DNA from: Clostridia bacterium
GTDB lineage: Bacteria; Bacillota; Clostridia; Christensenellales; Aristaeellaceae
DNA length: 64,000 bases
Reading direction: 5' to 3'
Assembly: GCA_017552615.1 (NCBI GenBank)
Contig: JAFZPI010000022.1
Location: 19,963 to 83,962 of the forward strand
Shown: in pieces, positions 1 through 64,000 of the stretch
Position numbering within the stretch: position 1 is the first letter of the stretch
Layout of the letters: each line of letters begins with the position of its first letter
The notes under the pieces: generated by a model
Told to the model about the DNA's origin: nothing
Databases searched by the model: none
What the model saw: only the letters and a program-made list of their open reading frames with translations
Program-made: the position numbers and the translations under genes

Positions 1-1
1 A

Positions 2-70
2 GGCCATCCTGACGAGGAAGACCTCCGCGCCGCCGCCAATTTTGCCGTTCTGACAGCCAAGAGGAGGTAA
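2..70 (+). CDS. C-terminal end of a gene entering from the left edge
   Basis: A frame open from the window edge encodes 22 residues ending in NFAVLTAKRR and stops at 68-70. The stop codon directly follows the AGAGGAGG that serves as ribosome site of the next gene, which suggests translational coupling. The GHPDEEDL stretch resembles the tail of flavodoxin-like proteins, but too little is present to name it. Confidence 0.4.
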   Translation, partial: GHPDEEDLRAAANFAVLTAKRR

Positions 71-74
71 ACCC

Positions 75-404
75 ATGAAGAAGTATGATTCATTGCAGGC
101 TTTTCTGCAGGACCTGCCGGCCCTGGCGTCCCATGACCGGGAAAAGCTGCGCGGCCAGTCCGGCCTGTTTGAGCTTGAAACGAAACAGGGCATGCGGTTG
201 TGGATGCGCATGGAGGACGGAGCCATCACCCTCCCGGAGACAGCCCCCGCGGAACAACCCGACTGTACCGTCATTGCCGATGAGAAAGACCTGCTCGCGA
301 TGATCAACGGCGAGCTCTCACCGGTCAAAGCCATCCTTTTCGGCAAAGTCAAAGTGAAGGGCAATAAAGGCCTGCTGATGAAACTCGCGGCGCTGATGGG
401 ATAA
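75..404 (+). CDS. SCP2 sterol-binding domain protein
   Basis: This 109-residue protein is a single SCP2-type lipid-binding domain. The second half shows the family pattern: a D-x-T-V strand at residues 63-67, then a helix DLLAMINGELSPVKAILFGK, then KVKGNKGLLMKL. Family members bind hydrophobic ligands in a cytosolic pocket; the ligand cannot be told from sequence. AGGAGG lies 8 bases before the ATG. Only 16 bases separate it from the epimerase gene, so the two are probably cotranscribed, though no functional link is obvious. Confidence 0.8.
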   Translation: MKKYDSLQAFLQDLPALASHDREKLRGQSGLFELETKQGMRLWMRMEDGAITLPETAPAEQPDCTVIADEKDLLAMINGELSPVKAILFGKVKVKGNKGLLMKLAALMG

Positions 405-420
405 CAGGGAGGGCCGGACG

Positions 421-1578
421 ATGGTGGAGGAAATCCGCAAACATCTGACAGAAGACCTGCTGCCATTCTGGAAAAACCTTCGGGATGATGCCCGGGGCGG
501 TTATATCGGGTATGTGGGGTACGACTTGAAGCGTGATCCCGAGGCGGAGCGCGGCTGCATTCTCAACAGCCGCATTTTGTGGTTCTTCTCCAATGCCTTC
601 CTGACGCTCGGCGATCCATCCGCTCTGAACGAAGCGGATCATGCCTATCAGGCTTTGCTTGCCATGATTGATCCCTGCAACGGCGGTGTCTACTGGTCGA
701 TGAACGGGGATTTCACGGTGTATGATCCTACCAAGCACACGTACAACCAGGCCTTTGCCATTTATGCCCTCTCCGCTTACGGCAGGGCCAGCGGCAAAAA
801 GGCCCCGCTGGAGCAGGCCAAGGCCCTGTACCGCCTGATCGAGACCCAATGCAAGGATGCCGGCGGCTACCTCGAGGCCCAGACCGCCGACTGGAAGCCC
901 ATGAGCAACGAAAAGCTCTCGGAGAACGGCGTTATGGCGTCCCGCACGATGAACACCCTCCTGCACGTGATGGAGGGCTATACCGGCCTGTACGAAGCCA
1001 CGGGCGATCCGGAGGTCCGCGCATCCCTTTATGAGATCATGGACACGCTCGAAACAAAGATCTGGAACCCGGAGAAGCGCCGGCAGGAAGTTTTCTTTGA
1101 CGCAGACTGGCATACGCTGATCGACTTGCACTCCTTCGGCCACGACATCGAGACCAGCTGGCTGGCGGACCATACCCTCGACGTGCTCGGTGATGAAGCC
1201 CTGACCGCGAGGATCCGCCCCCTGCTCCTGGCCATGGCAGACGAGACGCTGAAGCTCGCCTACACCGAGGGCAATGGCTTCTCTGCCGAGATGGAGCGCG
1301 GGAAGGTCGATACCACCCGTGTCTGGTGGGTGCAGGCTGAGGCCCTGCTGGGTTTCCTGAACGCCTGGCAGCGCACCGGGGAAGAGCGCTTTCACAAGGC
1401 CGCGGAGAGCCAGTGGTCCTACATCCGCGACCATGTCATCGATCGCCGGTGCGGCGAGTGGCACTGGTCCCTCCATGAGGACGGCACTCCCACGGGCAAA
1501 CCGATCGTTGAGCCTTGGAAATGCCCGTATCACAATGGGAGAATGTGTTTTGAGGTCATCAAACGCCTTCAGGCATAA
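421..1578 (+). CDS. AGE-family epimerase, likely cellobiose/mannobiose 2-epimerase
   Basis: A 385-residue enzyme of the N-acylglucosamine 2-epimerase family with an (alpha/alpha)6 barrel. It most resembles cellobiose 2-epimerases, which convert the reducing-end glucose of beta-1,4 disaccharides to mannose and the reverse. Visible active-site histidines are H182 (NTLLHVMEGY), H241 (SFGHDIE) and H371 (CPYHNGR), together with the WWVQAE segment. Length matches the family. The GH130 phosphorylase at 2237 is the known partner: the epimerase turns beta-1,4-mannobiose into mannosyl-glucose, which the phosphorylase splits. No signal peptide is present, so it acts in the cytosol. Substrate preference is inferred from the neighbour. 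Confidence 0.88.
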   Translation: MVEEIRKHLTEDLLPFWKNLRDDARGGYIGYVGYDLKRDPEAERGCILNSRILWFFSNAFLTLGDPSALNEADHAYQALLAMIDPCNGGVYWSMNGDFTVYDPTKHTYNQAFAIYALSAYGRASGKKAPLEQAKALYRLIETQCKDAGGYLEAQTADWKPMSNEKLSENGVMASRTMNTLLHVMEGYTGLYEATGDPEVRASLYEIMDTLETKIWNPEKRRQEVFFDADWHTLIDLHSFGHDIETSWLADHTLDVLGDEALTARIRPLLLAMADETLKLAYTEGNGFSAEMERGKVDTTRVWWVQAEALLGFLNAWQRTGEERFHKAAESQWSYIRDHVIDRRCGEWHWSLHEDGTPTGKPIVEPWKCPYHNGRMCFEVIKRLQA

Positions 1579-1629
1579 AACTACGAATCAAGCAACAACG
1601 TTGCTGAAAAATAAAAGGAGAGTGTCCCC

Positions 1630-2202
1630 ATGAAACGCATTGCTGCCCTGATCCTGTCCCTCTGCCTGCTCCTGACCGTGGCTTCAACCTTCGCAGAAAC
1701 CGCAACCGTGACACGGGTTGACTTTGGCGCGTTCTCCATGGAACTGGATTCCAGCGCCCTTGTTATGCAAGAAAAGGCCAATAATGCCGCTTTTGCTCTG
1801 TACTTACCTGTGACAGATGATACTTCCATCAACATGAATTTTGTTTGGACGACCGATACCGAAGATATTTCTGCAATAACCCAGGAATACATGGATGCAT
1901 ATGCAGAATACCTGCTTTCTACCCTCATCAATTATATGGAATCACAAGGCGTAGAGATTGTCGAAGCCGAAACAGTCACAGCGGAAATGCGCTTGTTGGA
2001 TGATGCCCCGGTTCTCCTCATCGCCCATGGCTACACCTATGATTTGACACCTCTGGGCGTGTCACTGCAGCAGACACGCTACCAGATCCAAGTCACTCTG
2101 CCTTTGGAGAACGAAACATATATTATCACCTGCACCGTTCCGGATCTGGATGCTTTTCAACAGTACTTTGTTCCAGTGATCAACAGCCTGCAGTGGAACT
2201 GA
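1630..2202 (+). CDS. Secreted protein of unknown function
   Basis: This 190-residue protein begins with a clear Sec signal peptide (MKRIAALILSLCLLLTVAS, cleavage likely after FA at about residue 23). No lipobox cysteine is seen, so it is probably released or wall-associated. The mature part is acidic and of mixed alpha/beta character with no recognised motif. The signal peptide is nearly identical to those of the genes at 3442 and 4442, but the mature regions are not obviously alike. It lies between the epimerase and phosphorylase genes and may be cotranscribed with them. Confidence 0.7.
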   Translation: MKRIAALILSLCLLLTVASTFAETATVTRVDFGAFSMELDSSALVMQEKANNAAFALYLPVTDDTSINMNFVWTTDTEDISAITQEYMDAYAEYLLSTLINYMESQGVEIVEAETVTAEMRLLDDAPVLLIAHGYTYDLTPLGVSLQQTRYQIQVTLPLENETYIITCTVPDLDAFQQYFVPVINSLQWN

Positions 2203-2236
2203 TGGAATGAATGCCGTCTGACAGGAGGAGTTTCCC

Positions 2237-3403
2237 ATGCGCACCTACCGCGAAATCGAGGCCCGGTATGAGACCCTGATCCATACCCCCAACCGCGTCC
2301 ACGAAGGGCGCTACAACGGGATCTATGAGCGCTATGTAAACCCGGTGCTGACCCGGGAGCACATCCCGCCTTTCTGGATCTACGATCCCAATCCCAAGAC
2401 CAACCCTTATATGATGCAGCGGCTGGGCGTCAATGCGGTGTTCAATTCCGGAGCGCTGCTGCTGGACGGGAAGTATACGCTCGTGGCGCGCGTGGAGGGC
2501 AGCGACCGCAAGTCCTTCTTTGCCGTGGCGCAGTCGGACCGACCGACCGAAGGCTTTCGCTTCTGGGATGAGCCCGTCCTCCTGCCGGACACCTGCCCGG
2601 AGGAGACCAACGTCTACGATATGCGCTTGACGCAGCATGAGGACGGATGGATCTACGGCGTGTTCTGCTCCGAGAGCAAGGATACGGGGAACCCCGATCT
2701 CTCCGCCGCCGTGGCGGCCGCGGGCATTGTCCGCACAAAGGACCTGAAGACCTGGGAGCGCCTGCCGAACCTGAAGACCCTGCGTTCCCCGCAGCAGCGC
2801 AACGTCTGTCTCCTGCCAGAGTTTGAGAACGGGAAATATGCGTTCTACACCCGGCCGATGGACGATTTCATCGAGACCGGCTCAGGCGGCGGCATCGGCT
2901 TCGGCCTGTGCGACGACATCACGAACGCTGTGATCGACGAGGAGAGGATGACGAGCCTCCGGCGCTACCACACGATCACCGAGGCCAAGAACGGCGCCGG
3001 TGCGGTGCCGATCAAGACAGATCGGGGATGGATCCACATCGCACATGGTGTCCGCAACACTGCGGCGGGTCTGCGCTATGTGGTCTACGCGTTCGCGACG
3101 GCCTTTGACGATCCGGGCCGGGTCATCGCCCAGCCGGGTGGGTTCCTGATCGCCCCCTACGGCTCCGAACGCAACGGTGACGTGAGCAATGTGGTTTTCA
3201 CCAACGGTGCGATCGTGGACAAGGATGGGAAAGTCTATATCTACTATGCTTCTTCCGACACAAGGCTGCATGTGGCGGCCACGGACCTTGACCGCCTGAA
3301 GGACTATGTCTTTAACACCCCGGAGGATCCCCTGCGCTCGGTGGACTGCGTGAAGCAGCGGATCGGTTTCATCCGGCAGAATCTGGAGTATCTGAAAAAG
3401 TAA
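2237..3403 (+). CDS. GH130 phosphorylase, likely 4-O-beta-D-mannosyl-D-glucose phosphorylase
   Basis: A 388-residue glycoside hydrolase family 130 enzyme with the five-bladed propeller pattern. Recognisable parts include [30 protein letters not shown], the [17 protein letters not shown] segment holding the expected proton-donor aspartate, and [14 protein letters not shown]. The family phosphorolyses beta-mannosyl-glucose to mannose-1-phosphate and glucose. With the epimerase at 421 and the hexomutase at 5144 it completes a cytosolic route from mannobiose to glycolysis. ACAGGAGGAG precedes the ATG. Exact chain-length specificity (disaccharide or oligosaccharide) is inferred from overall similarity. 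Confidence 0.88.
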
Positions 3404-3441
3404 AGGATTCACATCAAAACAGAAAAGAAAGGATGTCGCCC

Positions 3442-4206
3442 ATGAAACGCATTGCCGCCCTGCTCCTGACTCTCTGTCTCCTCCTGACCGCCGCTTCCGC
3501 CCTGGCGGACGTGGACCTCAGCTACCTCGAACAGTACCCCGATATCTTTGATGTCACCCAGGGAGAGGTCCTCACCTTCATTTGCGACAGCATGACCGCG
3601 GAAGACCTGTCCTTCGTCCATGCTCATGAGAGCGACTACCGGTACAGCTACATGTATTTTGAGCTCTGGATCGAGAACGGCTATGACGTGATCTATCCCG
3701 TGCTGAATATCGTCTACAACGCCGATGAACTCCTGAACATCACAGCGGTCAGCTTCGATCTCGAAGGCGTGCGGTACACCTTTTCCGTGGACCTGGACGA
3801 ACCCGACCGGGACGAAAAGGGCATCACGGAAGATCCGCTGATCTTCTTCGGGATTGAGAACGTCGAGTTCCTGTCCGCGCTGGAAGATATCGTAGACGAC
3901 TGCGATACCGCGGAAGAGATGGAAGAATACCGCATCACGGCGATCCTCCACGGTGACGAGGACCTGACGGTGACGCTCAGCGACGCCTTCCTGCTGGACT
4001 TCTATATCGTCATCAAGGATGCCTTCATTGAGCTCGGCGGCCTGGATAACTTCGACCAGATCTACATTGCCACCCCCATGACGATGGAAGCGATCGACAG
4101 CTGGGATGAATGGGAACCTGATGAAGTGGAAGAGGACGAGCCGGACGACGAAACGGCCGGTGGGAAAGATATCACGGATATCCTGCGGGAGATGTTCCAT
4201 AAGTAA
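3442..4206 (+). CDS. Secreted acidic protein, paralogue of 4442
   Basis: The protein has 254 residues and the signal peptide MKRIAALLLTLCLLLTAASA. The start at 3442 is chosen over the ATG at 3433 because AAAGGA sits 8 bases ahead of it but would abut the earlier one. The mature part begins DVDLSYLEQYPDIF and aligns along its length with the product of 4442 (VDITYLEENPDVF), so the two are tandem paralogues. Its C-terminus adds a highly acidic tail (DEWEPDEVEEDEPDDE) that the paralogue lacks. No known domain was recognised. Confidence 0.72.
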   Translation: MKRIAALLLTLCLLLTAASALADVDLSYLEQYPDIFDVTQGEVLTFICDSMTAEDLSFVHAHESDYRYSYMYFELWIENGYDVIYPVLNIVYNADELLNITAVSFDLEGVRYTFSVDLDEPDRDEKGITEDPLIFFGIENVEFLSALEDIVDDCDTAEEMEEYRITAILHGDEDLTVTLSDAFLLDFYIVIKDAFIELGGLDNFDQIYIATPMTMEAIDSWDEWEPDEVEEDEPDDETAGGKDITDILREMFHK

Positions 4207-4269
4207 GCAAGGACTTGTTTGAAAGAATGTAATTGTACAGATGTAAGTTGTTAAAGACCTTGTGGCTTA

Positions 4270-4386
4270 CCTCATCCGCCCTTCGGGCACCTTCCCCTAA
4301 AGGGGAAGGCAAGAGTAGAAAAGTTACCAAAAGCCTTCCTCTTTAGGGGAAGGGGGACCGCCGCGCTTGCGCGGTGGTGGATGAGG
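4270..4386. repeat. Palindromic intergenic repeat, family A copy 1
   Basis: This 117-bp element starts CCTCATCC and ends GGATGAGG. Inside are two arms built on CTTCCCC/GGGGAAGG and GC-rich hairpins (CGCCCTTCGGGC, CCGCGCTTGCGCGG). Copies with the same outer ends and inner arms are at 35618-35769 and 52415-52532. It lies between two paralogous secreted protein genes. Confidence 0.85.
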
Positions 4387-4441
4387 ACTGGCAGAGGTAG
4401 CTGAATAGCAAAAATCCAAAGCATTGAAAGGACCAAAGAAC

Positions 4442-5107
4442 ATGAAACGCATCGCTGCCCTGATCCTGAGTTTGTGCCTGCTGATGACCGCCGCTTCTGC
4501 CCTGGCGGATGTGGATATCACTTACCTGGAAGAAAACCCGGACGTCTTCAGGGTCCAGAAAGGTGATACGCTCACCTATGTCTGCTCCACCCTGTCCGCG
4601 GCAGACCTGGCGTTTGAGCACGCCTATTCGAACGGGAAGCTGTACAGCTTCACCTGCTTCTCGCTCCTGATCCCAAACGGCAGCGATGTGGTGTATCCGG
4701 TGCTTGATGTGATCTACTGCGCCGACGCGCCGCTGAACATCACGACCGTCAGCATCGAGGTGGGGGATGTGCAGTATACCTTCGCCGTGAGCTCAGACGG
4801 ACCGGTACAGAGTGAGAACGGGGTATCCGAAGACTGTATGATCCTCTTCGGAGTCGAGAATTTTGAGTTCCTGGAAGCGCTGTCGAACGAGATGGCAGCC
4901 TGCAAAACGGAAGAAGATCTGCTGACCCACAAGTATAAGGCGACCCTCCGCGGGGATGAGGAAGTGACCACAACCTTCAGCGGGGCATTCCTCCTGGACT
5001 TCTATCTGATTATTGTCGAGGCCTTCACCGAGGTCGGTGGCCTGAGCGGGGTCAGCCAGCTTTCCGGAGCTTCGACGATGATGACGGACAGCATCCCGCA
5101 GGAGTGA
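4442..5107 (+). CDS. Secreted protein, paralogue of 3442
   Basis: A 221-residue protein with signal peptide MKRIAALILSLCLLMTAASA and a mature region aligning with the 3442 product: shared features include V-Y-P-V-L-(N/D)-(I/V)-(V/I)-Y, a VxYTF(S/A)V strand, and DAFLLDFYxII/GAFLLDFYLII near the end. The start at 4442 follows GAAAGGAC by 9 bases; an upstream TTG is less likely. The acidic tail of the paralogue is missing. The duplication is now separated by a family A repeat, which may carry its own transcription stop. Function unknown. Confidence 0.72.
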   Translation: MKRIAALILSLCLLMTAASALADVDITYLEENPDVFRVQKGDTLTYVCSTLSAADLAFEHAYSNGKLYSFTCFSLLIPNGSDVVYPVLDVIYCADAPLNITTVSIEVGDVQYTFAVSSDGPVQSENGVSEDCMILFGVENFEFLEALSNEMAACKTEEDLLTHKYKATLRGDEEVTTTFSGAFLLDFYLIIVEAFTEVGGLSGVSQLSGASTMMTDSIPQE

Positions 5108-5143
5108 TCCCGAAACACGTGCCGCCTTGAGGAGGAAACATCC

Positions 5144-6826
5144 ATGGACTTCATGCAGGAATACCGCCGCTGGCTTGCCAACGCCGATGCGGACATTGCG
5201 GCGGAACTGAAAGCCATCGAAAACAAACCCGCAGCCATCGAGGACGCTTTTTACCGGGAGCTGGCCTTTGGGACCGGCGGCCTGCGCGGGGTCATCGGCG
5301 CGGGCACGAACCGGATGAACGTCCACACGGTGGCGAAGGCTTCCCAGGGGCTGGCGAACTATGTGAACGCGGCCTTCCCGGAAGGGAAGAGGAAAATCGC
5401 CGTCAGCTACGACAGCCGGATCAAGTCTGACCTGTTCAGCCGCGTGGCGGCCGCGGTTTTCGCGGAGAACGGCATTGAAGTCTGGATCTATCCTCAATTG
5501 ATGCCCACGCCCTGCCTGAGCTATGCCGTGCGCGCGCTTGGCTGCGCCGCGGGCGTGATGATTACGGCATCCCACAACCCTGCCAAGTACAACGGTTATA
5601 AAGTTTATGGTCCCGACGGCTGCCAGATCACCACCGAAGCCGCGGCGGTCATTCTCGGGGAGATCGAAAAACTCGACGTCTTCGCGGACGTGAAGCGCGG
5701 GGACTTCGATGCGCTGATGGCAGAAGGCAGAATCCATTGGATCGGGGAAGAGGTGTATACTTCCTTTACGGAAGAAGTCAAAAAGCAATCCCTTCTCGCT
5801 CCCGGGGAAGAAATCGACCGTGATGTCGCGATCGTCTATACGCCTCTGAACGGTACGGGCCTAAAGCCCGTTCTACGGGTGCTGACCGAGAGCGGGTTCA
5901 CGAACGTGAGCGTCGTGAAGGAACAGGAGCAGCCCGACGGGAACTTCCCGACCTGCCCCTATCCGAACCCCGAGATTCGCGAAGCCATGGCGCTCGGCAT
6001 GGAGTGCGCGAAGCGTGAGAACGCAGACCTCTTGCTGGCCACCGACCCGGACTGCGACCGCTGCGGCATTGCGGTTAAGGATGAGAACGGGGATTATGTG
6101 CTGCTCTCCGGCAACGAGACCGGCATGCTCCTGCTCGACTATGTCTGCGCGCGGCGGACCGCAAACGGTACGATGCCGAAGGATCCGGTCATGGTCAAGA
6201 CAATCGTCACGATCGACATGGCGGAGCGCATCGCCGCGAAGTACAGCGTGGAGACGATCAACGTCCTGACGGGCTTCAAGTTCATCGGCGAACAGATCGG
6301 ATTTTTGGAGCAGAAGGGCGAGGAGAACCGCTATATCTTCGGTTTTGAGGAGAGCTACGGCTATCTCTCCGGCACGTATGTCCGCGACAAGGACGCGGTC
6401 GACGCGGCTTTCCTGATCTGTGAGATGTTTGCCTGGTACCGCACGCGGGGTATCAGCCTGAAGCAGCGGCTGAACGAACTTTACGCCGAGTACGGCTACT
6501 GCCTGAACACCCTGCACTCCTTTGAATTTGAGGGCAGCGCGGGCATGAAGAAGATGCAGGATCTGATGGCGGCCTTCCGGTCCGATACCGACGCGATCGG
6601 CGGCCTCAAGGTCGAAAAGGCGCTGGACTACAGCCTAGGCCTGGACGACCTGCCCAAATCCGATGTGCTGAAGTACAAGCTGGAGAAGAACGGTTCCGTC
6701 GTCGTCCGGCCTTCCGGAACGGAACCCAAACTGAAGACCTATATCTCGGTCTCTGCCCCGACGAAAGAAGAAGCGGAAACCGTGGAGAAGCGCATTGCGG
6801 AAGATCTGACGGCACGGATGAGGTGA
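5144..6826 (+). CDS. Alpha-D-phosphohexomutase (phosphoglucomutase/phosphomannomutase)
   Basis: A 560-residue enzyme of the alpha-D-phosphohexomutase superfamily, cytosolic. Visible motifs in order are the sugar-entry FGTGGLRG (42-49), phosphoserine loop TASHNP (141-146, Ser143), magnesium loop DPDCDR (about 302-307), the sugar-binding GFEESYGY, and the phosphate-binding RPSGTEPK near residue 523. It interconverts hexose 1- and 6-phosphates. The length and the GFEESYGYL form fit the PgcA-like group. Its position after the GH130 gene suggests it could take mannose-1-phosphate or glucose-1-phosphate; sequence alone does not settle which. GAGGAGG precedes the ATG. Confidence 0.9.
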   Translation: MDFMQEYRRWLANADADIAAELKAIENKPAAIEDAFYRELAFGTGGLRGVIGAGTNRMNVHTVAKASQGLANYVNAAFPEGKRKIAVSYDSRIKSDLFSRVAAAVFAENGIEVWIYPQLMPTPCLSYAVRALGCAAGVMITASHNPAKYNGYKVYGPDGCQITTEAAAVILGEIEKLDVFADVKRGDFDALMAEGRIHWIGEEVYTSFTEEVKKQSLLAPGEEIDRDVAIVYTPLNGTGLKPVLRVLTESGFTNVSVVKEQEQPDGNFPTCPYPNPEIREAMALGMECAKRENADLLLATDPDCDRCGIAVKDENGDYVLLSGNETGMLLLDYVCARRTANGTMPKDPVMVKTIVTIDMAERIAAKYSVETINVLTGFKFIGEQIGFLEQKGEENRYIFGFEESYGYLSGTYVRDKDAVDAAFLICEMFAWYRTRGISLKQRLNELYAEYGYCLNTLHSFEFEGSAGMKKMQDLMAAFRSDTDAIGGLKVEKALDYSLGLDDLPKSDVLKYKLEKNGSVVVRPSGTEPKLKTYISVSAPTKEEAETVEKRIAEDLTARMR

Positions 6827-6841
6827 GGAGGCGACGGGGCC

Positions 6842-7477
6842 ATGCGGACATACAGGCCTAGCAAGCCGGGGGGACGCAAGTGGCTGTTCCTGATTCTTCT
6901 GGTCGTGCTGGTGGCGGCTGTGGCAGCGGTGGCCATCTACCGTGAGCAGATCTTCCCCACCCGGACATCAACCCTGATGACGGAATCGACCGCGAACTAC
7001 ACCCTGCGGAACATCGGCGTCCTGGTTACCCAGGAGGCATTCATGACCCGGGTGCACTCGGAGTCGGACGCCCGGAAGCTTTTCGGGATCACCTGGCCCG
7101 GTACCCAGCGGAGGCTGATCTTCAGTTATGACGTGGTCGTCCGGGCCGGGGTGGACTTTTCCAAGACGCAGCTGAAAGTCGACACGTGGGCCAAGACTGT
7201 CACCGTCACGCTCCCGGCCGCGACCGTATTTGACGCCAATATTGACACGGACAGTTTCCGCGTTTATGATCAGACGAACAATGTCTTCAACCGGACCGGT
7301 GCTTCGACGTTCAACAATGCGATCAAGACCATGCTGACGGAGGGCGAGGCATATGCCACCGGGCACGGCTTGCTGGAAAATGCCACAAAGAATGCCGAAT
7401 CCATGATCAAAGGCCTGCTTGCCCAGAGCTATCCGGAGCCGGAATACACCTATACCTTTGAATGGATTGATGAGTAG
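6842..7477 (+). CDS. Membrane-anchored DUF4230 protein
   Basis: The 211-residue protein has a basic N-terminus, one membrane helix at about residues 14-32 (WLFLILLVVLVAAVAAVAIY), and an outer domain matching the DUF4230 family. The family pattern is seen in LRNIGVLVTQE, the central YDVVVRAGVDFSK, and the strand KTVTVTLPAATVFDANID. The biochemical role of DUF4230 is not known. It starts 16 bases after the hexomutase gene and is followed by a small peptide gene, so it probably belongs to the same transcript. Confidence 0.75.
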   Translation: MRTYRPSKPGGRKWLFLILLVVLVAAVAAVAIYREQIFPTRTSTLMTESTANYTLRNIGVLVTQEAFMTRVHSESDARKLFGITWPGTQRRLIFSYDVVVRAGVDFSKTQLKVDTWAKTVTVTLPAATVFDANIDTDSFRVYDQTNNVFNRTGASTFNNAIKTMLTEGEAYATGHGLLENATKNAESMIKGLLAQSYPEPEYTYTFEWIDE

Positions 7478-7500
7478 ATCCCGAACAGGAGGATGATCCC

Positions 7501-7599
7501 GTGAAAAGCCTGAAAAAGATCATCATCGGCGTCGCGGTCGGCGTCCTGACGGTCATCGCGCTGATCTATCTGTATTTTGCGCTGACGCCGGCTCCGTAA
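7501..7599 (+). CDS. 32-residue single-span membrane peptide
   Basis: A GTG at 7501 opens a 33-codon frame ending at 7599. AGGAGG sits 8 bases upstream (7487-7492), which strongly supports translation. The product is a basic head (MKSLKK), then a hydrophobic helix of about 20 residues (IIIGVAVGVLTVIALIYLYF), then a short ALTPAP tail. It is small enough to be missed by gene finders. It lies between the DUF4230 gene and the NuoL-like gene with gaps of 23 and 45 bases, suggesting that it is an accessory subunit of one of them; this is inference. Confidence 0.65.
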   Translation: MKSLKKIIIGVAVGVLTVIALIYLYFALTPAP

Positions 7600-7644
7600 A
7601 GCAAACAGGATATATACCAATCTGAAAAAGCGAGGCAACCTGCC

Positions 7645-9840
7645 ATGCTCCTTCCTCTTCTCGTCTTTGCCCCCATGCTGCTGGGCATCCTGGCCTATGC
7701 CGTTGGGCGGCAAAGCAAGCCACTCCGCACCGTGCTGGTGATCCTCACCTGCGCGACGGCTTTCGGTGGAACGCTGCTGCTGTGGGGTGAGGAGCATGTT
7801 TTTGACTGGGAAGGCTTCTGCGGGATGGGCATCCACCTGCGGGCGGATGGCTTCCGGAGCTTCTACGCCTCGGTGGCGGCGTTCATGTGGCTGGGGACGG
7901 CGCTGCTCTCCCCGCAGTATTTCGCGCACTACCACAACCGCGGGCGGTATTTCCTGTTCAACCTGATTACCCTCGGCGCGACGCTGGGCGTCCTGTATTC
8001 TGACGATCTCTATACGACCCTGATCTTTTTTGAGATCATGTCCCTGACGAGTTATACCTGGGTCGCCCACGAGGAGACCCCTGGTGCGATGCGGGCTGCA
8101 CAGACGTACCTTGCGGTGGCCATCATCGGCGGCCTGACGACCCTGATGGGACTCTTCTTGCTGTGGCACAGCCTGGGCACCCTCTCCTTCGAGGGCATGC
8201 GAGTGGCGCTGGCGGAGCGCGGCGGGCCGGACGGCACGGTGACCGTCGGCGCGTGGCTGACACTCTTCGGCTTTGCGGCGAAAGCCGGCCTGTTCCCGAT
8301 CCACATCTGGCTCCCGAAGGCGCACCCGGTGGCCCCGGCCCCGGCTTCGGCCCTGCTCTCCGGCATCCTGACCAAGACCGGCATTTTCGGCATGATTGTC
8401 GTGACGACCCGGCTGATGGGCGGCGTGGAGGCTTTTGTCGTCCCGCTGACGATCCTCGGCGCGGTGACGATGAGTCTCGGCGCGGTCATGGCTCTGTTCT
8501 CCGTCGATCTCAAGCGCACCCTCGCCTGCTCTTCCGTCAGCCAGATCGGCTTTATTACCGTCGGCCTGGGTGTGATGAGCCTGCTCGGCGAGGAGGGCGG
8601 GCTAGCGGCCTACGGCGCGGTCGAGCACATGCTGAACCACTCGCTGATCAAGCTCTGCCTCTTCATGTGCGCGGGCGTGGTCTACATGAACCTGCACCAG
8701 CTGAACCTGAACGACATCCGGGGCTATGGCCGCGGAAAATGGATCCTGCATATCTGCTTCCTGCTGGGTGCGCTGTCCATCGGCTGCATCCCGCCGATCG
8801 GATCCGGTTTCAACAGCAAAAGCCTGCTGCACGAAGGGATCCTCGAATACATTGTGCACCTGCAGGCGCATGGACTCCCCTGGGGCTGGTGGAAAGCCCT
8901 GGAACTCCTGTTCATCTTCTCCGGCGGCCTGACCATCGCCTACATGACCAAGCTCTACGTCTGCCTCTTCATCGAAAAACACCCCACCCGGCAGGCGGAG
9001 TTTGACGCGAAAAAGCACACCTATCTGAAGCCACTGTCCGCCATCGCGCTGATCGCGAGCGCCGTGATCCTTCCCGTGCTCGGCTTCTGCGGTGCCCAAT
9101 TCCTGAGCCCGCTGGGGTCCCGCTCTATGCCCTTTTTCGGGCAGGAAGCGCTCCATCACGAGATCCACTATTTCTCCGGCGAAAACCTGCTCGGCGCGGG
9201 GTACTCGATTGCCGTCGGTGCTTTGGTATATCTCTTTGTGGTTCGCAAGTGGCTGATGAAGCGCAATGAAAACGGTGTCAAAGAGTATATCAACCGCTGG
9301 CCGGTGTGGCTGGACATGGAAAACGGCCTGTACAGGCCTCTGCTGGGAGCGCTGACAGCATTCTTTGGCGCGGTGTTCGGCTTTTTTGCGGCGATCCCGG
9401 ATTCCCGCCCTGTGCGGGCGGTGGGCCGGGGGATTGGCAAAGTGACCGCGTTCATCGGGGCGATTCCGGACAGTGCGGCGGTGCTGAAGGGCTTTCCTGC
9501 CGCGGTCACAGCCTTTGTACGGGCGCTCTCGGAGTTGCCGGAGCGCGGCGTGATGTTCCTCCGTGAGACGCTGTTCAGTCCGCCGAGGCACCACGAGGCT
9601 CCGCCGGTGGGCACCAGGTTCACCTGGGGGATGGGACGATGGCTGGACCGCATGGCCACGAAGCTCAACGGCGGTCTCCTGCGCAGCCACCCAATGCACG
9701 AGGACTACGAGTTCCGCCTGGCGGAGACCCACGAGGAACTCCGCGACGAGACCGGCCGCGTGGGCCGCTCCTTCTCGTTCGGTTTGCTGCTGCTGGCGAT
9801 TGGGTTATTGCTGACGGTGCTGTATCTGGTGCTGTTCTAG
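7645..9840 (+). CDS. Orphan NuoL/MrpD-like proton-translocating membrane subunit
   Basis: A 731-residue polytopic protein of the complex I / Mrp antiporter superfamily. The core Proton_antipo_M region spans about residues 115-400. It contains FFEIMSLTSYTWVAHEE with the conserved helix glutamate, the lysine-bearing FAAKAGLFPIHIWLPKAHPVAPAPASALLSG segment, and LKRTLACSSVSQIGFI. The C-terminal 250 residues are divergent and amphipathic, ending in a final membrane helix. No other Nuo, Mrp or hydrogenase subunits are encoded nearby, so its partners are unknown. A role in ion translocation is known for the family; its electron or ion source here is undetermined. Confidence 0.82.
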   Translation: MLLPLLVFAPMLLGILAYAVGRQSKPLRTVLVILTCATAFGGTLLLWGEEHVFDWEGFCGMGIHLRADGFRSFYASVAAFMWLGTALLSPQYFAHYHNRGRYFLFNLITLGATLGVLYSDDLYTTLIFFEIMSLTSYTWVAHEETPGAMRAAQTYLAVAIIGGLTTLMGLFLLWHSLGTLSFEGMRVALAERGGPDGTVTVGAWLTLFGFAAKAGLFPIHIWLPKAHPVAPAPASALLSGILTKTGIFGMIVVTTRLMGGVEAFVVPLTILGAVTMSLGAVMALFSVDLKRTLACSSVSQIGFITVGLGVMSLLGEEGGLAAYGAVEHMLNHSLIKLCLFMCAGVVYMNLHQLNLNDIRGYGRGKWILHICFLLGALSIGCIPPIGSGFNSKSLLHEGILEYIVHLQAHGLPWGWWKALELLFIFSGGLTIAYMTKLYVCLFIEKHPTRQAEFDAKKHTYLKPLSAIALIASAVILPVLGFCGAQFLSPLGSRSMPFFGQEALHHEIHYFSGENLLGAGYSIAVGALVYLFVVRKWLMKRNENGVKEYINRWPVWLDMENGLYRPLLGALTAFFGAVFGFFAAIPDSRPVRAVGRGIGKVTAFIGAIPDSAAVLKGFPAAVTAFVRALSELPERGVMFLRETLFSPPRHHEAPPVGTRFTWGMGRWLDRMATKLNGGLLRSHPMHEDYEFRLAETHEELRDETGRVGRSFSFGLLLLAIGLLLTVLYLVLF

Positions 9841-9848
9841 GAGACAGA

Positions 9849-9960
9849 CCCCTCAGTCACCGCTTCGCGGTGACAGCTCCCCATTGCGATGGGGAGCCTC
9901 AAAATGAAAAACCCCTTGCCTCCCCACCGCAGTGGGGAGGTGGCCCGCAGGCCAGAGGGG
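9849..9960. repeat. Palindromic intergenic repeat, family C
   Basis: The element begins CCCCTCAGTCACCG and ends GGCCAGAGGGG. It contains hairpin arms CACCGCTTCGCGGTG, CTCCCCATTGCGATGGGGAG and CTCCCCACCGCAGTGGGGAG. The layout, with outer inverted ends and GC-rich inner hairpins, matches families A and B though the letters differ. It lies between convergent genes and could also stop transcription (GAGGGGTTCTTTTTG at its right end). Confidence 0.8.
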
Positions 9961-9998
9961 TTCTTTTTGTTTTTGGATCGAACGATCCGACAGGATGA

Positions 9999-10757
9999 TC
10001 AGGCTTCTTTGTCCTGATCCTGGTCAGGATCTTTCTTTTCGAGGGCTTTGCGGCTGGCGTCGAGGCGAGTGGCGAAGTCCTCCAGGCGTTGGCTCAGGGT
10101 CTTCAGGATGCTCTCGACGTCCGGAACGGCTTTGGCGGCTTCTTCGGCTTCCTTCTTCTCCGGGGTGGGGTTCAGGGCGCTGTCGATGGCGGCTTCCACC
10201 TTCTCGAAGAGTTTCCTGCCTTCGTTGACCAGGCGGTCGGCGGTCTCCTGGAGTTTCCCGGAGTTCAGGAAGGCTTCGGCCTTGTCCGCCAGGCTGTCCA
10301 CGACCTTTTCGGCTTCGGCACAGGCTTTTTCAGCCATGTCTTCGGCTTTCCCGATGTCGATGGTCGGGACTTCCGCCGGCTCCGCAGCTTTCTCTGCCTC
10401 ATCCGCGGCTTTATCCGCATTTTCCGTCAGCAGGGTTTCCACGGCTTCGAGCTCGGTCTCGAGGGTATCGAGCTCGTCCATGGCGTGTTCCAGCTCAGCC
10501 GGGGCTTCCTCCTCGGGGACTTCCTCGCGGTTCAGGCTCTTGCCGATCTGCTCCTTCACCTCGGCGAAGCGCTCGCCGATGCCGTTCAGAACGGTTTTTC
10601 CTCTCTGGACAAAAGCTTCGGTCTTTTCCTGACGGACCATATCCGCGCCTTTATTCACCAGATTTTTGGCCAGTTCACCGGTTTTTTCCACAGCGGTGGC
10701 CACTACGCCCACGCCGCCGTACAGCACATTCTTCATGATCTTTTCGAGTTCGCTCAT
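9999..10757 (-). CDS. Coiled-coil, alanine/glutamate-rich protein
   Basis: This 252-residue protein starts at 10757, where AGAGAGGTG precedes the ATG; an upstream extension to 10907 lacks a site. It opens with a short glycine/valine stretch (VLYGGVGVVATAVEKTGELAKNLV) like phasin or YtxH-type proteins. From about residue 80 onward it is almost entirely charged helix rich in E, A and K, ending in an acidic and basic tail (KKDPDQDQDKEA). No signal peptide is present. A structural or scaffold role is plausible, but no function can be assigned. Confidence 0.65.
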   Translation of the reverse strand: MSELEKIMKNVLYGGVGVVATAVEKTGELAKNLVNKGADMVRQEKTEAFVQRGKTVLNGIGERFAEVKEQIGKSLNREEVPEEEAPAELEHAMDELDTLETELEAVETLLTENADKAADEAEKAAEPAEVPTIDIGKAEDMAEKACAEAEKVVDSLADKAEAFLNSGKLQETADRLVNEGRKLFEKVEAAIDSALNPTPEKKEAEEAAKAVPDVESILKTLSQRLEDFATRLDASRKALEKKDPDQDQDKEA

Positions 10758-10806
10758 GGTTCGCACCTCTCTTTCTCTGTTTACAGGCCTTTCCCGGCCC
10801 AAGCAT

Positions 10807-10834
10807 AGCATAGCACAAACCGCCTGAACCGCAA
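10807..10834 (-). promoter_or_regulatory. Probable sigma-70 promoter for the coiled-coil gene
   Basis: On the minus strand TTGCGG (10834-10829) and TATGCT (10812-10807) are 16 bases apart. The -10 box is repeated in tandem 5 bases on (TATGCTATGCT). Confidence 0.45.
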
Positions 10835-10984
10835 GTGAATTGTATGAGAAGAAGATTAAATTCGGATGAAGAATGCCCTGTCCGGGACGAAACAAAAGCA
10901 AATCCAAATAGATTCGGATATGTTTTTATTTTCATCTGCCACCTGTTCAGATTCTGCGTAGATTTATCGCCTACAGTGCGCGCA

Positions 10985-11015
10985 AAAACGGCCGGCAACG
11001 AAGCTGGCCGTTTTT
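10985..11015 (-). terminator. Hairpin terminator after the transglutaminase gene
   Basis: AAAACGGCC (10985-10993) pairs with GGCCGTTTT (11006-11014). The flanks are A-rich on one side and T-rich on the other, so it can act in both directions. It lies 20 bases past the minus-strand gene ending at 11035. Confidence 0.75.
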
Positions 11016-11034
11016 CTGCGGAAGAGATCTTTTT

Positions 11035-13035
11035 CTATTTTCGTGTAACGATATGCGTGATATCAACGTAATAGCAGTTCCCGCGGCTGCCGACGCCTGT
11101 TGTGCTCTGCCAGCGGTAGGTGTAGACGACGTTCTTCAGCTTCTTTGCGTCAAAGAACGGATACACATAGGCTTTTTCATATTCTTTGGTTTTGTATTGT
11201 TCCGCGATCCGGTCATACGTCGCCCGGTTGGTGACGATGAAGCGGCAGGGCGTGTCGCCGATCCCGTTCTTCATGAGCTGGTTGTAGCAGAGTGTGAAGT
11301 ATTCGTTCAAAGTGCTGACAGCCGGGACACCGTTGACCAGGGCGATTTCCGTCTGCCAGTTGTGCCCGTAGAGATTGTCGAAGGACGCGCGGCTGCTGTT
11401 GCAGGCGGGGAGCTTGCTGCCGTTTTCGTTCCGGGTGTGTTCCCCGGAGATGAAGGCATCGGTCACGTTGTAGTATTCATAGGAAATACAGCTGTAGGGT
11501 TTGTTCGTTTCTTTGTAGAAATCATCCCAGGTGACGTCGATGTTGTACCATTCGTTGTTGATCCTGATCAGGTTCCAGGCGTGCCGGCCCTCGTAGATGC
11601 TCCCCGAGTCGGGGACGTTGCCGCAGCAGTAGTAGCAGGGGATGCCGAGGCGCTGCATGAGGTACTGGAACGTGTGGGAATACCCGGCGCAGACCGACTC
11701 CCCGTTCACCAGGACACTGTAAATGTCCTGGTCGTGGGGACTCTGGGAGACATAGGTGGTTTCCTTGACGATCAGGTCATGGATCGCGCGCTCGGCGTCC
11801 TGGGCGTTCATACCCTTGACCTTGGACAGGATCTTGCTGACGGCGTCTTCCACCCGGGACTGTTCCCGGGAGAGGTTCCCGGCAAGGTCGTTGTAAGAAA
11901 GTTTTACGGTGGAGGCCAGGCCGTCGTTCGTACGCTTGAGCACCTTTCCCGGATAGTTGGTCCAGAAGAGCTGCGGCTGGTCATAGAGGACGTACCAGTT
12001 GATGCGGTTGAAATCCGCGTTCGAGACGGGATAGGCCAGGGTGATCGTCTCTTCGCACGCGGTCAGCCCCTGGACGATCTGCGTGTAGACGGACTTCTCG
12101 CCCTCGTTCAGCAGGCCGTAGTAGTAATAGAACTCGGTGTTATAGCTGGCGATGGGGAGCTCCGGCTGGGGTTCGGGCTCGGGTTCCGTGCCTTTGCGGA
12201 CCGTGATATTGTGGAACAGTCCCGCATAGTTTTTCTCAAGTCCTTCGACGCGGAAGAGGAAGTCCGCATCCGCACCGCCGCTGGTGAGGGTTCCCCAGAA
12301 TTTTCCGCTGTTCGAATAGAACTCAAGCCAGCCGCTGTCGTGCATGAAGAGCGAGAAGGGATAGACGGATGATACGTTCTTGTACTGCGAGGTGACGAAG
12401 TATCCGCCGAACTGGCTTGTGAACTGGATGGGGATCGTGAACGGATCGAATTCCTTGTCGCAGCTTTCATCCGGGACGACCCGGACCGTATAGCGCACGC
12501 CCTCCGTGAGCGTCAGGTTCCCAGCCCGGAAGGTGGCGGGCGGCTCGTCCGGCACGATGGGTTCCGGCGGCATGGTCCAGGATTCCGGGAGCACGGCGTC
12601 CGCGCTGAATACCGGCGGGGCGTTCTCGCCCTGGATGAAGTCCGTCACCCGCACGGCGAAATCGGCGCCGGTACAGTTCGTGTCGCACGTGCCGTTGAGC
12701 ATCAGCGTGTCTTCGGCGGCATCCGTCCTCGATACGAGGTCGATATACTTTTTGTTGTCGAGCCGGGCCATGGAGACCTGCCGGCCCTGGTAAGTCAGGG
12801 TGCAGGAATTCACGGTCTGGAACTCCATGGTCACATAGACCGGCTCAAACGTGGGTGTACAGATTGCTGTGGGCTCCAGGTACACGGTGTACGGGGTGTA
12901 AGTCAGGAGCTTGACGCCTGCCACATTGATCTCTTTTTTTGCCTTCTCGTCCGCTGCGGCACCCGATACGCCGGAAAACAGCAGACAGACGGCTAAGAGC
13001 AGCAAAACAGCGCCGCGAAAAACAGGATGCTTCAT
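11035..13035 (-). CDS. Secreted transglutaminase-like (cysteine protease fold) protein
   Basis: The 666-residue protein has a Sec signal peptide (MKHPVFRGAVLLLLAVCLLFSG). Residues 30-300 are beta-rich with three similar segments carrying a 'Y-T-V-x-(L/V)-x-P' opening. A transglutaminase core covers about 380-540 with the triad C449 (GESVCAGYS), H485 (GRHAWN) and D500 (YNIDVTWDD). Family members cross-link or cleave proteins at the surface. The ATG at 13035 is preferred since AAGGA lies 9 bases upstream. The gene follows the small secreted protein gene at 13533 by 12 bases, so they form an operon. Confidence 0.82.
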   Translation of the reverse strand: MKHPVFRGAVLLLLAVCLLFSGVSGAAADEKAKKEINVAGVKLLTYTPYTVYLEPTAICTPTFEPVYVTMEFQTVNSCTLTYQGRQVSMARLDNKKYIDLVSRTDAAEDTLMLNGTCDTNCTGADFAVRVTDFIQGENAPPVFSADAVLPESWTMPPEPIVPDEPPATFRAGNLTLTEGVRYTVRVVPDESCDKEFDPFTIPIQFTSQFGGYFVTSQYKNVSSVYPFSLFMHDSGWLEFYSNSGKFWGTLTSGGADADFLFRVEGLEKNYAGLFHNITVRKGTEPEPEPQPELPIASYNTEFYYYYGLLNEGEKSVYTQIVQGLTACEETITLAYPVSNADFNRINWYVLYDQPQLFWTNYPGKVLKRTNDGLASTVKLSYNDLAGNLSREQSRVEDAVSKILSKVKGMNAQDAERAIHDLIVKETTYVSQSPHDQDIYSVLVNGESVCAGYSHTFQYLMQRLGIPCYYCCGNVPDSGSIYEGRHAWNLIRINNEWYNIDVTWDDFYKETNKPYSCISYEYYNVTDAFISGEHTRNENGSKLPACNSSRASFDNLYGHNWQTEIALVNGVPAVSTLNEYFTLCYNQLMKNGIGDTPCRFIVTNRATYDRIAEQYKTKEYEKAYVYPFFDAKKLKNVVYTYRWQSTTGVGSRGNCYYVDITHIVTRK

Positions 13036-13047
13036 CTTCAACCGTCC

Positions 13048-13533
13048 TTAGTCCGTGACAGGCTCACGGGTGAAGTCGGTATAGTTGTTGGCGATATCAC
13101 GGGTGAACGTGATGCGGAGTGTATTCCCCGTGATCTGGTAGCCGTATTCCATGGGGGGCAGGCTCATGGAGAAGGATTCATCCTCAAATTCCATGACGAT
13201 TTCCCCGTAATAGACCGTGATCAGGAAACCGTCCTCCGGATACTGCGTATAGGGGTCGCGGGTCGCCACATAGGAGACGATCGGCATCTCCATTCCGTTG
13301 GCGTAATAAAGCCCGGTCCCGTCCGCGTTGAAACGGAAGACGGTTTCGACGCCGTACACATCGTCGTGATACCCCCACTGTCCGGTCAGCGCTGGGTCGA
13401 TGACGGCCGGGGGATATTCGATCTCTTCATCGGAATTGACGGTGACCGTGACGGTGGTCGCGTACGCAGGAACGGCGAGGGCAAAGAGAAGCGTGAGCGC
13501 AAGGAAGAGAGCAAGAAGTTTTTGGATTCGCAT
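13048..13533 (-). CDS. Small secreted protein, operon partner of the transglutaminase
   Basis: A 161-residue protein with signal peptide MRIQKLLALFLALTLLFALA and cleavage after AYA. The mature region is beta-rich, and its GQWGYHDDVYGVETVFRFNADGTGLYY and 'GYQITGNTLRITF' segments resemble lipocalin-like or DUF5640-type secreted domains, in which GxW and a DGTG turn recur. The start is fixed by AGGAGG 8 bases upstream. It is the promoter-proximal gene of a two-gene unit. Function unknown. Confidence 0.68.
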   Translation of the reverse strand: MRIQKLLALFLALTLLFALAVPAYATTVTVTVNSDEEIEYPPAVIDPALTGQWGYHDDVYGVETVFRFNADGTGLYYANGMEMPIVSYVATRDPYTQYPEDGFLITVYYGEIVMEFEDESFSMSLPPMEYGYQITGNTLRITFTRDIANNYTDFTREPVTD

Positions 13534-13571
13534 AGGACAACCTCCTGTATTTGTTCGTTTTAGCTGGCTTG

Positions 13572-13600
13572 AGTGTAACACAAAGGAAAGAACATGACAA
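13572..13600 (-). promoter_or_regulatory. Sigma-70 promoter for the 13533-11035 operon
   Basis: TTGTCA (13600-13595) and TACACT (13577-13572) are 17 bases apart on the minus strand, 39 bases before the start codon. Confidence 0.65.
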
Positions 13601-13607
13601 GCTTTCA

Positions 13608-13644
13608 GAAAAAGAAACCCGGACCCTTTTGACAGGTCCGGATT
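13608..13644 (-). terminator. Terminator of the phosphofructokinase gene
   Basis: Minus-strand TCCGGACC pairs with GGTCCGGG across a short A-rich loop and is followed by TTTCTTTTT. It lies just past the gene ending at 13660. Confidence 0.75.
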
Positions 13645-13659
13645 TCCTGAAAGCTCGGA

Positions 13660-14925
13660 TTACTTCGCGCGCTGGTTGCTCCAGTCGTAATTCTTGAGGT
13701 CCATGGCGAGGTGGCGCGGCAGGCCTTCCACCATCATGGGCTGATAGTGACCCTGGATCAGGGGACGCACATAGTCCAGGAACTCTTCGGTCACATAGTT
13801 GCCGGCTTTGTTGATCCACTTGCGCGGAACCACCTTTTCGCCGTTGGCGATGCGGTGCACGTCGTAGACGCCGGTCGCGCTCTGGTAGGGATCGTCGGAG
13901 ACGCGGTCGATGACGACCATGACGCCGGAGGAACCTTCGTCCGCGGCTTTGACGGTGGCGCCGCCGACGTTGAAGGCTTCGTCCACGTCCACACGGCTGG
14001 CCAGGTGGGCCGCGGCGCGCTGCAGCGTGGAGAGCTCAACCGAGCGGGTCTTGCAGCCCAGCTCGTTCTTGATGACGTTGGCCAGGTAAGAGGCCGTGCC
14101 GGTCATCTGGATGTGGCCGAACGCGTCGGTGGTGGTGGAGCTGGTCGCGTACTCGCAGACGTACTTGCCTTCCTCGGTCTTGATACCCTCGGAGACGACC
14201 GCCACGACGACGTCCTTCTTCTCCAGCAGTTTCTTGACTTCGCCGACGAAGTGCTCGATCGAGAAGGGAACCTCAGGCAGATAGATCAGGTCGGGGCCTG
14301 CGCAGTCCTCGCTGCGGGACAGGGCGGCGGCGCCGGTCAGCCAGCCCGCGTTGCGGCCCATGATCTCGACGATGTTGACGTTCTTCTTCTTGTAGGAGAA
14401 GCCCATCGCGTCACAGATGATTTCCTTGGTGGAGGTGGCGATGTACTTGGCCGCGCTGCCGAAACCGGGAGTGTGGTCGGTGATGGCCAGATCGTTGTCA
14501 ATGGTCTTCGGGCAGCCGACAAACTTCTGCTTCGCGCCGGTCAGCAGGGAGTAGTCGAACAGCTTGCGGATGGTGTCCATGGAGTCATTGCCGCCGATAT
14601 AGATGAATACTTCGATGTCCAGCTTGTCCAGGAGCTCGAAGATGCGCTCATAAACGGCCTTGTCCTCGTGGATTTCCGGCAGCTTATACCGGCAGGTGCC
14701 CAAGAAAGCGGAGGGGGTGCGCTTGAGCAGCTCAAGGTCCAGTTCGTTCTTGATGTGATCGGACAGGTCGACATACTGCTCATCCATGAATCCCTGGATG
14801 CCATAGCGCATGCCGTAGACCTTGGTAAAGCCGCGCTCCTTCGCTGTCTTGAACACGCCCGCAAGGCTGGAGTTGATGACGGCCGTGGGGCCGCCGGACT
14901 GACCGACGAGAACATTACCCTTCAT
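13660..14925 (-). CDS. pfp: Phosphofructokinase, diphosphate-dependent type
   Basis: A 421-residue cytosolic glycolytic enzyme that phosphorylates fructose 6-phosphate. The nucleotide loop reads GGNDS (111-115) and the catalytic loop CPKTIDND (138-145). In ATP enzymes the two switch positions are both glycine; here they are D114 and K140, the pair known to exclude ATP and favour diphosphate. Other motifs are IMGRNAGW and SEGIKTEEG. The enzyme would be reversible and energy-saving. It is transcribed alone, with its own terminator. The diphosphate assignment is from signature residues, not assay. Confidence 0.9.
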   Translation of the reverse strand: MKGNVLVGQSGGPTAVINSSLAGVFKTAKERGFTKVYGMRYGIQGFMDEQYVDLSDHIKNELDLELLKRTPSAFLGTCRYKLPEIHEDKAVYERIFELLDKLDIEVFIYIGGNDSMDTIRKLFDYSLLTGAKQKFVGCPKTIDNDLAITDHTPGFGSAAKYIATSTKEIICDAMGFSYKKKNVNIVEIMGRNAGWLTGAAALSRSEDCAGPDLIYLPEVPFSIEHFVGEVKKLLEKKDVVVAVVSEGIKTEEGKYVCEYATSSTTTDAFGHIQMTGTASYLANVIKNELGCKTRSVELSTLQRAAAHLASRVDVDEAFNVGGATVKAADEGSSGVMVVIDRVSDDPYQSATGVYDVHRIANGEKVVPRKWINKAGNYVTEEFLDYVRPLIQGHYQPMMVEGLPRHLAMDLKNYDWSNQRAK

Positions 14926-15009
14926 TGATGTTGCCTCTTTTCTTGTTTTGTTGATATATGGCCATTGACCACCGCAAAGTGATCAAAGGGTTGACGGTTT
15001 AGATGGATC

Positions 15010-16281
15010 TCAGCCGCGGCGGATGATGCTGTGGCGTTCGGGGCCGACGGAGATCCACTTGATGATGCAGCCGATGCTGTTTTCGATCTTCTTGACATAC
15101 TCCTGCGCCTCGACGGGGAGGTCCCACCAGTTGCGGACGTTGGAGATGTTGCACTTCCAGCCCTTCACGGTCTCGATCACAGGCTCGCAGCGGTCGAGGA
15201 CGGACGGGAACGGCATATCGTCGACCTCGCGGCCGTAGAGCTTGTAGCGCACGCAGAGCGGGATCTCGTCCATGTCGCTCAGCACGTCGAGCTTGGTCAG
15301 CGCGATCTCGGTCGCGTGCTGGATCTTCACGCCGTAGCGGGTGGCGACGAGGTCGATCGGGCCCACGCGGTGCGGACGGTGGCCGTACTCGTTGCCGATC
15401 TTGCGCAGATGCTCGGCTTCATCGCCGAAGATCTCGCAGACGAACGGGCCCGCGCCGACGCAGCTGGAGTAAGCCTTGACGACGCCGATGACGCGTTCCA
15501 CCGTTGCAAACGGCATGCCCGAGCCGATCGGCGCGTAGGACGCCAGCACATTGGACGAGGTGGTGTAGGGATAGATGCCGAAGTCCAGGTCGCGCAGGGC
15601 GCCGAGCGTGCCCTCGAAGAGGATGCGCTTGTGGTTCCACAACGCGTCTGCCAGGAAGGTGCTGGTGTTGCGGATGAAGGGCTTGAGCGGTTCGCAGTAG
15701 TTCTTCACCCAGTTGTCGATCTCTTCCTCGGTCTCGGCTTCATCATTATAGACGCCGGTCAGGATCAGATTCTTCCACTCGCGCAACTCGTTCAGGTGCT
15801 GCTTGAGCACTTCGGGATAGAACAGCTCGCCGGCCAGGATCGTCTTTTTCTGGTACTTGTCGGAATAGAAGGGGCCGATGCCCTTGCGGGTCGTGTCCAT
15901 CTTCTTGTCCTTCAGACGGGCTTCCTCCAGCGCGTCGAGCCTGCGGTGCCAGGGCATCAGCAGGGAAGCGCGCTCGCTGATCATCACGTTGTTCGGCGTG
16001 ATCGAGACACCCTTTTCGCGCAGGGCGTTGATTTCCTGGGTCAGGTGCTCGGGGTCCAGCGCGACGCCGTTGCCGAGGATGTTGACCACGTTCTTGCGGA
16101 ACACACCCGAAGGCAGAAGGTGCAGCGTGAACTCACCGTACCGGTTCACAATGGTATGTCCGGCGTTGCCGCCGCCCTGGTAACGGACCACGACGTCAAA
16201 GTCTTCCGTCAGCAGGTCGACGATTCGGCCTTTGCCCTCGTCGCCCCAGTTGATTCCAACGATTGCGGTACACGTATCCAT
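15010..16281 (-). CDS. purA: Adenylosuccinate synthase
   Basis: The 423-residue enzyme joins IMP and aspartate with GTP in the first committed step of AMP synthesis. The N-terminal P-loop GINWGDEGKGR, the VRYQGGGNAGHT segment and the GIGPFYSDKYQKK region are diagnostic. The start at 16281 follows AAAGGTGG by 7 bases; an in-frame upstream extension to 16350 overlaps the promoter and is rejected. The strong promoter at 16374-16402 drives it, back-to-back with the metalloprotease gene. Confidence 0.95.
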   Translation of the reverse strand: MDTCTAIVGINWGDEGKGRIVDLLTEDFDVVVRYQGGGNAGHTIVNRYGEFTLHLLPSGVFRKNVVNILGNGVALDPEHLTQEINALREKGVSITPNNVMISERASLLMPWHRRLDALEEARLKDKKMDTTRKGIGPFYSDKYQKKTILAGELFYPEVLKQHLNELREWKNLILTGVYNDEAETEEEIDNWVKNYCEPLKPFIRNTSTFLADALWNHKRILFEGTLGALRDLDFGIYPYTTSSNVLASYAPIGSGMPFATVERVIGVVKAYSSCVGAGPFVCEIFGDEAEHLRKIGNEYGHRPHRVGPIDLVATRYGVKIQHATEIALTKLDVLSDMDEIPLCVRYKLYGREVDDMPFPSVLDRCEPVIETVKGWKCNISNVRNWWDLPVEAQEYVKKIENSIGCIIKWISVGPERHSIIRRG

Positions 16282-16373
16282 CGCCAATCCACCTTTCGGT
16301 CTGATCAAGTTGCGGGATGGGGTTTCTCCCTCGGAAGAAGACGAAAACACAAGAAAACACTTTGGTACAAGCC

Positions 16374-16402
16374 ATTATACCGCCGTTGGCGCGGGTTGTC
16401 AA
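16374..16402 (-). promoter_or_regulatory. Consensus sigma-70 promoter of purA
   Basis: TTGACA (16402-16397), a 17-base spacer and TATAAT (16379-16374) on the minus strand: a full consensus match. Confidence 0.85.
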
Positions 16403-16438
16403 CTGAATTATCAGCGGAGTTGAGAGGACGGCCGTGCG

Positions 16439-16467
16439 TTGACAGGGCTTATCATGCATGGTAAAAT
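16439..16467 (+). promoter_or_regulatory. Promoter of the M6-type metalloprotease gene
   Basis: TTGACA (16439-16444) and TAAAAT (16462-16467) are 17 bases apart, 36 bases before the gene start. It diverges from the purA promoter with about 36 bases between the two -35 boxes. Confidence 0.75.
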
Positions 16468-16502
16468 GCACACAGAAACGAGAAAAAGAGAGGGGTGCCG
16501 AT

Positions 16503-18059
16503 ATGAAGCTGCGTTCTGCTCTGTGTGTTTTCCTGATTCTCGTGATGACGTTTGCGGTTTTCACAGTCCATGATCGCGCAAAGGCGGATGAGTTGCAGAC
16601 TGCGGACCCGTATCCCAGGACAAAGGTGAATTTTCTGTATGATGATTATTCGTTCTGGAACACATCCGGCGAGGCGCGCACGATCAACTGCATGATCATT
16701 CCCGTGCATTTCACGGATGGTTACGGGTTTGACAAGCTGTTTGACAAGCGGGTCTTTTCAATGATGAAGGGGAAAGACAGTTTCTCCGCCCGGCAGTATT
16801 ATCTCAACGCGTCCTACGGAAAGATCGACCTGCAGTATGAGATCATGCCGGTCTATGAAGTCGGCATCAGTTCATGGGATATGGAAGACCTGTGGAATTC
16901 AGCAGGAGAAATCAACTGGTACGGCGAGCACTACTGGCAGATTTACAATGCGGCCTGCGCACGGTATCCGGGGGACCTGAGCAAGTTCGACACCGACAAT
17001 GACGGATATGCGGACCTGGTCATGATGATATTTGACGATCCGTCCGTGGACGGGGAAGACGACATCGGGACGCTGTATGGCGGGAAGGTGGTTTCGATCC
17101 CCTATGATCATTGCGTCAACAGCGCTGACCATGAATACCCATCCTGCACCCATGTGATGTGCCTGGAAAAGTATCACATGATGTACGACCAATACCGGAA
17201 CACCCTGATCCATGAGATCGGGCACATGTTCGGTGTCAGCGACTTATATAACGGCAATGACGCGGAAGGGTACGAGTCCCATACGCCCCTCGGGTTCGAC
17301 ATGCACGACACGGAGACGGGCGATCTGAACGCATGGACGAAAATGAGCTTTGGCTGGATCGATCCGTATGTGATCACGCCGGATATCGAAGAAGTCACGA
17401 TCAGGCTCCGCTGCAGCGCGCTCTATCCGGACTGCATTCTGATCCCGACATCCAAAGGCTGGAACGGCACACCCTTTGATGAATTCATCCTGGTGGAGGT
17501 GCTTGCCAAGGCCGGGAACAACGAGCGCGACTGGGACGATTTCATGCTGTGGCCGGCACAGAAGAATGACCCGCCGCGCTACGGCGGTGTGCGGATCCTG
17601 CATGTGGATCAGAGAATGTGTTACCCGAACGATTACGCCACCGGAACCGGCGGGTCCTGGTTTGATCCGTCCGCCGTCACAGACTATGATAAGAAAGCGA
17701 TCTGGAAAAGGGGTGCGGTCCTCCCGGGCTTGCCGATCATTGCCAACTCCATGGGAATCAAAGACAGCACATGGTACTCTCCCGACAAACAAAATGGGGA
17801 CTATTACAATCTGCATTCGATGACCCGCACGAATGAAGACCCGCTCTTCCAGACCCGGTTTGTTTCCCAGGGCTGGTATGACTTCATCGCCAGCGACCTG
17901 TTCCAGACCGGGGACCGTTTCTCGATGGAGAGCCACGCAACAGCCTTTGCAAACGCGCCGTATATGAATAACTACGGTACGTTCGACTATGAGATCATCA
18001 TCGATTCCTACAATTCGGCCACTATGGAGGCGCTGGTCACGGTCAGACGGATCCGGTGA
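16503..18059 (+). CDS. Secreted M6-type zinc metalloprotease
   Basis: The protein has 518 residues with a signal peptide (MKLRSALCVFLILVMTFAVF, cleavage near AKA-DE). The zinc site is HEIGHMFGVSD starting at residue 237, which matches the HExxHxxGxxD pattern of metzincin and immune-inhibitor A-like peptidases. A preceding calcium-like loop DTDNDGYADLVM is present. The C-terminal 200 residues include 'GVRILHVDQRM', typical of M6-like catalytic domains. It is probably exported to degrade proteins. The start at 16503 follows GAGAGGGG by 5 bases. Confidence 0.85.
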   Translation: MKLRSALCVFLILVMTFAVFTVHDRAKADELQTADPYPRTKVNFLYDDYSFWNTSGEARTINCMIIPVHFTDGYGFDKLFDKRVFSMMKGKDSFSARQYYLNASYGKIDLQYEIMPVYEVGISSWDMEDLWNSAGEINWYGEHYWQIYNAACARYPGDLSKFDTDNDGYADLVMMIFDDPSVDGEDDIGTLYGGKVVSIPYDHCVNSADHEYPSCTHVMCLEKYHMMYDQYRNTLIHEIGHMFGVSDLYNGNDAEGYESHTPLGFDMHDTETGDLNAWTKMSFGWIDPYVITPDIEEVTIRLRCSALYPDCILIPTSKGWNGTPFDEFILVEVLAKAGNNERDWDDFMLWPAQKNDPPRYGGVRILHVDQRMCYPNDYATGTGGSWFDPSAVTDYDKKAIWKRGAVLPGLPIIANSMGIKDSTWYSPDKQNGDYYNLHSMTRTNEDPLFQTRFVSQGWYDFIASDLFQTGDRFSMESHATAFANAPYMNNYGTFDYEIIIDSYNSATMEALVTVRRIR

Positions 18060-18095
18060 ACCATCAAAGACGTAAGTTTTCACGGAGATGGACAC

Positions 18096-18638
18096 ATGAA
18101 CACACGGATGGATTTGTTCCTGACGTTCTCCAGGATCGGACTGTTTACCTTCGGCGGTGGCTATGCCATGATCCCGCTGATCCAACGGGAAGCCGTGGAG
18201 CACAAGCACTGGATCAGCGATGAAGAATTGCTGGACGTCCTGGCGATCGCTGAATCCACACCCGGGCCCATTGCCATCAACTGCGCCACCTTTATCGGCC
18301 GCAAAGTGGCTCGGTTTGGCGGCGCGCTTTGCGCCACCCTGGGGGTTGTCCTGCCCTCTTTTGTGATCATTGCGCTGCTCTCCTTCGCATTGCAGACTTT
18401 CGCGCAGGTGCGGATCGTGCGATATGCTTTCTGGGGGATTCGCGCCGGTGTCCTGGCAATGATCCTGAAGGCGCTCTGGAAGATGTTCAAACAGTGCCGC
18501 AAAGATTGGTTCGCATACAGTATTATGGCCCTTGCACTGGCCGCTTCCGCGTTTTTTGGCCTGAGCGCTGTCCTTATCATTGCAGCCTGCGCCATCCTGG
18601 GGATCCTGTATCTGCAAATCGGGAGGGCAAAGCCATGA
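18096..18638 (+). CDS. chrA: Chromate transporter half, subunit 1
   Basis: A 180-residue membrane protein that is one half of a CHR-family transporter. It shows the signature FTFGGGYAMIPLIQ near residue 20, the AESTPGPIAIN segment and four to six hydrophobic helices. Short-chain CHR proteins work as pairs of homologous halves. Its stop overlaps the start of the second half by 4 bases (ATGA). Family members export chromate, but the native substrate in anaerobes is often unclear. Confidence 0.88.
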   Translation: MNTRMDLFLTFSRIGLFTFGGGYAMIPLIQREAVEHKHWISDEELLDVLAIAESTPGPIAINCATFIGRKVARFGGALCATLGVVLPSFVIIALLSFALQTFAQVRIVRYAFWGIRAGVLAMILKALWKMFKQCRKDWFAYSIMALALAASAFFGLSAVLIIAACAILGILYLQIGRAKP

Positions 18639-19183
18639 CCGTGCTGGAGCTCTTCTGGGCTTTCTTCAAGATTGGGCTTTTCACCTTCGGGGGCGGTTAC
18701 GCGATGCTGCCGCTTATTCGCCAGGAAGTACTGGCCCACGGGTGGATGACCGCGGAAGAGATCATCGACTTTATTGCCATCAGCGAGAGCACGCCCGGAC
18801 CGCTGGCCGTGAACATGGCCACCGCCGTGGGGATGAACACGGCCGGCATTGCCGGAGCTGCCTGCGCCACACTCGGTGTGGTGCTGCCGTCCTTCCTGGT
18901 CATCCTGATCGTGAGCCGGTTCTATGTCCGCTTTCGCCGCAGCAGGCTGATGGAAGGCGCAATGACAGGTCTTCGGCCGGCGGTCATCGGTCTTATCGGG
19001 GCAGCGCTGCTGACAACAGGCAAGGACGTTTTCTTTGCAAACGGCTTTGTGCTGACCCCTGCCCTGGTGGTGAGCATCTGCATCTTTGTCATCACGGCGA
19101 TCCTGGCCTTCAGGAAGACCCATCCGATCCTGCTCATTGCGCTCTCTGCCGTGATCGGCATCGGCGCTGGCTACGCCCTGTGA
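18635..19183 (+). CDS. chrA: Chromate transporter half, subunit 2
   Basis: The 182-residue second half repeats the signature FTFGGGYAMLPLIRQE and SESTPGPLAVN. It aligns end to end with the preceding gene, so the pair arose by duplication and probably forms a heterodimer. The ATG at 18635 lies within the stop region of subunit 1, and GGGAGG 9 bases upstream is its ribosome site. Opposed membrane orientation of the halves is typical of the family (known), not visible here. Confidence 0.88.
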   Translation: MTVLELFWAFFKIGLFTFGGGYAMLPLIRQEVLAHGWMTAEEIIDFIAISESTPGPLAVNMATAVGMNTAGIAGAACATLGVVLPSFLVILIVSRFYVRFRRSRLMEGAMTGLRPAVIGLIGAALLTTGKDVFFANGFVLTPALVVSICIFVITAILAFRKTHPILLIALSAVIGIGAGYAL

Positions 19184-19251
19184 CTGTGATGCCGCTTCAA
19201 TCCCGGGCAGGAAATAAACTTCACAGAAAACGAATTGGGAGGTTCGACAAA

Positions 19252-19854
19252 ATGAACATCAGAATGGCTGGGGAAAACTTTGTTTCCGTTCACACACAGG
19301 CAGCCTATCTGCCGGATGAAACCGTTGAAGTCCGGAAGATCGACAAGCCTCTGCCTGATGAAAACACTTACCTGAAAGCGAAGGGACTCAGCTTTCACAA
19401 CGGTGTGATCGAAGTGGATGTCTGCGGCAGATTGCTGCCGGACGCGCCGGATTTTGCGCGGGGATTCATAGGCATCGTGTTCCGCGCCAATGAGGCGGAC
19501 AGCGAGTTTGAGTCTTTCTATATCCGGCCCACCAACGGAAAACACTGCACCGATCCCGTGCGCAAAGCCCACGGCTGTCAGTATTTTTCCTATCCCGGTT
19601 ATACGTTCTCGTATTTCCGGGAATTCGGGATCAGCGAGTACGAAAATACGGTGGACAGCATTGCGCTGAATGAATGGAGCCACATCCGGGCAGAGATTCA
19701 GGACGACCGCGGCATCTTCTTTGTGGATGGCGTCAAAGTGCTGGAAGTCAACGGATTCAAGCACGGTTCGGACAGCCGGGGCTGTGTGGGTTTGTATGTG
19801 GACATCGGAACGGATGGACTGTTCAGGAACCTGATCATTTCTCCCGAAGACTGA
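19252..19854 (+). CDS. Concanavalin-like (LamG/DUF1080-type) domain protein
   Basis: This 200-residue protein has no signal peptide. The pattern GVIEVDVCGRL, RGFIGIVFRAN, ESFYIRPTNG, EWSHIRAEI, GIFFVDGVKVLEV and GCVGLYVDIGTDGLFRNL is typical of the jelly-roll fold shared by LamG and 3-keto-disaccharide hydrolase-type domains, which bind or act on sugars. Lack of a signal peptide is unusual for a carbohydrate-binding fold. The start at 19252 follows GGGAGG by 9 bases. Confidence 0.68.
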   Translation: MNIRMAGENFVSVHTQAAYLPDETVEVRKIDKPLPDENTYLKAKGLSFHNGVIEVDVCGRLLPDAPDFARGFIGIVFRANEADSEFESFYIRPTNGKHCTDPVRKAHGCQYFSYPGYTFSYFREFGISEYENTVDSIALNEWSHIRAEIQDDRGIFFVDGVKVLEVNGFKHGSDSRGCVGLYVDIGTDGLFRNLIISPED

Positions 19855-19953
19855 TTCTGTGCAAAGAGCTGCCCCTGTGAAGATCTTTGGAACAAACTGG
19901 GGATTTTGGGATTTGTGTAATGACGGCAAAACGAATTCTGCGGAGGAAGAATT

Positions 19954-20475
19954 ATGAATCACGAACATGAGCCATATATGAAAAGATGCTATGAGCTGGC
20001 TGTCAGCGCGGGCAAGAAAGGGCATGACACTTTTGGAGCCGTGCTTGTCCATAACGGCAAGATCATAGAGGAAGCGGAGAATACCGCGGATTTTGCCAAA
20101 GGGATATTCGGGCACGCTGAATTCAACCTTGTTCATCAATGCACCAACCGCTATTCGGATGAGATCATGGAGCAGTCCACGCTGTATACCAGCTGCGCTC
20201 CGTGTGAGCGGTGCCTGGGAGCGATCGCGTCGCTCGGCGTGCATCATGTCGTATGCGGCGTTTCGTACAAAGCGTTCTGCAAGCTGCTGCCGTTCGATTA
20301 TCAGCCGGTGGATCGCGAAGGGCTTCTGAAGCAGCTGGGAATCCAAATGACGATCGAGGAATCCGTCCTTGAAGACGAGGGGTTGCATGTGTTTGAATGG
20401 TGGGGCGGAGAGTATCATCCTCTGGAAGAGTTGATCGCCGAGATGGATGAAGTCAAAAGGAAGAACAGAAAGTAA
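19954..20475 (+). CDS. Cytidine/deoxycytidylate deaminase-fold nucleoside deaminase
   Basis: A 173-residue zinc hydrolase with H54-A-E56 and PCxxC (P83-C84, C87), the catalytic zinc site of the CDA superfamily. Members deaminate free bases or nucleosides such as guanine or cytosine, or tRNA adenosine. The long C-terminal part after residue 100, and absence of the tRNA enzyme signatures, favour a small-molecule base deaminase over TadA. The substrate is not determinable from sequence. GGAGGAAG precedes the ATG. Confidence 0.8.
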   Translation: MNHEHEPYMKRCYELAVSAGKKGHDTFGAVLVHNGKIIEEAENTADFAKGIFGHAEFNLVHQCTNRYSDEIMEQSTLYTSCAPCERCLGAIASLGVHHVVCGVSYKAFCKLLPFDYQPVDREGLLKQLGIQMTIEESVLEDEGLHVFEWWGGEYHPLEELIAEMDEVKRKNRK

Positions 20476-20524
20476 AGTACAAATCCTCAGAAAAACATAT
20501 CAAAAATACGCCATTGGGGTATGA

Positions 20525-20555
20525 CAAAACCCGCGGATCTACAGACCGGCGGGTG
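20525..20555 (-). terminator. Possible terminator of the DUF4143 ATPase gene
   Basis: Minus-strand ACCCGCCGG pairs imperfectly with CCGCGGGT around a 9-base loop, followed by TTTGTC. It lies about 100 bases past the gene end. Confidence 0.4.
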
Positions 20556-20651
20556 TATTGCACTGCAAAATACGGCTTTCCGGGCCAATAGTTGGTAGGG
20601 AATATGTCGAATGAAGCTTGATACATCTTAACAATGACATCTGAAAACAGC

Positions 20652-21899
20652 CTACAGACCGATCATGCCGACAGGGCAGTAATATGCATCCCTGTTCAAG
20701 GGAATCAGGCGATCTCCGGTATCGACAATCAATCCCGTGGCAACAGGCATCTTATACTGTTCAAGAATTCTGAAATTCTTGTTTGCCTTATCTCTGCCGA
20801 TTCCCTTCTTGATCTCGACCGGATAAATCATCTGGTCCTTGATATATAGGACATCCACTTCCTTCTGATCCCTGTCCCGGTAATAATACAAGGTGTACTC
20901 AATCCGCTTTCCGCTGTTGCGGATGCTTTTGACGATTTCGCTGACCACATACGTTTCAAAGAATGCCCCTGACATGGAGGATGCCTCCAGAATCCTTGGA
21001 TCAGACCATCCGCAAAGGAAAGAACACAATCCTGTGTCCATGAAATACATCTTCGGTGTTTTGACAATGCGCTTTGAAAGATTCGTTGCGTAAGGTTGGA
21101 GAAGCATAATGATCCCGGATGATTCAAGAATGGAAATCCAGCTTTTCGCCGTCCGTGAGTCAATCCCGATAGCGTTTCCTATTTCGGTAAAGTCCAGCTG
21201 CTGCGCGGTACGAAGCGCGGAAACCATCATGAATTTCCGGAAATCATTCAGCTTGCCGATATTGATCAGCCGGCTGACATCCTTCTCAAGGTAAGTCGAA
21301 ATATAGCTCTCAAAAAACGTATTTCTGTCCGGCTTCTGCACCCAGTATTCCGGCATACCACCCTTATAGATCTCTTCAAACACTTCATATCTGTTTCGTG
21401 GAATCAGCTTTTCTTTCCGGCTCATGAGAGTGGGGAGATCCGGAAAGAAATCATGCCCGGGAATCTGGTCTTTTTCATTTGCCGCAAAAGAAGAAACTTC
21501 AATGATTGCTGTCCTGCCGGCCAGCGTCTCTGATGCTTTTTCTTTGATCTCATGGGTATTTGAGCCGGTGAGGATATACATCAGGCCTGTTTTTTTGCCG
21601 GTTCGAACACTGTTTAGCTTCTCCTCATCGATCCGGATCTTGATCGCTTCCATCAGTTCTGGTACCTTTTGGATTTCATCAATGACAAGAGGGATGCCAT
21701 GAGACTGGAGAAACAGCTCCGGATCCTCTGATGCCAACAGCCGTTCCCTGCTGTGATCCAGCGTCACATATTCGAACGATTCAAACAGAGTCCTGACCAT
21801 GGTAGATTTTCCGGTCTGCCTTGCACCATAAAGGGTAATGCATGCAAACTCATCCGCCACCTTCAGGATCGTGCTCTCCAGCTGTCTGTGATAATACAT
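20652..21899 (-). CDS. AAA-type ATPase with DUF4143 domain
   Basis: A 415-residue protein of the family with an N-terminal AAA_14 ATPase and a C-terminal DUF4143 domain. Walker A is GARQTGKST (25-33) and Walker B is LVIDEIQ near residue 68. The C-terminal part has the KSWISILESSGII and 'KEVDVLYIKDQMIYPVEIKKG' segments, a restriction-endonuclease-like D-x-E-x-K trace. Start 21899 is chosen because GAGGG lies 7 bases upstream; an ATG at 21932 has no site. The family is common in gut Firmicutes and Bacteroidetes and its cellular role is not settled. A homologue lies at 61521. Confidence 0.82.
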   Translation of the reverse strand: MYYHRQLESTILKVADEFACITLYGARQTGKSTMVRTLFESFEYVTLDHSRERLLASEDPELFLQSHGIPLVIDEIQKVPELMEAIKIRIDEEKLNSVRTGKKTGLMYILTGSNTHEIKEKASETLAGRTAIIEVSSFAANEKDQIPGHDFFPDLPTLMSRKEKLIPRNRYEVFEEIYKGGMPEYWVQKPDRNTFFESYISTYLEKDVSRLINIGKLNDFRKFMMVSALRTAQQLDFTEIGNAIGIDSRTAKSWISILESSGIIMLLQPYATNLSKRIVKTPKMYFMDTGLCSFLCGWSDPRILEASSMSGAFFETYVVSEIVKSIRNSGKRIEYTLYYYRDRDQKEVDVLYIKDQMIYPVEIKKGIGRDKANKNFRILEQYKMPVATGLIVDTGDRLIPLNRDAYYCPVGMIGL

Positions 21900-22007
21900 C
21901 CGCCATCCCTCGCTTTCGGTTGTATTATACATCAGATATTCGGCAAAATCAACATTGCTATGTCATTTTTGCCGGAATGGGTTTCATGCAAAGTACTGGC
22001 AATCGAC

Positions 22008-22042
22008 AAAAAAGAAGGAACCCTTGCAAACACAAGGGTTCC
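22008..22042 (-). terminator. Terminator after tRNA-Ala
   Basis: Minus-strand GGAACCCTTG and CAAGGGTTCC form a perfect 10-bp stem with a 6-base loop, followed by TTCTTTTTTG. It starts 7 bases past the tRNA 3' end. Confidence 0.9.
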
Positions 22043-22048
22043 CGTCCG

Positions 22049-22121
22049 TGGAGCATAGCGGATTCGAACCGCTGACCCCCACACTGCCAGTGTGGTGCGC
22101 TACCAGCTGCGCTAATGCCCC
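22049..22121 (-). tRNA. tRNA-Ala (anticodon GGC)
   Basis: A complete 73-nt cloverleaf. The acceptor stem GGGGCAT/ATGCTCC includes one G-U pair. The D stem is GCGC/GCGC, and the anticodon stem CCACA/TGTGG holds the loop CTGGCAG, giving GGC. The T arm is AGCGG-TTCGAAT-CCGCT and the discriminator is A. The 3' CCA is not encoded and must be added. Codon read: GCC, frequent in these genes. Confidence 0.95.
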
Positions 22122-22245
22122 GTCAACGGTCGCTATTGTAGCATCAATTTTCCTGTTTGTAAAGAGGGAAATTTCAAAAATCGGGCAAGGCCGGGGTGAA
22201 CGGGAAACGGGATCCCGGCTCATTTGACGTGCGTTTTCCTTCATC

Positions 22246-22274
22246 TTGTCACTTGGCGGGTTTTGTGGTACAAT
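22246..22274 (+). promoter_or_regulatory. Promoter of the parE gene
   Basis: TTGTCA (22246-22251) and TACAAT (22269-22274) with a 17-base spacer, 65 bases before the start codon. Confidence 0.65.
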
Positions 22275-22338
22275 ATATTGTGGTTGGATGGGCGCTTGTG
22301 CGCTGTCCCGACCCTTGCGCAGAATGGAGTGAAATCGC

Positions 22339-24333
22339 TTGACCCAGAACTATGACGCGGGCAATATCCAGGTGCTGGAGGGCCTTGAAGCCGTCCGGAT
22401 GCGGCCCGGTATGTATATCGGTACGACCTCTTCGCGCGGTTTGCACCACCTCCTGTGGGAGATCGTGGACAACGCGATCGATGAGGCCAGCAACGGCTTC
22501 GCGGACGCCGTGACCGTGACCCTGCACCAGGATGGATCGGCCTCCGTGACCGACAACGGCCGCGGTGTCCCGGTGGACGAACACCCGACGCTGCACGTCT
22601 CGGGTGTGGAGGTCATTTATACCAAGCTCCACGCCGGCGGTAAGTTCAACAATGAGAATTACGCCTATTCCGGCGGCCTGCACGGCGTCGGCGCTTCGGT
22701 CGTGAACGCGCTCTCCCGCTGGATGACCGTGGATTCCTACCGGGACTGGGGTCATTACCGGATGCGCTTCACCTCCGAGGAAAACCCCAAGACCCACAAG
22801 ATCGAAGCCGGGAAACCCGACGGTCCGCTGGAGAAGATCGGCAACACGCGCCGCCGGGGCACGGTTGTGCGCTTCCTGCCTGACGACCGGATCTTCGAGG
22901 ATGTGCACTGGAACAGCCAGCAGGTTTCACGGCGGCTGCAGGAACTGGCTTACCTGAACCGCGGACTGATGATCACCTTCACCGACGAGCGCGTGAAGGA
23001 AGCCGACAAGCGCACCCAAACCTTCTGCTACGAGGGCGGGATCGTCGACTATGTCTGCTACCTGAATGTCGGACGCACGCCGGTCAACGACGACGTGATC
23101 TATTTCGAGGGCCAGCGCGACACGATTATCTGCCGCGCCGCGATCCAGTACACGGTTGACTATGCCGAAAACCTCTTCTCTTATGTCAACAACATCCCGA
23201 CGCCCGAGGGCGGCACCCACGAGACGGGGTTCCGCACGGCATTTACCAAGGCCTTCAATGACTATGCCCGGAAGATCGGTGTGCTGAAAGACAAAGACGC
23301 GAACCTCGCGGGCGAAGACTTCCGTGAGGGTCTCACTTGCGTGCTGACCACGATGGTCAAGAACCCGCAGTTCGAGGGCCAGACCAAGGGCCGTCTCGGG
23401 AACAGCGAGGTCCGTCCGGCAGTCGAGGCGATCGTGGCGGAGAAGCTTGCGGACTGGCTGGACAACCTGAAAAACCAGGAGATGGCCCAGCACATCGTTG
23501 GCAAAGCCGTGAAGGCGGCCCAGGCCCGCGAGGCCGCGCGCAAAGCCCGCGATACGGTGCGCTCATCCAAGGCGCTGGAGGCCCAGCCTCTTGTCGGGAA
23601 GCTTGCCGCCGCCCGCGGCCATCACCCGGAGGACAACGAGCTCTTTATCGTCGAGGGCGACAGCGCCGGCGGCAGTGCCAAGCAGGGCCGCGACAGCCGT
23701 TTCCAGGCGATCCTGCCCCTCCGCGGCAAGCCCCTGAATGCCGAAAAGAAAAGCATTGACCAGGTCCTATCCAACGAGGAATTCCGGTCCCTCATCACCG
23801 CGCTCGGAACCTCCATCGGAGAGACATTTTCCCTTACGAACCTCAAGTACCACAAAGTGGTCATCCTCTCCGACGCTGACCAGGACGGCGCCCACATCCG
23901 CGCGATCCTGCTGACCTTCTTCTTCCGCTATATGAAAGAACTCCTCGTCGCAGGTCATGTGTACATCGGCATGCCGCCGCTCTACCGCGTTGCCAAGGGA
24001 AGCCAGGTCATCTACTGCTATGATGACAAAGAACTCGAGAAGGTCACGAAAAAGGTCGGCAAGGGTTATACCCTCCAGCGCTACAAGGGCCTTGGCGAGA
24101 TGAACCCGGAACAGCTCTGGGAAACCACCATGGACCCCGGCCAGCGCAAGCTCATGCAGGTCTCGATCGACGACGCCGCCCAGGCTGACCGTCTTGTGAC
24201 GATCCTCATGGGTGACAAGGTCGAGCCCCGTCGCGATTACATCAGCGAATACGCCGACTTCAACCGCCAGGACAACTTCGAACTCCCGGAGGGGCAGGTC
24301 AATCCGATGAGGAAAGCACTTGAAAAGGCATAG
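22339..24333 (+). CDS. parE: Topoisomerase IV subunit B-type ATPase (GyrB/ParE family)
   Basis: The 664-residue type IIA topoisomerase ATPase subunit. The GHKL Bergerat fold is seen as EIVDNAIDEA, DNGRGVPVDEH and SGGLHGVGASVVNALS. The TOPRIM part has EGDSAGGSAKQGRDSRFQAILPLRGK and LSDADQDGAHIR. The end RYKGLGEMNPEQLW is diagnostic. Pairing with the parC-like gene at 26463 and the absence of recF or dnaN neighbours favour topoisomerase IV over gyrase. The start is TTG, with GGAGTGA 6 bases upstream. Translation from TTG may limit its level. Confidence 0.85.
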   Translation: MTQNYDAGNIQVLEGLEAVRMRPGMYIGTTSSRGLHHLLWEIVDNAIDEASNGFADAVTVTLHQDGSASVTDNGRGVPVDEHPTLHVSGVEVIYTKLHAGGKFNNENYAYSGGLHGVGASVVNALSRWMTVDSYRDWGHYRMRFTSEENPKTHKIEAGKPDGPLEKIGNTRRRGTVVRFLPDDRIFEDVHWNSQQVSRRLQELAYLNRGLMITFTDERVKEADKRTQTFCYEGGIVDYVCYLNVGRTPVNDDVIYFEGQRDTIICRAAIQYTVDYAENLFSYVNNIPTPEGGTHETGFRTAFTKAFNDYARKIGVLKDKDANLAGEDFREGLTCVLTTMVKNPQFEGQTKGRLGNSEVRPAVEAIVAEKLADWLDNLKNQEMAQHIVGKAVKAAQAREAARKARDTVRSSKALEAQPLVGKLAAARGHHPEDNELFIVEGDSAGGSAKQGRDSRFQAILPLRGKPLNAEKKSIDQVLSNEEFRSLITALGTSIGETFSLTNLKYHKVVILSDADQDGAHIRAILLTFFFRYMKELLVAGHVYIGMPPLYRVAKGSQVIYCYDDKELEKVTKKVGKGYTLQRYKGLGEMNPEQLWETTMDPGQRKLMQVSIDDAAQADRLVTILMGDKVEPRRDYISEYADFNRQDNFELPEGQVNPMRKALEKA

Positions 24334-24377
24334 GGCATAAGGCACAGGGCATAGAGATATGTGGGAGATCATCAGTC

Positions 24378-25175
24378 ATGCAAATCCTTGAATACCACCA
24401 AACGCCAAACCCAACCCACTGGCTACGGCAGATTGCCAAATCCGACTGGCGCGCGGGACAGTATCTTCATTCCTTGCTGGAATCCGGCCAGTTCTATTCC
24501 CTTCTCGGGAAAAAAAGCCGCCTGCTGTTGCTGACAGAAGGTAATGATCTGCTCGCCTTTTGTACGTATGCGGAGCATGATGATATCCCCGATCCCAATT
24601 TGACACCCTGGGCCGGATTTGTCTACACCTTCCCCGAAGCCCGCGGGAAGCGGCGCATGGGGAAACTCCTGGAACGGGTTTACTACCTCGCAAAAGCCGA
24701 TGGATTTCCCTGTGTGTACATCAGCACGAACGAAGTGGGCTTATACGAAAAGTATGGCTGTTCCTTCTGGAAGACCCTGCCGGATCTGAACGGACACGAG
24801 AGCCGCATCTATCGCTTGCCGATCGTACATCAGGACTACAGCGATGTGATCGGTACCCGGGTTGCCGGGACGGTGGACCGGCCGATCGGCAGCATCCATC
24901 CGACGCATAAGGACATGGTTTATCCCATCAATTACGGGTATGTGGATGGATTGCTTGGCGGGGACGGAGAGGAACAGGATGTTTACATCCTCGGTCCGGA
25001 TCGGCCGATGGAGACCTTTGAAGGTGTTGTGATCGGGGTCTATCACCGGCTGAATGATAACGAAGACAAATGGATTGTCACGCCGGACGGGAATCCTGTT
25101 TCACGTGAAACAATCCTTGCGTCGATCGCGTTTCAGGAACAGTATTATATTGGTGAACTATACCTGTCCGATTAA
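24378..25175 (+). CDS. Fusion of GNAT acetyltransferase and inorganic pyrophosphatase-like domain
   Basis: A 265-residue two-domain protein. Residues 1-150 form a GNAT fold: a central FCTYAEHDDIPDPN strand, the acetyl-CoA loop EARGKRRMGKLLERVYYLAK, and the C-terminal NEVGLYEKYGC turn. Residues 160-265 resemble small inorganic pyrophosphatase-like proteins: VDRPIGSIHP, YPINYGYVDG, GDGEEQDVYILG and IGVYHRLND. Known relatives of the second half are stand-alone proteins of about 110 residues. The fusion suggests acetylation coupled to a phosphate-bond substrate, but no substrate can be named. It sits between parE and parC. Confidence 0.78.
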   Translation: MQILEYHQTPNPTHWLRQIAKSDWRAGQYLHSLLESGQFYSLLGKKSRLLLLTEGNDLLAFCTYAEHDDIPDPNLTPWAGFVYTFPEARGKRRMGKLLERVYYLAKADGFPCVYISTNEVGLYEKYGCSFWKTLPDLNGHESRIYRLPIVHQDYSDVIGTRVAGTVDRPIGSIHPTHKDMVYPINYGYVDGLLGGDGEEQDVYILGPDRPMETFEGVVIGVYHRLNDNEDKWIVTPDGNPVSRETILASIAFQEQYYIGELYLSD

Positions 25176-25223
25176 CAAAATGGTACAACCAGACACGATC
25201 ATAAAAGAAGGAGAGGTTCCCAT

Positions 25224-26429
25224 ATGAAGAAGCTGAGCATTTTGGTTCTGATCCTGGTCCTTCTGGTTTCAACAGCACTGTCGGAAGGCATTGCTGCGAC
25301 AGAACACCCCCAGCTCGAGGGGAATGGCTACGATACCCCGGAGGAAGCTGTCCTGGCCTATCTGGACGCAATGAACAATGCAGATGTGCACGGCATGCTG
25401 GCGACCTTTGCACATGAGAGTTATGTGGAGCATCTGGACACGGATTTATACATTCAGCGGATGAATTCGATTTTCCCGCAAGGTACAGCGAACTCGACGC
25501 CGATCACAGATGCGTACTCTGCCGAGCTGATTCTCTTTGCTCGGTATGGTAGCCTCGCTTCTGATCTCCTGAGACAATATACCACATACACAGATGATCT
25601 GGACGGTATGACGCGTGCGCCTATGAATCAAGAAGCAATCGACGAGCACAATCAGTACTATGAGCAGTCGATTCTCCAAAGCATTCAGGGACATGTGACC
25701 TTCGTTGAATGGGTGGATGCCGCTTTGCTGACAAGCGGTACAGCCATTTCCCCAGTCAATAGGCGTAATATAGCCATGCAGTATGGATATGTCGGCGCCG
25801 ACGATCTCGCGGAACTTGTGGTCCGTTTTCGAATCAACGGTGCAGATTTTCTTCAGTGTATGACCTGCGCCAAGTACGGAGGCCGGTGGTACAACCTTCT
25901 GCTACACGGAAACACTGCTTCTATCTTAGGTCTGACCATGAATACAGTTGGTCTGATTCCCCTGTATGAAGCCGCCAATAAAGAATCTTTTCTCCTTTCA
26001 GCAGAAGCTCTTGACAGCACCTTGCTAGCTGAGCGTGATCAATATAAGGCAAGCTCTCTTGGTGGAACCCACTGGCAATTGGTGTCACTGAATCAGCCTG
26101 ATATCAGTCTGGCAGCGTCCTCCGAAGGAGCGCTAAAAAACGAAGCCGATTTGTGGTGCGAGTTACACTTTTACAGTTGCGGCGGCGCAACTGTCATGCT
26201 TACTGCCGGGGACGCGCTTTATACCCGCTTTGACTTGACCTACCGGACAACATTGCTGGGCGTTGCATGGTCCGAATCCGACGGCAAACTTCATTTTGAC
26301 CAGTACTCCTTGCCATCACGTTTCGGTTATAGGTTCAATACGGAGATTGTCAGCGCTGTCTGGGGCGGTAATTTCATTACGATCTTATTCCAAGACGGTA
26401 CTGCTGCCGTCTTCCAGAGATATGATTAA
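25224..26429 (+). CDS. Secreted protein with NTF2-like N-terminal region
   Basis: A 401-residue protein with a signal peptide (MKKLSILVLILVLLVSTALS). Residues 35-65 (DTPEEAVLAYLDAMNNADVHGMLATF) resemble the opening helix of NTF2-like or DUF4878-type domains. The rest is unrecognised and may hold a second beta-rich domain from about residue 250. GC content is somewhat lower than in the flanking topoisomerase genes. AGAAGGAGAGG precedes the ATG. Confidence 0.68.
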   Translation: MKKLSILVLILVLLVSTALSEGIAATEHPQLEGNGYDTPEEAVLAYLDAMNNADVHGMLATFAHESYVEHLDTDLYIQRMNSIFPQGTANSTPITDAYSAELILFARYGSLASDLLRQYTTYTDDLDGMTRAPMNQEAIDEHNQYYEQSILQSIQGHVTFVEWVDAALLTSGTAISPVNRRNIAMQYGYVGADDLAELVVRFRINGADFLQCMTCAKYGGRWYNLLLHGNTASILGLTMNTVGLIPLYEAANKESFLLSAEALDSTLLAERDQYKASSLGGTHWQLVSLNQPDISLAASSEGALKNEADLWCELHFYSCGGATVMLTAGDALYTRFDLTYRTTLLGVAWSESDGKLHFDQYSLPSRFGYRFNTEIVSAVWGGNFITILFQDGTAAVFQRYD

Positions 26430-26462
26430 CAAAACCCCAGCATCAGAAAGGCCGGATGCACC

Positions 26463-28955
26463 ATGCCAAAGAAAAGAAGTCCCGAAAAACCCATTGCGAA
26501 GGATGATCCCTCGCGCATCATCGTCACGTCCATGGAGGACGTGATGCACAACTCCATGATCCCTTACGCGGAGCACGTGATCCTGGAGCGCGCCCTGCCG
26601 CGGGTGGAGGACGGCCTGAAACCCGTGCAGCGGCGCATCCTCTACACGATGATGGAACTGGGCACCACGCCCGACAAGCCCCACCGCAAGTGCGCCCGTA
26701 TCGTCGGTGATTGCCTGGGTAAATACCATCCGCATGGAGACTCGTCTGTCTATGACGCCTTGGTGCGCATGGCGCAGGATTTTTCCATGCGCGGACCGAT
26801 GGTGGACGGCCACGGAAACTTCGGCTCGATTGACGGCGACGGCGCGGCGGCCATGCGTTACACCGAAGCACGGATGGCGCCGCTGGCCATGCAGATGCTG
26901 CGCGACATCGAAAAGGACACCGTACCCTTCCGCCTGAACTTCGACGATACGCTGAAGGAGCCGGATATGCTCCCGGCGCGCTTCCCGAATCTGCTGGTCA
27001 ACGGCGCCAGCGGCATCGCCGTGGGCCTGGCGACAAACATCCCCCCGCACAACATCGGGGAATCTATCCGTGCCGCGATCGCGCAGATCGAGAATCCGGA
27101 TATTTCGCTGGACGAACTGATGGCCATTCTGCCCGGCCCGGATTTCCCCACGGGCGGCGTTCTTGTGCAGAGCGAGGAGATCCGCCAGGGATACCTGACC
27201 GGGCGGAGCAAGCTCCAGCTCCGGGCGCGGGTTCATGTGGAGGACGGGGCTGCCGGGCGCAAACTGCTCGTCATCACCGAGATCCCATATGGCGTGAACA
27301 AGGCCGCGATGCTCGAGAAGATCCAGCGGCTGGTCGATGAGAAAAAACCCGCGCTGGCGGGGGTCTATGATGTCCGGGACGAGAGCGACCGTGAAGGCTT
27401 GCGCGGCATCGTGGAGCTCCGGCGGGACACCGATCCGGACAAGGTGCTGGCCTATCTCTATAAGTACAGCGACTTGCAGATCACGTTTGGCGTGAACATG
27501 GTGGCCATTGCGGACGGCAAGCCTGTCCAGATGGGCCTGAAGGCTATGCTGGGTTACTTTATTGACCACCAGAAGCGCGTGGTCACCCGGCGGACGGAAT
27601 ACGAGCTCAAGCAGGCCGAGGCCAGGGCTCATATCCTCGAAGGCCTGATGGTCGCCGTGGACAACCTCGACGAGGTGATCCGCCTCATCCGTGCCAGCAA
27701 AAACCCGAAGGAAGCCCGTATCGCCCTGATGGAAGCCTTTGCCCTGGACGAAGCCCAGGCGCAGGCGATCCTCGACATGCGGCTGCAGCGCCTGACGAAT
27801 CTGGAGATCCTGGCCTTACGGAAAGAATATGAAGATCTGCAGAAGCTGATCAGGAATCTGAAAGCCATTCTCGGAAGCGAGAAGAAGCTTCTGTCACTGA
27901 TTGCGAAGGAACTGCACGAAATCGAGGCGGAGTTTGCCGACGAACGGCGGACGACGATCGAAGCCATTGAGGAAGTCCAGCTTGACAAAGCCGATACCGC
28001 GCCTGTGCCGGACGAGGCGGTCGTGGCTTTCACCGGGGCGGGACAGTTCAAGCGTGTGTGGCCTGCTGCACTGAAGAAGACGCCTTTCCCGACGCCCGCC
28101 GAGGACCCGAAGGAGGCCCCGCGCTTCCTTTTCAGCACGAAGACCGACGAGACATTGTATATCTTTACGTCCCTTGGGAATTGTTATCCCCTGGCCGTAA
28201 GCGCTTTGAATGAGTGCAAGCCCAAGGACCGGGGACAGCTTCCGGCCGGACTGCTGCCCAAACTGGAAGACGGGGAAGAAGTCGTCTGGATCGACTGCTG
28301 TGTCTCGGAAGCGCTGGCGAAGCGTCCGGCACTTCTGCTTGTCACCGATGGCGGCATGGCCAAGCGGATGGAGGCCACGGAACTGGATGTGCGGTCGAAA
28401 CGGTTTACGGTCATGGGGCTGAAGGGGGACGACCGGCTGGCCTGTGTGGCGGCGATGCCGGGAGAGGATGACATTCTGCTGATCACACGGCTCGGCATGG
28501 GGATCCGGTTTGCGCCGGATACGGTGCCGGTCCAGGGGCGGACCTCCGGCGGCGTGCGGGGGATCGGGCTGACGCCCGAGGACCGCGTGATGCTCGCAGC
28601 GCCGCTGCGCAAGGGGGACGAGCTCCTGCTGATCAGCGACCGCGGCAACGGCAAGCGCATCCCGGCCATGGGATTCGAGCGCCAGGGCCGGGGCGGCAAG
28701 GGTGTGCGCGCCTTCCCGTTCGCGAAGAACGGCGCGAATGGGGCTCGCCTGGCCGCGGCGATCCTCACGGACGGGCAGCCCGCGCAGCTGGTGATCCTTC
28801 AGGCGCAGAGCGCGCCGACCCTGATGGACAGCGCTGCGGTGCCGCTCCAGCCGGTCAGCGGGAAGGGCAGTCCGCTGGTGCTTGCCATCCTGACGGACGT
28901 CGTGACCGACGCGCGGCTCAGCCCTTTACATCCCAACACAAACATGGTAGAATGA
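26463..28955 (+). CDS. parC: Topoisomerase IV subunit A-type (GyrA/ParC family)
   Basis: The 830-residue DNA cleavage subunit. The catalytic tyrosine is Y133 ([11 protein letters not shown]). The quinolone region [15 protein letters not shown] has S94 and D98, the drug-sensitive residues equivalent to E. coli GyrA S83 and D87. The C-terminal beta-pinwheel has repeats such as GGVRGIGL and GRGGKGV. A canonical QRRGGKG gyrase box in the first blade is not seen, which favours decatenating topoisomerase IV. GAAAGGCCGG precedes the ATG. It lies about 2.1 kb past parE, an unusual separation for a topoisomerase pair. Confidence 0.86.
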
Positions 28956-28982
28956 ACGCTGACTGAACGGGAGGGAGACAGA

Positions 28983-29744
28983 ATGAGCCGCAACGAGCGT
29001 TTTGATCCGGGTGCGGTCGCCCGCATCACCATCGGGTTGGCCTGGGCGACCCTGGAACTGACATCGGACAGCGTGGAGCGCATGCAGCTGCTGGTCGCGG
29101 GGACCCCGGAGGATGTGGACGACCTGAAAATCCGGCTGGAAGCCGGCACGCTCTCGGTCGAACAGCCGGCTTACGGGCTCTCGACCCGCATCAACACGGA
29201 GCGCTGGCTCCAGGTGACGCTTCGCATTCCCTCGGACTGGAAGGGCGAGATCACAGCGAGCACGATGTCCGGGCCGTTGCGGGCGACGGGGCTCTCGGGC
29301 AGCGATTTCAGCGTGAGCACGATCTCCGGCGGACTGCGGGCCAGCGGACTGCAGGCGATGACCCTGTCGCTGCGGACGGTTTCCGGGCCGCTGAATGCCG
29401 CAGACCTGGAGGCGGACAGCCTATCCCTGCGCACGGTTTCCGGGAGCCTCTCCGTGGAGCGCGCGGCGGCGCAGAAGGTGAAGGTCACCAGCGTCAGCGC
29501 GGACATCGGCCTCAGCCTCATCGAGTGCCCCGAACGCGTGGACATTAACAGCGTCAGCGGCGACACGGCGCTCGAGCTCCCCGCGGACGGCGCGAAGATC
29601 ACCCTGCACTCCGTCTCCGGCAAGCTCCGCACTGCCGGCGTTTCCCTCACAGACGGGGATCCGGTGATCAACGCGACCACAGTGGCGGGCAACCTCACGG
29701 TGGCCTGCAGGCGACTGCGTGAAAACAGCGATTCCAACGACTGA
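28983..29744 (+). CDS. DUF4097 beta-helix repeat protein
   Basis: A 253-residue protein without signal peptide or membrane helix. From residue 75 it is a ladder of short strands with the repeated turn pattern T-x-S-G-x-L-x-A (STMSGPL, TISGGL, TVSGPL, TVSGSL, SVSGDT, SVSGKL), the signature of DUF4097 putative adhesin domains. Members often accompany PspC or membrane-stress regulators; here none is adjacent. Function unknown, possibly a structural beta-solenoid. It is 27 bases past parC and 18 before ybaB. Confidence 0.78.
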   Translation: MSRNERFDPGAVARITIGLAWATLELTSDSVERMQLLVAGTPEDVDDLKIRLEAGTLSVEQPAYGLSTRINTERWLQVTLRIPSDWKGEITASTMSGPLRATGLSGSDFSVSTISGGLRASGLQAMTLSLRTVSGPLNAADLEADSLSLRTVSGSLSVERAAAQKVKVTSVSADIGLSLIECPERVDINSVSGDTALELPADGAKITLHSVSGKLRTAGVSLTDGDPVINATTVAGNLTVACRRLRENSDSND

Positions 29745-29762
29745 TTTTAGGAGGATACGATC

Positions 29763-30101
29763 ATGGCAAGACCCAATTTCGGCGGTTTCGGCGGCGGCGC
29801 GAACATGCAGCAGATCATGCGCCAGGCCCAAAAGATGCAGCAGCAGATGACCGAGATGCAGGAGAAGCTCGACGCGGAGGAGTACGAAGCGGCGGCCGGC
29901 GGCGGCATGGTGCAGGTGAAGGTTTCCGGCAAGCGGGAGCTGACTTCCATCACCATCGATCCCCAGGTCATCGACCCGGACGACGCCGAGATGCTTGAGG
30001 ATCTGGTCAAGGCCGCGGTGAACGAGGCGCTCCGCAAGGGCGAAGAGGCCCGCGAGGCCGCCATGGGCAAGATGGCCCCCGGCATGGGAGGCTTGTTCTG
30101 A
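29763..30101 (+). CDS. ybaB: YbaB/EbfC nucleoid-associated protein
   Basis: The 112-residue protein begins ARPNFGGFGGGANMQQIMRQAQKMQQQM and has the family core EAAAGGGMVQVKVSGKRELTSITIDPQVI. YbaB proteins bind DNA as dimers and are typically encoded immediately ahead of recR, as here (3 bases apart). AGGAGGATACGATC precedes the ATG. The usual upstream partner dnaX is not in this window. Confidence 0.93.
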   Translation: MARPNFGGFGGGANMQQIMRQAQKMQQQMTEMQEKLDAEEYEAAAGGGMVQVKVSGKRELTSITIDPQVIDPDDAEMLEDLVKAAVNEALRKGEEAREAAMGKMAPGMGGLF

Positions 30102-30104
30102 GCC

Positions 30105-30704
30105 ATGGCCGGAACCCTTGAACCGATCCAGAAGATGGTCAATGAGCTGAGCCACCTACCCGGCATCGGGCAGAAGAGCGCCCAGCGGCTGGCGTATCAC
30201 ATTGTCAGCATGCCCCTGGAGGACGTGCGGAACCTGGCCACGGCCCTGTGGCAGGGCCGCAAGGCGATCCGGTATTGTTCCGTCTGCGGCAACTACACCG
30301 ACGGCGAGCGCTGCGCGATCTGCGAGGACGAGAACCGCCACAACGGGCAGATCTGCGTAGTACGCGATCCCCGGGACGTGGCCGCTCTCGAGCGGATGCA
30401 CGAGTACCGGGGCCTGTACCATGTCCTGCACGGCACCCTGTCCCCGATGGACGGCGTGGGCCCGGACGACATCCGCATCAAGGAGCTCCTGACCCGCCTC
30501 CAGGACAGCGCTGTGGACGAGGTCATCCTGGCCACGAACCCCGACATCGAGGGTGAGGCCACCGCGACCTACATCGCCCGCCTGATCAAGCCCCTCGGCG
30601 TCAAAGTTACCCGCATTGCCCACGGCGTGCCCGTAGGCGCGGACTTGGAGTACGCCGACGAGGTCACATTGTCAAGGGCGATGGAGGGCAGGAGAGAACT
30701 GTGA
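30105..30704 (+). CDS. recR: Recombination mediator RecR
   Basis: The 199-residue protein has the RecR order: helix-hairpin-helix [16 protein letters not shown], a zinc finger with C58, C61, C70 and C73, and a TOPRIM domain ([14 protein letters not shown] through [15 protein letters not shown]). It ends with a Walker-B-like segment. RecR works with RecF or RecO to load RecA at gaps. It starts 3 bases after the ybaB stop; the ribosome site GGGAGG lies inside ybaB, suggesting coupling. Confidence 0.95.
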
Positions 30705-30723
30705 AACCGGAGGATCAAACACC

Positions 30724-30969
30724 ATGTTCAAATCGATCGCATCCCTCTTCGGCAGCCTGGGCTGGATGGTATTGCGCGTGATGCTGACCATTGCTTCGCT
30801 GGTGGGTGCGGCTTATTTCACAATCAGCGCCTTTCAGCAGGATACGACCCTGAGCCGCGTCCTGCACCTGCTCGGCGCACTGGCCTGTGTGGCCGTGTTC
30901 ATATTCATCGTGCGGCCGCGGGAGAAAGAGGACGAGAAGCCGGTCGAGGATGAGCCCGAGCGGTTCTGA
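30724..30969 (+). CDS. Small two-helix membrane protein
   Basis: This 81-residue protein has two predicted membrane spans (about 11-31 and 45-63) and an acidic soluble tail (RPREKEDEKPVEDEPERF). No family was recognised. CCGGAGG lies 10 bases before the ATG. It is the last gene of the recR transcript, followed by a hairpin terminator. Confidence 0.6.
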   Translation: MFKSIASLFGSLGWMVLRVMLTIASLVGAAYFTISAFQQDTTLSRVLHLLGALACVAVFIFIVRPREKEDEKPVEDEPERF

Positions 30970-31006
30970 TGATCAAGTGAGCGGATGGATATGTACATTT
31001 ATTGAA

Positions 31007-31033
31007 GCCTTGCCTGACCGGCAGGGTTTTTCG
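31007..31033 (+). terminator. Terminator after the recR operon
   Basis: CCTTGCC pairs with GGCAGGG (one G-U pair) around TGACC, followed by TTTTTCG. Confidence 0.7.
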
Positions 31034-31046
31034 TATCCTTCTGTTC

Positions 31047-32384
31047 TCACGCCCCTGCCAGCAACGCGTCAACTTCTTCCGGCTGGAGATAAGGGTTGAG
31101 CCGCAGCGCCGTCGCGCGGTCGATATCGGAGCGCATGGCGGCGATGTCCGCGACGGTCTCACTCTCGTTGGCGATACACTGGCGACGGAAGCGGATCGCG
31201 TCCGTGTCCGTGCCCAGCAGCCGCAGCAGGGCGCGCACAAAGGCGAACGCCTCCCACTCGAAGCGGTCCGCCTTCTGGTTCAGGGCGGAAGTCGCCGCGC
31301 GGATCGCGACGTTCGTCAGGCTCCCGCCTGTGAGCTCCTCCATGTTGAGGGCCATCCAGTCGCGGTAGAGGGCTTTCTCCAGCAGGGTCAGGGCGGCTTG
31401 GCGCGCCTGGTGCGGCACGTCGATCGTGCGGGGTTCGGCGGTGGCGGTCGCGCCGGTGCCGTCGGTGTAAGCGGCCACGGCCTTCAGCCGGTGGATGGTC
31501 TCGAGCGTCTCCGCGATGTCCTCCGCCGTCCCGCCGAAGTTGTTCAGCACCCAGTAGACGTCGTTCGCCCGGTCAAGGTTGTCCGCGAAGTCGGAGAGGA
31601 TCCGGTCGTAGGCGTCGATCTTCGAGCGGATGGCCGGGGTGAGCTCGCTGCGGTGCTCGGGGTTCGCCCAGAAGGGAATGAGCGGCAGCACACCCCAGTT
31701 CTCGTGCCGCTCATAGCGCCCGCCGGCCAGCCGGGTGATTTTGTAGGCGCGCTTGGGCATCACGGTGGTGATCTCTTTCCCGTCGCGCCGCAGGACCGAC
31801 ACGCCGTCGGTTTCGAAAACGCGCAGGAAGAGCGCCCGGTCTGCCGCGATCTGCCAGAACTGCACGCCGAGCATCGGCTCGCCCGTCATCTCGTCCGGCA
31901 GGGCGAAGAAGCCGGACAGCGCGTCCCGGCAGGCCTCGATGATCTCGAGGTGGTCCATGTTCCAGTAACCCCAGCACACGCCGTGGAGCAGGGCTTTCTC
32001 GCCCATGCGGGCCAGCAGCCGGTCGAAGTCTTTTCCCAGCCGCGCCTTGAGCGCCGCGTCCTCCAGCGTGCAGCCGTTGCCGAGGAGGAAGGCGTTCTGC
32101 TGGGTGACAAAGCGGTGCAGGAAGCGGTTGGAGATTCGGTTCCCGACGACGTCTTTCAGCTGCGTTCGCACGCGCCGCCGTCCCTCGGCGTCGCGGGTTT
32201 CGAGCTTCCCGGCCCGGAGGATGGTCTTCCCGGCCACGGTCGGGTTCTCCCCGCGGAAGTAGGCCTCGGCGTCCAATGCCAGCCGGAAGGCCTCGGAATG
32301 CCGCACCCGCTCGGCCTGGGCGAAGAGGGCGGCGGGTTTGTCGGGGGCGGCAAGGTAATCCTGGTAGGTGATGAGATTTTGCAT
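31047..32384 (-). CDS. Phage portal protein, SPP1 Gp6-like
   Basis: The 445-residue protein has the SPP1-type portal order: RFVTQQNAFLLGNGCTL near residue 90, an aspartate-rich region, KIDAYDRILSDFADNLDRANDVYWVL near 250, and the C-terminal NMEELTGGSLTNVAIRAATSALNQKADRFE. Portals form the dodecamer through which DNA enters the capsid. Normal gene order places it directly after the large terminase, but here 3.3 kb of foreign genes intervene. The next expected phage genes (head morphogenesis, scaffold) are missing downstream. Confidence 0.85.
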   Translation of the reverse strand: MQNLITYQDYLAAPDKPAALFAQAERVRHSEAFRLALDAEAYFRGENPTVAGKTILRAGKLETRDAEGRRRVRTQLKDVVGNRISNRFLHRFVTQQNAFLLGNGCTLEDAALKARLGKDFDRLLARMGEKALLHGVCWGYWNMDHLEIIEACRDALSGFFALPDEMTGEPMLGVQFWQIAADRALFLRVFETDGVSVLRRDGKEITTVMPKRAYKITRLAGGRYERHENWGVLPLIPFWANPEHRSELTPAIRSKIDAYDRILSDFADNLDRANDVYWVLNNFGGTAEDIAETLETIHRLKAVAAYTDGTGATATAEPRTIDVPHQARQAALTLLEKALYRDWMALNMEELTGGSLTNVAIRAATSALNQKADRFEWEAFAFVRALLRLLGTDTDAIRFRRQCIANESETVADIAAMRSDIDRATALRLNPYLQPEEVDALLAGA

Positions 32385-32500
32385 GGTGGTTTTCCTTCTT
32401 TCTTTTGAAATGCTGTTTGTAACGGTTCAGTCCTGCCGTGGAACTTCTACACTGCTGCGGTGTTGGATGAGGTTCACGGCGGACGAAGTTCCTGTTTTGA

Positions 32501-32529
32501 TTGACAGGGCATTGTTGATATGGTAGGAT
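32501..32529 (+). promoter_or_regulatory. Promoter of the AT-rich LRR gene
   Basis: TTGACA (32501-32506), a 17-base spacer and TAGGAT (32524-32529). The -10 and its flank (GGTAGGATA) are shared with the promoter at 38964, on the far side of the prophage remnant. Confidence 0.65.
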
Positions 32530-32561
32530 AAATCAAATCAATCTTAACTCGAGGTGCGCTT

Positions 32562-34847
32562 ATGAAGAAGACACTGTTTATTGTATTGGTATTAGCTATT
32601 CTATTTTGTACACCTTTGGCACTGGCAGAAGAAACAGAAGATACGTACATCTGCGGAGGCTTTGAGTACGCCATACTGAAAAATGGAGATGCAGAACTAC
32701 TTCATTATATCGGTAACGAAGGAATGGTAATAATACCGAAAACTTTAGATGGCCATCCGTTAACATCAGTAAGAGGTAACCCTTTTGCTCGTTTTGATTT
32801 GGATATTTTGGATAATGTCGCTCTTGATTGCACATTTGTTGTTGAGAATCAACATCCTTATCTAGAAGTCATTGACGGTGTCTTATTTGGTAAACAAGAT
32901 CATTCTTTAATTGCATGTCCAAAGTCATTTAGTATAAAAGATTACTCAATTCCAGACGGTACTACAACAATTTCATATTGTGCCTTTCTTGATTGCAAAA
33001 ACATAAACATCATCAGGATTCCTGATAGTGTTACTGTTATAGGTTCCTTTGCTTTTTCAGGCTGCTCTGGTTTAGTTGCAATGAGTATTCCAAACAGCGT
33101 TACAAGTATTAATGACTTTGCTTTTAGTGGATGCATCAATATGGAATCTGTTAGTTTATCGTCTTTCATTGATAGTATTCCTAATGGCCTGTTTTATGGT
33201 TGCAGTAATCTAATGGCTATTTGCATTCCTGAATCTGTGACAAGCATTGGCGATATTGCGTTTTCGGGTTGTAATAGTTTGAAGGCCATTAGGTTGCCTG
33301 ATTCAATACAAACCATAGGGAGGGCGGCTTTCTATGATTGTACTAGTTTGACCACGGTTGTTTTACCAGAGTATGGGGCAACAGTTTTTGATGAAAGTGT
33401 CTTTTCAGGTTGTACAAGCCTACTGTTTAGTTTTTTGCCTGAAGGTATTCAATCAATTAGTGATTGCATGTATTTTTCCTGTAGCTCTATGACAGATGTG
33501 TATATTCCAGATGGAGTTACAAGTATTGGCACGTGGGCTTTTGCTGGTTGTACCTGTCTTGATTCTGTTTTCATACCTTCTTCTGTATCCAATATTGCCA
33601 AAGATGCATTTGACTTTTGTTCTACAGATTTACTATTTTTGGTTTCAGATGGTTCATATGCTCAAGAGTTTTGCAAGAAGCACGGATACAAATATCTGGT
33701 TTCTAATGATTTGCGCAGAAGTGATGGATTTTTATACACTCTGTTCTCTGATGGCAGTTGTCGTATAGAACGTTATGTAGGCCATGATGCTGTGGTGGTT
33801 ATTCCCAATGTGATTGATGGTCATCCAGTGATGAGCACATCAGGAAATCCATTTCTTGCTGAGGACGATCAAGGATATATTGTAGGTCCAGTGAATTGTA
33901 CCTATTTAGTTGACCAACGACATCCATATCTTGCCACCATTGATGGTGTGCTGTTCGGAAAAACTGACCGTAGGCTTATTGCCTACCCACCATCTTTACC
34001 TGCAACGGAGTATTCTATCCCTCAAGGAATTGAGATTATTGGAACTTGTGCATTTCAGGGCTGCGATAATTTGACCTCAATTATCATTCCGGATAGTGTC
34101 AAGTATATTGCAACTGGTGCATTTGCAAACTGCACTAATCTGAAGTCTCTCTCATTACCACATGGGATTAATTGTATTGAGCCTCAGACTTTTTGGGGAT
34201 GTCGTAGTTTGTCATCAGTAAAAATTCCAGATAGCGTTAGCTTCATTGGCTATGAGGCTTTTTGTAACTGTTCAAATCTTTCTTCTCTAACAATACCAGA
34301 CAGTGTGACATTCATTGATTCATATGTGTTTTGGGGATGCGAGAATCTATCTTCAATTAAACTACCAGCACATATTGTTTCCATTGAAGAAGGTTCGTTA
34401 TATTGCTGTGAAAAATTAGAAGTAATCAGCATCCCAGACAATGTAACACGAATCGGCAATGGAGCGTTTTGCTCATGTACTTCTCTACGATCATTATCAA
34501 TGCCAAATACTATTACATATATTGGAGAATATGCATTTGCATGGTGTTTAAGACTGAACGATATCTCTTTGTCAAATCATCTATCATTAATTGGTCAATG
34601 TGCTTTTCTTGATTGTTTAAGTTTGAGAGAACTTCAAATCTCAAATTCTGTTCAATCGATTGGAGATTTTGCATTCTACAAAACAAAGGGAAATGCTCCT
34701 GATTATGAATATGCACCATTGGATAATCTTATGATTCTGGTCAGTTCAGGTTCATATGCAGAGTCATATTGCACTTTAAACAAGCTGCAATGGTCAACAC
34801 TTGAGCATAAATATGCGGATGCGCCAACTGATTGGCTGAACCCCTAA
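32562..34847 (+). CDS. Secreted BspA-like leucine-rich repeat protein, AT-rich
   Basis: A 761-residue protein with signal peptide MKKTLFIVLVLAILFCTPLALA. It consists of two similar halves, each opening with a domain (CGGFEYAILKNGDAEL / DGFLYTLFSDGSCRIE, then 'DGHPxxSxxGNPF', then 'xHPYLxxIDGVLFGKxDxxLIAxP'). Each opening domain is followed by 7-11 BspA-type LRRs of the form 'I(P/D)DSVTxIGxxAFxxCxxL'. Such repeats mediate surface binding. Base composition is far lower in GC than every neighbour, indicating recent acquisition. It lies in reverse orientation between the portal and terminase genes. Confidence 0.88.
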   Translation: MKKTLFIVLVLAILFCTPLALAEETEDTYICGGFEYAILKNGDAELLHYIGNEGMVIIPKTLDGHPLTSVRGNPFARFDLDILDNVALDCTFVVENQHPYLEVIDGVLFGKQDHSLIACPKSFSIKDYSIPDGTTTISYCAFLDCKNINIIRIPDSVTVIGSFAFSGCSGLVAMSIPNSVTSINDFAFSGCINMESVSLSSFIDSIPNGLFYGCSNLMAICIPESVTSIGDIAFSGCNSLKAIRLPDSIQTIGRAAFYDCTSLTTVVLPEYGATVFDESVFSGCTSLLFSFLPEGIQSISDCMYFSCSSMTDVYIPDGVTSIGTWAFAGCTCLDSVFIPSSVSNIAKDAFDFCSTDLLFLVSDGSYAQEFCKKHGYKYLVSNDLRRSDGFLYTLFSDGSCRIERYVGHDAVVVIPNVIDGHPVMSTSGNPFLAEDDQGYIVGPVNCTYLVDQRHPYLATIDGVLFGKTDRRLIAYPPSLPATEYSIPQGIEIIGTCAFQGCDNLTSIIIPDSVKYIATGAFANCTNLKSLSLPHGINCIEPQTFWGCRSLSSVKIPDSVSFIGYEAFCNCSNLSSLTIPDSVTFIDSYVFWGCENLSSIKLPAHIVSIEEGSLYCCEKLEVISIPDNVTRIGNGAFCSCTSLRSLSMPNTITYIGEYAFAWCLRLNDISLSNHLSLIGQCAFLDCLSLRELQISNSVQSIGDFAFYKTKGNAPDYEYAPLDNLMILVSSGSYAESYCTLNKLQWSTLEHKYADAPTDWLNP

Positions 34848-34870
34848 TACATCCATCACAGGAGCCTCCC

Positions 34871-35617
34871 ATGAAAAAGTGCTTTCTGTTCCTCTTGCTC
34901 CTCACCTTCCTTCCCTTAACCTCCGCCCTCGCATCCGGCGAAACCTATACCTGCGGGGATTTTCGCTATACCCTTCTGGAGGACGGCAGCGCGTGCCTGA
35001 TCGCCTATATCGGGGTCGAAACCGACGTTTTCATTCCCGCGGAACTGGACGGACACCCGATCACGGCCGTGCAGGGAAACCCCTTCTGCGCGATGTATGA
35101 CTTCTCGTACCATCTGAAGGACTGCACCGTCGCGGTGGCGGAGGATCACCCGTACCTCGAAGTCGTGGACGGGGTGCTCTTCGGGCGGACGGACCACCGG
35201 CTGATCTGGTATCCCCGGGTGCTCGGCGGGGAAGCGTATACCGTGCCGGAGGGGACCGAGATCATCGGGCGTCATGCCTTTTATGCCTGCAAGGAACTGA
35301 CGGCAGTCGAACTGCCGGAGAGCGTGACGCGGATCGAGAATCATGCCTTCCGGGCTTGCGGGGCATTGGTCGAGATTGCCTTGCCGGAAGGGCTGACGGA
35401 AATCGGCGAGTGTGCCTTCATGGGCTGCCGCGTGCTGGAAACGCTGGCGCTGCCAAGCGGGCTTGAGAGTATTGGATGGAAAGCGTTTGATACTTGTCCG
35501 ATGTTGACGTTGATGGTACATCCGGGTCTGTTTGCGGAAGCCTATTGTATCCAGAATGGATTGGAGTATATCTATACTGAAATACCCAATGGCGAAAATG
35601 AACAACTGCTGGAATGA
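34871..35617 (+). CDS. Secreted BspA-like LRR protein, GC-rich relative of 32562
   Basis: A 248-residue protein with signal peptide MKKCFLFLLLLTFLPLTSALA. Its opening domain (YTCGDFRYTLLEDGSACL, DGHPITAVQGNPF, HPYLEVVDGVLFGRTDHRLI) matches both openings of the preceding protein, followed by only four LRRs. Codon choice and GC match the host genome, unlike its neighbour. The start follows CAGGAGCC by 6 bases. Its stop codon is directly followed by a family A repeat. Confidence 0.85.
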   Translation: MKKCFLFLLLLTFLPLTSALASGETYTCGDFRYTLLEDGSACLIAYIGVETDVFIPAELDGHPITAVQGNPFCAMYDFSYHLKDCTVAVAEDHPYLEVVDGVLFGRTDHRLIWYPRVLGGEAYTVPEGTEIIGRHAFYACKELTAVELPESVTRIENHAFRACGALVEIALPEGLTEIGECAFMGCRVLETLALPSGLESIGWKAFDTCPMLTLMVHPGLFAEAYCIQNGLEYIYTEIPNGENEQLLE

Positions 35618-35769
35618 CCTCATCCACCACCGCCTTCGGCGGCGGTCCCCCTTCCCCTGAAGGGGAAGGCTTTTGGATACTTTACGACCCGTTTATGCCT
35701 TCCCCGGTGGGGATGTCGACGAAGGAGATCAGAGGAGAGGTCAGCCCGTTCACAGGCTGACGGATGAGG
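35618..35769. repeat. Palindromic intergenic repeat, family A copy 2
   Basis: A 152-bp element from CCTCATCC to GGATGAGG with the family A inner arms (CTTCCCCTGAAGGGGAAG; CACCGCCTTCGGCGGCGGT). The left end abuts the stop codon of the LRR gene. The right end supplies the last codons and stop of the terminase gene. An additional hairpin (GTCAGCC/GGCTGAC) is present near the right end. Confidence 0.85.
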
Positions 35770-36898
35770 TTCCCTTGCTCCCGGCCCTGATCAGTGACGC
35801 CGCGCTGTCGGGGGCATCATCGTGCGCGGCGTTGGCCGCGTAACCCAGGATTTGCGCCAGCCATTCCGGGTCCGTCTGCCGGAGAAGCCTGATCTCCGGC
35901 CAGGCGGCGCGGAGGTAGCTGGCAATTTTGATGTGCTTGTTCATGCGCTCGGTGTAGGGGTGGACCGGCAGTCCGCGGCGGCGGATCTCCCGCGCGAGGT
36001 AGCCCTTGTCACCGTTGACCTCGAGGTACAGCGGCGCGCAGCGGAGGCGGCCGCACTCGGCGAGGATCTCGTCCAGCACGGTATCCACGTGCGCCTTCCA
36101 GAGCCTGCCGTACAGCACCCAGCCCTCCGGCGTTCTCCGGCCCAGCGTCAGCGCCGTGCCATCCCCGCCGCCGTAGGAGGCGTCGAGGTGGGCGATGCCG
36201 TCCCAAAGGAGGGTTTCGTCGTCGACAAAAGGCGGGGCCTTCGGGAAGAGCGTGCCGGTGGCGGGGATGTGGCGGAGCTCATAGTTTGCGGCGAAGAGGC
36301 TTGGCTCCATCTGCTGGCGCAGGCGGTCGAGGGCTTCGGAGCTCAGCAGGCCTGTGCGGTGGCAGTCCCACTTTTCGGGGGACGGCATCAGGCTGATCGC
36401 ATCTTCCGGGTGCCAGGGCGTGCCGGTGGAGACGATGCGGCCGCCGGGATTGCGGATGTTCTGGAGTTCCTGCCAGACCTGCCTCGTGTGCAGGCGCTCG
36501 GCCTCGCTGAGCCGGTCCTCGAGGTTCACGATGTCGTCGGTGAAGATCAGGTCCGCGTGCTTTCCGGTCAGGCTCCCGCCGATGCCCTGGCCGCGCAGCT
36601 GGACGGTGCCCTTGGGCGTGAAGCGACAGTCACAGCAGAGCTCCGTGGACGTAGCCCGGGTGAGCCTGACCGGCGCGCCGCCGTAGAGCCTCGCGGTCAG
36701 GGCCTGCGTGGGCGGGGCGAGCAGGATCTGCCGAACCTGGCGCACGACCTCTTCCACGTCTTTGTCGGTCTTCCGCAGGAAGAGGATGCTCCGCCCGGGG
36801 CTCAGGCACATCAGCGCGGCCATGGCGAGGCTCAGGCAGGTGGTTTTGTAGCTGCCGCGGTGGGCGAGCAAGGTCCAGTCCTCTGTGCCGGTGATCAT
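35750..36898 (-). CDS. Phage terminase large subunit (probably frameshifted at its N-terminus)
   Basis: The 382-residue frame encodes the packaging ATPase-nuclease. Walker A is AHRGSYKTT at once after the start, Walker B is LIFTDDIVN, and the coupling motif is STGT. The nuclease domain has 'HLDASYGGGDGTALT', LEVNGDKGY and HDDAPDSAASL. Reading the same frame upstream to 37009 gives a coherent N-terminus (FAWLTQQPEAWGRLCGF) with no start codon. An ATG at 37016 with AAAGGAGG ahead of it is out of phase by one base in a run of four C (37010-37013). One C fewer would restore a protein of about 421 residues. The final six residues are encoded by a repeat. Confidence 0.82.
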   Translation of the reverse strand: MITGTEDWTLLAHRGSYKTTCLSLAMAALMCLSPGRSILFLRKTDKDVEEVVRQVRQILLAPPTQALTARLYGGAPVRLTRATSTELCCDCRFTPKGTVQLRGQGIGGSLTGKHADLIFTDDIVNLEDRLSEAERLHTRQVWQELQNIRNPGGRIVSTGTPWHPEDAISLMPSPEKWDCHRTGLLSSEALDRLRQQMEPSLFAANYELRHIPATGTLFPKAPPFVDDETLLWDGIAHLDASYGGGDGTALTLGRRTPEGWVLYGRLWKAHVDTVLDEILAECGRLRCAPLYLEVNGDKGYLAREIRRRGLPVHPYTERMNKHIKIASYLRAAWPEIRLLRQTDPEWLAQILGYAANAAHDDAPDSAASLIRAGSKGTSSVSL

Positions 36899-36978
36899 GC
36901 TGCGCAGCCACAGGCCGTGGGGTGTTTCCCGCAGGTCAGTGAAACCGCAGAGTCGTCCCCAGGCCTCGGGCTGCTGGG

Positions 36979-37260
36979 TCAGCCAGGCAAAGGCGTCCCG
37001 GTCGACGATGGGGCATCCGCCTCCTTTCTTTCGGCGGCGAAGGCCCGGAGCAGGGCCTCGATCTCCCGGGCGGCCTCTTCGCGGTCGCGGCTGTTGTCGG
37101 CGGCCTCCTCCAGCAGGCCGTAGCGCTTGGCCAGCAGTTCCGCCGCACGGAAGCGTTCCGCGATCTTCGGCCCCGCGCCGTTCTCATCGGTGCAGGTCCC
37201 GCGCATGATACCGGTGATCATTTGCAGGACTTCGTCCGCGCCGGCAACGGATTCGCTCAC
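36979..37260 (-). CDS. Phage terminase small subunit-like protein
   Basis: A 93-residue protein from GTG 37260, preceded by AAGGAGG at 5 bases and overlapping the stop of the previous gene by 4 bases. The segment DEVLQMITGIMRGT followed by 'FRAAELLAKRYGLLEE' is the oligomerisation region of many TerS proteins. The usual N-terminal helix-turn-helix of about 60 residues is absent, so it may be a truncated or minimal form. Its 3' end overlaps the probable original start of the large subunit. Confidence 0.62.
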   Translation of the reverse strand: MSESVAGADEVLQMITGIMRGTCTDENGAGPKIAERFRAAELLAKRYGLLEEAADNSRDREEAAREIEALLRAFAAERKEADAPSSTGTPLPG

Positions 37261-37706
37261 GACGGCCTCCTTCCCGGCTGCGGGGATTCGAGGCAGCCGT
37301 GCTCGCGGAGCCAGCCATTGCGCACGTTCCATGCGGTCCGGGTGGAGAAGCTGTTCGCCTCCCCGATCTCCCGGTCGCTCATCCCGCTGCCGTAGTACTG
37401 GCGCAGGACCAGGCGCGTCCGGGGCGGTTTGACTTCCGCCAGCAGCTTTTCAAAAGCCTCCGCGTCCTGTGCACACCGGGCTTCCTGCCGCGCCAGCGCG
37501 GCCTCACAGGCTGCTTTGCGGCGCTCCCGTCCCTTGGTGAACTGGGCTTTGCCCCGGGGATCGGGCCGCCGGTACCACAGGCTGTCCAGGTCTTCCAGCT
37601 GCTGGCGGAGCGTCTCCCGTTCGCGCACGCTCCAGCGGTAGCGGAGGAGCAGGGCCAGGTCCTGCAGGGCCGGATTGCGGTACGCGCTTTCATTCGTCTC
37701 TGACAT
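37257..37706 (-). CDS. Phage sigma-70 region 4-like regulator (ArpU/DUF1492-like)
   Basis: A 149-residue protein. The centre is a charged helical region, and the last 45 residues (KPPRTRLVLRQYYGSGMSDREIGEANSFS) resemble the region 4 helix-turn-helix of phage late regulators. Such genes usually sit just before the terminase and activate late transcription, as the position here suggests. The start at 37706 follows AAAGGAGG by 10 bases; the upstream extension to 37766 runs into the promoter area. Confidence 0.62.
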   Translation of the reverse strand: MSETNESAYRNPALQDLALLLRYRWSVRERETLRQQLEDLDSLWYRRPDPRGKAQFTKGRERRKAACEAALARQEARCAQDAEAFEKLLAEVKPPRTRLVLRQYYGSGMSDREIGEANSFSTRTAWNVRNGWLREHGCLESPQPGRRPS

Positions 37707-37882
37707 TCCGATAAAACCTCCTTTATGGATATGATACGAACAAACGTTCGCGTTCAGCGAGATCATATCATAACTTTTTGTTGTATGTCAAGATCAAAAA
37801 CCTTGCTTTTTGGAATTTTATGTGTTATGATAAAGGCGAACAAATGTCCCCGTCGATGACAAATGGGAAGGAGGCAGCGCCT

Positions 37883-38227
37883 ATGTCCACCCAGTTTCCC
37901 GAGCGGCTCCGCCTGTACCGCAAGCGCAAGCGCCTGACGCAGCTCCAGCTGGCCCAGTGGCTGGGGGTCTCGCAGGCGGCCGTGGCCAAGTGGGAGTGCG
38001 GCCAGGCCGAGCCTGACATCAACCGCCTGAACAAACTGTCGGAACTCTTCGGTGTGCCGCTGGACTGCCTCTGCGGCGACGGCAGCCCCGAGAGCGTGGA
38101 GGCCGGAAACATCGCGGTGATGACCCGGGCCTTCCGCAACCTGTCCGCCGAAGAACAGGAAAAGCTGATCTCCGTGGGCCGGACGCTCTTTGCCGACGCT
38201 TTCGGCCCGGAGGAAGCCAAATGGTGA
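37883..38227 (+). CDS. XRE-family repressor-like regulator
   Basis: A 114-residue protein whose first 65 residues form a Cro/CI helix-turn-helix (RLYRKRKRLTQLQLAQWLG, then VSQAAVAKWECGQAEP). The start at 37883 follows GGAAGGAGG by 8 bases; longer starts are rejected. The C-terminal 45 residues (NLSAEEQEKLISVGRTLF) resemble tails of phage repressors cleaved by ImmA-like peptidases. It is divergent from the late regulator gene and overlaps the peptidase gene by 7 bases, the typical immunity arrangement of ICEBs1-like and phage switches. Confidence 0.83.
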   Translation: MSTQFPERLRLYRKRKRLTQLQLAQWLGVSQAAVAKWECGQAEPDINRLNKLSELFGVPLDCLCGDGSPESVEAGNIAVMTRAFRNLSAEEQEKLISVGRTLFADAFGPEEAKW

Positions 38228-38844
38228 ACCCAGCCTCCGTGGCGGCGCGGTGCCTGCTGCGAGTCCAACCCCGAGAACTCCCGGTCGATCCCCGCCTGAT
38301 GCTGTGCTTCTGTCGCGGGACGTATGTCTATACCTATGAGCAGGCCCTCCGCGCGAAGGTCAGGCCGGAGATGCTGTCCTTCCTGGGAGAGAAGCTCTCT
38401 GCTGCGACGCTGAATGATCCCTGTCCCGCGAATTTCAGCCGCCGGGTGGTTGTCTACCTGCCGGATGCCGATCCGGTCCGCCTGCGCTTTTCTCTTGCGC
38501 ATGAACTCGGGCACATTGCGCTGAAGCACCGGGGCTTTGAGAGACCGGGACAGAAGACCTCCCGGAGAGAAGAACAGGAGGCTGACGACTTTGCCCGCTG
38601 GCTGCTGATGCCCCCGGCGCTGGTGCGCGGGATTTGGCGCGAGCGGGGCGTACTGTATGCCGAACAGCTGACAGCGGTGTTTGGGGTGTCCCTGCGGGAA
38701 GCGCTGCAAAGCGAAAACCTGCCGCCGCCTGACCCGGAGACGGACAGGTATCTGTGTGAATTTTTGCTGGAAGAAGCCATGCACCGGATCCCCGCCCGGG
38801 TGCCGCCGGGATGGCATCCGGTGGAGGAACGCGATCCGGGATAA
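38221..38844 (+). CDS. ImmA/IrrE-family metallopeptidase
   Basis: A 207-residue protein with the zinc motif HELGH (residues 98-102) within RFSLAHELGHIALKH, and a downstream EEQEADDFARWLLMP helix holding the third ligand. The family cleaves cognate XRE repressors to induce the element. It overlaps the repressor gene by 7 bases, which suggests coupled expression. The likely substrate is the 37883 product; that pairing is inferred from position. Confidence 0.85.
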   Translation: MVNPASVAARCLLRVQPRELPVDPRLMLCFCRGTYVYTYEQALRAKVRPEMLSFLGEKLSAATLNDPCPANFSRRVVVYLPDADPVRLRFSLAHELGHIALKHRGFERPGQKTSRREEQEADDFARWLLMPPALVRGIWRERGVLYAEQLTAVFGVSLREALQSENLPPPDPETDRYLCEFLLEEAMHRIPARVPPGWHPVEERDPG

Positions 38845-38849
38845 AGTGG

Positions 38850-38878
38850 AACAGCCGGCCGGAACGGGCTGGCTTTTT
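38850..38878 (+). terminator. Terminator of the repressor-peptidase operon
   Basis: AGCCGGCC pairs with GGCTGGCT (one G-U) around GGAACG, followed by TTTTTTG. Confidence 0.8.
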
Positions 38879-38963
38879 TGCGCAAAGTGGGGAGATTGTG
38901 TCGAAAAATGGTCAAAAGTCGTGCAGAAAGTGGGGGAAAGTTGTCATATTTCGACTCCGTTAT

Positions 38964-38992
38964 TTGACTTTTTGGAAATAGTGTGGTAGGAT
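38964..38992 (+). promoter_or_regulatory. Promoter of the 39075 metallo-hydrolase gene
   Basis: TTGACT (38964-38969) and TAGGAT (38987-38992), 17 bases apart. The -10 flank GGTAGGATA equals that of the 32501 promoter. Confidence 0.65.
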
Positions 38993-39026
38993 ATGCACGA
39001 GGATTGCAATACTTCGTCATCAGCGC

Positions 39027-39052
39027 GTGCGAAAGCCGAAACACTTTCGCAC
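39027..39052 (+). repeat. Perfect 9-bp inverted repeat in the leader
   Basis: GTGCGAAAG (39027-39035) and CTTTCGCAC (39044-39052) with an 8-base spacer, ending 8 bases before the ribosome site AGGAGGG. It could be an RNA hairpin controlling translation or an operator for a dimeric regulator. There is no T-tract, so it is not a terminator. Confidence 0.6.
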
Positions 39053-39074
39053 ATCCGGAGAGGAGGGAAGAGCC

Positions 39075-39914
39075 GTGGGCGCGAACCTGACCGTCACATA
39101 CTACCTGCACAGCGGCTTTTCCTGCGCGACAGACAAGGTGCTGCTGATTTTTGACTACTGGCAGGGGGAGCACCAGGAGCTGGCCCTCGACCGGCGCATC
39201 GATCCGGCGGATTTTGACCGCTATGAAGAAGTGTATGTCTTTATCAGCCACAGCCATCCGGATCACTATGACCCGGTCGTGTACGAGTGGCACAAAGACC
39301 ACCCCGTTGTCTATATTGTGGGCTATGATATGCCCGTGGGCACGCGCGGCCGGCGCATGAACCCCGGCGACACCATTCCCCTGAGCCGTCATGTGACGGT
39401 CAAGGCATTCGACTCCACGGACCTGGGCGTTTCCTTCCTGGTGACGCTCGACGGCATCCGTATCTTCCACGCCGGGGACCTGAATTTCTGGCATTGGCGG
39501 GAGGAATCCACCGTGGCGGAGATCGAGGAGGCGGAGGCGGAATTCCACCGCTGCTGCGCGCCGCTGCTGCGGGAAAAGACCATCGACGTCTGCTTCTTCC
39601 CCGTGGACCCGCGTCAGGGCCGCCTGTACGACGCCGGCGCCAACTACTTCATCATGACGGTGAAACCGCGCTTATTGATCCCGATGCATTTCTGGGGCCG
39701 GTCCGAGATGATCTCGGATTTTGCCCGCCGGGCCGGGAGCCGCTCCACCGAGGTCTACGCGATGATCTATCCGCGGGAGGAATTGCAGATCCGGTTCGCA
39801 GATGACGGATTCATGACCATCAGCCCTGTGCCACCGCCCACCCGTCCCCGGGCAGTCCTGCCGGACGAGGACGACCCCTTCAGCGAGAGTGACCTTCCAG
39901 TGGACTTCCGGTGA
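39075..39914 (+). CDS. MBL-fold metallo-hydrolase (UlaG/L-ascorbate lactonase-like)
   Basis: A 279-residue cytosolic protein. The metal motif is SHSHPDHYDP near residue 60, followed by AGDLNFWHW at the second site and MHFWGRSEM near the end, an arrangement typical of UlaG-like MBL proteins. The start is GTG 39075 with AGGAGGG 7 bases upstream; a GTG at 39027 lies within the inverted repeat and lacks a site. Substrate unknown. The last 30 residues are a proline/acid-rich tail not normal for the family. Confidence 0.78.
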   Translation: MGANLTVTYYLHSGFSCATDKVLLIFDYWQGEHQELALDRRIDPADFDRYEEVYVFISHSHPDHYDPVVYEWHKDHPVVYIVGYDMPVGTRGRRMNPGDTIPLSRHVTVKAFDSTDLGVSFLVTLDGIRIFHAGDLNFWHWREESTVAEIEEAEAEFHRCCAPLLREKTIDVCFFPVDPRQGRLYDAGANYFIMTVKPRLLIPMHFWGRSEMISDFARRAGSRSTEVYAMIYPREELQIRFADDGFMTISPVPPPTRPRAVLPDEDDPFSESDLPVDFR

Positions 39915-39930
39915 AAGAGATAATGCTGAT

Positions 39931-39953
39931 CCCGCCTCCGGGCGGGTTTTCGT
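39931..39953 (+). terminator. Terminator after the metallo-hydrolase gene
   Basis: CCCGCC and GGCGGG form a 6-bp stem with a 4-base loop, followed by TTTTCGTTT. Confidence 0.75.
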
Positions 39954-39967
39954 TTCGGCCGCATTCC

Positions 39968-39996
39968 TTGACAAGGAATGCCCTTTGCCGTATCAT
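39968..39996 (+). promoter_or_regulatory. Promoter of the acyltransferase gene
   Basis: TTGACA (39968-39973), 17-base spacer, TATCAT (39991-39996), 33 bases before the start codon. Confidence 0.7.
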
Positions 39997-40028
39997 GGAG
40001 CCAGCAAAATACACAGGAGGAAAGACCG

Positions 40029-41372
40029 ATGCGGAGCAGGCGGGGCATGCAGCGCATCCCGGAACTGGACGGGTTCCGGGTGCTGTTTGTGTTCATCGTC
40101 AGCCTGTTCCACATCTGGCAGCAGTCCTGGCTGAAGCCGGAGCTCTTCGGATCGAACGTTGAATTCCTGGCCAGGGCAGGTTATGTCTGTGTCGACGCGA
40201 CGATCCTGCTGAGCGGGTTCTTGCTGTTTCTTCCCTGGGTAGTTTCCCCGGGACCGCCGGAGACGATCGGCCGCTTCTACCGCAAACGCGCTGCCCGCAT
40301 CCTGCCGAGCTTTTATTTTGTCACGCTGTTCATGCTTTTCGCCTATGCCCTTCCGCAGCACCTGTACGAGGTCTCCTGGAGACCGCCCCTCTGGAAAGAC
40401 CTGCTGACCCACTTCACACTGACCTTCCCGTTTTTCGAGGATACCTACCAGACGACTCCGTTGGGCGGCTCCAGCTGGACGATCGCGATCGAGGTGCACT
40501 TCTACCTGCTGTTCCCCTTTATTGCCCGGGCTGCGAAAAAGCACCCCGGCTGGGTGATCGGTGGGATGGCCGCGGCAGGGGCTTATTTCCGTGCCTGGTG
40601 CCTGTGGACGCAGGACAGCTATGAGATGGTCCTGAACCAGATGGCCAACTTCCTGGACGTCTACGCCCTTGGCATGGCCTGTGCCCTGCTGTGGCCGCGG
40701 CTCGCCGCCCTGCGCGACGACATGCGGCAGCGCGGAAAAAGCTGGCAGGCGATCCTTCAGACGGTAGCCACGATCTTCCTTGTGATAAGTGTCACAGGTT
40801 GGCTGCTCTTGATGAAGCATCAGGCCGGGATCTATGATTACCCGTCCCTGTACCGGTCCCAGATGATGCTCCGGCCGGTCTTTGCCCTTTGCTTTGCGGG
40901 GATGCTGCTTTCGCTTCCCCTGTGCGCGTGGCCGATCCGGAAGCTCTTCGGAAATCCGGTCACGCGATTCCTGTCCCTGATTTCGATGAACTACTACTTA
41001 CTGCACCAGAACATCGCCGTTCTCCTGAAGACCGACAGGGTCCGGGAATGGCTGGAAAAGCCGCGGGACTGGCTGGGAGGCGAGCCGATCCTTTACTCTC
41101 CTTATGCGAATCCCAATCAGACCGGGGACCATGCCTGGCAGGTCCGCTACACCTGGCTGGCCTTCGGGCTTTCCCTTGCTGCCGCCATCCTGGTGACGTA
41201 CCTGATCGAAAAACCGTTTGCGCGGCTGATCCTGCACCGCCGCAAACAAAAAACGCAATCCCCGGACCGCAATCTGCCGAACCCATTTGAAGAACGGAGG
41301 GACCCCGATGAAACGCCTGATCGTCTTGCTGCTGTGCCTGCTGTTCTGCCTGCCCCTGACAGCGATGGCTGA
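40029..41372 (+). CDS. Acyltransferase 3 family membrane protein
   Basis: A 447-residue protein with about ten membrane helices. The family opening is PELDGFRVLFVFIVSLFHIW with the conserved H, followed by FLLFLPWV, FYRKRAARILPSFY and SSWTIAIEVHFYLLFPF. Members transfer acetyl or other acyl groups to cell-surface sugars (OafA/YrhL type). The start at 40029 follows GGAGG by 10 bases. Its 3' end overlaps the next gene by 65 bases, longer than usual, so one of the two termini may be secondary. Confidence 0.85.
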   Translation: MRSRRGMQRIPELDGFRVLFVFIVSLFHIWQQSWLKPELFGSNVEFLARAGYVCVDATILLSGFLLFLPWVVSPGPPETIGRFYRKRAARILPSFYFVTLFMLFAYALPQHLYEVSWRPPLWKDLLTHFTLTFPFFEDTYQTTPLGGSSWTIAIEVHFYLLFPFIARAAKKHPGWVIGGMAAAGAYFRAWCLWTQDSYEMVLNQMANFLDVYALGMACALLWPRLAALRDDMRQRGKSWQAILQTVATIFLVISVTGWLLLMKHQAGIYDYPSLYRSQMMLRPVFALCFAGMLLSLPLCAWPIRKLFGNPVTRFLSLISMNYYLLHQNIAVLLKTDRVREWLEKPRDWLGGEPILYSPYANPNQTGDHAWQVRYTWLAFGLSLAAAILVTYLIEKPFARLILHRRKQKTQSPDRNLPNPFEERRDPDETPDRLAAVPAVLPAPDSDG

Positions 41373-43452
41373 AGACTGGGAGGATGACTGGGAAGACGAG
41401 GACGCCTGGGACTTGGAAGAATGGCTGGACGAAGCCCCGGGCTTTGACAGCCCTTCCAATGCGACCTGGAAGACGATCGGTGCGAAGAAGGCCGCGAAGC
41501 TGGCGGTTTATTCCGCACCGTTTGATGATGCCTGGCGCGGTGCGAACGGAAAGGCGTCTGTCGTCACCGGTACGGGCTTCCGCCTTCTCGGTGCGGCACA
41601 GGACGGGCGGTGGCTCATGATCGAATACGGCGTGGACAAGAAAGCCCGCCGTGTGGGTTGGATCCGTACCCCGGACGGCACAGACGCCGACGATCTGTTC
41701 GAATATGTCTGGTACTGCCGTCGCCTGCCCTGCAAGGTGACCGAAAGCGTCTCCTTCACGGACGATCCGCGCGGCACCCAGCGCCAGGTGCGAAAGCTTG
41801 CTGCCGGGGAGCAAGTCATCGCCATGCTTTCCCTTGAAAACAAGGGCACCCTTTGGGCATACGTCGAGACCACTGTCGAAGGCAAACCCGCCTGGGGCTT
41901 TGTCCCGCTGGACGCCCTGGAAGCCGTACCGCTGAGCAGGCTTGAGGGAAACCGCATCGTGATCACGGAGGGTGTGACCTGCATCGGAGAAACTGGGGAG
42001 TGGTCCTGGGATCCTGACACGGAAGAAAGCACCTACACGTCGGAACTGATCAATCCCGGGGATGTCTGGAGCCCGGGGATCTTCCTCTGGGACGACTACA
42101 ACCTGCCCTTTGTCGATGAGATCGTCCTGCCGTCCACGCTTCGCACGATCGGCGGCGAGGCCATTGTGGGCGGGCAGATCGGTACCCTGCGGCTTCCCGG
42201 CAGCCTTACCGGAGTCAGTCGTTATGCGACCTACGGAGCCAATATAGACCGGATCGTCATGGCGGCTGACTATACCGGTGATGTGATTGTCGGGGAATAC
42301 ACCGTAATCAACGCCTATGAAGTCGAGCCGGGGAACCCGCGCTACAGCTCTGTGGACGGTGTGCTGTTCAGCGCCGACCGCAAGACCCTGGTCCGCTACC
42401 CCAACGGCAAAACCGAAAGCTACTATAACGTCCCCTCCGGAACGGAAGTCATCGGCGCCTTTGCCTTTACCGACGACGGGGAAGGCCTGCCTCTGACCTC
42501 GATCTCCCTGCCCATCGGCCTGAAGGAGATCGAAACCTGTGCTTTCAGCGGCTGCACGCGCCTGCTGAGCCTGACTGTTCCGCTGACCGTGACAAAGCTG
42601 GACGCCACGGCCTTCGACACCTGCGTCAGCCTGGAGCGGCTGTCCCTGCCTCCCGGACTGAAGGCGGAGTTCAACAGCGACTGGGCGGAACAGGCCGATT
42701 TCACGTATTTCAACGGCGACAACGGCTCCACCGCGGCAAACAAGAGCAAAGCCAAGGCTGGGAATGAATATAACGAATACGATGACTGGGACAGCCATTC
42801 CGTGGCGGTCCGCCTGGCGGCATCGGACGGGGAAAGCCCCGTACCCTGCTACAAAGCCGCGGAAGACACTGTCCCCTTTACAACCCTTTCCACTGGGCAC
42901 TACGGTTCCTTTTCCGAGACGCAGAACGGCCGTGCGCATGTCTATGTCTTTGAGGATGATTTCTCCGACTGCTGGGTGGAATTGTCCATGCTGCAGCCCA
43001 GCGTGATCAATGTGTTCTTTGCTGTGATCGATGCTGTACCAAACGAGGCGGGCCTGGCAGCGGACGTCTGGGAGGGGCATGATCCCCGGGAGGCGACTTT
43101 CTACTACATGAGCGACATTCAGGATGACGATGTGACGTTCTATTTCCCGGACGGCGAAAGCGTAGATGTTCCGGTCAACCTGACAATTCCGTACCGAAAG
43201 GATGACGGTGCCGGCCGCAGGATGGGTGTTCTCTTTGCCGATTCCGACGAAGAGGACTGGGATTACTACGTAACGCAGCCTATCCGCATCCTGGATGCCC
43301 CGGACGGCGAGTATGCCGGTGTTGCTTTCAAAGGCGACCAGGCGCTGATCATTGAGGAGCGGGACGGTTGGTTCCACGTGAAAACACTCCGCGCGGAAGG
43401 CTGGGTTCCGGCGGAGCAGGTGGTGGAAGTGATGGTCAAGGGTCGGGAGTGA
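41308..43452 (+). CDS. Large secreted protein with SH3-like and LRR regions
   Basis: A 714-residue protein with signal peptide MKRLIVLLLCLLFCLPLTAMA, then an acidic, tryptophan-rich stretch (EDWEDDWEDEDAWDLEEW). Residues 55-215 hold two bacterial SH3-like segments (KLAVYSAPFDDAWRGANGKA; GRWLMIEYGVDKKARRVGW). Residues 220-460 hold BspA-type LRRs (VIGAFAFTDDG, TCAFSGCTRLLSLTVP, DTCVSLERLSLPPGL). A final SH3-like unit (YAGVAFKGDQALIIEERDGWFHV) ends the protein. It is probably wall-associated. CGGAGGGA precedes the ATG. Confidence 0.8.
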   Translation: MKRLIVLLLCLLFCLPLTAMAEDWEDDWEDEDAWDLEEWLDEAPGFDSPSNATWKTIGAKKAAKLAVYSAPFDDAWRGANGKASVVTGTGFRLLGAAQDGRWLMIEYGVDKKARRVGWIRTPDGTDADDLFEYVWYCRRLPCKVTESVSFTDDPRGTQRQVRKLAAGEQVIAMLSLENKGTLWAYVETTVEGKPAWGFVPLDALEAVPLSRLEGNRIVITEGVTCIGETGEWSWDPDTEESTYTSELINPGDVWSPGIFLWDDYNLPFVDEIVLPSTLRTIGGEAIVGGQIGTLRLPGSLTGVSRYATYGANIDRIVMAADYTGDVIVGEYTVINAYEVEPGNPRYSSVDGVLFSADRKTLVRYPNGKTESYYNVPSGTEVIGAFAFTDDGEGLPLTSISLPIGLKEIETCAFSGCTRLLSLTVPLTVTKLDATAFDTCVSLERLSLPPGLKAEFNSDWAEQADFTYFNGDNGSTAANKSKAKAGNEYNEYDDWDSHSVAVRLAASDGESPVPCYKAAEDTVPFTTLSTGHYGSFSETQNGRAHVYVFEDDFSDCWVELSMLQPSVINVFFAVIDAVPNEAGLAADVWEGHDPREATFYYMSDIQDDDVTFYFPDGESVDVPVNLTIPYRKDDGAGRRMGVLFADSDEEDWDYYVTQPIRILDAPDGEYAGVAFKGDQALIIEERDGWFHVKTLRAEGWVPAEQVVEVMVKGRE

Positions 43453-43690
43453 GACCCTCTCAGGCGCTTCGCGCCAGCTCCCCCAGAGGGGGAGCCAAGA
43501 GAGGGATCCCGTCATTGTAAATTGAGCCAACTGTTTTCTATATTTGATGTGGAAGGATTGTTGAATCTATAACAGTATACGGGACCAAAATTCAAAGAAG
43601 ATTATATGCAAGCCTTTTCCAGCAGAAACCTGTACAAACCAATTCTTGCCTCTCCCTTTGGGAGAGGTGCCCCGAAGGGGCGGAGAGGGT
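43453..43690. repeat. Palindromic intergenic repeat, family B copy 1
   Basis: The left part is GACCCTCTCAGGC with hairpins GGCGCTTCGCGCC and CTCCCCCAGAGGGGGAG. The right part (43645-43690) has CTCTCCCTTTGGGAGAG and CCCCGAAGGGG, ending CGGAGAGGGT. About 145 bases of unrelated sequence separate the parts. It starts immediately after the stop codon of the SH3/LRR gene. Confidence 0.8.
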
Positions 43691-43752
43691 ATTTACGTGC
43701 CTCAAGAGGCGGAAGGGTTTACACCTTCACCAGAAACGGAGCATTTACTGCC

Positions 43753-44121
43753 ATGCCAATTCCTAAGAATAACAGTTTGCTTCCGCGAGCGCGGGAACTG
43801 CGCAGGGAAATGACACCATACGAGCGGAAGCTCTGGTATCTTTTCCTGCGGAAGTATCCGGTCAAGGTCTATAAACAGCGCATCATTGGCTCGTTTATTG
43901 TTGATTTCTATTGCGCTTCAGCTAAGCTGGTCATTGAACTTGACGGTTCACAGCATTTTTCTGATCAGGGGATTGCATATGACAGTCAAAGGAGCGTTTG
44001 TTTGGAACGTAATGGATTGAAAGTCTTACGTTTTTCGAATCGGGAGATTGACGAAGAGTTTGCTGCGGTTTGCAGAGCCATTGATATGGCGATTCAGGAA
44101 GGGATAAAGGTGGAAAAGTAG
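43753..44121 (+). CDS. DUF559 endonuclease-like protein between two repeats
   Basis: A 122-residue protein with the DUF559 / very-short-patch-repair-like fold: ARELRREMTPYERKLWYLFL, KQRIIGSFIVDFYC, then LVIELDGSQHF (the E-x-D nuclease core), then 'RNGLKVLRFSNREI'. Such proteins are thought to be small nucleases, but activity is rarely shown. The frame extends upstream to 43606 through a repeat arm; the start at 43753 is preferred because it begins at the usual family N-terminus, though its ribosome site is weak. It lies between two family B repeats. Confidence 0.78.
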   Translation: MPIPKNNSLLPRARELRREMTPYERKLWYLFLRKYPVKVYKQRIIGSFIVDFYCASAKLVIELDGSQHFSDQGIAYDSQRSVCLERNGLKVLRFSNREIDEEFAAVCRAIDMAIQEGIKVEK

Positions 44122-44140
44122 AGGGATCCCCTCTCTGGCG

Positions 44141-44404
44141 GACCCTCTCAGGCATACCCTCTCAGGCACTTTGTGCCAGCTCCCCCAGAGGGGGAGCCAA
44201 GAGGAAGAGTCTTTTGTTTTATATGGATCGAAATGAAACACTTTTATGTCTGCATTTCATGACAAGTCAAGCATGAAAGGAATACGTCCTTCTGTATAAG
44301 GAAAACAAGAAAACAAAATTGTTGCCTTTCGTTCAACAAAAGGCAACAAACCGCTATTCTTGCCTCTCCCTCTGGGAGAGGTGCCCCGAAGGGGCGGAGA
44401 GGGT
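44141..44404. repeat. Palindromic intergenic repeat, family B copy 2
   Basis: The same left part as copy 1 (GACCCTCTCAGGC, here with a partial extra CCCTCTCAGGCA unit, then CTCCCCCAGAGGGGGAG) and the same right part (CTCTCCCTCTGGGAGAG, CCCCGAAGGGG, GGAGAGGGT) in the same orientation. The right part encodes the last 14 or so residues of the minus-strand vanZ-like gene. Confidence 0.8.
44303..44349 (-). terminator. Terminator of the flavodiiron-VanZ operon
   Basis: TTGTTGCCTTT and AAAGGCAACAA form a perfect 11-bp stem with a 9-base loop; on the minus strand it is followed by TTTTGTTTTC. It lies 5 bases past the vanZ-like stop codon. Confidence 0.85.
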
Positions 44405-44857
44405 CTTCACCTTTTTCCTGACAATCAACAATACCAAAAACGCAATCATCGTCCCCGTCAGTGCTCCGCATCCGTCCAGCAGGCTGTCTTGCCAGATGGC
44501 GGAGCGGGAGGCGACAAAGCTCTGGTGATACTCGTCCGCGACTGCGCTCAGCAGGGCGACCGGGAAGGCCCAGAACGCTCGGACAGGCTTTTCGGGTACG
44601 GCAAAAGCAAAGCCGAGGGAGAGTCCCAGGAGACAGAACAGGCTGAAATGCGCGGTTTTGCGCACGATATGATCAACCATGTTCAGGTTTTTCGGAGTGT
44701 CTTCAATGCTGAACAGGCGCATGAAAAAGTGCGCGATGCTGTTGCTGAGCCTGCCGGATTCTTCACCGGTCTGCGAGGAAAACAGCCACATGGCGGCGAG
44801 CAGTCCGATGCCCACAATGCCGCAGCAGATGCGGAAAGTTCGATAGCGTTTGCTCAT
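44354..44857 (-). CDS. VanZ-family membrane protein
   Basis: The 167-residue protein has four hydrophobic helices and the VanZ pattern: SSQTGEES after helix 1, IVRKTAHFSLFCLLGL, then DEYHQSFVASRSAIWQDSLLDGCGALTG. VanZ homologues relate to teicoplanin resistance in one case; the general role is unknown. The start lies 9 bases after the flavodiiron stop and lacks a strong site, implying coupling. The C-terminal tail (SAPSGHLSQRERQE) is encoded by a family B repeat and is not part of the usual fold. Confidence 0.82.
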   Translation of the reverse strand: MSKRYRTFRICCGIVGIGLLAAMWLFSSQTGEESGRLSNSIAHFFMRLFSIEDTPKNLNMVDHIVRKTAHFSLFCLLGLSLGFAFAVPEKPVRAFWAFPVALLSAVADEYHQSFVASRSAIWQDSLLDGCGALTGTMIAFLVLLIVRKKVKTLSAPSGHLSQRERQE

Positions 44858-44866
44858 TCGGATGGC

Positions 44867-46024
44867 TCAGTCTTTCATCAGGGTATCCGCCAGGGCTTCC
44901 AGGGCGGGGATGTCGGTGGTCTTTGGCGCGCCTTTCAGGGTGACGGCGGGTTCGAGGATATTGATCTCTTTCAGGCCGGAGAGGAGTTCGCGCATGACCT
45001 TGCCGGCCATCGGGGCCCACGAGCCGTTCTCGACGAGGCCGACCGTGCGTTTCTGCCAGTTCTTGGCCTTCAGGTGGTGGAGGAAGTCCTCCATGAAGGG
45101 CATGAGGCCGGCGTTGTAAGTAGAGGCGCAGAGGACGATCTTTCCGTAGCGGAAGGCGCAGGCCAGGGCTTCGGCGCTGTCCACGCGCGCGAGATCACCC
45201 AGGACCACGTCCGGGCAGCCGCGCTGGTCGAGGATGTCCGCCAGGCGCTCTGCGGCAGCGGCCGTATTGCCGTGGAGGGAGGCGTAGGCGATGAACACGC
45301 CTTCGCTCTCCGGGGCATAGGAGGCCCAGAGGCTGTACTTTTCGATTGCGTAAGCAATGCCATCGCCCTCGAGGACCGGACCGTGAAGGGGCAGGATCGC
45401 GGCGATGGAGAGGGCGGCGGCCTTTTTCAGCACGGCCTGCACCTGCGTGCCGTACTTGCCCACGATGTTCAGGTAATAACGGCGGGCTTCGTCGTCGTCC
45501 CACTCGGGCATCATGTCGAGTGCGCCGAACTGGCCGAAGGCGTCGGCGGAGAAGAGGACCTTCTCGGTCTCTTCATAGCTCAGCATGACCTCGGGCCAGT
45601 GGACCATCGGCGCCATGACAAAACGCAGGGTGTGCGCGCCGAGGGGCAGGGTGTCGCCCTCTTTGACAACAAGCTTTTCGGTGCCCTCCAGCATGAAATA
45701 GTTGTCGAGCAGCTGGAAGGTCTTGGCGTTGCCGATGAGCGTGACCTTCGGCCAGCGGTCGAGGAAGGCCTGGACGGAGGAAGCGTGATCCGGCTCCACA
45801 TGGGAGACGACCAAGTAATCCGGCTCGCGGCCGTCCAAAGCGGCTTCGAGATTGCGGATGTATTCGTCCGCAAAAGCCCGGTCCACCGTGTCCAGCACAC
45901 AGACCTTCTCGTCGAAGATGACCCAGCTGTTGTAGCTCATCCCCGAGGGAACGTCATACTGTCCCTCAAAGAGGTCGATGTCGTGGTCGTTGACGCCGAT
46001 ATAACGGAATGCGTTCGTAAGCAT
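44867..46024 (-). CDS. fprA: A-type flavoprotein (flavodiiron protein)
   Basis: The 385-residue enzyme has an N-terminal MBL-like diiron domain with H75-x-E77-x-D79-H80 and further ligands in MVHWPEVM and FSADAFGQFG. The C-terminal flavodoxin domain starts near 245 (FIAYASLHGNTAAAAERLA). Flavodiiron proteins reduce oxygen to water or nitric oxide to nitrous oxide, protecting anaerobes. No rubredoxin domain is fused, so an external donor is needed. CAGGAGG precedes the ATG. Confidence 0.93.
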   Translation of the reverse strand: MLTNAFRYIGVNDHDIDLFEGQYDVPSGMSYNSWVIFDEKVCVLDTVDRAFADEYIRNLEAALDGREPDYLVVSHVEPDHASSVQAFLDRWPKVTLIGNAKTFQLLDNYFMLEGTEKLVVKEGDTLPLGAHTLRFVMAPMVHWPEVMLSYEETEKVLFSADAFGQFGALDMMPEWDDDEARRYYLNIVGKYGTQVQAVLKKAAALSIAAILPLHGPVLEGDGIAYAIEKYSLWASYAPESEGVFIAYASLHGNTAAAAERLADILDQRGCPDVVLGDLARVDSAEALACAFRYGKIVLCASTYNAGLMPFMEDFLHHLKAKNWQKRTVGLVENGSWAPMAGKVMRELLSGLKEINILEPAVTLKGAPKTTDIPALEALADTLMKD

Positions 46025-46116
46025 GGAAAATCCTCCTGTAATTCAATTCTTCGCTGCCATTATACGCGATTCCGCTTCGATTGTACAGCGTATCGCCGAA
46101 AAAACCCGCCCGGGCA

Positions 46117-46145
46117 TTGAAAATCAACGGCTGATATGGTATCAT
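46117..46145 (+). promoter_or_regulatory. Promoter of the 46181-rarA transcript
   Basis: TTGAAA (46117-46122) and TATCAT (46140-46145) with 17 bases between. Confidence 0.6.
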
Positions 46146-46180
46146 AAGCCATCGACCCGCACCGAAAGGAGTATTTTGCG

Positions 46181-46654
46181 ATGAAAAAAGCCCTGACCGT
46201 TTTCCTGACTCTGGCTCTCCTGTGCATGCCGCTTCTGGCCGGCGCCGACGTGGGGTTTGTCACATTGGTGAACACCCTGGTCCAGGAGGACTTCCTCGGG
46301 GAGCCGGACTATGCCGGATATGCGCCGGAAGATTACGCGCTGGATGTCGTGCTGATCATGGTTTCGCTGGATGAGGGGACGTTCTCCATCGTCGGAAAGA
46401 CAGAGGACGAGTTGTATGCGGGCTGCTACTGGGAAAACCGGGAAGCGGGCCAGCTCATGAGCCTGCTCTACGCGGTCTGCAGGAATTACGAGGCTTTGTC
46501 CATGGACTGCGACAACGGGCTTGTCGTGGCGTTCAAGACCACGGTGGATACGGAGTATTCCTATGTCTCGGACGCGGAAAGCGCGACCTATCTGTGTGAG
46601 ATCATCGACGAAGCCCTCAGTACGGAAGTGCCGGCTGAGACCGCCGCCGAATAA
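46181..46654 (+). CDS. Small secreted protein of unknown function
   Basis: A 157-residue protein with signal peptide MKKALTVFLTLALLCMPLLAGA. The mature part is acidic (DYAGYAPEDYALDV, SLDEGTFSI) and mixed alpha/beta with no recognised motif. AAAGGAG lies 11 bases before the ATG. It is 20 bases ahead of rarA and likely shares its promoter, although a secreted protein and a replication factor have no clear link. Confidence 0.65.
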   Translation: MKKALTVFLTLALLCMPLLAGADVGFVTLVNTLVQEDFLGEPDYAGYAPEDYALDVVLIMVSLDEGTFSIVGKTEDELYAGCYWENREAGQLMSLLYAVCRNYEALSMDCDNGLVVAFKTTVDTEYSYVSDAESATYLCEIIDEALSTEVPAETAAE

Positions 46655-46674
46655 TTCCCGGAGGAACGCCCGGT

Positions 46675-48000
46675 ATGGAACAGATGTCCCTCTTTGACGA
46701 CCGGCAGGAAACCGCGCCGCTGGCCAGCCGCCTGCGCCCGGAGACTCTGGCGGAGTATGTGGGCCAGCAGCACCTGATCGGTCCCGGCAAACCTCTGCGC
46801 CTGCTCATTGAGCGGGACCAGGTGACGTCGATGATCTTCTGGGGTCCGCCCGGGGTAGGAAAGACGACCCTGGCCCGGATCATCGCGCACACGACACGGG
46901 CGGCTTTTGTGGAGTTCAGCGCGGTGACCAGCGGCATCAAGGAAGTCCGCGAGGTCATGGCGAAGGCCGAGGAAAACCGCCGCGCCGGCCAGCGCACGAT
47001 CCTCTTCACCGACGAGATCCACCGCTTCAACAAAGCCCAGCAGGATGCCTTCCTGCCTTTTGTGGAGAAGGGAAGCATCATCCTCATCGGCGCTACGACC
47101 GAGAACCCCTCGTTCGAGATCAACGCCGCTCTTCTCTCGAGATGCAAAGTTTTTATCCTCCGTCAGTTGACGGAAGACGACCTCCTTGCCTTGCTAAAAC
47201 AGGCACTTGAAAGTCCAAAGGGCTTTGGCGGTCAGCGAATTGAAATCACGGAAGATCAATTACGTGCGATTGCCCGTTTTGCCAACGGGGACGCGCGCAC
47301 GGCCCTGAATACCCTCGAGATGGCGGTCCTCAACGGGGAAATCGGGTCGGACGGGTCTGTCACGGTGACCGACGTGGTGCTGGCAGACTGCATGAACCGC
47401 CGGTCCCTCCTCTATGACAAAAGCGGCGAGGAACACTACAACCTGATTTCGGCGTTGCACAAGTCCATGCGCAATTCCGACCCGGACGCGGCGGTCTACT
47501 GGCTGTGCCGGATGCTGGATGGCGGCGAGGAGCCGCTGTACATCGCGCGGCGGCTCGTGCGCTTTGCCTCGGAGGACGTGGGCATGGCGGACTCCCAGGC
47601 CCTGCCGCTGGCCATCAGCGTATACCAGGCCTGCCACTACCTCGGGATGCCGGAGTGCGACGTGCACCTGACCCACGCCGTGGTCTACCTCTCCATGGCG
47701 CCGAAGTCCAATGCGCTCTATGTGGCCTGCGGAGAAGCGAAGGACGACATCCGGGAGCGTCCCGCCGAACCCGTCCCCCTGCAGATCCGCAACGCGCCGA
47801 CCGCCCTGATGAAGCAGGCAGGCTACGGCGCGGGCTACCAGTATGCCCACGACACCGAAGAGAAGCTTACCCGCATGACCTGCCTCCCCGACAGCCTGCA
47901 GGGACGCCGGTACTATCAGCCGACTGACCAAGGTCAAGAGGAGAAGGTACGGGAACGGCTGGAGGCAATCCTCCGGTGGAAAGCCGGGGATGACCGATAA
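46675..48000 (+). CDS. rarA: Replication-associated recombination protein RarA
   Basis: The 441-residue AAA+ ATPase starts with MSLFDDRQ and RPETLAEYVGQQHL. Walker A is GPPGVGKTT (57-65), Walker B lies in FTDEIHRFNKAQQDAF, and the sensor is GATTENPSFEIN. The MgsA C-terminal domain includes KSMRNSDPDAAVYWLCRML. RarA tetramers act at stalled forks. GGAGGAACG precedes the ATG. Confidence 0.94.
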   Translation: MEQMSLFDDRQETAPLASRLRPETLAEYVGQQHLIGPGKPLRLLIERDQVTSMIFWGPPGVGKTTLARIIAHTTRAAFVEFSAVTSGIKEVREVMAKAEENRRAGQRTILFTDEIHRFNKAQQDAFLPFVEKGSIILIGATTENPSFEINAALLSRCKVFILRQLTEDDLLALLKQALESPKGFGGQRIEITEDQLRAIARFANGDARTALNTLEMAVLNGEIGSDGSVTVTDVVLADCMNRRSLLYDKSGEEHYNLISALHKSMRNSDPDAAVYWLCRMLDGGEEPLYIARRLVRFASEDVGMADSQALPLAISVYQACHYLGMPECDVHLTHAVVYLSMAPKSNALYVACGEAKDDIRERPAEPVPLQIRNAPTALMKQAGYGAGYQYAHDTEEKLTRMTCLPDSLQGRRYYQPTDQGQEEKVRERLEAILRWKAGDDR

Positions 48001-48041
48001 AACCATACGGAATCAACCTATACGAAAGGAAGGTATCTGCA

Positions 48042-49088
48042 TTGCTGACACCCAAACAATACGGAAAACTCAGGCTGTGCGCGTCCCTCCTGGTGATCGC
48101 CGCCCTGATCTTCCTGGCCTGCACGGCGGTGGGTTCCATCATCGCCACCGGTGCCACAAAAGTGCCGGTCGCGCCGGTTGAGGAGGAAGAAACCGGCCTC
48201 GAACAAACTGAACTGGGTTTCACCACCAAACAGATGCGGCAGACCCTGACCATTTTGGACTGGTATACGCTGCTGCAAGCCAAGATCGGGGAGCCTCTGC
48301 CCCCGGATCAACTGGCCCAGGTAACGGTAGAAGCCCTTGCCGGCAGAGAGTCGGATGAAGCCGGCCTGGCGACCCGTATGTTCGTCGGGAGTTCGGTCAT
48401 TCCGGATTCCGTGCTTGCAAAAATGAATCTTGTATCCCAGCAGTATGCCTGGGATACGGCAGAAGATACACCGGTTGAAGACCGTCCCGAGATCAAAGCT
48501 TCGATCGTGGGTGTGGTCCTCGAGATGCTGATTGTGGTGGCCGCGCTGGTCGGGGCATACTTCGGCCTTCGCTTTGCCGAGAACGGCCGGAAGCTGGCGG
48601 CGGTGGCCTTCGGGTCGCTGTTCGCGGTCCCGGCGCTCGGACTGGCCATCATCCGCGTCTGGGAGCATATCAGCTTGCTCATCGCGGCCAAGGTGTTTGA
48701 CTGGCTGACCCTTGTCGGGCTGACAGGCTACGTCATGGCGGCGCTGCTGATCATCGCCTTCTATATCTACACGTACACCGCCCATCGGGTCAAGTCCCTT
48801 GCCCTGTGGATCCTGGCGCTGATTTTCGGCATCATCGCCGCGCTGTGCATCGGGGCGCGGACCGTCTTCCCGGTGCTGTCGGTAATGGGCATGACCGAAA
48901 CCATCAGCGCCGAAGCGATGCTGGCCTTCATCCTGCTGGGCGTGGCGCGGCTGATGCTCTGGCTCCTGACCATCCTGGCCCTGATCTTCGGCATGCGGCG
49001 GGTCTGCGACCGGGAGTTCAATGCCGGGCGTTCCATGTTCCGTGCCCTGGACGCTTACCGCGTGAACCTGAGAAAGGAGCGTGCGTGA
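48042..49088 (+). CDS. Polytopic membrane protein of unknown function
   Basis: A 348-residue protein starting with TTG, supported by GAAAGGAAGG 7 bases upstream. One N-terminal helix (19-37) is followed by an outer region of about 120 residues with helix-rich character, then five or six membrane helices from 158 to 325. No family was recognised. A basic tail (DREFNAGRSMFRALDAYRVNLRKERA) is cytosolic by the positive-inside rule if the helix count is even. It is separated by one base from the next gene. Confidence 0.62.
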   Translation: MLTPKQYGKLRLCASLLVIAALIFLACTAVGSIIATGATKVPVAPVEEEETGLEQTELGFTTKQMRQTLTILDWYTLLQAKIGEPLPPDQLAQVTVEALAGRESDEAGLATRMFVGSSVIPDSVLAKMNLVSQQYAWDTAEDTPVEDRPEIKASIVGVVLEMLIVVAALVGAYFGLRFAENGRKLAAVAFGSLFAVPALGLAIIRVWEHISLLIAAKVFDWLTLVGLTGYVMAALLIIAFYIYTYTAHRVKSLALWILALIFGIIAALCIGARTVFPVLSVMGMTETISAEAMLAFILLGVARLMLWLLTILALIFGMRRVCDREFNAGRSMFRALDAYRVNLRKERA

Positions 49089-49089
49089 G

Positions 49090-49782
49090 ATGTATCTGAA
49101 TATCGGCGCTAAACTCAAAATGATCGCCAAAGTCGTCTTCTGGGTGCTGACGGTCGCCGTGGAGATTTTCGGCGTCCTGCTGGTGACCCGGGTGATCCCC
49201 GGCGCCTGGTTCTCCCTGGATGTGTTCGGGACCTTGCTGGTCATGGCCCTGGCGCCTGCTGTCTTCTGGCTGCTGACGGTGGTGCTGTACGCGGCGGGCC
49301 ACCTGATCGAGAACAGTGAGATCCGCACGGACCTTGCGGTTCGCACTGCCGCGGCCCAGGGCGTGATCCCGAAGGACAGCATCCTTCCGGGCGAGGATCG
49401 CGCTCCCCACCGTGCGCCGCCGCAGGCCTATTCCGGAGCGGCTCCGCAGCCCTATGTGCGCGCCCCCTATGCCGGCGCGGTGCCTCCGCAGCCCTACGGT
49501 GCGCGTCCCCAGCCCTATCCCCCGCAGGCCTATGCCGCGCCTCAGCCCCAGGTGCGCCCGATGCCCCAGGCTCCGCAGCAGGTTCCTCAGGTCCAGACCA
49601 TGCAGCCGCCTGTTCCGCAGCCCGTACAGCAACCTGTACAGCAGGAGACGGTACAGCCTGAACAGGAAACCCGGCCGGAACCCCGGGAAACGGCCCAGGA
49701 AGAACCTCAGCGTGTGCCCTACGTGACGCCCCCGCCTGCTCCCTGGGATATGCCGAAAGAAGTTCAGGAAAACAGGGAATGA
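49090..49782 (+). CDS. Membrane protein with proline/glutamine-rich tail
   Basis: A 230-residue protein. Two membrane helices (about 13-33 and 44-68) are followed by a cytosolic linker and a long low-complexity tail (about 110-225) rich in P, Q, A and Y with repeated 'PQPY' and 'PVQQ' units. ATG 49090 has AAGGAG 10 bases upstream; a GTG at 49081 is too near the site. Tails of this sort tether proteins or bind SH3-like partners; that role is only a possibility here. Confidence 0.6.
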   Translation: MYLNIGAKLKMIAKVVFWVLTVAVEIFGVLLVTRVIPGAWFSLDVFGTLLVMALAPAVFWLLTVVLYAAGHLIENSEIRTDLAVRTAAAQGVIPKDSILPGEDRAPHRAPPQAYSGAAPQPYVRAPYAGAVPPQPYGARPQPYPPQAYAAPQPQVRPMPQAPQQVPQVQTMQPPVPQPVQQPVQQETVQPEQETRPEPRETAQEEPQRVPYVTPPPAPWDMPKEVQENRE

Positions 49783-49810
49783 CCGGGATCGAATCCGGAG
49801 GGATTGCGTT

Positions 49811-51205
49811 ATGAAAAAACTGCTTGTGTTCGTCCTTCTTCTGTCTGTGTGTTTCTCGTTCTCTGCCCTCGCGGACAGCGGGATCACGATCGACAATATC
49901 CGGGAGTATGTGGTCGGCCTGGATGAGCCGATGGAACTGAGGGACGGCACGCTGCGTTCCATCATCAATTTTGACAACGCGGCGACCACACCCGCGCTGC
50001 AGCCCGTCATGGATGAAGTCAACGAGAAACTGGCGAAGTACGGTTCCATCGGCAGAGGCTTTTCCGCGAAATCCGACTATTCCACAGAACTTTACTACAA
50101 CACGCGCGACAAGGTCCTGGAATTTGTCGGTGCCGATCCTGAACAGTATACGGTTTTCTACGTGAACAACACCACCGACGGCCTGAATAAACTGGCTTCC
50201 GCGCTGATCACCAGCGAGGACGATATCGTCCTCTGCACCCGCATGGAGCATCATGCGAACGACCTGTCATGGCGGGAACGCTGTAAGGTCATTTACGCTG
50301 AGGTCGATGAACAGGGCCGCATCATTTATGAAGAGATCGAGCACCTCCTGCAGGAGAACAAGGTCAAGTACGTGGCGGTTACGGCCGCATCGAATGTCAC
50401 CGGCTATGTGACGGATGTGCACCGGATCGCGAAGATGGCGCATCAGTACGGCGCCCAGATCATTGTGGACGGCGCCCAGATCGTCGCGCACCGCGCGTTC
50501 ACAATGACAGGCGAAACGCCTGAGGAAAACATCGACTATTTCGTCTTCTCCGCCCACAAGATGTACTCTCCGTACGGCGGCGGCGCGGTGATCGGCCTGA
50601 CGAGTGAACTGAACGAACACATGCCCATGTTCTACGGCGGCGGCATGGTTGAGATCGTGTCGGACACCTGGGTTGCATGGAAACAGGCCCCTGAAATCTA
50701 CGAGGCAGGCTCCCCGAACTATCCCGGTGTGGTCGGCCTGGGCAAGGCCATCGATATCCTGCAGGAAGTTGGCTTTGACGCGATCTCCGCCCACGAGCAG
50801 GTGTTGATCCGCCGCCTCATCGACGGCCTGAAGCAGTTCGACAATGTCATCATCTACGGCGATTCGGAGGACATCTCCGACAGGGTGGGCGTTGTTACCT
50901 TCAACTTCAGCGATGTCAATTCCATGATCCTCGCGACTCGCCTGGCGGACAGCGGCACAGCCATCCGCCGCGGCGCCTTCTGCGCGCACCCCTATGTATG
51001 GCGCCTGATGGGGATTCCCGAAGACGAGCTGGAATTCTTCATCGACTGTATAGACGGCAAAACGCCGGGTATGATCCGCGTCAGCTTCGGCATCTACAAC
51101 ACCGAGGAGGAAGTGGACGAATTCCTGCAGATCCTGGCGGACGTTCTTCCCGGAGCCCGGGCGGAAACGGCTTCCATCGACAACGATTTCCCGGCCGCGT
51201 ACTGA
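49811..51205 (+). CDS. Class V aminotransferase/cysteine desulfurase-like enzyme with a signal peptide
   Basis: A 464-residue PLP fold type I enzyme of the SufS/CsdA class. The lysine that binds PLP is K250 (FSAHKMYSPYG), and the ring-stacking histidine lies in EHHAND (about 146-151). The cofactor segment is DGAQIVAHRAF and the possible sulfur-carrying cysteine is C391 (RRGAFCAHPY). Ahead of the catalytic domain is a classical Sec signal peptide (MKKLLVFVLLLSVCFSFSALA). SufS-type enzymes are cytosolic, so export is unusual. GGAGGGATT precedes the ATG. The substrate may be cysteine or another amino acid; a role outside Fe-S assembly is likely. Confidence 0.82.
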   Translation: MKKLLVFVLLLSVCFSFSALADSGITIDNIREYVVGLDEPMELRDGTLRSIINFDNAATTPALQPVMDEVNEKLAKYGSIGRGFSAKSDYSTELYYNTRDKVLEFVGADPEQYTVFYVNNTTDGLNKLASALITSEDDIVLCTRMEHHANDLSWRERCKVIYAEVDEQGRIIYEEIEHLLQENKVKYVAVTAASNVTGYVTDVHRIAKMAHQYGAQIIVDGAQIVAHRAFTMTGETPEENIDYFVFSAHKMYSPYGGGAVIGLTSELNEHMPMFYGGGMVEIVSDTWVAWKQAPEIYEAGSPNYPGVVGLGKAIDILQEVGFDAISAHEQVLIRRLIDGLKQFDNVIIYGDSEDISDRVGVVTFNFSDVNSMILATRLADSGTAIRRGAFCAHPYVWRLMGIPEDELEFFIDCIDGKTPGMIRVSFGIYNTEEEVDEFLQILADVLPGARAETASIDNDFPAAY

Positions 51206-51316
51206 TAAAATTATAACCGATCCGCTGCCATCTGTCCCGGATCTGCGTATCATCTGTTGGAAACACCGTCCGGTGTTCCAGAATAAGAAAGAATGAAATG
51301 AAAGGAAGTAAAAAAC

Positions 51317-52120
51317 ATGAAGAAACTGATGAGCATTCTGCTGGCCGTCGTGCTGGCGGCGACCCTGGTGAGCGCTGTGGCTTTTGCGGAGGAAGAGTCC
51401 TATCCGCAGCCCGAAGGCGGCAAGAAGTTTGAATCCGTCTGGGCCATTCCCTGCGGTAAGGTTGAGATCAACTACGAAGAGGCCGGTTATCGCGTTTATG
51501 TTGAACTGTACAACATGGAAGCACATACCGGCACGATTTGGGAGTACAATTGCGCCTACGTCGAGGAAAAGGACGCCCTCGAAGCCATTTCTGCCATCAA
51601 GCACGGCTACTCGTTTGAGCCCGAGACCTTTGACCGCATCGAAGGCGAAAACGAATATGAGCTCTTCCTCGAAGAGAACATGGATATCAGCTTTACCGTC
51701 AATGCCGATGGCAAACTGGTCTGGAACGACAGCGTGGAAAACGCCGGCGCGGATCTGGAGTTCCAGAACATCGGCAATTACGAAGGCCGCTGGGTGAACG
51801 AGGAAGAGGGCGTCTGGACCGAGATCGCCTGGCTGGGCATGGATGACGAGGAGACCTTCTGGTATGACGTCTATATCCATCGCGACGGCTCGGATGAAGC
51901 CTTCACGGAGTTTCTGATGCACGGCTTCTACAACCCCGAGACTGCCAAGCTGGAGTGCATGGGCACCGCGACGAGCTTCACCCTGGTGGACGGTGCCTTC
52001 GTACCTGGTGAGGACGATGGCGAGTCCTACGACGCCTTCTTCTCCTTCATGGAGGACGGACGCCTGCTCTACGAGACGGCGAACGGCATCGAGCTGACGT
52101 ATGATATCATGGGTGAGTAA
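51317..52120 (+). CDS. Secreted acidic protein of unknown function
   Basis: A 267-residue protein with signal peptide MKKLMSILLAVVLAATLVSAVAFA. The mature part is rich in D, E, W and Y with beta-type patterns such as 'KVEINYEEAGYRVYVELYN' and 'TEIAWLGMDDEETFWYDVYIHRDGS'. No family recognised. GAAAGGAAG lies 10 bases ahead. A short hairpin (CACCGTCCGGTG, about 51268-51279) precedes it and may affect expression. Confidence 0.66.
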   Translation: MKKLMSILLAVVLAATLVSAVAFAEEESYPQPEGGKKFESVWAIPCGKVEINYEEAGYRVYVELYNMEAHTGTIWEYNCAYVEEKDALEAISAIKHGYSFEPETFDRIEGENEYELFLEENMDISFTVNADGKLVWNDSVENAGADLEFQNIGNYEGRWVNEEEGVWTEIAWLGMDDEETFWYDVYIHRDGSDEAFTEFLMHGFYNPETAKLECMGTATSFTLVDGAFVPGEDDGESYDAFFSFMEDGRLLYETANGIELTYDIMGE

Positions 52121-52141
52121 GGTTCAAGCCTTGCGCCGCCC

Positions 52142-52170
52142 TTGACAATCCTGCGGAAAGTCACTATAAT
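52142..52170 (+). promoter_or_regulatory. Consensus promoter of the metG leader
   Basis: TTGACA (52142-52147), 17-base spacer, TATAAT (52165-52170): an exact match to the sigma-70 consensus. Confidence 0.88.
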
Positions 52171-52176
52171 GCCCCC

Positions 52177-52393
52177 ATCGGCTTTGAGGGGGAGAGTACC
52201 GCGGAGGCGGGCGCAAAGAGAGCTGCGGAAGGTGAAAGGCAGCCGCTGCGCAGGCGGGAACATGGCCCCGGAGCCTTTCGGGTGAAGCATGGAATGCCAA
52301 GCCCGGAACGGGCCGCACCGTTATCTGCAGGATGAGTGATAAATCAGGGTGGTAACGCGGACTTTTCCGCCCCTGTACCCGGGGGCGGTTTTT
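52177..52393 (+). ncRNA. T-box leader, methionine-specific
   Basis: Stem I includes the AGAGAG kink motif (about 52216-52221) and an apical GGTGAAAGGC loop. A GAAC precedes the ATG at 52262-52264, the probable specifier codon for tRNA-Met. The T-box sequence AGGGTGGTAACGCGG (52346-52360) carries the UGGU bulge, which pairs with the ACCA end of uncharged tRNA-Met. The terminator CCGCCCC/GGGGGCGG with five T (52367-52393) competes with the antiterminator. Uncharged tRNA-Met therefore allows metG transcription. Specifier placement is inferred from motif order. Confidence 0.88.
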
Positions 52394-52414
52394 CATTGCT
52401 CCCAAACCAAGATA

Positions 52415-52532
52415 CCTCATCCACCACCGCCTTCGGCGGCGGTCCCCCTTCCCCTAGAGGGGAAGGCAAAACGGGTCAAAAGCCGCCAAAAGCCTTCCCC
52501 TTTAGGGGAAGGTGCCCGAAGGGCGGATGAGG
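52415..52532. repeat. Palindromic intergenic repeat, family A copy 3
   Basis: A 118-bp copy, CCTCATCC to GGATGAGG, nearly the mirror of copy 1 (ACCGCCTTCGGCGGCGGT at the left, CGAAGGGCGGATGAGG at the right). It sits in the transcribed leader between the T-box terminator and the metG ribosome site. Confidence 0.85.
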
Positions 52533-52567
52533 TCATCCAACCATGTAAAGCAAGGGAGGCATGCACC

Positions 52568-54592
52568 ATGAGCAAGGGTACCTACTACATCACGACCCCC
52601 ATCTACTACCCCTCCGGCAACATGACCATCGGCCACACCTACACCACCGTGGCTGCTGATACCATGACCCGCTTCAAGAAGCTGCAGGGGTATGACGCCT
52701 ATTTCCTCACCGGTACGGATGAGCACGGGCAGAAGATCGAGAAGAAGGCCGCGGAAGCGGGTGTGACGCCGATCCAGTATGTGGACAAGATCGTCGACGA
52801 GACCAAACAGCTCTGGAAGCTGATGAACATTGAGTACGACGATTTCATCCGCACGAGCGAGGAGCGCCACACGAAGATCGTGCAGAAGATCTTCCGCCAG
52901 TTCTACGAGCAGGGTGATATCTATAAGGCCGAGTATGAGGGCATGTACTGCACGCCCTGCGAATCCTTCTGGACACCCACGCAGCTCGTGGAGAAGGACG
53001 AGGAAAAGGTTTGCCCTGACTGCGGCCGCCCCTGCCAGCCCATGAAGGAGGAGAGCTACTTCTTCCGCATGAGCAAGTACCAGGACTGGATGATCGACTA
53101 CATCGAGACGCATCCCGATTTCATCCAGCCGGCCAAGCGCGCCAACGAGATGCTCAGCAACTTCCTGAAACCCGGCTTGCAGGACCTGTGCGTCAGCCGC
53201 ACCAGCGTCAAGTGGGGCATCCCGGTGGACTTTGACCCCAAGCATACGGTGTACGTGTGGATCGACGCGCTGAGCAACTACATCACGGCTCTGGGCTACG
53301 GCACTGACCATGACGAGCTCTTCCGCAAGTACTGGCCTGCGGATGTGCACCTGGTGGGCAAGGAGATCGTGCGCTTCCACACGATTTACTGGCCGATCAT
53401 GCTCCATGCCCTGGGACTGCCCCTGCCCAAGCAGGTGTTCGGCCACGGCTGGCTGCTCTTTGGTGCGGACCGGATGAGCAAATCAAAGGGCAACGTGGTC
53501 TATCCCGAACCCATCGTCGCCCGTTACGGTGTGGACGCCCTGCGCTATTACCTCATGCGCGAGATGCCCTTCGGCGCGGACGGCAACTACACCAACGAGT
53601 CTTTCCTCACCCGTATGAACGCCGACCTGGCCAATGACCTTGGCAACCTGGTCTCCCGCACGGTCGCGATGATCGAGAAGTACTTCGACGGTGTCGTTCC
53701 TGCGTGGGACAGCGCTGCGGAGGAACCTGTGGGCGCTGACCTGCGGGCCCACTGCGCCGCCCTCCCCGCCGCGGTGGAGGCGCAGATGGACAAGCTGCAG
53801 TTCTCCCAGGCCCTGACGGAGATCTGGAAGGTCGTCGGCGAGTGCAACAAGTACATTGACATGACCCAGCCCTGGGTGCTCGGACGCGACCCGGAGAAAA
53901 AGGGCCTCCTTGGGAACGTTCTGCTGACCCTCGCGGAGTGTGTTCGCTTTGTCGCCGTACTGATCGGCCCGGTGATGCCCAACACGCCGGTGCGCATCTT
54001 TGAGCAGCTTGGTCTCACCGACGAAGCGCTCAAGACCTGGGACTCCCTCGACTGCTTCGGTCGCCTTCCCGACGGCATCCATGTCAGGAAGGGCGAGGCT
54101 CTCTTCCCGCGCATCGACGTGAAGAAGGAGCTCGAAGCCCTGAGCGGCACCCCGGAAAAAGAAGAGAAGAAAGCGGACAAGCAGGAGAAGAAGGAGCAGA
54201 AGAAGGAAGACAAGGCCGAGAAGAAAGAAAAGAAAAAGCCCGAGATTCCCGAGGGATGCATCGGCTTTGACGATTTCGAGAAGATCAAGCTATGCGTGGC
54301 GCGGGTCATCACCTGCGAGCGCGTGGAAAAGAGCGAGAAACTCCTGAAATTCCGCCTGTCCCTCGGCGACGAGGAGCGCACGGTTCTCTCCGGCATCGCG
54401 AAGTTCCACAACCCCGAGGACCTCATCGGTAAGAAGCTGATTCTTCTGGCCAACCTCGCTCCGAGGAAGATCATGGGCATCGAGAGCCAGGGCATGCTGC
54501 TCTCCGCGGTCAAGACCAATGAAGACGGCAGCGAGACCCTGCGCCTCCTGACGGCTGATCCGATCATGCCGGACGGAGCGGAGATCGGATAA
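52568..54592 (+). CDS. metG: Methionyl-tRNA synthetase
   Basis: A 674-residue class I synthetase. The HIGH-type motif is TIGHTYTT near residue 22, the zinc knuckles lie in CTPCES and CPDCGRPC, and the second signature is RMSKSKGNVV near 303. A lysine/glutamate-rich linker (about 535-565) joins the C-terminal tRNA-binding domain (FDDFEKIKLCVARV to the end). The start at 52568 follows GGGAGG by 10 bases; an upstream extension into the repeat is rejected. Regulated by the T-box. Confidence 0.95.
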   Translation: MSKGTYYITTPIYYPSGNMTIGHTYTTVAADTMTRFKKLQGYDAYFLTGTDEHGQKIEKKAAEAGVTPIQYVDKIVDETKQLWKLMNIEYDDFIRTSEERHTKIVQKIFRQFYEQGDIYKAEYEGMYCTPCESFWTPTQLVEKDEEKVCPDCGRPCQPMKEESYFFRMSKYQDWMIDYIETHPDFIQPAKRANEMLSNFLKPGLQDLCVSRTSVKWGIPVDFDPKHTVYVWIDALSNYITALGYGTDHDELFRKYWPADVHLVGKEIVRFHTIYWPIMLHALGLPLPKQVFGHGWLLFGADRMSKSKGNVVYPEPIVARYGVDALRYYLMREMPFGADGNYTNESFLTRMNADLANDLGNLVSRTVAMIEKYFDGVVPAWDSAAEEPVGADLRAHCAALPAAVEAQMDKLQFSQALTEIWKVVGECNKYIDMTQPWVLGRDPEKKGLLGNVLLTLAECVRFVAVLIGPVMPNTPVRIFEQLGLTDEALKTWDSLDCFGRLPDGIHVRKGEALFPRIDVKKELEALSGTPEKEEKKADKQEKKEQKKEDKAEKKEKKKPEIPEGCIGFDDFEKIKLCVARVITCERVEKSEKLLKFRLSLGDEERTVLSGIAKFHNPEDLIGKKLILLANLAPRKIMGIESQGMLLSAVKTNEDGSETLRLLTADPIMPDGAEIG

Positions 54593-54596
54593 AAAC

Positions 54597-54655
54597 AAAA
54601 TGGGCTATGAAGTTAGGTGCTTGTTGATTGACACAACTTCCATAGCCCATTTCTT
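54597..54655 (+). terminator. Long hairpin terminator after metG
   Basis: AAATGGGCTATG and CATAGCCCATTT form a 12-bp stem, extended after a one-base bulge by AAGTT/AACTT, then TTCTTGTTTTATT. It also marks the left edge of an AT-rich insert. Confidence 0.85.
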
Positions 54656-54709
54656 GTTTTATTATCTATCTGGATGGTAGAAGTCTTTAAGTAAAAGGTG
54701 GTCAAGCTA

Positions 54710-54808
54710 ATGTCTAGCGTAACTGGAAGAATTGCGGAAATCAAACAACCTCGAGGCGCAGACATTCAAATCTCAAACTTCCCATACCTATTCTGCACTT
54801 TGCGTTAG
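54710..54808 (+). CDS. Possible 32-residue peptide or gene fragment
   Basis: An ATG at 54710 preceded by AAAGGTGG at 8 bases opens a frame MSSVTGRIAEIKQPRG... ending at 54808. The opening resembles the N-terminus of a longer family of unknown Firmicute proteins (recalled, not verified), so it may be the surviving start of a decayed gene. It lies in the AT-rich insert after metG. Confidence 0.35.
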   Translation: MSSVTGRIAEIKQPRGADIQISNFPYLFCTLR

Positions 54809-54838
54809 ACGCAGGATGGGTGTGGGAAGCTTGTGGTT

Positions 54839-55387
54839 ATGACAAACAATTCAAGCAATAGGGGGGGACGGATCGTGAAAAATCCTAAAAATATGGAGCA
54901 GTTTGCACAATATCTCAATGACATGCTTGAAAATGGAGGAACACCTTTAGATATACTGAGAGAGCTGAAGAAAATTCCACTACAAATGAAGTGTGCTCAT
55001 CACGATAGCATCTCTTATGCGTGTAATCAACCCACATCTGAATCGCGCTTATCTGCGGTGATTATTGATGTAATGGTAGACATCATTCATACAATGTATA
55101 GGGAGCATCCGGAAATCGATTCCGTTTATGTTTATCTGTACAGAAACAGTATTCCAGTAATCAAAGGAATGGCCAAAGATATGGAACTTGCTATTTTCAG
55201 TATGGAGAGCGACGATCACAATCCTGTTCCGAATCTAAGAAACGATTGTCAGAGTTTACAATGTACATGGGGAGAATATCGGGAGTTATGCGGAAGTGAT
55301 TTTCGACAGATTCTTATTGATCACATTATGAAAAAACAACTATTTGCCCATGAAAATTATGTAGTGAACTTTGTCATAATGGATTAG
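54839..55387 (+). CDS. Unknown protein in an AT-rich insert
   Basis: A protein of up to 182 residues with no signal peptide or membrane helix. It may start at ATG 54839 or, more likely for its ribosome site (a run of seven G), at GTG 54875. It has a helical first third (MEQFAQYLNDMLENGGTPLDILRELKKI) and a mixed second part with several cysteines. Base composition is much lower in GC than metG. Convergent with the toxin gene, 3 bases apart. No family recognised. Confidence 0.6.
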   Translation: MTNNSSNRGGRIVKNPKNMEQFAQYLNDMLENGGTPLDILRELKKIPLQMKCAHHDSISYACNQPTSESRLSAVIIDVMVDIIHTMYREHPEIDSVYVYLYRNSIPVIKGMAKDMELAIFSMESDDHNPVPNLRNDCQSLQCTWGEYRELCGSDFRQILIDHIMKKQLFAHENYVVNFVIMD

Positions 55388-55390
55388 TCG

Positions 55391-55786
55391 TTATTCACCA
55401 CTTTGGTAATCGATGATTAATGGCTGAATTGAGACAAGGCTCAGTTCGTTGATTTTCGAAAACCCTGTATCGGCGGTGAGAAGCGTCAGTTCATTGCATA
55501 CAGCTGTTGCTGCGATGATTGCATCCGGCAGTTTGGTATGATGCTCCCGGCGCAGATGGATTGCTGCTTCCGTGATTTTTTCGTTCAGTGGGATTTGCTG
55601 ACAGGTCGAGAGAAATTGACGAATAATCGTTTCTTCCTTCGGTGTGATATTCGGGAATGAGAGCAGTTCCATTACACTGATGATAGAAACAGCAAAGCGG
55701 TTGGAGCGATACGGTTCCATGCAATGATTGCCAGACAGCAAGTACAGAACGGCGTTCGTATCGGCAAGGAAATCAATTCCATTCAT
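55391..55786 (-). CDS. vapC: PIN-domain toxin, VapC-type
   Basis: The 131-residue PIN-fold ribonuclease has the acidic residues D9 (FLADTNAVLY), E40 (VMELLSF), D88 (KLPDAIIAATA) and D106 (LLTADTGF) that bind magnesium. It overlaps the upstream antitoxin gene by 14 bases, the usual arrangement for coupled synthesis. VapC toxins typically cleave tRNA or rRNA; the target here is unknown. Low GC suggests acquisition. Confidence 0.88.
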   Translation of the reverse strand: MNGIDFLADTNAVLYLLSGNHCMEPYRSNRFAVSIISVMELLSFPNITPKEETIIRQFLSTCQQIPLNEKITEAAIHLRREHHTKLPDAIIAATAVCNELTLLTADTGFSKINELSLVSIQPLIIDYQSGE

Positions 55787-55982
55787 TTCGAGCGCTCCTC
55801 TGTACTCTCATTCCGTCCGGTAGTTCTTTCAGACAGCCAAAGAAAGCATCTGAATTTGACGGCACAGTAATCGGCTCTTTTTGCTGGTGACGAAAACGGA
55901 CAAATTCAATATATTGCGAGACTTCATCCAAGCATTCAATTGGCAGTGTGCGGATTTGTGCCTCAAGTGTCGTGTATGTCAT
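55773..55982 (-). CDS. DUF2281-like antitoxin partner of VapC
   Basis: A 69-residue protein: MTYTTLEAQIRTLPIECLDEVSQYIEFVRFRH is the DUF2281 helical pattern, and the C-terminal half (FFGCLKELPDGMRVQRSARNEW) probably wraps the toxin. The start at 55982 follows GGAGG by 8 bases; the ATG at 55988 is too close. It precedes the toxin gene on the same transcript and probably represses it. Confidence 0.8.
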   Translation of the reverse strand: MTYTTLEAQIRTLPIECLDEVSQYIEFVRFRHQQKEPITVPSNSDAFFGCLKELPDGMRVQRSARNEWN

Positions 55983-56086
55983 CTTCATTGCCTCCTTTCG
56001 TATCATCCTGATGAAATAGTAGCACAATTGGAGCAATATTACAATAGTTTGACTCTTTGGAAGCTTGACTAGGCCATCTTGAGTTT

Positions 56087-56779
56087 TCATGTTTCCGGCC
56101 TCATCATCTTCACCAGCCTGTGATAAGCCCTCTCCAGAATCAGTGGTGAAGCAATCTCTGCGAGCAGCGCTTCATCTGTTTTTCCTTCTGCAAACTGTTT
56201 TCCAAAGGCTTTGACCTGTTCCAAGCGGTGGTTGACAATGTCCTTCATCTGCGGAACCTGCATCAGTTCTGCCTGGGGAATGGTGACCAGCGGGGGAACC
56301 TGCTCTTCGAAGATGGCTTTCAGCTGAGCGCGCAAAGGATCATAGATGCCTTGGGTCGTGTGGAAGCCGCAGGTCGAGACGAAGAGGAAGCGCTTGTCCT
56401 GCATGGCGGGACGGACACGGTGCAGGATGGGGCCGCCGTCGTAGGCGCGCATCATGGGGATCATGCGGTCGGTGACGGTCTTCACCGGGCCGGGCATGCC
56501 GAAGAAGTAGATCGGGAAGGATACCACGATCATCTCGGCGGCCGTTGCGGCTTCATAGACTGTTTGCATGTCATCGCGAATGACGCACTGGCCCGGGGTC
56601 ACGTCCCAGCAGTTGAAACACCCGCGGCAGGGAGACACCTGTAAGGTGTTGGTCTCCAAGGTTTGCAACCCGTAGCCGGTGACTTCCTGAATTCCTTCGA
56701 TCAGGGCATTCGCGGCCAGGAGGGTGTTGCTCTTTTTGCCCCGGGGGCTTCCGTTCAGGAGGAGGATTTTTGCGTCCAT
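56087..56779 (-). CDS. Flavodoxin-fold NAD(P)H-dependent oxidoreductase
   Basis: A 230-residue protein with the FMN phosphate loop LLNGSPRGKKSNT at the N-terminus, the CRGCFNCWDVTPGQCVIRDDM cysteine cluster, and the isoalloxazine segment FPIYFFGMPGPVKTVTDRM. The compact cysteine set resembles iron-sulfur flavoproteins and related reductases of anaerobes, which reduce quinones, peroxide or oxygen. The length is longer than simple flavodoxins because of a helical tail. The substrate is not known. Confidence 0.82.
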   Translation of the reverse strand: MDAKILLLNGSPRGKKSNTLLAANALIEGIQEVTGYGLQTLETNTLQVSPCRGCFNCWDVTPGQCVIRDDMQTVYEAATAAEMIVVSFPIYFFGMPGPVKTVTDRMIPMMRAYDGGPILHRVRPAMQDKRFLFVSTCGFHTTQGIYDPLRAQLKAIFEEQVPPLVTIPQAELMQVPQMKDIVNHRLEQVKAFGKQFAEGKTDEALLAEIASPLILERAYHRLVKMMRPET

Positions 56780-56841
56780 GAGGGACCTTCTTTCTTGCGG
56801 TGCTTCGGAAAAACGCCCCGAAGGGCGTTGAATGTTCGGGT

Positions 56842-57906
56842 TCAGGGGATGACCAGGGTTTCCAGCATCTGCAGGAGGATATCCATGCCGGCGGTCCCGG
56901 TGAAGAGGTACACAACGCCGTTTTCAACACCGATGATGGTGGAAACCTTGGTGCCGTCGGCATCCCTGACCGTGCGGTAAAACATATGGCTGCCCCGGAT
57001 GTCCAGGGTGACTTCGTCTTCTTCGGTGACGCCGATCATGTTCATGAGCGTCGTCTTGCTGACGTTTAGGGTGTTCAGGTTTTGACGGACGGAGGCGGCA
57101 TCGGGGTCGGACACGGCGTTAATCCCGTAGGCATAGGCGAAGGAGTCTGCCGCGGAAAAGAGCAGGAGGGAGGAGGACAGTTCGCTTTCCTGAACAAAGT
57201 ACGCGTTGCCGTTCGCGGATTGCCTCAGTGTCCAGCCTTCCGGGACCGTGAAAGAGGCAAACGTGGTGGGCTCGGTGAAAGTGCCGTTCTTTCCGTTTTC
57301 TGCCTCTTTGGCCATGGCTTCTTCCGCTTCGGTGCGGTCTACCCGGACGATGGAAGTGATGACCGGTGCGTAACCTGTCAGGACGGTTCCGTTGGTGTCC
57401 GTGACGTAGGTCGTCGCGCAGAGACGGTCCACAATGCCGATGCCTGCCAGCACCTTCCCGAAGGCGGCGTACTTGCCGTCCAGGTAGGTGGAGTCTGCGT
57501 GCACGATGAAGAACTGGCTCGAGGCGCTGTCCATGTTGCTGGAGCGGGCCATGGAGATGATACCCCGGGTATGGCTGAGGTCATTGGCGACGCCGTTGGA
57601 GGAGAACTCACCCTTGATTTTCCGGCTGCTCCCGCCGGTGCCGTTGCCGGCGGGGTCGCCGCCCTGGATCATGAAGCCCTTGATGATGCGGTGGAAGGTC
57701 AGGCCGTTATAGAAACCCTGATCGACCAGGGAGAGGAAGTTCTCCACGGTGATCGGAGCGATTTCCGGGTACAGCTCGACATAAATGTCACCGGCATTGT
57801 ATACGGAAATACGGACAACAGGGTTTGCAGCTCCTTCGGCCGCGGAAACAGAAGCGAGCCCGGAAATGAGACAGAGACACAGGATCAGGGCGAACAGCTT
57901 TTTCAT
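56842..57906 (-). CDS. Secreted cyclophilin-type peptidyl-prolyl isomerase with extra domain
   Basis: A 354-residue protein. A signal peptide (MKKLFALILCLCLISGLASVSA) is followed by a cyclophilin domain (about 30-190) with LTFHRIIKGFMIQGGDPAGNGTGG, ISMARSSNMDSASSQFFI and YAAFGKVLAGIGIVD. The remaining 150 residues are not part of a normal cyclophilin and resemble a substrate-binding or lipocalin-like add-on (FTVPEGWTLRQSANGNAYF). It folds exported proteins. It lies 20 bases after the DUF3048 gene on the same strand, in a likely operon. Confidence 0.86.
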   Translation of the reverse strand: MKKLFALILCLCLISGLASVSAAEGAANPVVRISVYNAGDIYVELYPEIAPITVENFLSLVDQGFYNGLTFHRIIKGFMIQGGDPAGNGTGGSSRKIKGEFSSNGVANDLSHTRGIISMARSSNMDSASSQFFIVHADSTYLDGKYAAFGKVLAGIGIVDRLCATTYVTDTNGTVLTGYAPVITSIVRVDRTEAEEAMAKEAENGKNGTFTEPTTFASFTVPEGWTLRQSANGNAYFVQESELSSSLLLFSAADSFAYAYGINAVSDPDAASVRQNLNTLNVSKTTLMNMIGVTEEDEVTLDIRGSHMFYRTVRDADGTKVSTIIGVENGVVYLFTGTAGMDILLQMLETLVIP

Positions 57907-57926
57907 TCCGGGTTCTTCCTTTCCGA

Positions 57927-59021
57927 TCAGCGATATTTCACTTCGGTGACATCGTTGCCGACCACGATGAAGGTCTTGCCGCGCTGGAATTCGAGCTCAT
58001 TGCCGTCGGGGCCGATGAAAACCAGGCGGGAGGTCTCGCTCTCGCGGTACCAGGCGCCCTGGACGTAGCGGCCGTTCTGGAAGATCTCGGCGCAGCCGCT
58101 GCCGACCATATGGTTCTTGAGGTAGAGGTAGTTGTTCTGCCATTTGTTCTGGATCCGCATGACGATCACATTGGTATAGACGGGGGCTTCGCCGGTGTAG
58201 CGGTCGGCGTCCGCATCGCCGGAATGGTAGAAGCGCAGGTAGCCGCCGGCTTCCTCGCTGTACTCATAGGTCGCGGTGGAGGTGGCGTTGACTGCCTTGT
58301 CCGCGGAATCCCCGCGGTGGAGGATCTTGATGTAGGTGGCGCTTTGGCCGTCGGTGCGGGGTTCGTTGGCGAAGCGCAGGGGGCGCTCCTCGAAAGCCAC
58401 GTTCTTCTCGATGAGTTCATTGTGGATGTTGCGGACGTAGCAGGACAGGTTGCCGGGGGTGGGCACGTCTTCCTTGCGCACGCGCCAGGAGAGGTTGCTG
58501 CTCAGGAGGCTGAAGCACTTGTAGGTGTCGCCCTTCAGCCGCAGGCCCCACTTGCGGGCCAGCGTGTCCACATTGACATTGTTGCCTTCCACCGGCGCGA
58601 TGTCCGCGTAGGCGAAAGCGGCATCCCAGGCCACCACGATGGGCACCATGCTGGCGCGGGCCGAACGCGAGCCGCCGCACTCCTCGGGATAGTGATCCGC
58701 AAAGAGCGCCAGGAGCTTCGTGCTGCCGAGGCCCTGGTTCGGGACCTGGAAGACGATATCGGCGTCCGCGATGCCCCAGTGGGGATAAGCGCCACCGTCG
58801 AGGTCGACGATGATGGGGGTATAAGTCTCTCCGCTGGAGGGCAGGCCCGTGGTGGAGGAGAAGCCCTCGACAACCGGATTGTCGGGATAACTCTTCTGGA
58901 GCTTGACTGGGGAGGTCAGGGTCCCCTTGATGGTGGTCAGGTCGTCATCCGCGGCCAGGGCAAGGCCGCTAGTGCACAGGCACAGGGCCAGCAATAGCGC
59001 AAAAATGCGATAGGATTTCAT
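57927..59021 (-). CDS. Secreted DUF3048 (YerB-like) protein
   Basis: A 364-residue protein with signal peptide MKSYRIFALLLALCLCTSGLALA. The DUF3048 pattern includes HWGIADADIVFQVPNQGLGSTKLLALFADHYPEECGGSRSAR and 'WDAAFAYADIAPVEG'. B. subtilis YerB is a lipoprotein of this family; here no lipobox cysteine follows the signal, so the protein is probably soluble or wall-bound. Function unknown. GGAGGTG lies 11 bases before the ATG. Confidence 0.86.
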   Translation of the reverse strand: MKSYRIFALLLALCLCTSGLALAADDDLTTIKGTLTSPVKLQKSYPDNPVVEGFSSTTGLPSSGETYTPIIVDLDGGAYPHWGIADADIVFQVPNQGLGSTKLLALFADHYPEECGGSRSARASMVPIVVAWDAAFAYADIAPVEGNNVNVDTLARKWGLRLKGDTYKCFSLLSSNLSWRVRKEDVPTPGNLSCYVRNIHNELIEKNVAFEERPLRFANEPRTDGQSATYIKILHRGDSADKAVNATSTATYEYSEEAGGYLRFYHSGDADADRYTGEAPVYTNVIVMRIQNKWQNNYLYLKNHMVGSGCAEIFQNGRYVQGAWYRESETSRLVFIGPDGNELEFQRGKTFIVVGNDVTEVKYR

Positions 59022-59059
59022 TGTTCAAAACACCTCCGAAAAGTGATGCGTACCGATTC

Positions 59060-59088
59060 ATTATAGCTTGAAGGATGAGATTATGCAA
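59060..59088 (-). promoter_or_regulatory. Promoter of the DUF3048-cyclophilin operon
   Basis: TTGCAT (59088-59083), 17-base spacer, TATAAT (59065-59060) on the minus strand. Confidence 0.75.
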
Positions 59089-59150
59089 GGCATTTTGACA
59101 ATTCTGTTACGAACCGTAATATTTTGATCTGAGGGATGATGAGCGAACGG

Positions 59151-59203
59151 AAAAAGCACAGCATGCAGGGAATCTCCCGCACGATCCCCCATATGCTGTG
59201 CCC
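59151..59203 (-). terminator. Terminator of the SH3/peptidoglycan-binding gene
   Basis: Minus-strand GCACAGCAT and ATGCTGTGC form a perfect 9-bp stem with a loop of about 28 bases that can pair further (GGGGGATCG/ATTCCC partial), followed by TTTTTCC. Confidence 0.75.
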
Positions 59204-59223
59204 TGTATTGGATTCCGAAACGA

Positions 59224-60249
59224 TTACCATTGATAGTTCATCGCGATGGTGATGCAGTGCTGATGGGTCTCGTCCACTCTCTTCGTTCCGTGGGTCATGC
59301 TGCCGGTGAAGTGGATGCAGAAGTGACCCGGGAAGTTGTTGTTCTTGATCGTGGTGGTCCCGTGGGGCATACCGTTCATCGAAGCGGCATAGACATGGCC
59401 GTTGTACAGCACCAGGATCGAACGCCGCCGCCAGGACCAGCTCCCGCCGTAGAGGGATTTCATGATGGCGGTGTCTTCTTTGGTCAGGGGCATGGTGTCG
59501 CAGTGGTTAGCCCCGCTCCAGCGCTTGCAGCGGAAGGTCTTGCCCGTCTTGCAGTCCTTGACGGTGAAGACCGCGCCTTTCGGGATGGTCCAGGGGCCTT
59601 CCGAGAACCAGTCGAGGCATTCGGTGACATAGGTCGTGGTGTCTGCGGCGATGGTCTCGCCGAACATGGCGGCGATGGTCTGCTTGGAAGCGATGCCGTC
59701 CTGCTTGAGGTGCTTGGCTTTCTGCAGTTTCTTGACCGCGTTCTTTGTGCTGGTGCCGTAAACGCCATCCAAATCGCCTTTGTAATACCCGCAGGCGGTG
59801 AGGCAGCGCTGAAGTTTCTTCACGTTGGAACCGATGGCGCCGTAGGCGCAGGGCGTCGGACGTCCGATGGCTTTCAGCTGCCGGAGCAGGTCGGAATCGA
59901 TGTTGCTCTTGGTTGATGAAGAGGATGATGAAGATGAAGAAGATGAAGAAGAGGAGGACGACGAAGACGAACTCCCGGAAACGGTGACATATTTTTTCAT
60001 CACATAGCCGGTATAAGAACCGTAGGTGACTTTATACCAGTCGCCCGAACTGCCGACAATGGTGACTTTCGTGTCCTGGGGAAGGGTCTGCAGCGCTTTG
60101 CTGTCCTGGGAGGCGGATTTGCGGAGGATCAGAGCGGAGGTGTTGACCTGCCCGGTCTGGGAAGCCAGGGAGGAAGCCGGGATCAGCACCAGGGCAAAGA
60201 AAACCGAAAGCATCCGCATCCAGACGCTGTGCCTGCGCGTTTTTCGCAT
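59224..60249 (-). CDS. Secreted SH3 / peptidoglycan-binding protein with polyserine linker
   Basis: A 341-residue protein with a signal peptide ending near residue 29 (LIPASSLA). An SH3b domain (about 32-90: SALILRKSASQDSKALQTL, WYKVTYGSYTGYVMKKYV) is followed by a run of about 22 serines. Then comes a PG_binding_1 domain (about 130-190: LQRCLTACGYYKGDLDGVYGTSTKNAVKKLQ). The C-terminal 140 residues (WTIPKGAVFTVKDCKTGKTF, NNNFPGHFCIHFTGSMTHG) have conserved H and C residues and resemble L,D-transpeptidase-like secreted domains of Clostridia, but the assignment is tentative. It probably acts on cell wall. Confidence 0.8.
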   Translation of the reverse strand: MRKTRRHSVWMRMLSVFFALVLIPASSLASQTGQVNTSALILRKSASQDSKALQTLPQDTKVTIVGSSGDWYKVTYGSYTGYVMKKYVTVSGSSSSSSSSSSSSSSSSSSSSTKSNIDSDLLRQLKAIGRPTPCAYGAIGSNVKKLQRCLTACGYYKGDLDGVYGTSTKNAVKKLQKAKHLKQDGIASKQTIAAMFGETIAADTTTYVTECLDWFSEGPWTIPKGAVFTVKDCKTGKTFRCKRWSGANHCDTMPLTKEDTAIMKSLYGGSWSWRRRSILVLYNGHVYAASMNGMPHGTTTIKNNNFPGHFCIHFTGSMTHGTKRVDETHQHCITIAMNYQW

Positions 60250-60283
60250 CCTGATCCCTCCTTGCCCCTATTCTGTCACCTGA

Positions 60284-60312
60284 AATATATTACAAAATTA
60301 TTTCAAAGTCAA
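60284..60312 (-). promoter_or_regulatory. Promoter of the SH3/peptidoglycan-binding gene
   Basis: TTGACT (60312-60307), 17-base spacer, TATATT (60289-60284) on the minus strand, in an AT-rich stretch. Confidence 0.7.
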
Positions 60313-60351
60313 TACAAAATTGAAAACAAGTTGTGAATTTTAGGTGTTTTG

Positions 60352-60384
60352 GATACAAAGAAGCCTCCCCGTTTTCGGGGAGGC
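60352..60384 (-). terminator. Terminator of the EAL-domain gene
   Basis: GCCTCCCC and GGGGAGGC form an 8-bp stem with a six-base loop; the minus strand continues TTCTTTG. Confidence 0.8.
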
Positions 60385-60410
60385 ATGAATCCGAAGGGAA
60401 GGTGACCGGC

Positions 60411-61193
60411 TTACTTGTGACCCTTTTCCAACGCGTAGAGCTTGACGTAGTTCTCCAGCTCTTCCATTGTCATCGCGTTGCCAATCAGCGGACCCTGGCC
60501 CTTGAAGGTGCCGATCTCTTCGAAGAACTCGAACTGGTCCTGGTTCTCGATGCCCTTCGCACAGATGTGCATGTTGATCGTGTCGGCCATGTGCTGAATG
60601 GCAATGACTGCCTGGCAGACCCGCTCATTTTCCGGAATCTGCGCGGCATAGCTGCGATCCAGTTCCAGCATGTCGAAGTGCACTTTGTGCAGCAGGGGCA
60701 TGTTGGTGTGCGAAGTGCCGAAGTTGCCCATCACGAGGCCGACGCCCAGCTCGTCATGAACGGTGTTCAGGTTCCGGCAGCCCTGTTCGTTCAGGTCCTG
60801 GAGCTCACTGAGCTCGAATGTCAGGCGCTTGGCTTCCAGGCCGGTTTCGGCCAGCACGTTGCGCACCTGCTGGACAAAGTTGTCGCACTCCGCAAAGCGC
60901 GGTAGCAGGTTCAGGGAGAGGGTCAGGTTTGTGTTAGCCCGCATGCTGATCTCCTTGGTCTTCCGGACGGACTGCCAGAGCTGCGAGACGGAGAACAGAA
61001 AGGTCAGGGCGTCATCCTGCTCGATCACCTGAAGGATGGGCCAGGAGGGCAGGAGATTGCCGTCCTTGGTTTTGAAGTAGGAAACAAACACCTCATAGGT
61101 GTTGCATGTGTTTTTGCCGAAGGTCCATTTGGGCTGGCCGTAGAGCACCATTGCGTCCTGCAGAATCATGTCCGAGATCACACTGTGTTCCAT
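60411..61193 (-). CDS. Degenerate EAL-domain protein
   Basis: A 260-residue protein covering one EAL fold. The name-giving motif reads EVF at residue 34. The SLNLLP and FELSE strands are close to canonical, but the metal site DDFGTG is replaced by GNFGTS, and the later AEGVE is AKGIE. Loss of both aspartates and of the second glutamate predicts no c-di-GMP hydrolysis. Degenerate EAL proteins can bind c-di-GMP or act through protein contacts. AGGAGGAG precedes the ATG. No membrane or receiver domain is attached. Confidence 0.82.
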   Translation of the reverse strand: MEHSVISDMILQDAMVLYGQPKWTFGKNTCNTYEVFVSYFKTKDGNLLPSWPILQVIEQDDALTFLFSVSQLWQSVRKTKEISMRANTNLTLSLNLLPRFAECDNFVQQVRNVLAETGLEAKRLTFELSELQDLNEQGCRNLNTVHDELGVGLVMGNFGTSHTNMPLLHKVHFDMLELDRSYAAQIPENERVCQAVIAIQHMADTINMHICAKGIENQDQFEFFEEIGTFKGQGPLIGNAMTMEELENYVKLYALEKGHK

Positions 61194-61359
61194 GTTTCGC
61201 TCCTCCTTGTCGGTGAAAAAGAGATACCAAAAATCGCTGTACGCAGTTATCTATTATTCTATTTCGCTGACACTTCCGCTTTTCCTGCAAGGGATGGAAC
61301 TTTTTTTGCGGGTTTCTCATAAGACAAAGGCTGATCTGAACAGAATATGGCTTGTAACC

Positions 61360-61388
61360 TTGACAAAAACACCTTCCCGGGATATGAT
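61360..61388 (+). promoter_or_regulatory. Promoter of the second DUF4143 ATPase gene
   Basis: TTGACA (61360-61365) and TATGAT (61383-61388), 17 bases apart. The expected transcript start lies at or just inside the first 33-bp repeat. Confidence 0.7.
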
Positions 61389-61399
61389 GGAACTGAAGA

Positions 61400-61498
61400 A
61401 AATGCGGAAATGCAGAAAGCGGCTCAAACAAAAAGTGCGGAAATGCAGTAAAACGGAACAATAAAAAGTGCGGAAATGCAGAAAGACGAATCAGAGAA
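61400..61498 (+). repeat. Three tandem 33-bp repeats in the leader
   Basis: Units begin at 61400, 61433 and 61466. Each holds the invariant core TGCGGAAATGCAG (61403, 61436 and 61469) followed by a variable A-rich part. The period of 33 keeps a reading frame: antisense it repeats the seven residues (S/T)AFPHFL. The array lies between promoter and start codon of the ATPase gene. Confidence 0.8.
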
Positions 61499-61520
61499 GG
61501 CGAGGAAGAAGGAAATGACA

Positions 61521-62852
61521 ATGTTCAGGCGTAAGATTTACGATAAACTGCTTGAATGGAAAAAAGAATCTGACGGGAAGACAGCACTTCTGATTGAAGG
61601 GGCCAGGCGAATCGGGAAATCAACCGTAGCCGAAGAATTTGCGAAGAACGAGTATGAAAGCTATATCCTGATCGATTTTTCGACTGCCTCCAAAGCAACG
61701 AGGGACCTCTTTGAAGATATCTCTGATCTGAACTACGTATTCCTACAGCTTCAGCTTCAATTCCGGGTAGATTTGAAGGAGAGGAAATCACTGATTGTCT
61801 TTGATGAGGTACAACGCTGTCCGCTGGCACGTCAGGCAATCAAGCACCTGGTTCATGACCATCGGTATGATTACATTGAAACAGGCTCGCTGATATCAAT
61901 TCGGAAAAATGTGAGAGATATTGTGATCCCCAGCGAGGAACGGAAACTGGATATGTACCCAATGGACTACGAAGAGTTTTTGTGGGCAATTGGGGACAAT
62001 ACCAGCTTCCAGCTGATTCGTCAATTCTTCGAGATGGGAAAACCCCTTGGACAGCAAGTCAACCGACAGATGCTGCGGAGCTTCAGGCTGTATATGCTGG
62101 TAGGCGGGATGCCGCAGGCAGTGGAAGCCTATGTGGAGACCAACAATTTCCGAATGACGGACGCCGTGAAACGGGATATCCTGCGGCTTTATGAAGAGGA
62201 CTTCATGAAGGTTGATCCGACAGGCCGCGCGTCCCTGCTCTTTGACTCCATTCCGGCGCAGCTGAACAAGAATGCCTCACGATATCAGGTAAGCGGTGTT
62301 CTGAACGGTCAGGCAAGGGCAAATGATATTCTGCCCCTGATTGCTGAAATGAATGACTCCAAGACGGTGCTGATTTCTTATCACGCAAATGATCCAGGTG
62401 CGGGAATGTCAGCGAATAAAGACCTGACCAGGTTCAAGATGTTTATCTGTGATACCGGACTTTTTACAACCCTTATGTTTAAGGACCGGGATTTCACAGA
62501 AAATGAAATCTATGAGAAGCTTCTTAATGACAAACTACCGGCGAATCTTGGTTATCTGTATGAAAATGTGGTTGCGCAGATCCTGACAGCAAATGGAAAT
62601 GATCTCTTCTATTTTACATTTTTCAACGAGAGCACAAAGCATAATTATGAGGTTGATTTCCTGATGTCGAGGAAGAACAAGGTCTGCCCGATTGAGGTCA
62701 AATCCTCCGGATATCGCAAGCACACATCCCTTGACCTCTTCTGTACACAATACGCTGACCGCATTCTCCGGAAGTACCTTGTCTATACAAAAGATTTTGC
62801 AAGGGATGCGGAGGTTCTCTGTATTCCAGTATATATGACACCTTTTCTCTGA
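61521..62852 (+). CDS. AAA-type ATPase with DUF4143 domain, second copy
   Basis: A 443-residue protein. Walker A is GARRIGKST and Walker B LIVFDEVQR. The C-terminal domain contains KMFICDTGLFTTLMF, NLGYLYENVVAQIL and the nuclease-like trace 'YEVDFLMSRKNKVCPIEVKSSGYRKH'. Start 61521 has GAAGGA 7 bases upstream. It differs clearly from the 20652 protein and is not a recent duplicate. GC is lower than in the surroundings, consistent with transfer. Role unknown. Confidence 0.82.
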   Translation: MFRRKIYDKLLEWKKESDGKTALLIEGARRIGKSTVAEEFAKNEYESYILIDFSTASKATRDLFEDISDLNYVFLQLQLQFRVDLKERKSLIVFDEVQRCPLARQAIKHLVHDHRYDYIETGSLISIRKNVRDIVIPSEERKLDMYPMDYEEFLWAIGDNTSFQLIRQFFEMGKPLGQQVNRQMLRSFRLYMLVGGMPQAVEAYVETNNFRMTDAVKRDILRLYEEDFMKVDPTGRASLLFDSIPAQLNKNASRYQVSGVLNGQARANDILPLIAEMNDSKTVLISYHANDPGAGMSANKDLTRFKMFICDTGLFTTLMFKDRDFTENEIYEKLLNDKLPANLGYLYENVVAQILTANGNDLFYFTFFNESTKHNYEVDFLMSRKNKVCPIEVKSSGYRKHTSLDLFCTQYADRILRKYLVYTKDFARDAEVLCIPVYMTPFL

Positions 62853-62890
62853 AAACAAAATGGACAAGCAGTGATCATAACTGCCTGCCC
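62853..62890 (-). terminator. Terminator of the secreted metallo-hydrolase gene
   Basis: Minus-strand GGGCAGGCAGT and ACTGCTTGTCC pair over 11 bp with two G-U pairs around a 7-base loop, followed by ATTTTGTTTTC. Confidence 0.8.
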
Positions 62891-62895
62891 AAACT

Positions 62896-63774
62896 TCAAA
62901 ACATATCCCGATGTTGCTTGATATACCAGTCCGTCCCGTCCGTAACCATGACCACACGGCCCAGGGTGGTGTTATAGAAAGGAATTTTGGCGTTCTGCAG
63001 CTGCGTGGTGGCCTTGGGGGTGCTGGATTTCCGGTTCGTGACGAAGACGAAGTCCGGGTCTACGGCATTGAGAAATGCCGCGGGACAGGGGACAATGCCG
63101 TGGTGCGGCATTTTCATGATGTCTGCCTTGAGATATTGCGCGTCCACTGTTTGCAGCAGGCCGTTCTGGGTGGCGCCGGTAGCGTCGGCAGTCATCAGGA
63201 TCGTGGCGTCCTGATAGGTGACGTGCATCAGGCAGCTGCGGGCGTTGGGATCTTTCCCGTCCTCCCACCAGAAGAAGACCAGCGTGGCGCCGCCAAAGTC
63301 CACCGTTTCCATCTGGGAAAGCTGGTGATAGGGGATCTCGGCGTTTTCAAGGGCCTTGACGACTGCTTTCTGATAATCATTGCGATAAGTAGTCGGGAAA
63401 CTTGACCAGAATTCATCCGCCTGGAAACCTTCGTTGATCATGTAGGTGACGGCTTGAACGTGGTCGTCGTGGGGGTGGGTGTTGAAGAGGATGTCCACCC
63501 TGCCGTCATAGCTGAGTTCCGCCAAAGCCGCTACCAACTGGGTGCGCCATTTGCGCACACCGCCGTCCACGAGCATGCTTTTTCCGCCGACCTCAATGAG
63601 GGTGCAGTCGTTGAGTTGCGTGGCGAAGGCCGTGATGCGCATCAGGTCGTCCCGGCCTTCCCAATCCGCGGGCGGCTCTGCATCTAGATAAATCTCGGCT
63701 TGGGCTTGACTGAGCAGAAGCGCAAGCAGCAATCCTGCTGCGAGCAGGCGGAGAAAGGTTTTCTTTCGGGGCAT
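62896..63774 (-). CDS. Secreted MBL-fold hydrolase, ComEC C-terminal-like
   Basis: A 292-residue protein with signal peptide MPRKKTFLRLLAAGLLLALLLSQAQA. The metal motif is NTHPHDDHVQ near residue 103; later elements are LMTADATG and KMPHHGIVPCPAAFLNAV, which match the ComEC/Rec2 outer-domain class of MBL proteins. Here the domain stands alone with a signal peptide, so it may act as a secreted nuclease or phosphodiesterase. Start 63774 has AGGAGG 8 bases upstream. Confidence 0.83.
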   Translation of the reverse strand: MPRKKTFLRLLAAGLLLALLLSQAQAEIYLDAEPPADWEGRDDLMRITAFATQLNDCTLIEVGGKSMLVDGGVRKWRTQLVAALAELSYDGRVDILFNTHPHDDHVQAVTYMINEGFQADEFWSSFPTTYRNDYQKAVVKALENAEIPYHQLSQMETVDFGGATLVFFWWEDGKDPNARSCLMHVTYQDATILMTADATGATQNGLLQTVDAQYLKADIMKMPHHGIVPCPAAFLNAVDPDFVFVTNRKSSTPKATTQLQNAKIPFYNTTLGRVVMVTDGTDWYIKQHRDMF

Positions 63775-63814
63775 CGGGGTTCCTCCTGTCTTTCCGGCGG
63801 ACCGGATGGGTTCT

Positions 63815-63843
63815 ATTATATGGAAATTGGGAGGTTCATGCAA
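63815..63843 (-). promoter_or_regulatory. Promoter of the secreted metallo-hydrolase gene
   Basis: TTGCAT (63843-63838), 17-base spacer, TATAAT (63820-63815) on the minus strand. The boxes match those of the promoter at 59060-59088. Confidence 0.75.
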
Positions 63844-64000
63844 GAGGAGCTTTTTGTTTGTGCACGGCTTACGCATGAATAGAAAGAATAACATGAGCGA
63901 GATATTCATCATCATACGCACAGTGCCTGCGGCGTCTGGCAACGGACATGTTGTCTTTCATACTTTTCAACACAGAGAGCGCAAAGTGACGAATGACTGC

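Follow-up and report, generated by a model that had tools for sequence, protein, structure and literature searches.

A DUF559 nuclease gene bracketed by purine-tagged palindromic repeats in a Clostridia bacterium: a candidate REP-like repeat system with a different enzyme

The locus described here raises the question of why a small nuclease gene should stand between copies of a palindromic repeat, and whether its product could be what moves them. It lies in a 64-kb stretch of DNA (the window, which was analysed over its whole length) from an assembly of 2.03 Mb in 49 contigs that is 73% complete. The initial annotation had described a DUF559 gene bracketed by two same-orientation repeats, and this description holds. 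The open reading frame at 43606-44121 (+) matches Pfam DUF559 (PF04480) with 98.7 bits (E 2.3e-28; cut-off 20.6 bits), and it is bracketed by two units of the same orientation, each made of two inverted arms of ~45 nt and a spacer. As direct copies, 43454-43533 and 44156-44235 are 78% identical over 80 nt (94% over the 48-nt arm), and 43642-43696 and 44356-44410 are 95% identical. Bit scores in the following list come from an arm model, called R1, whose 58 training arms include 3 from this genome, 2 of those from the window DUF559 locus itself; since R1 has 5 base pairs only, it is mostly a sequence model.

43753..44121, + strand: DUF559 nuclease gene, 122 aa, identified by its Pfam match, the similarity of relatives and conserved residues
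43606..44121, + strand: longer open frame crossing an arm, the extra N-terminus probably untranslated
43456..43497, - strand: arm 1, outer, tag away from the gene (R1 39.3 bits)
43647..43688, + strand: arm 2, tag toward the gene (R1 39.6 bits)
44158..44199, - strand: arm 3, tag toward the gene (R1 39.9 bits)
44361..44402, + strand: arm 4, outer (R1 38.7 bits)
43454..43692, no strand: repeat unit 1, arms 1 and 2, inverted, with a spacer between
44156..44405, no strand: repeat unit 2, arms 3 and 4, inverted, with a spacer absent from other copies
43642..44204, no strand: core arm-gene-arm unit, in the order of compact 453-bp elements elsewhere
4270..4385, no strand: dispersed arm pair (-)(+), family C type
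9849..9960, no strand: dispersed arm pair (-)(+) (R1 32.0 and 19.4 bits)
35619..35670, - strand: dispersed single arm (R1 37.3 bits)
52416..52532, no strand: dispersed arm pair (-)(+), family C type

Over the 64 kb, R1 identifies 11 arms at 19.4-39.9 bits, with the next match at 11.9 bits. These arms form five pairs, all in (-)(+) order with outward tags, and one single arm; the DUF559 gene sits at a (+)(-) junction, so that two tags face it. Elsewhere in the genome, copies retain the arms (identity up to 100%) and differ in their spacers, as in the pair C4:17134-17181 and C4:17190-17239. The frame had also been reported to run upstream through a repeat arm. It is indeed open across the arm at 43647-43688, and other DUF559 genes likewise have open frames that extend into arms, but similarity to relatives begins only at about the ATG at 43753 (with a GGAG 11 nt upstream); we therefore regard the read-through as probably incidental, and functional translation through the arm was rejected as an alternative. 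In the ORF map, the gene stands alone between its repeats, introns being covered by Rfam over 43300-44600 only. Reading the arms as an RNA family was rejected, the best of six Rfam matches over the same interval lying far under the gathering threshold. FprA, a neighbour in the window, was compared in 11 congeners together with ~1.5 kb of surrounding sequence; none of the window's VanZ, DUF559 or LRR genes adjoins it there. Elsewhere in the window, three copies (1627-1697, 3439-3509 and 4439-4509) code for a secretion-signal-like start (MKRIAAL...) and probably mark tandem paralogues.

The window protein matches DUF559 and, weakly, REase_MTES_1575, and nothing else; the Pfam model Transposase_17 (IS200/IS605-type tyrosine transposase) has no match in it. 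All 45 family members compared match DUF559 and 40 of them REase_MTES_1575, and ten residues are invariant (E24, Q42, D51, F52, E62, D64, G65, D77, R80 and R93), with H68 nearly so. A family profile matches PDB 3hrl, an endonuclease-like protein, at E 1.5e-28; the other 18 PDB chains among the matches listed, apart from the one described next, have E values above 0.05. That one is 3r3p, a mobile intron protein that we take to be I-Bth0305I, matched at E 1.7e-4 over 91 residues of the chain. The family thus resembles I-Bth0305I and the Vsr-like nucleases in its profile; unlike I-Bth0305I, the DUF559 gene is free-standing between repeats, with no intron or intein as far as seen. Against the NCBIfam vsr model the window protein gave no match, and the best of four proteins reached 25.1 bits versus a cut-off of 97.85. 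The genes are under purifying selection, with dN/dS values of 0.04-0.16 in nine pairs (dS being saturated in some). A role in defence was considered and dropped, as just one weak DpdF match (22.5 bits) pointed to it.

The association between gene and repeat is well supported beyond this locus. Of 561 relatives, the best 80 were taken as loci from named genomes, and 72 of these loci have 600 nt of flank to the left and to the right. A repeat with a copy to each side of the gene is present in 44/72, versus 6/249 windows shifted within the same loci; when one-sided repeats also count, the figures are 55/72 versus 44/249. Of 23 loci drawn from the order, 19 show an arm no more than 300 nt away and 15 are flanked by arms to the left and to the right (18/22 and 14/22 when L180, identical to an R1-training locus, is left out), while loci with a weak or partial DUF559 match only have arms in 0/9 cases. 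Arm density at the order loci is 53 in 13,663 nt near the gene versus 5 in 49,537 nt farther away, a 38-fold difference. At the 15 both-sided loci, the arms are mutually inverted across the gene in 13; as for the nearest tags, 10 loci have them toward the gene, 3 away from it and 2 both in the same direction. The window genome itself has three strong DUF559 genes. Arms bracket two of them, the window gene and L003; the third, L001, has full arms on one flank and, on the other, a short fragment of the same repeat with an inverted CCAACC tract. A 34-nt sequence of tandem CCAACC-like units also occurs beside these loci (L001:1023-1056, 1244-1277 and 1915-1948; L003:1178-1210), and is inverted across the gene in L001.

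Some of these loci are compact arm-gene-arm elements of 453-454 bp (L013, L014 and L019, from two taxonomic families), with similar ones at L066, L076, L085, L087, L091, L092 and L099; L099 and L014 are 99% identical over 1.2 kb. A common GCGCACTTCTATACACC-like sequence lies immediately outside the left arm in L013, L019, L099, L032 and L033, possibly a second repeat or the end of a longer element. The compact element at L087:4397-4750 is near a tRNA-Gly-like sequence, and its right flank has a similar counterpart in L076, L090, L091 and L092. No clean empty sites were obtained, the intergenic gap in the genus of G024 being too variable for ends or duplications to be read, and no target duplications were seen by eye in flanks that are strongly diverged. 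In the same genus one element occupies one site common to three species, and may thus be inherited rather than recent. A repeat of ~150 bp (L215:5855-6001) has more than 10 copies in G024, 90-98% identical, and occurs in congeners as well; it seems to be another element inside arm-like sequence.

Each arm consists of a pyrimidine strand, a loop, a purine strand, a short spacer, usually a second hairpin, and a purine tag. In clostridial arms this tag repeats the purine strand in mirror order, for example GGGAGAGG...GGAGAGGG. Arm 2 of the window shows this at 8/8 positions (purine strand GGGAGAGG, tag GGAGAGGG), arm 4 has the same two sequences, and arm 3 (purine strand GGGGGAGC, tag TGAGAGGG) is an imperfect mirror. 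For a statistical assessment, arms were chosen without any tag condition, giving 88 non-redundant arms, of which 16 were dropped as wrong-strand reads; with one arm per distinct stem, 30 were scored. Mirror identity was 164/210 positions, versus 134.4 +/- 4.1 when tags were shuffled among arms (0/2000 shuffles reached 164), and direct-repeat identity was 149/210 versus 137.2 +/- 4.0. On later loci (14 stems) the mirror gave z 4.2 and the direct repeat z 1.7; the 4 new stems alone gave z 0.8. Where the tag departs from the mirror, it leans to a purine-motif triplex code. Over A there are 38 A, 10 T (6.0 expected) and 3 G (19.3 expected) in the tag, and over C there is a T in 7/12 cases (2.9 expected), T over C-G being tolerated in purine-motif triplexes. 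As we know of no duplication process that yields mirror copies, a three-strand fold is the natural reading of the tag. The clostridial mirror tag is thus well supported at the level of sequence, and would be the signature of an intrastrand triplex.

Repeats of the intrastrand-triplex kind were already known from bacteria in the 1990s. The BoxC/PIT/TM repeats combine a pyrimidine-purine hairpin with a purine third block, pairing as G.G-C, A.A-T and T.A-T triads, and are described in the excerpts available from a 2015 study as widespread, linked to genome instability and present in E. coli K-12 as five pairs in inverted configuration (PMC4666352). The same excerpts state that remnants of a transposase or integrase were never found near the E. 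coli sites and describe the mechanism as unclear, and the main text has no word beginning with "endonuclease" (PMC4666352). Clostridial arms are like these repeats in having a pyrimidine-purine hairpin and a mirror purine block, and unlike them in a second loop of ~13-35 nt that itself holds a hairpin. Loops in the published searches, as the excerpts give them, were of 1-6 nt and 0-10 nt (PMC4666352), and a search limited to 1-6 nt should miss the clostridial arms. Among open-licence papers we found no gene that moves intrastrand-triplex repeats; titles and the starts of abstracts gave no link between DUF559 and repeats, nor did those passages naming DUF559 that were available as extracts.

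DUF559 paralogues in one genome mostly have their own repeat family on both sides, a result that is well supported. In eight genomes with at least two DUF559 genes, the two flanks of a single locus have a median similarity score of 84 (n=23), while flanks of different loci in the same genome have a median of 23 (n=52; p 4.8e-6). The paralogues in that comparison are 45-63% identical; L001 and L003, which are 92% identical, have one repeat family in common. The own-family effect is absent from five loci, L225, L229, L230, L029 and L011; the first of these matches, with its left flank, the right flank of L223 (score 81). In the window genome, the window gene pairs with family A and the L001 and L003 genes pair with family B; family C was seen beside none of the three, in an assembly that is 73% complete. 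The suggestion that families A, B and C could all be products of one DUF559 protein is therefore not what we would expect, because paralogues tend to have their own family.

Repeat number had been predicted to follow gene presence, and in large part it does. In the genus of G024 (17 genomes), the seven genomes with DUF559 have 14, 8, 58, 6, 8, 79 and 3 arms and the ten without have 0-2 (p 5e-5), which separates 7/7 from 10/10 in counts that include the arms around the gene, G024 having given one arm to R1. The trend is weaker in the window's own genus (12 genomes), where genomes with a strong DUF559 have 64, 16, 8, 10 and 28 arms versus 0, 0, 5, 15, 0, 1 and 70 in those without (p 0.05). In a set of 60 genomes, any arm is found in 14/17 with DUF559 versus 7/43 without, and more than four arms in 8/17 versus 6/43; 9/17 genomes with a strong DUF559 hold just 0-2 arms. 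Across 297 genomes of the order, for each of which 20 candidates were scored with the arms around the gene included, the figures are 43/55 versus 16/242 for any arm and 27/55 versus 7/242 for at least four arms; at least five of these genomes (G000, G024, G016, G035 and G057) gave arms to R1. Counted by hand per genus, they are 31/34 with DUF559 versus 5/83 without. Across the order the association between gene and arms is thus strong, but not absolute. Eleven arm-rich genomes (G011, G018, G007, G020, G021, G120, G143, G315, G218, G209 and G070) go against the prediction: a profile search found no full DUF559 in them and two partial matches only, G011 having 70 arms in a 94% complete assembly and G018 34 arms. 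The outcome that the initial annotation had named as refuting its idea thus occurs in part. Genus g78, moreover, has 9-17 arms in three sampled genomes that lack the gene, and none in one of the three that have it.

The initial annotation had proposed a system of Clostridia repeats, a scope that proved too narrow, as DUF559-repeat pairs occur in other phyla as well. Arm-like sequences are near DUF559 genes of Deinococcus, Azospirillum, Sinorhizobium, Novosphingobium and Shinella, and near those in viral-contig records (34-45% identity). In a mechanical mirror scan, 27/41 distant loci had an arm on one side or both, and 11/41 on both sides, versus 7/138 and 1/138 control windows; direct-repeat scoring of the same loci gave much the same (26/41 versus 6/138 control windows). 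Mirror tags are visible by eye in several distant loci, with T over A in L118, L198, L201 and L205, and a crude tag test gave z 3.0 for mirror and z 3.7 for direct tags, so that the two are inseparable here. In Deinococcus sp. NW-56, the DUF559 gene is between an oxidoreductase gene and hpaE; in D. proteolyticus there is a 4-nt overlap between those two, the DUF559 gene being located between hpaB and the oxidoreductase gene. As the junctions differ while the arms are alike, the two hpa clusters suggest separate insertions of the DUF559 gene. DUF559 genes are also found within a transhydrogenase operon on a Sphingomonas plasmid (L204:1486-1881) and within a phenylacetate operon on a Deinococcus plasmid (L203:1474-1827).

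In E. coli, the DUF559 gene ycjD is between sapF and fabI, and a query of ycjD with its downstream repeats is present over at least 80% of its length in 3364/5426 genomes. These repeats appear to be BoxC-like. In strain KE47 the first of them has its tag toward ycjD, while upstream of the gene there is a different palindrome, so that BoxC-like arms are on one side only in the E. coli strains examined. The TTA second loop of the downstream repeats fits type A as given in the excerpts of PMC4666352. In an even sample of 60 from 5375 records, matching places number 18 at the median in the 37 with ycjD and 3 in the 23 without; this link is weak, because counts follow a few lineages, and an O157:H7 record without ycjD still has 12 matching places. 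The sapF-fabI interval is a variable site (L208-L214), holding either ycjD with BoxC-like repeats or an efflux operon, the latter in four E. coli strains without ycjD.

How, then, does this system relate to those already described? In systems of REP elements, REPINs and REP-associated tyrosine transposases (REP/RAYT), as set out in excerpts of PMC2817692, a gene is flanked by two inverted short palindromic repeats, which are also dispersed through the genome, including as inverted doublets with unrelated segments between them. The DUF559 gene is likewise flanked by inverted repeats, as at the both-sided order loci, and the same arms are dispersed as inverted doublets with unrelated spacers. 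The proposal of a REP-like mobilisation system therefore agrees with the data in bracketing, copy number and layout; it parts from REP/RAYT in the nuclease, which is DUF559 rather than an IS200/IS605-type tyrosine transposase, and in the purine tag that follows the hairpins, where RAYT systems have a GT(A/G)G head before the hairpin. Such a head precedes stem 1 in 0/58 arms, and stands at the tag end, on the other strand, in 1/58. Since neither the transposase type nor the head was found, the DUF559 system works like REP/RAYT and is not a member of it. The units also resemble MITEs, as short inverted-arm units dispersed through the genome, but differ from them in an interior that varies between copies and in having no known transposase within the unit; in the strongly diverged flanks, no target duplication was seen by eye.

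We lean towards the view that this is a REP/RAYT-like repeat system with a different enzyme, in which the DUF559 nuclease spreads the arms. The small protein, of the PD-(D/E)XK type and remote kin of a mobile-intron nuclease, would recognise its own arms when folded, the arm strand forming a purine-motif triple helix through the tag that mirrors the purine strand of the first hairpin. The gene lies between two arms, tags usually toward it, and gene-less pairs are dispersed as inverted doublets. On this view the nuclease would cut at folded arms of its own family, probably where DNA is single-stranded at replication forks; the ends would then be copied or rejoined, which would spread the doublets and now and then the gene. 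More tentatively, and with somewhat less than even confidence, DUF559 proteins may be the missing mobilisers of the BoxC/PIT/TM triplex repeats. They would then make up a second class of REP-type system, evolved independently of the first, whose PD-(D/E)XK nuclease reads a triple-helical arm, with E. coli YcjD and BoxC as a worn-down member.

Three other explanations deserve weighing against this one. DUF559 could be a nuclease that guards or repairs DNA by nicking obstacles formed by triplexes or hairpins and is kept where repeats abound, the repeats spreading by other means. Such a role would account for the copy-number association, and VsrA of Caulobacter, which has a DUF559 domain, is a predicted mismatch-repair nuclease according to the part of PMC12907096 available; it leaves unexplained both the presence of one gene's own family on its two sides and the compact arm-gene-arm units, and we consider it unlikely. 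We think it less likely again that the arms are moved in trans by another transposase (such as a RAYT), with DUF559 as cargo or as a by-stander in repeat-rich gaps: the arm-rich genomes without a full DUF559 speak for this, but neither gene-specific families within one genome nor the 38-fold arm enrichment at the gene would be expected of a by-stander. Homing, finally, would have DUF559 cut gene-less doublets, so that recombination between common arms copies the gene in while the doublets spread otherwise. The remote homology to the mobile intron protein 3r3p fits, as do near-identical direct repeats around some genes (in L003, 98.6% over 221 bp); as homing alone does not explain the copy-number link between gene and doublets, we judge it the most doubtful of the three.

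The favoured reading, in which the DUF559 nuclease spreads its own arms, points to a possible role for DUF559, a widespread protein whose function is unknown. A specific pairing of nuclease and repeat makes the mobility of triplex repeats testable at the bench, in E. coli K-12 as well as in clostridia. If it is true, triple-helical DNA would join the structures that are recognised by the enzymes of mobile elements.
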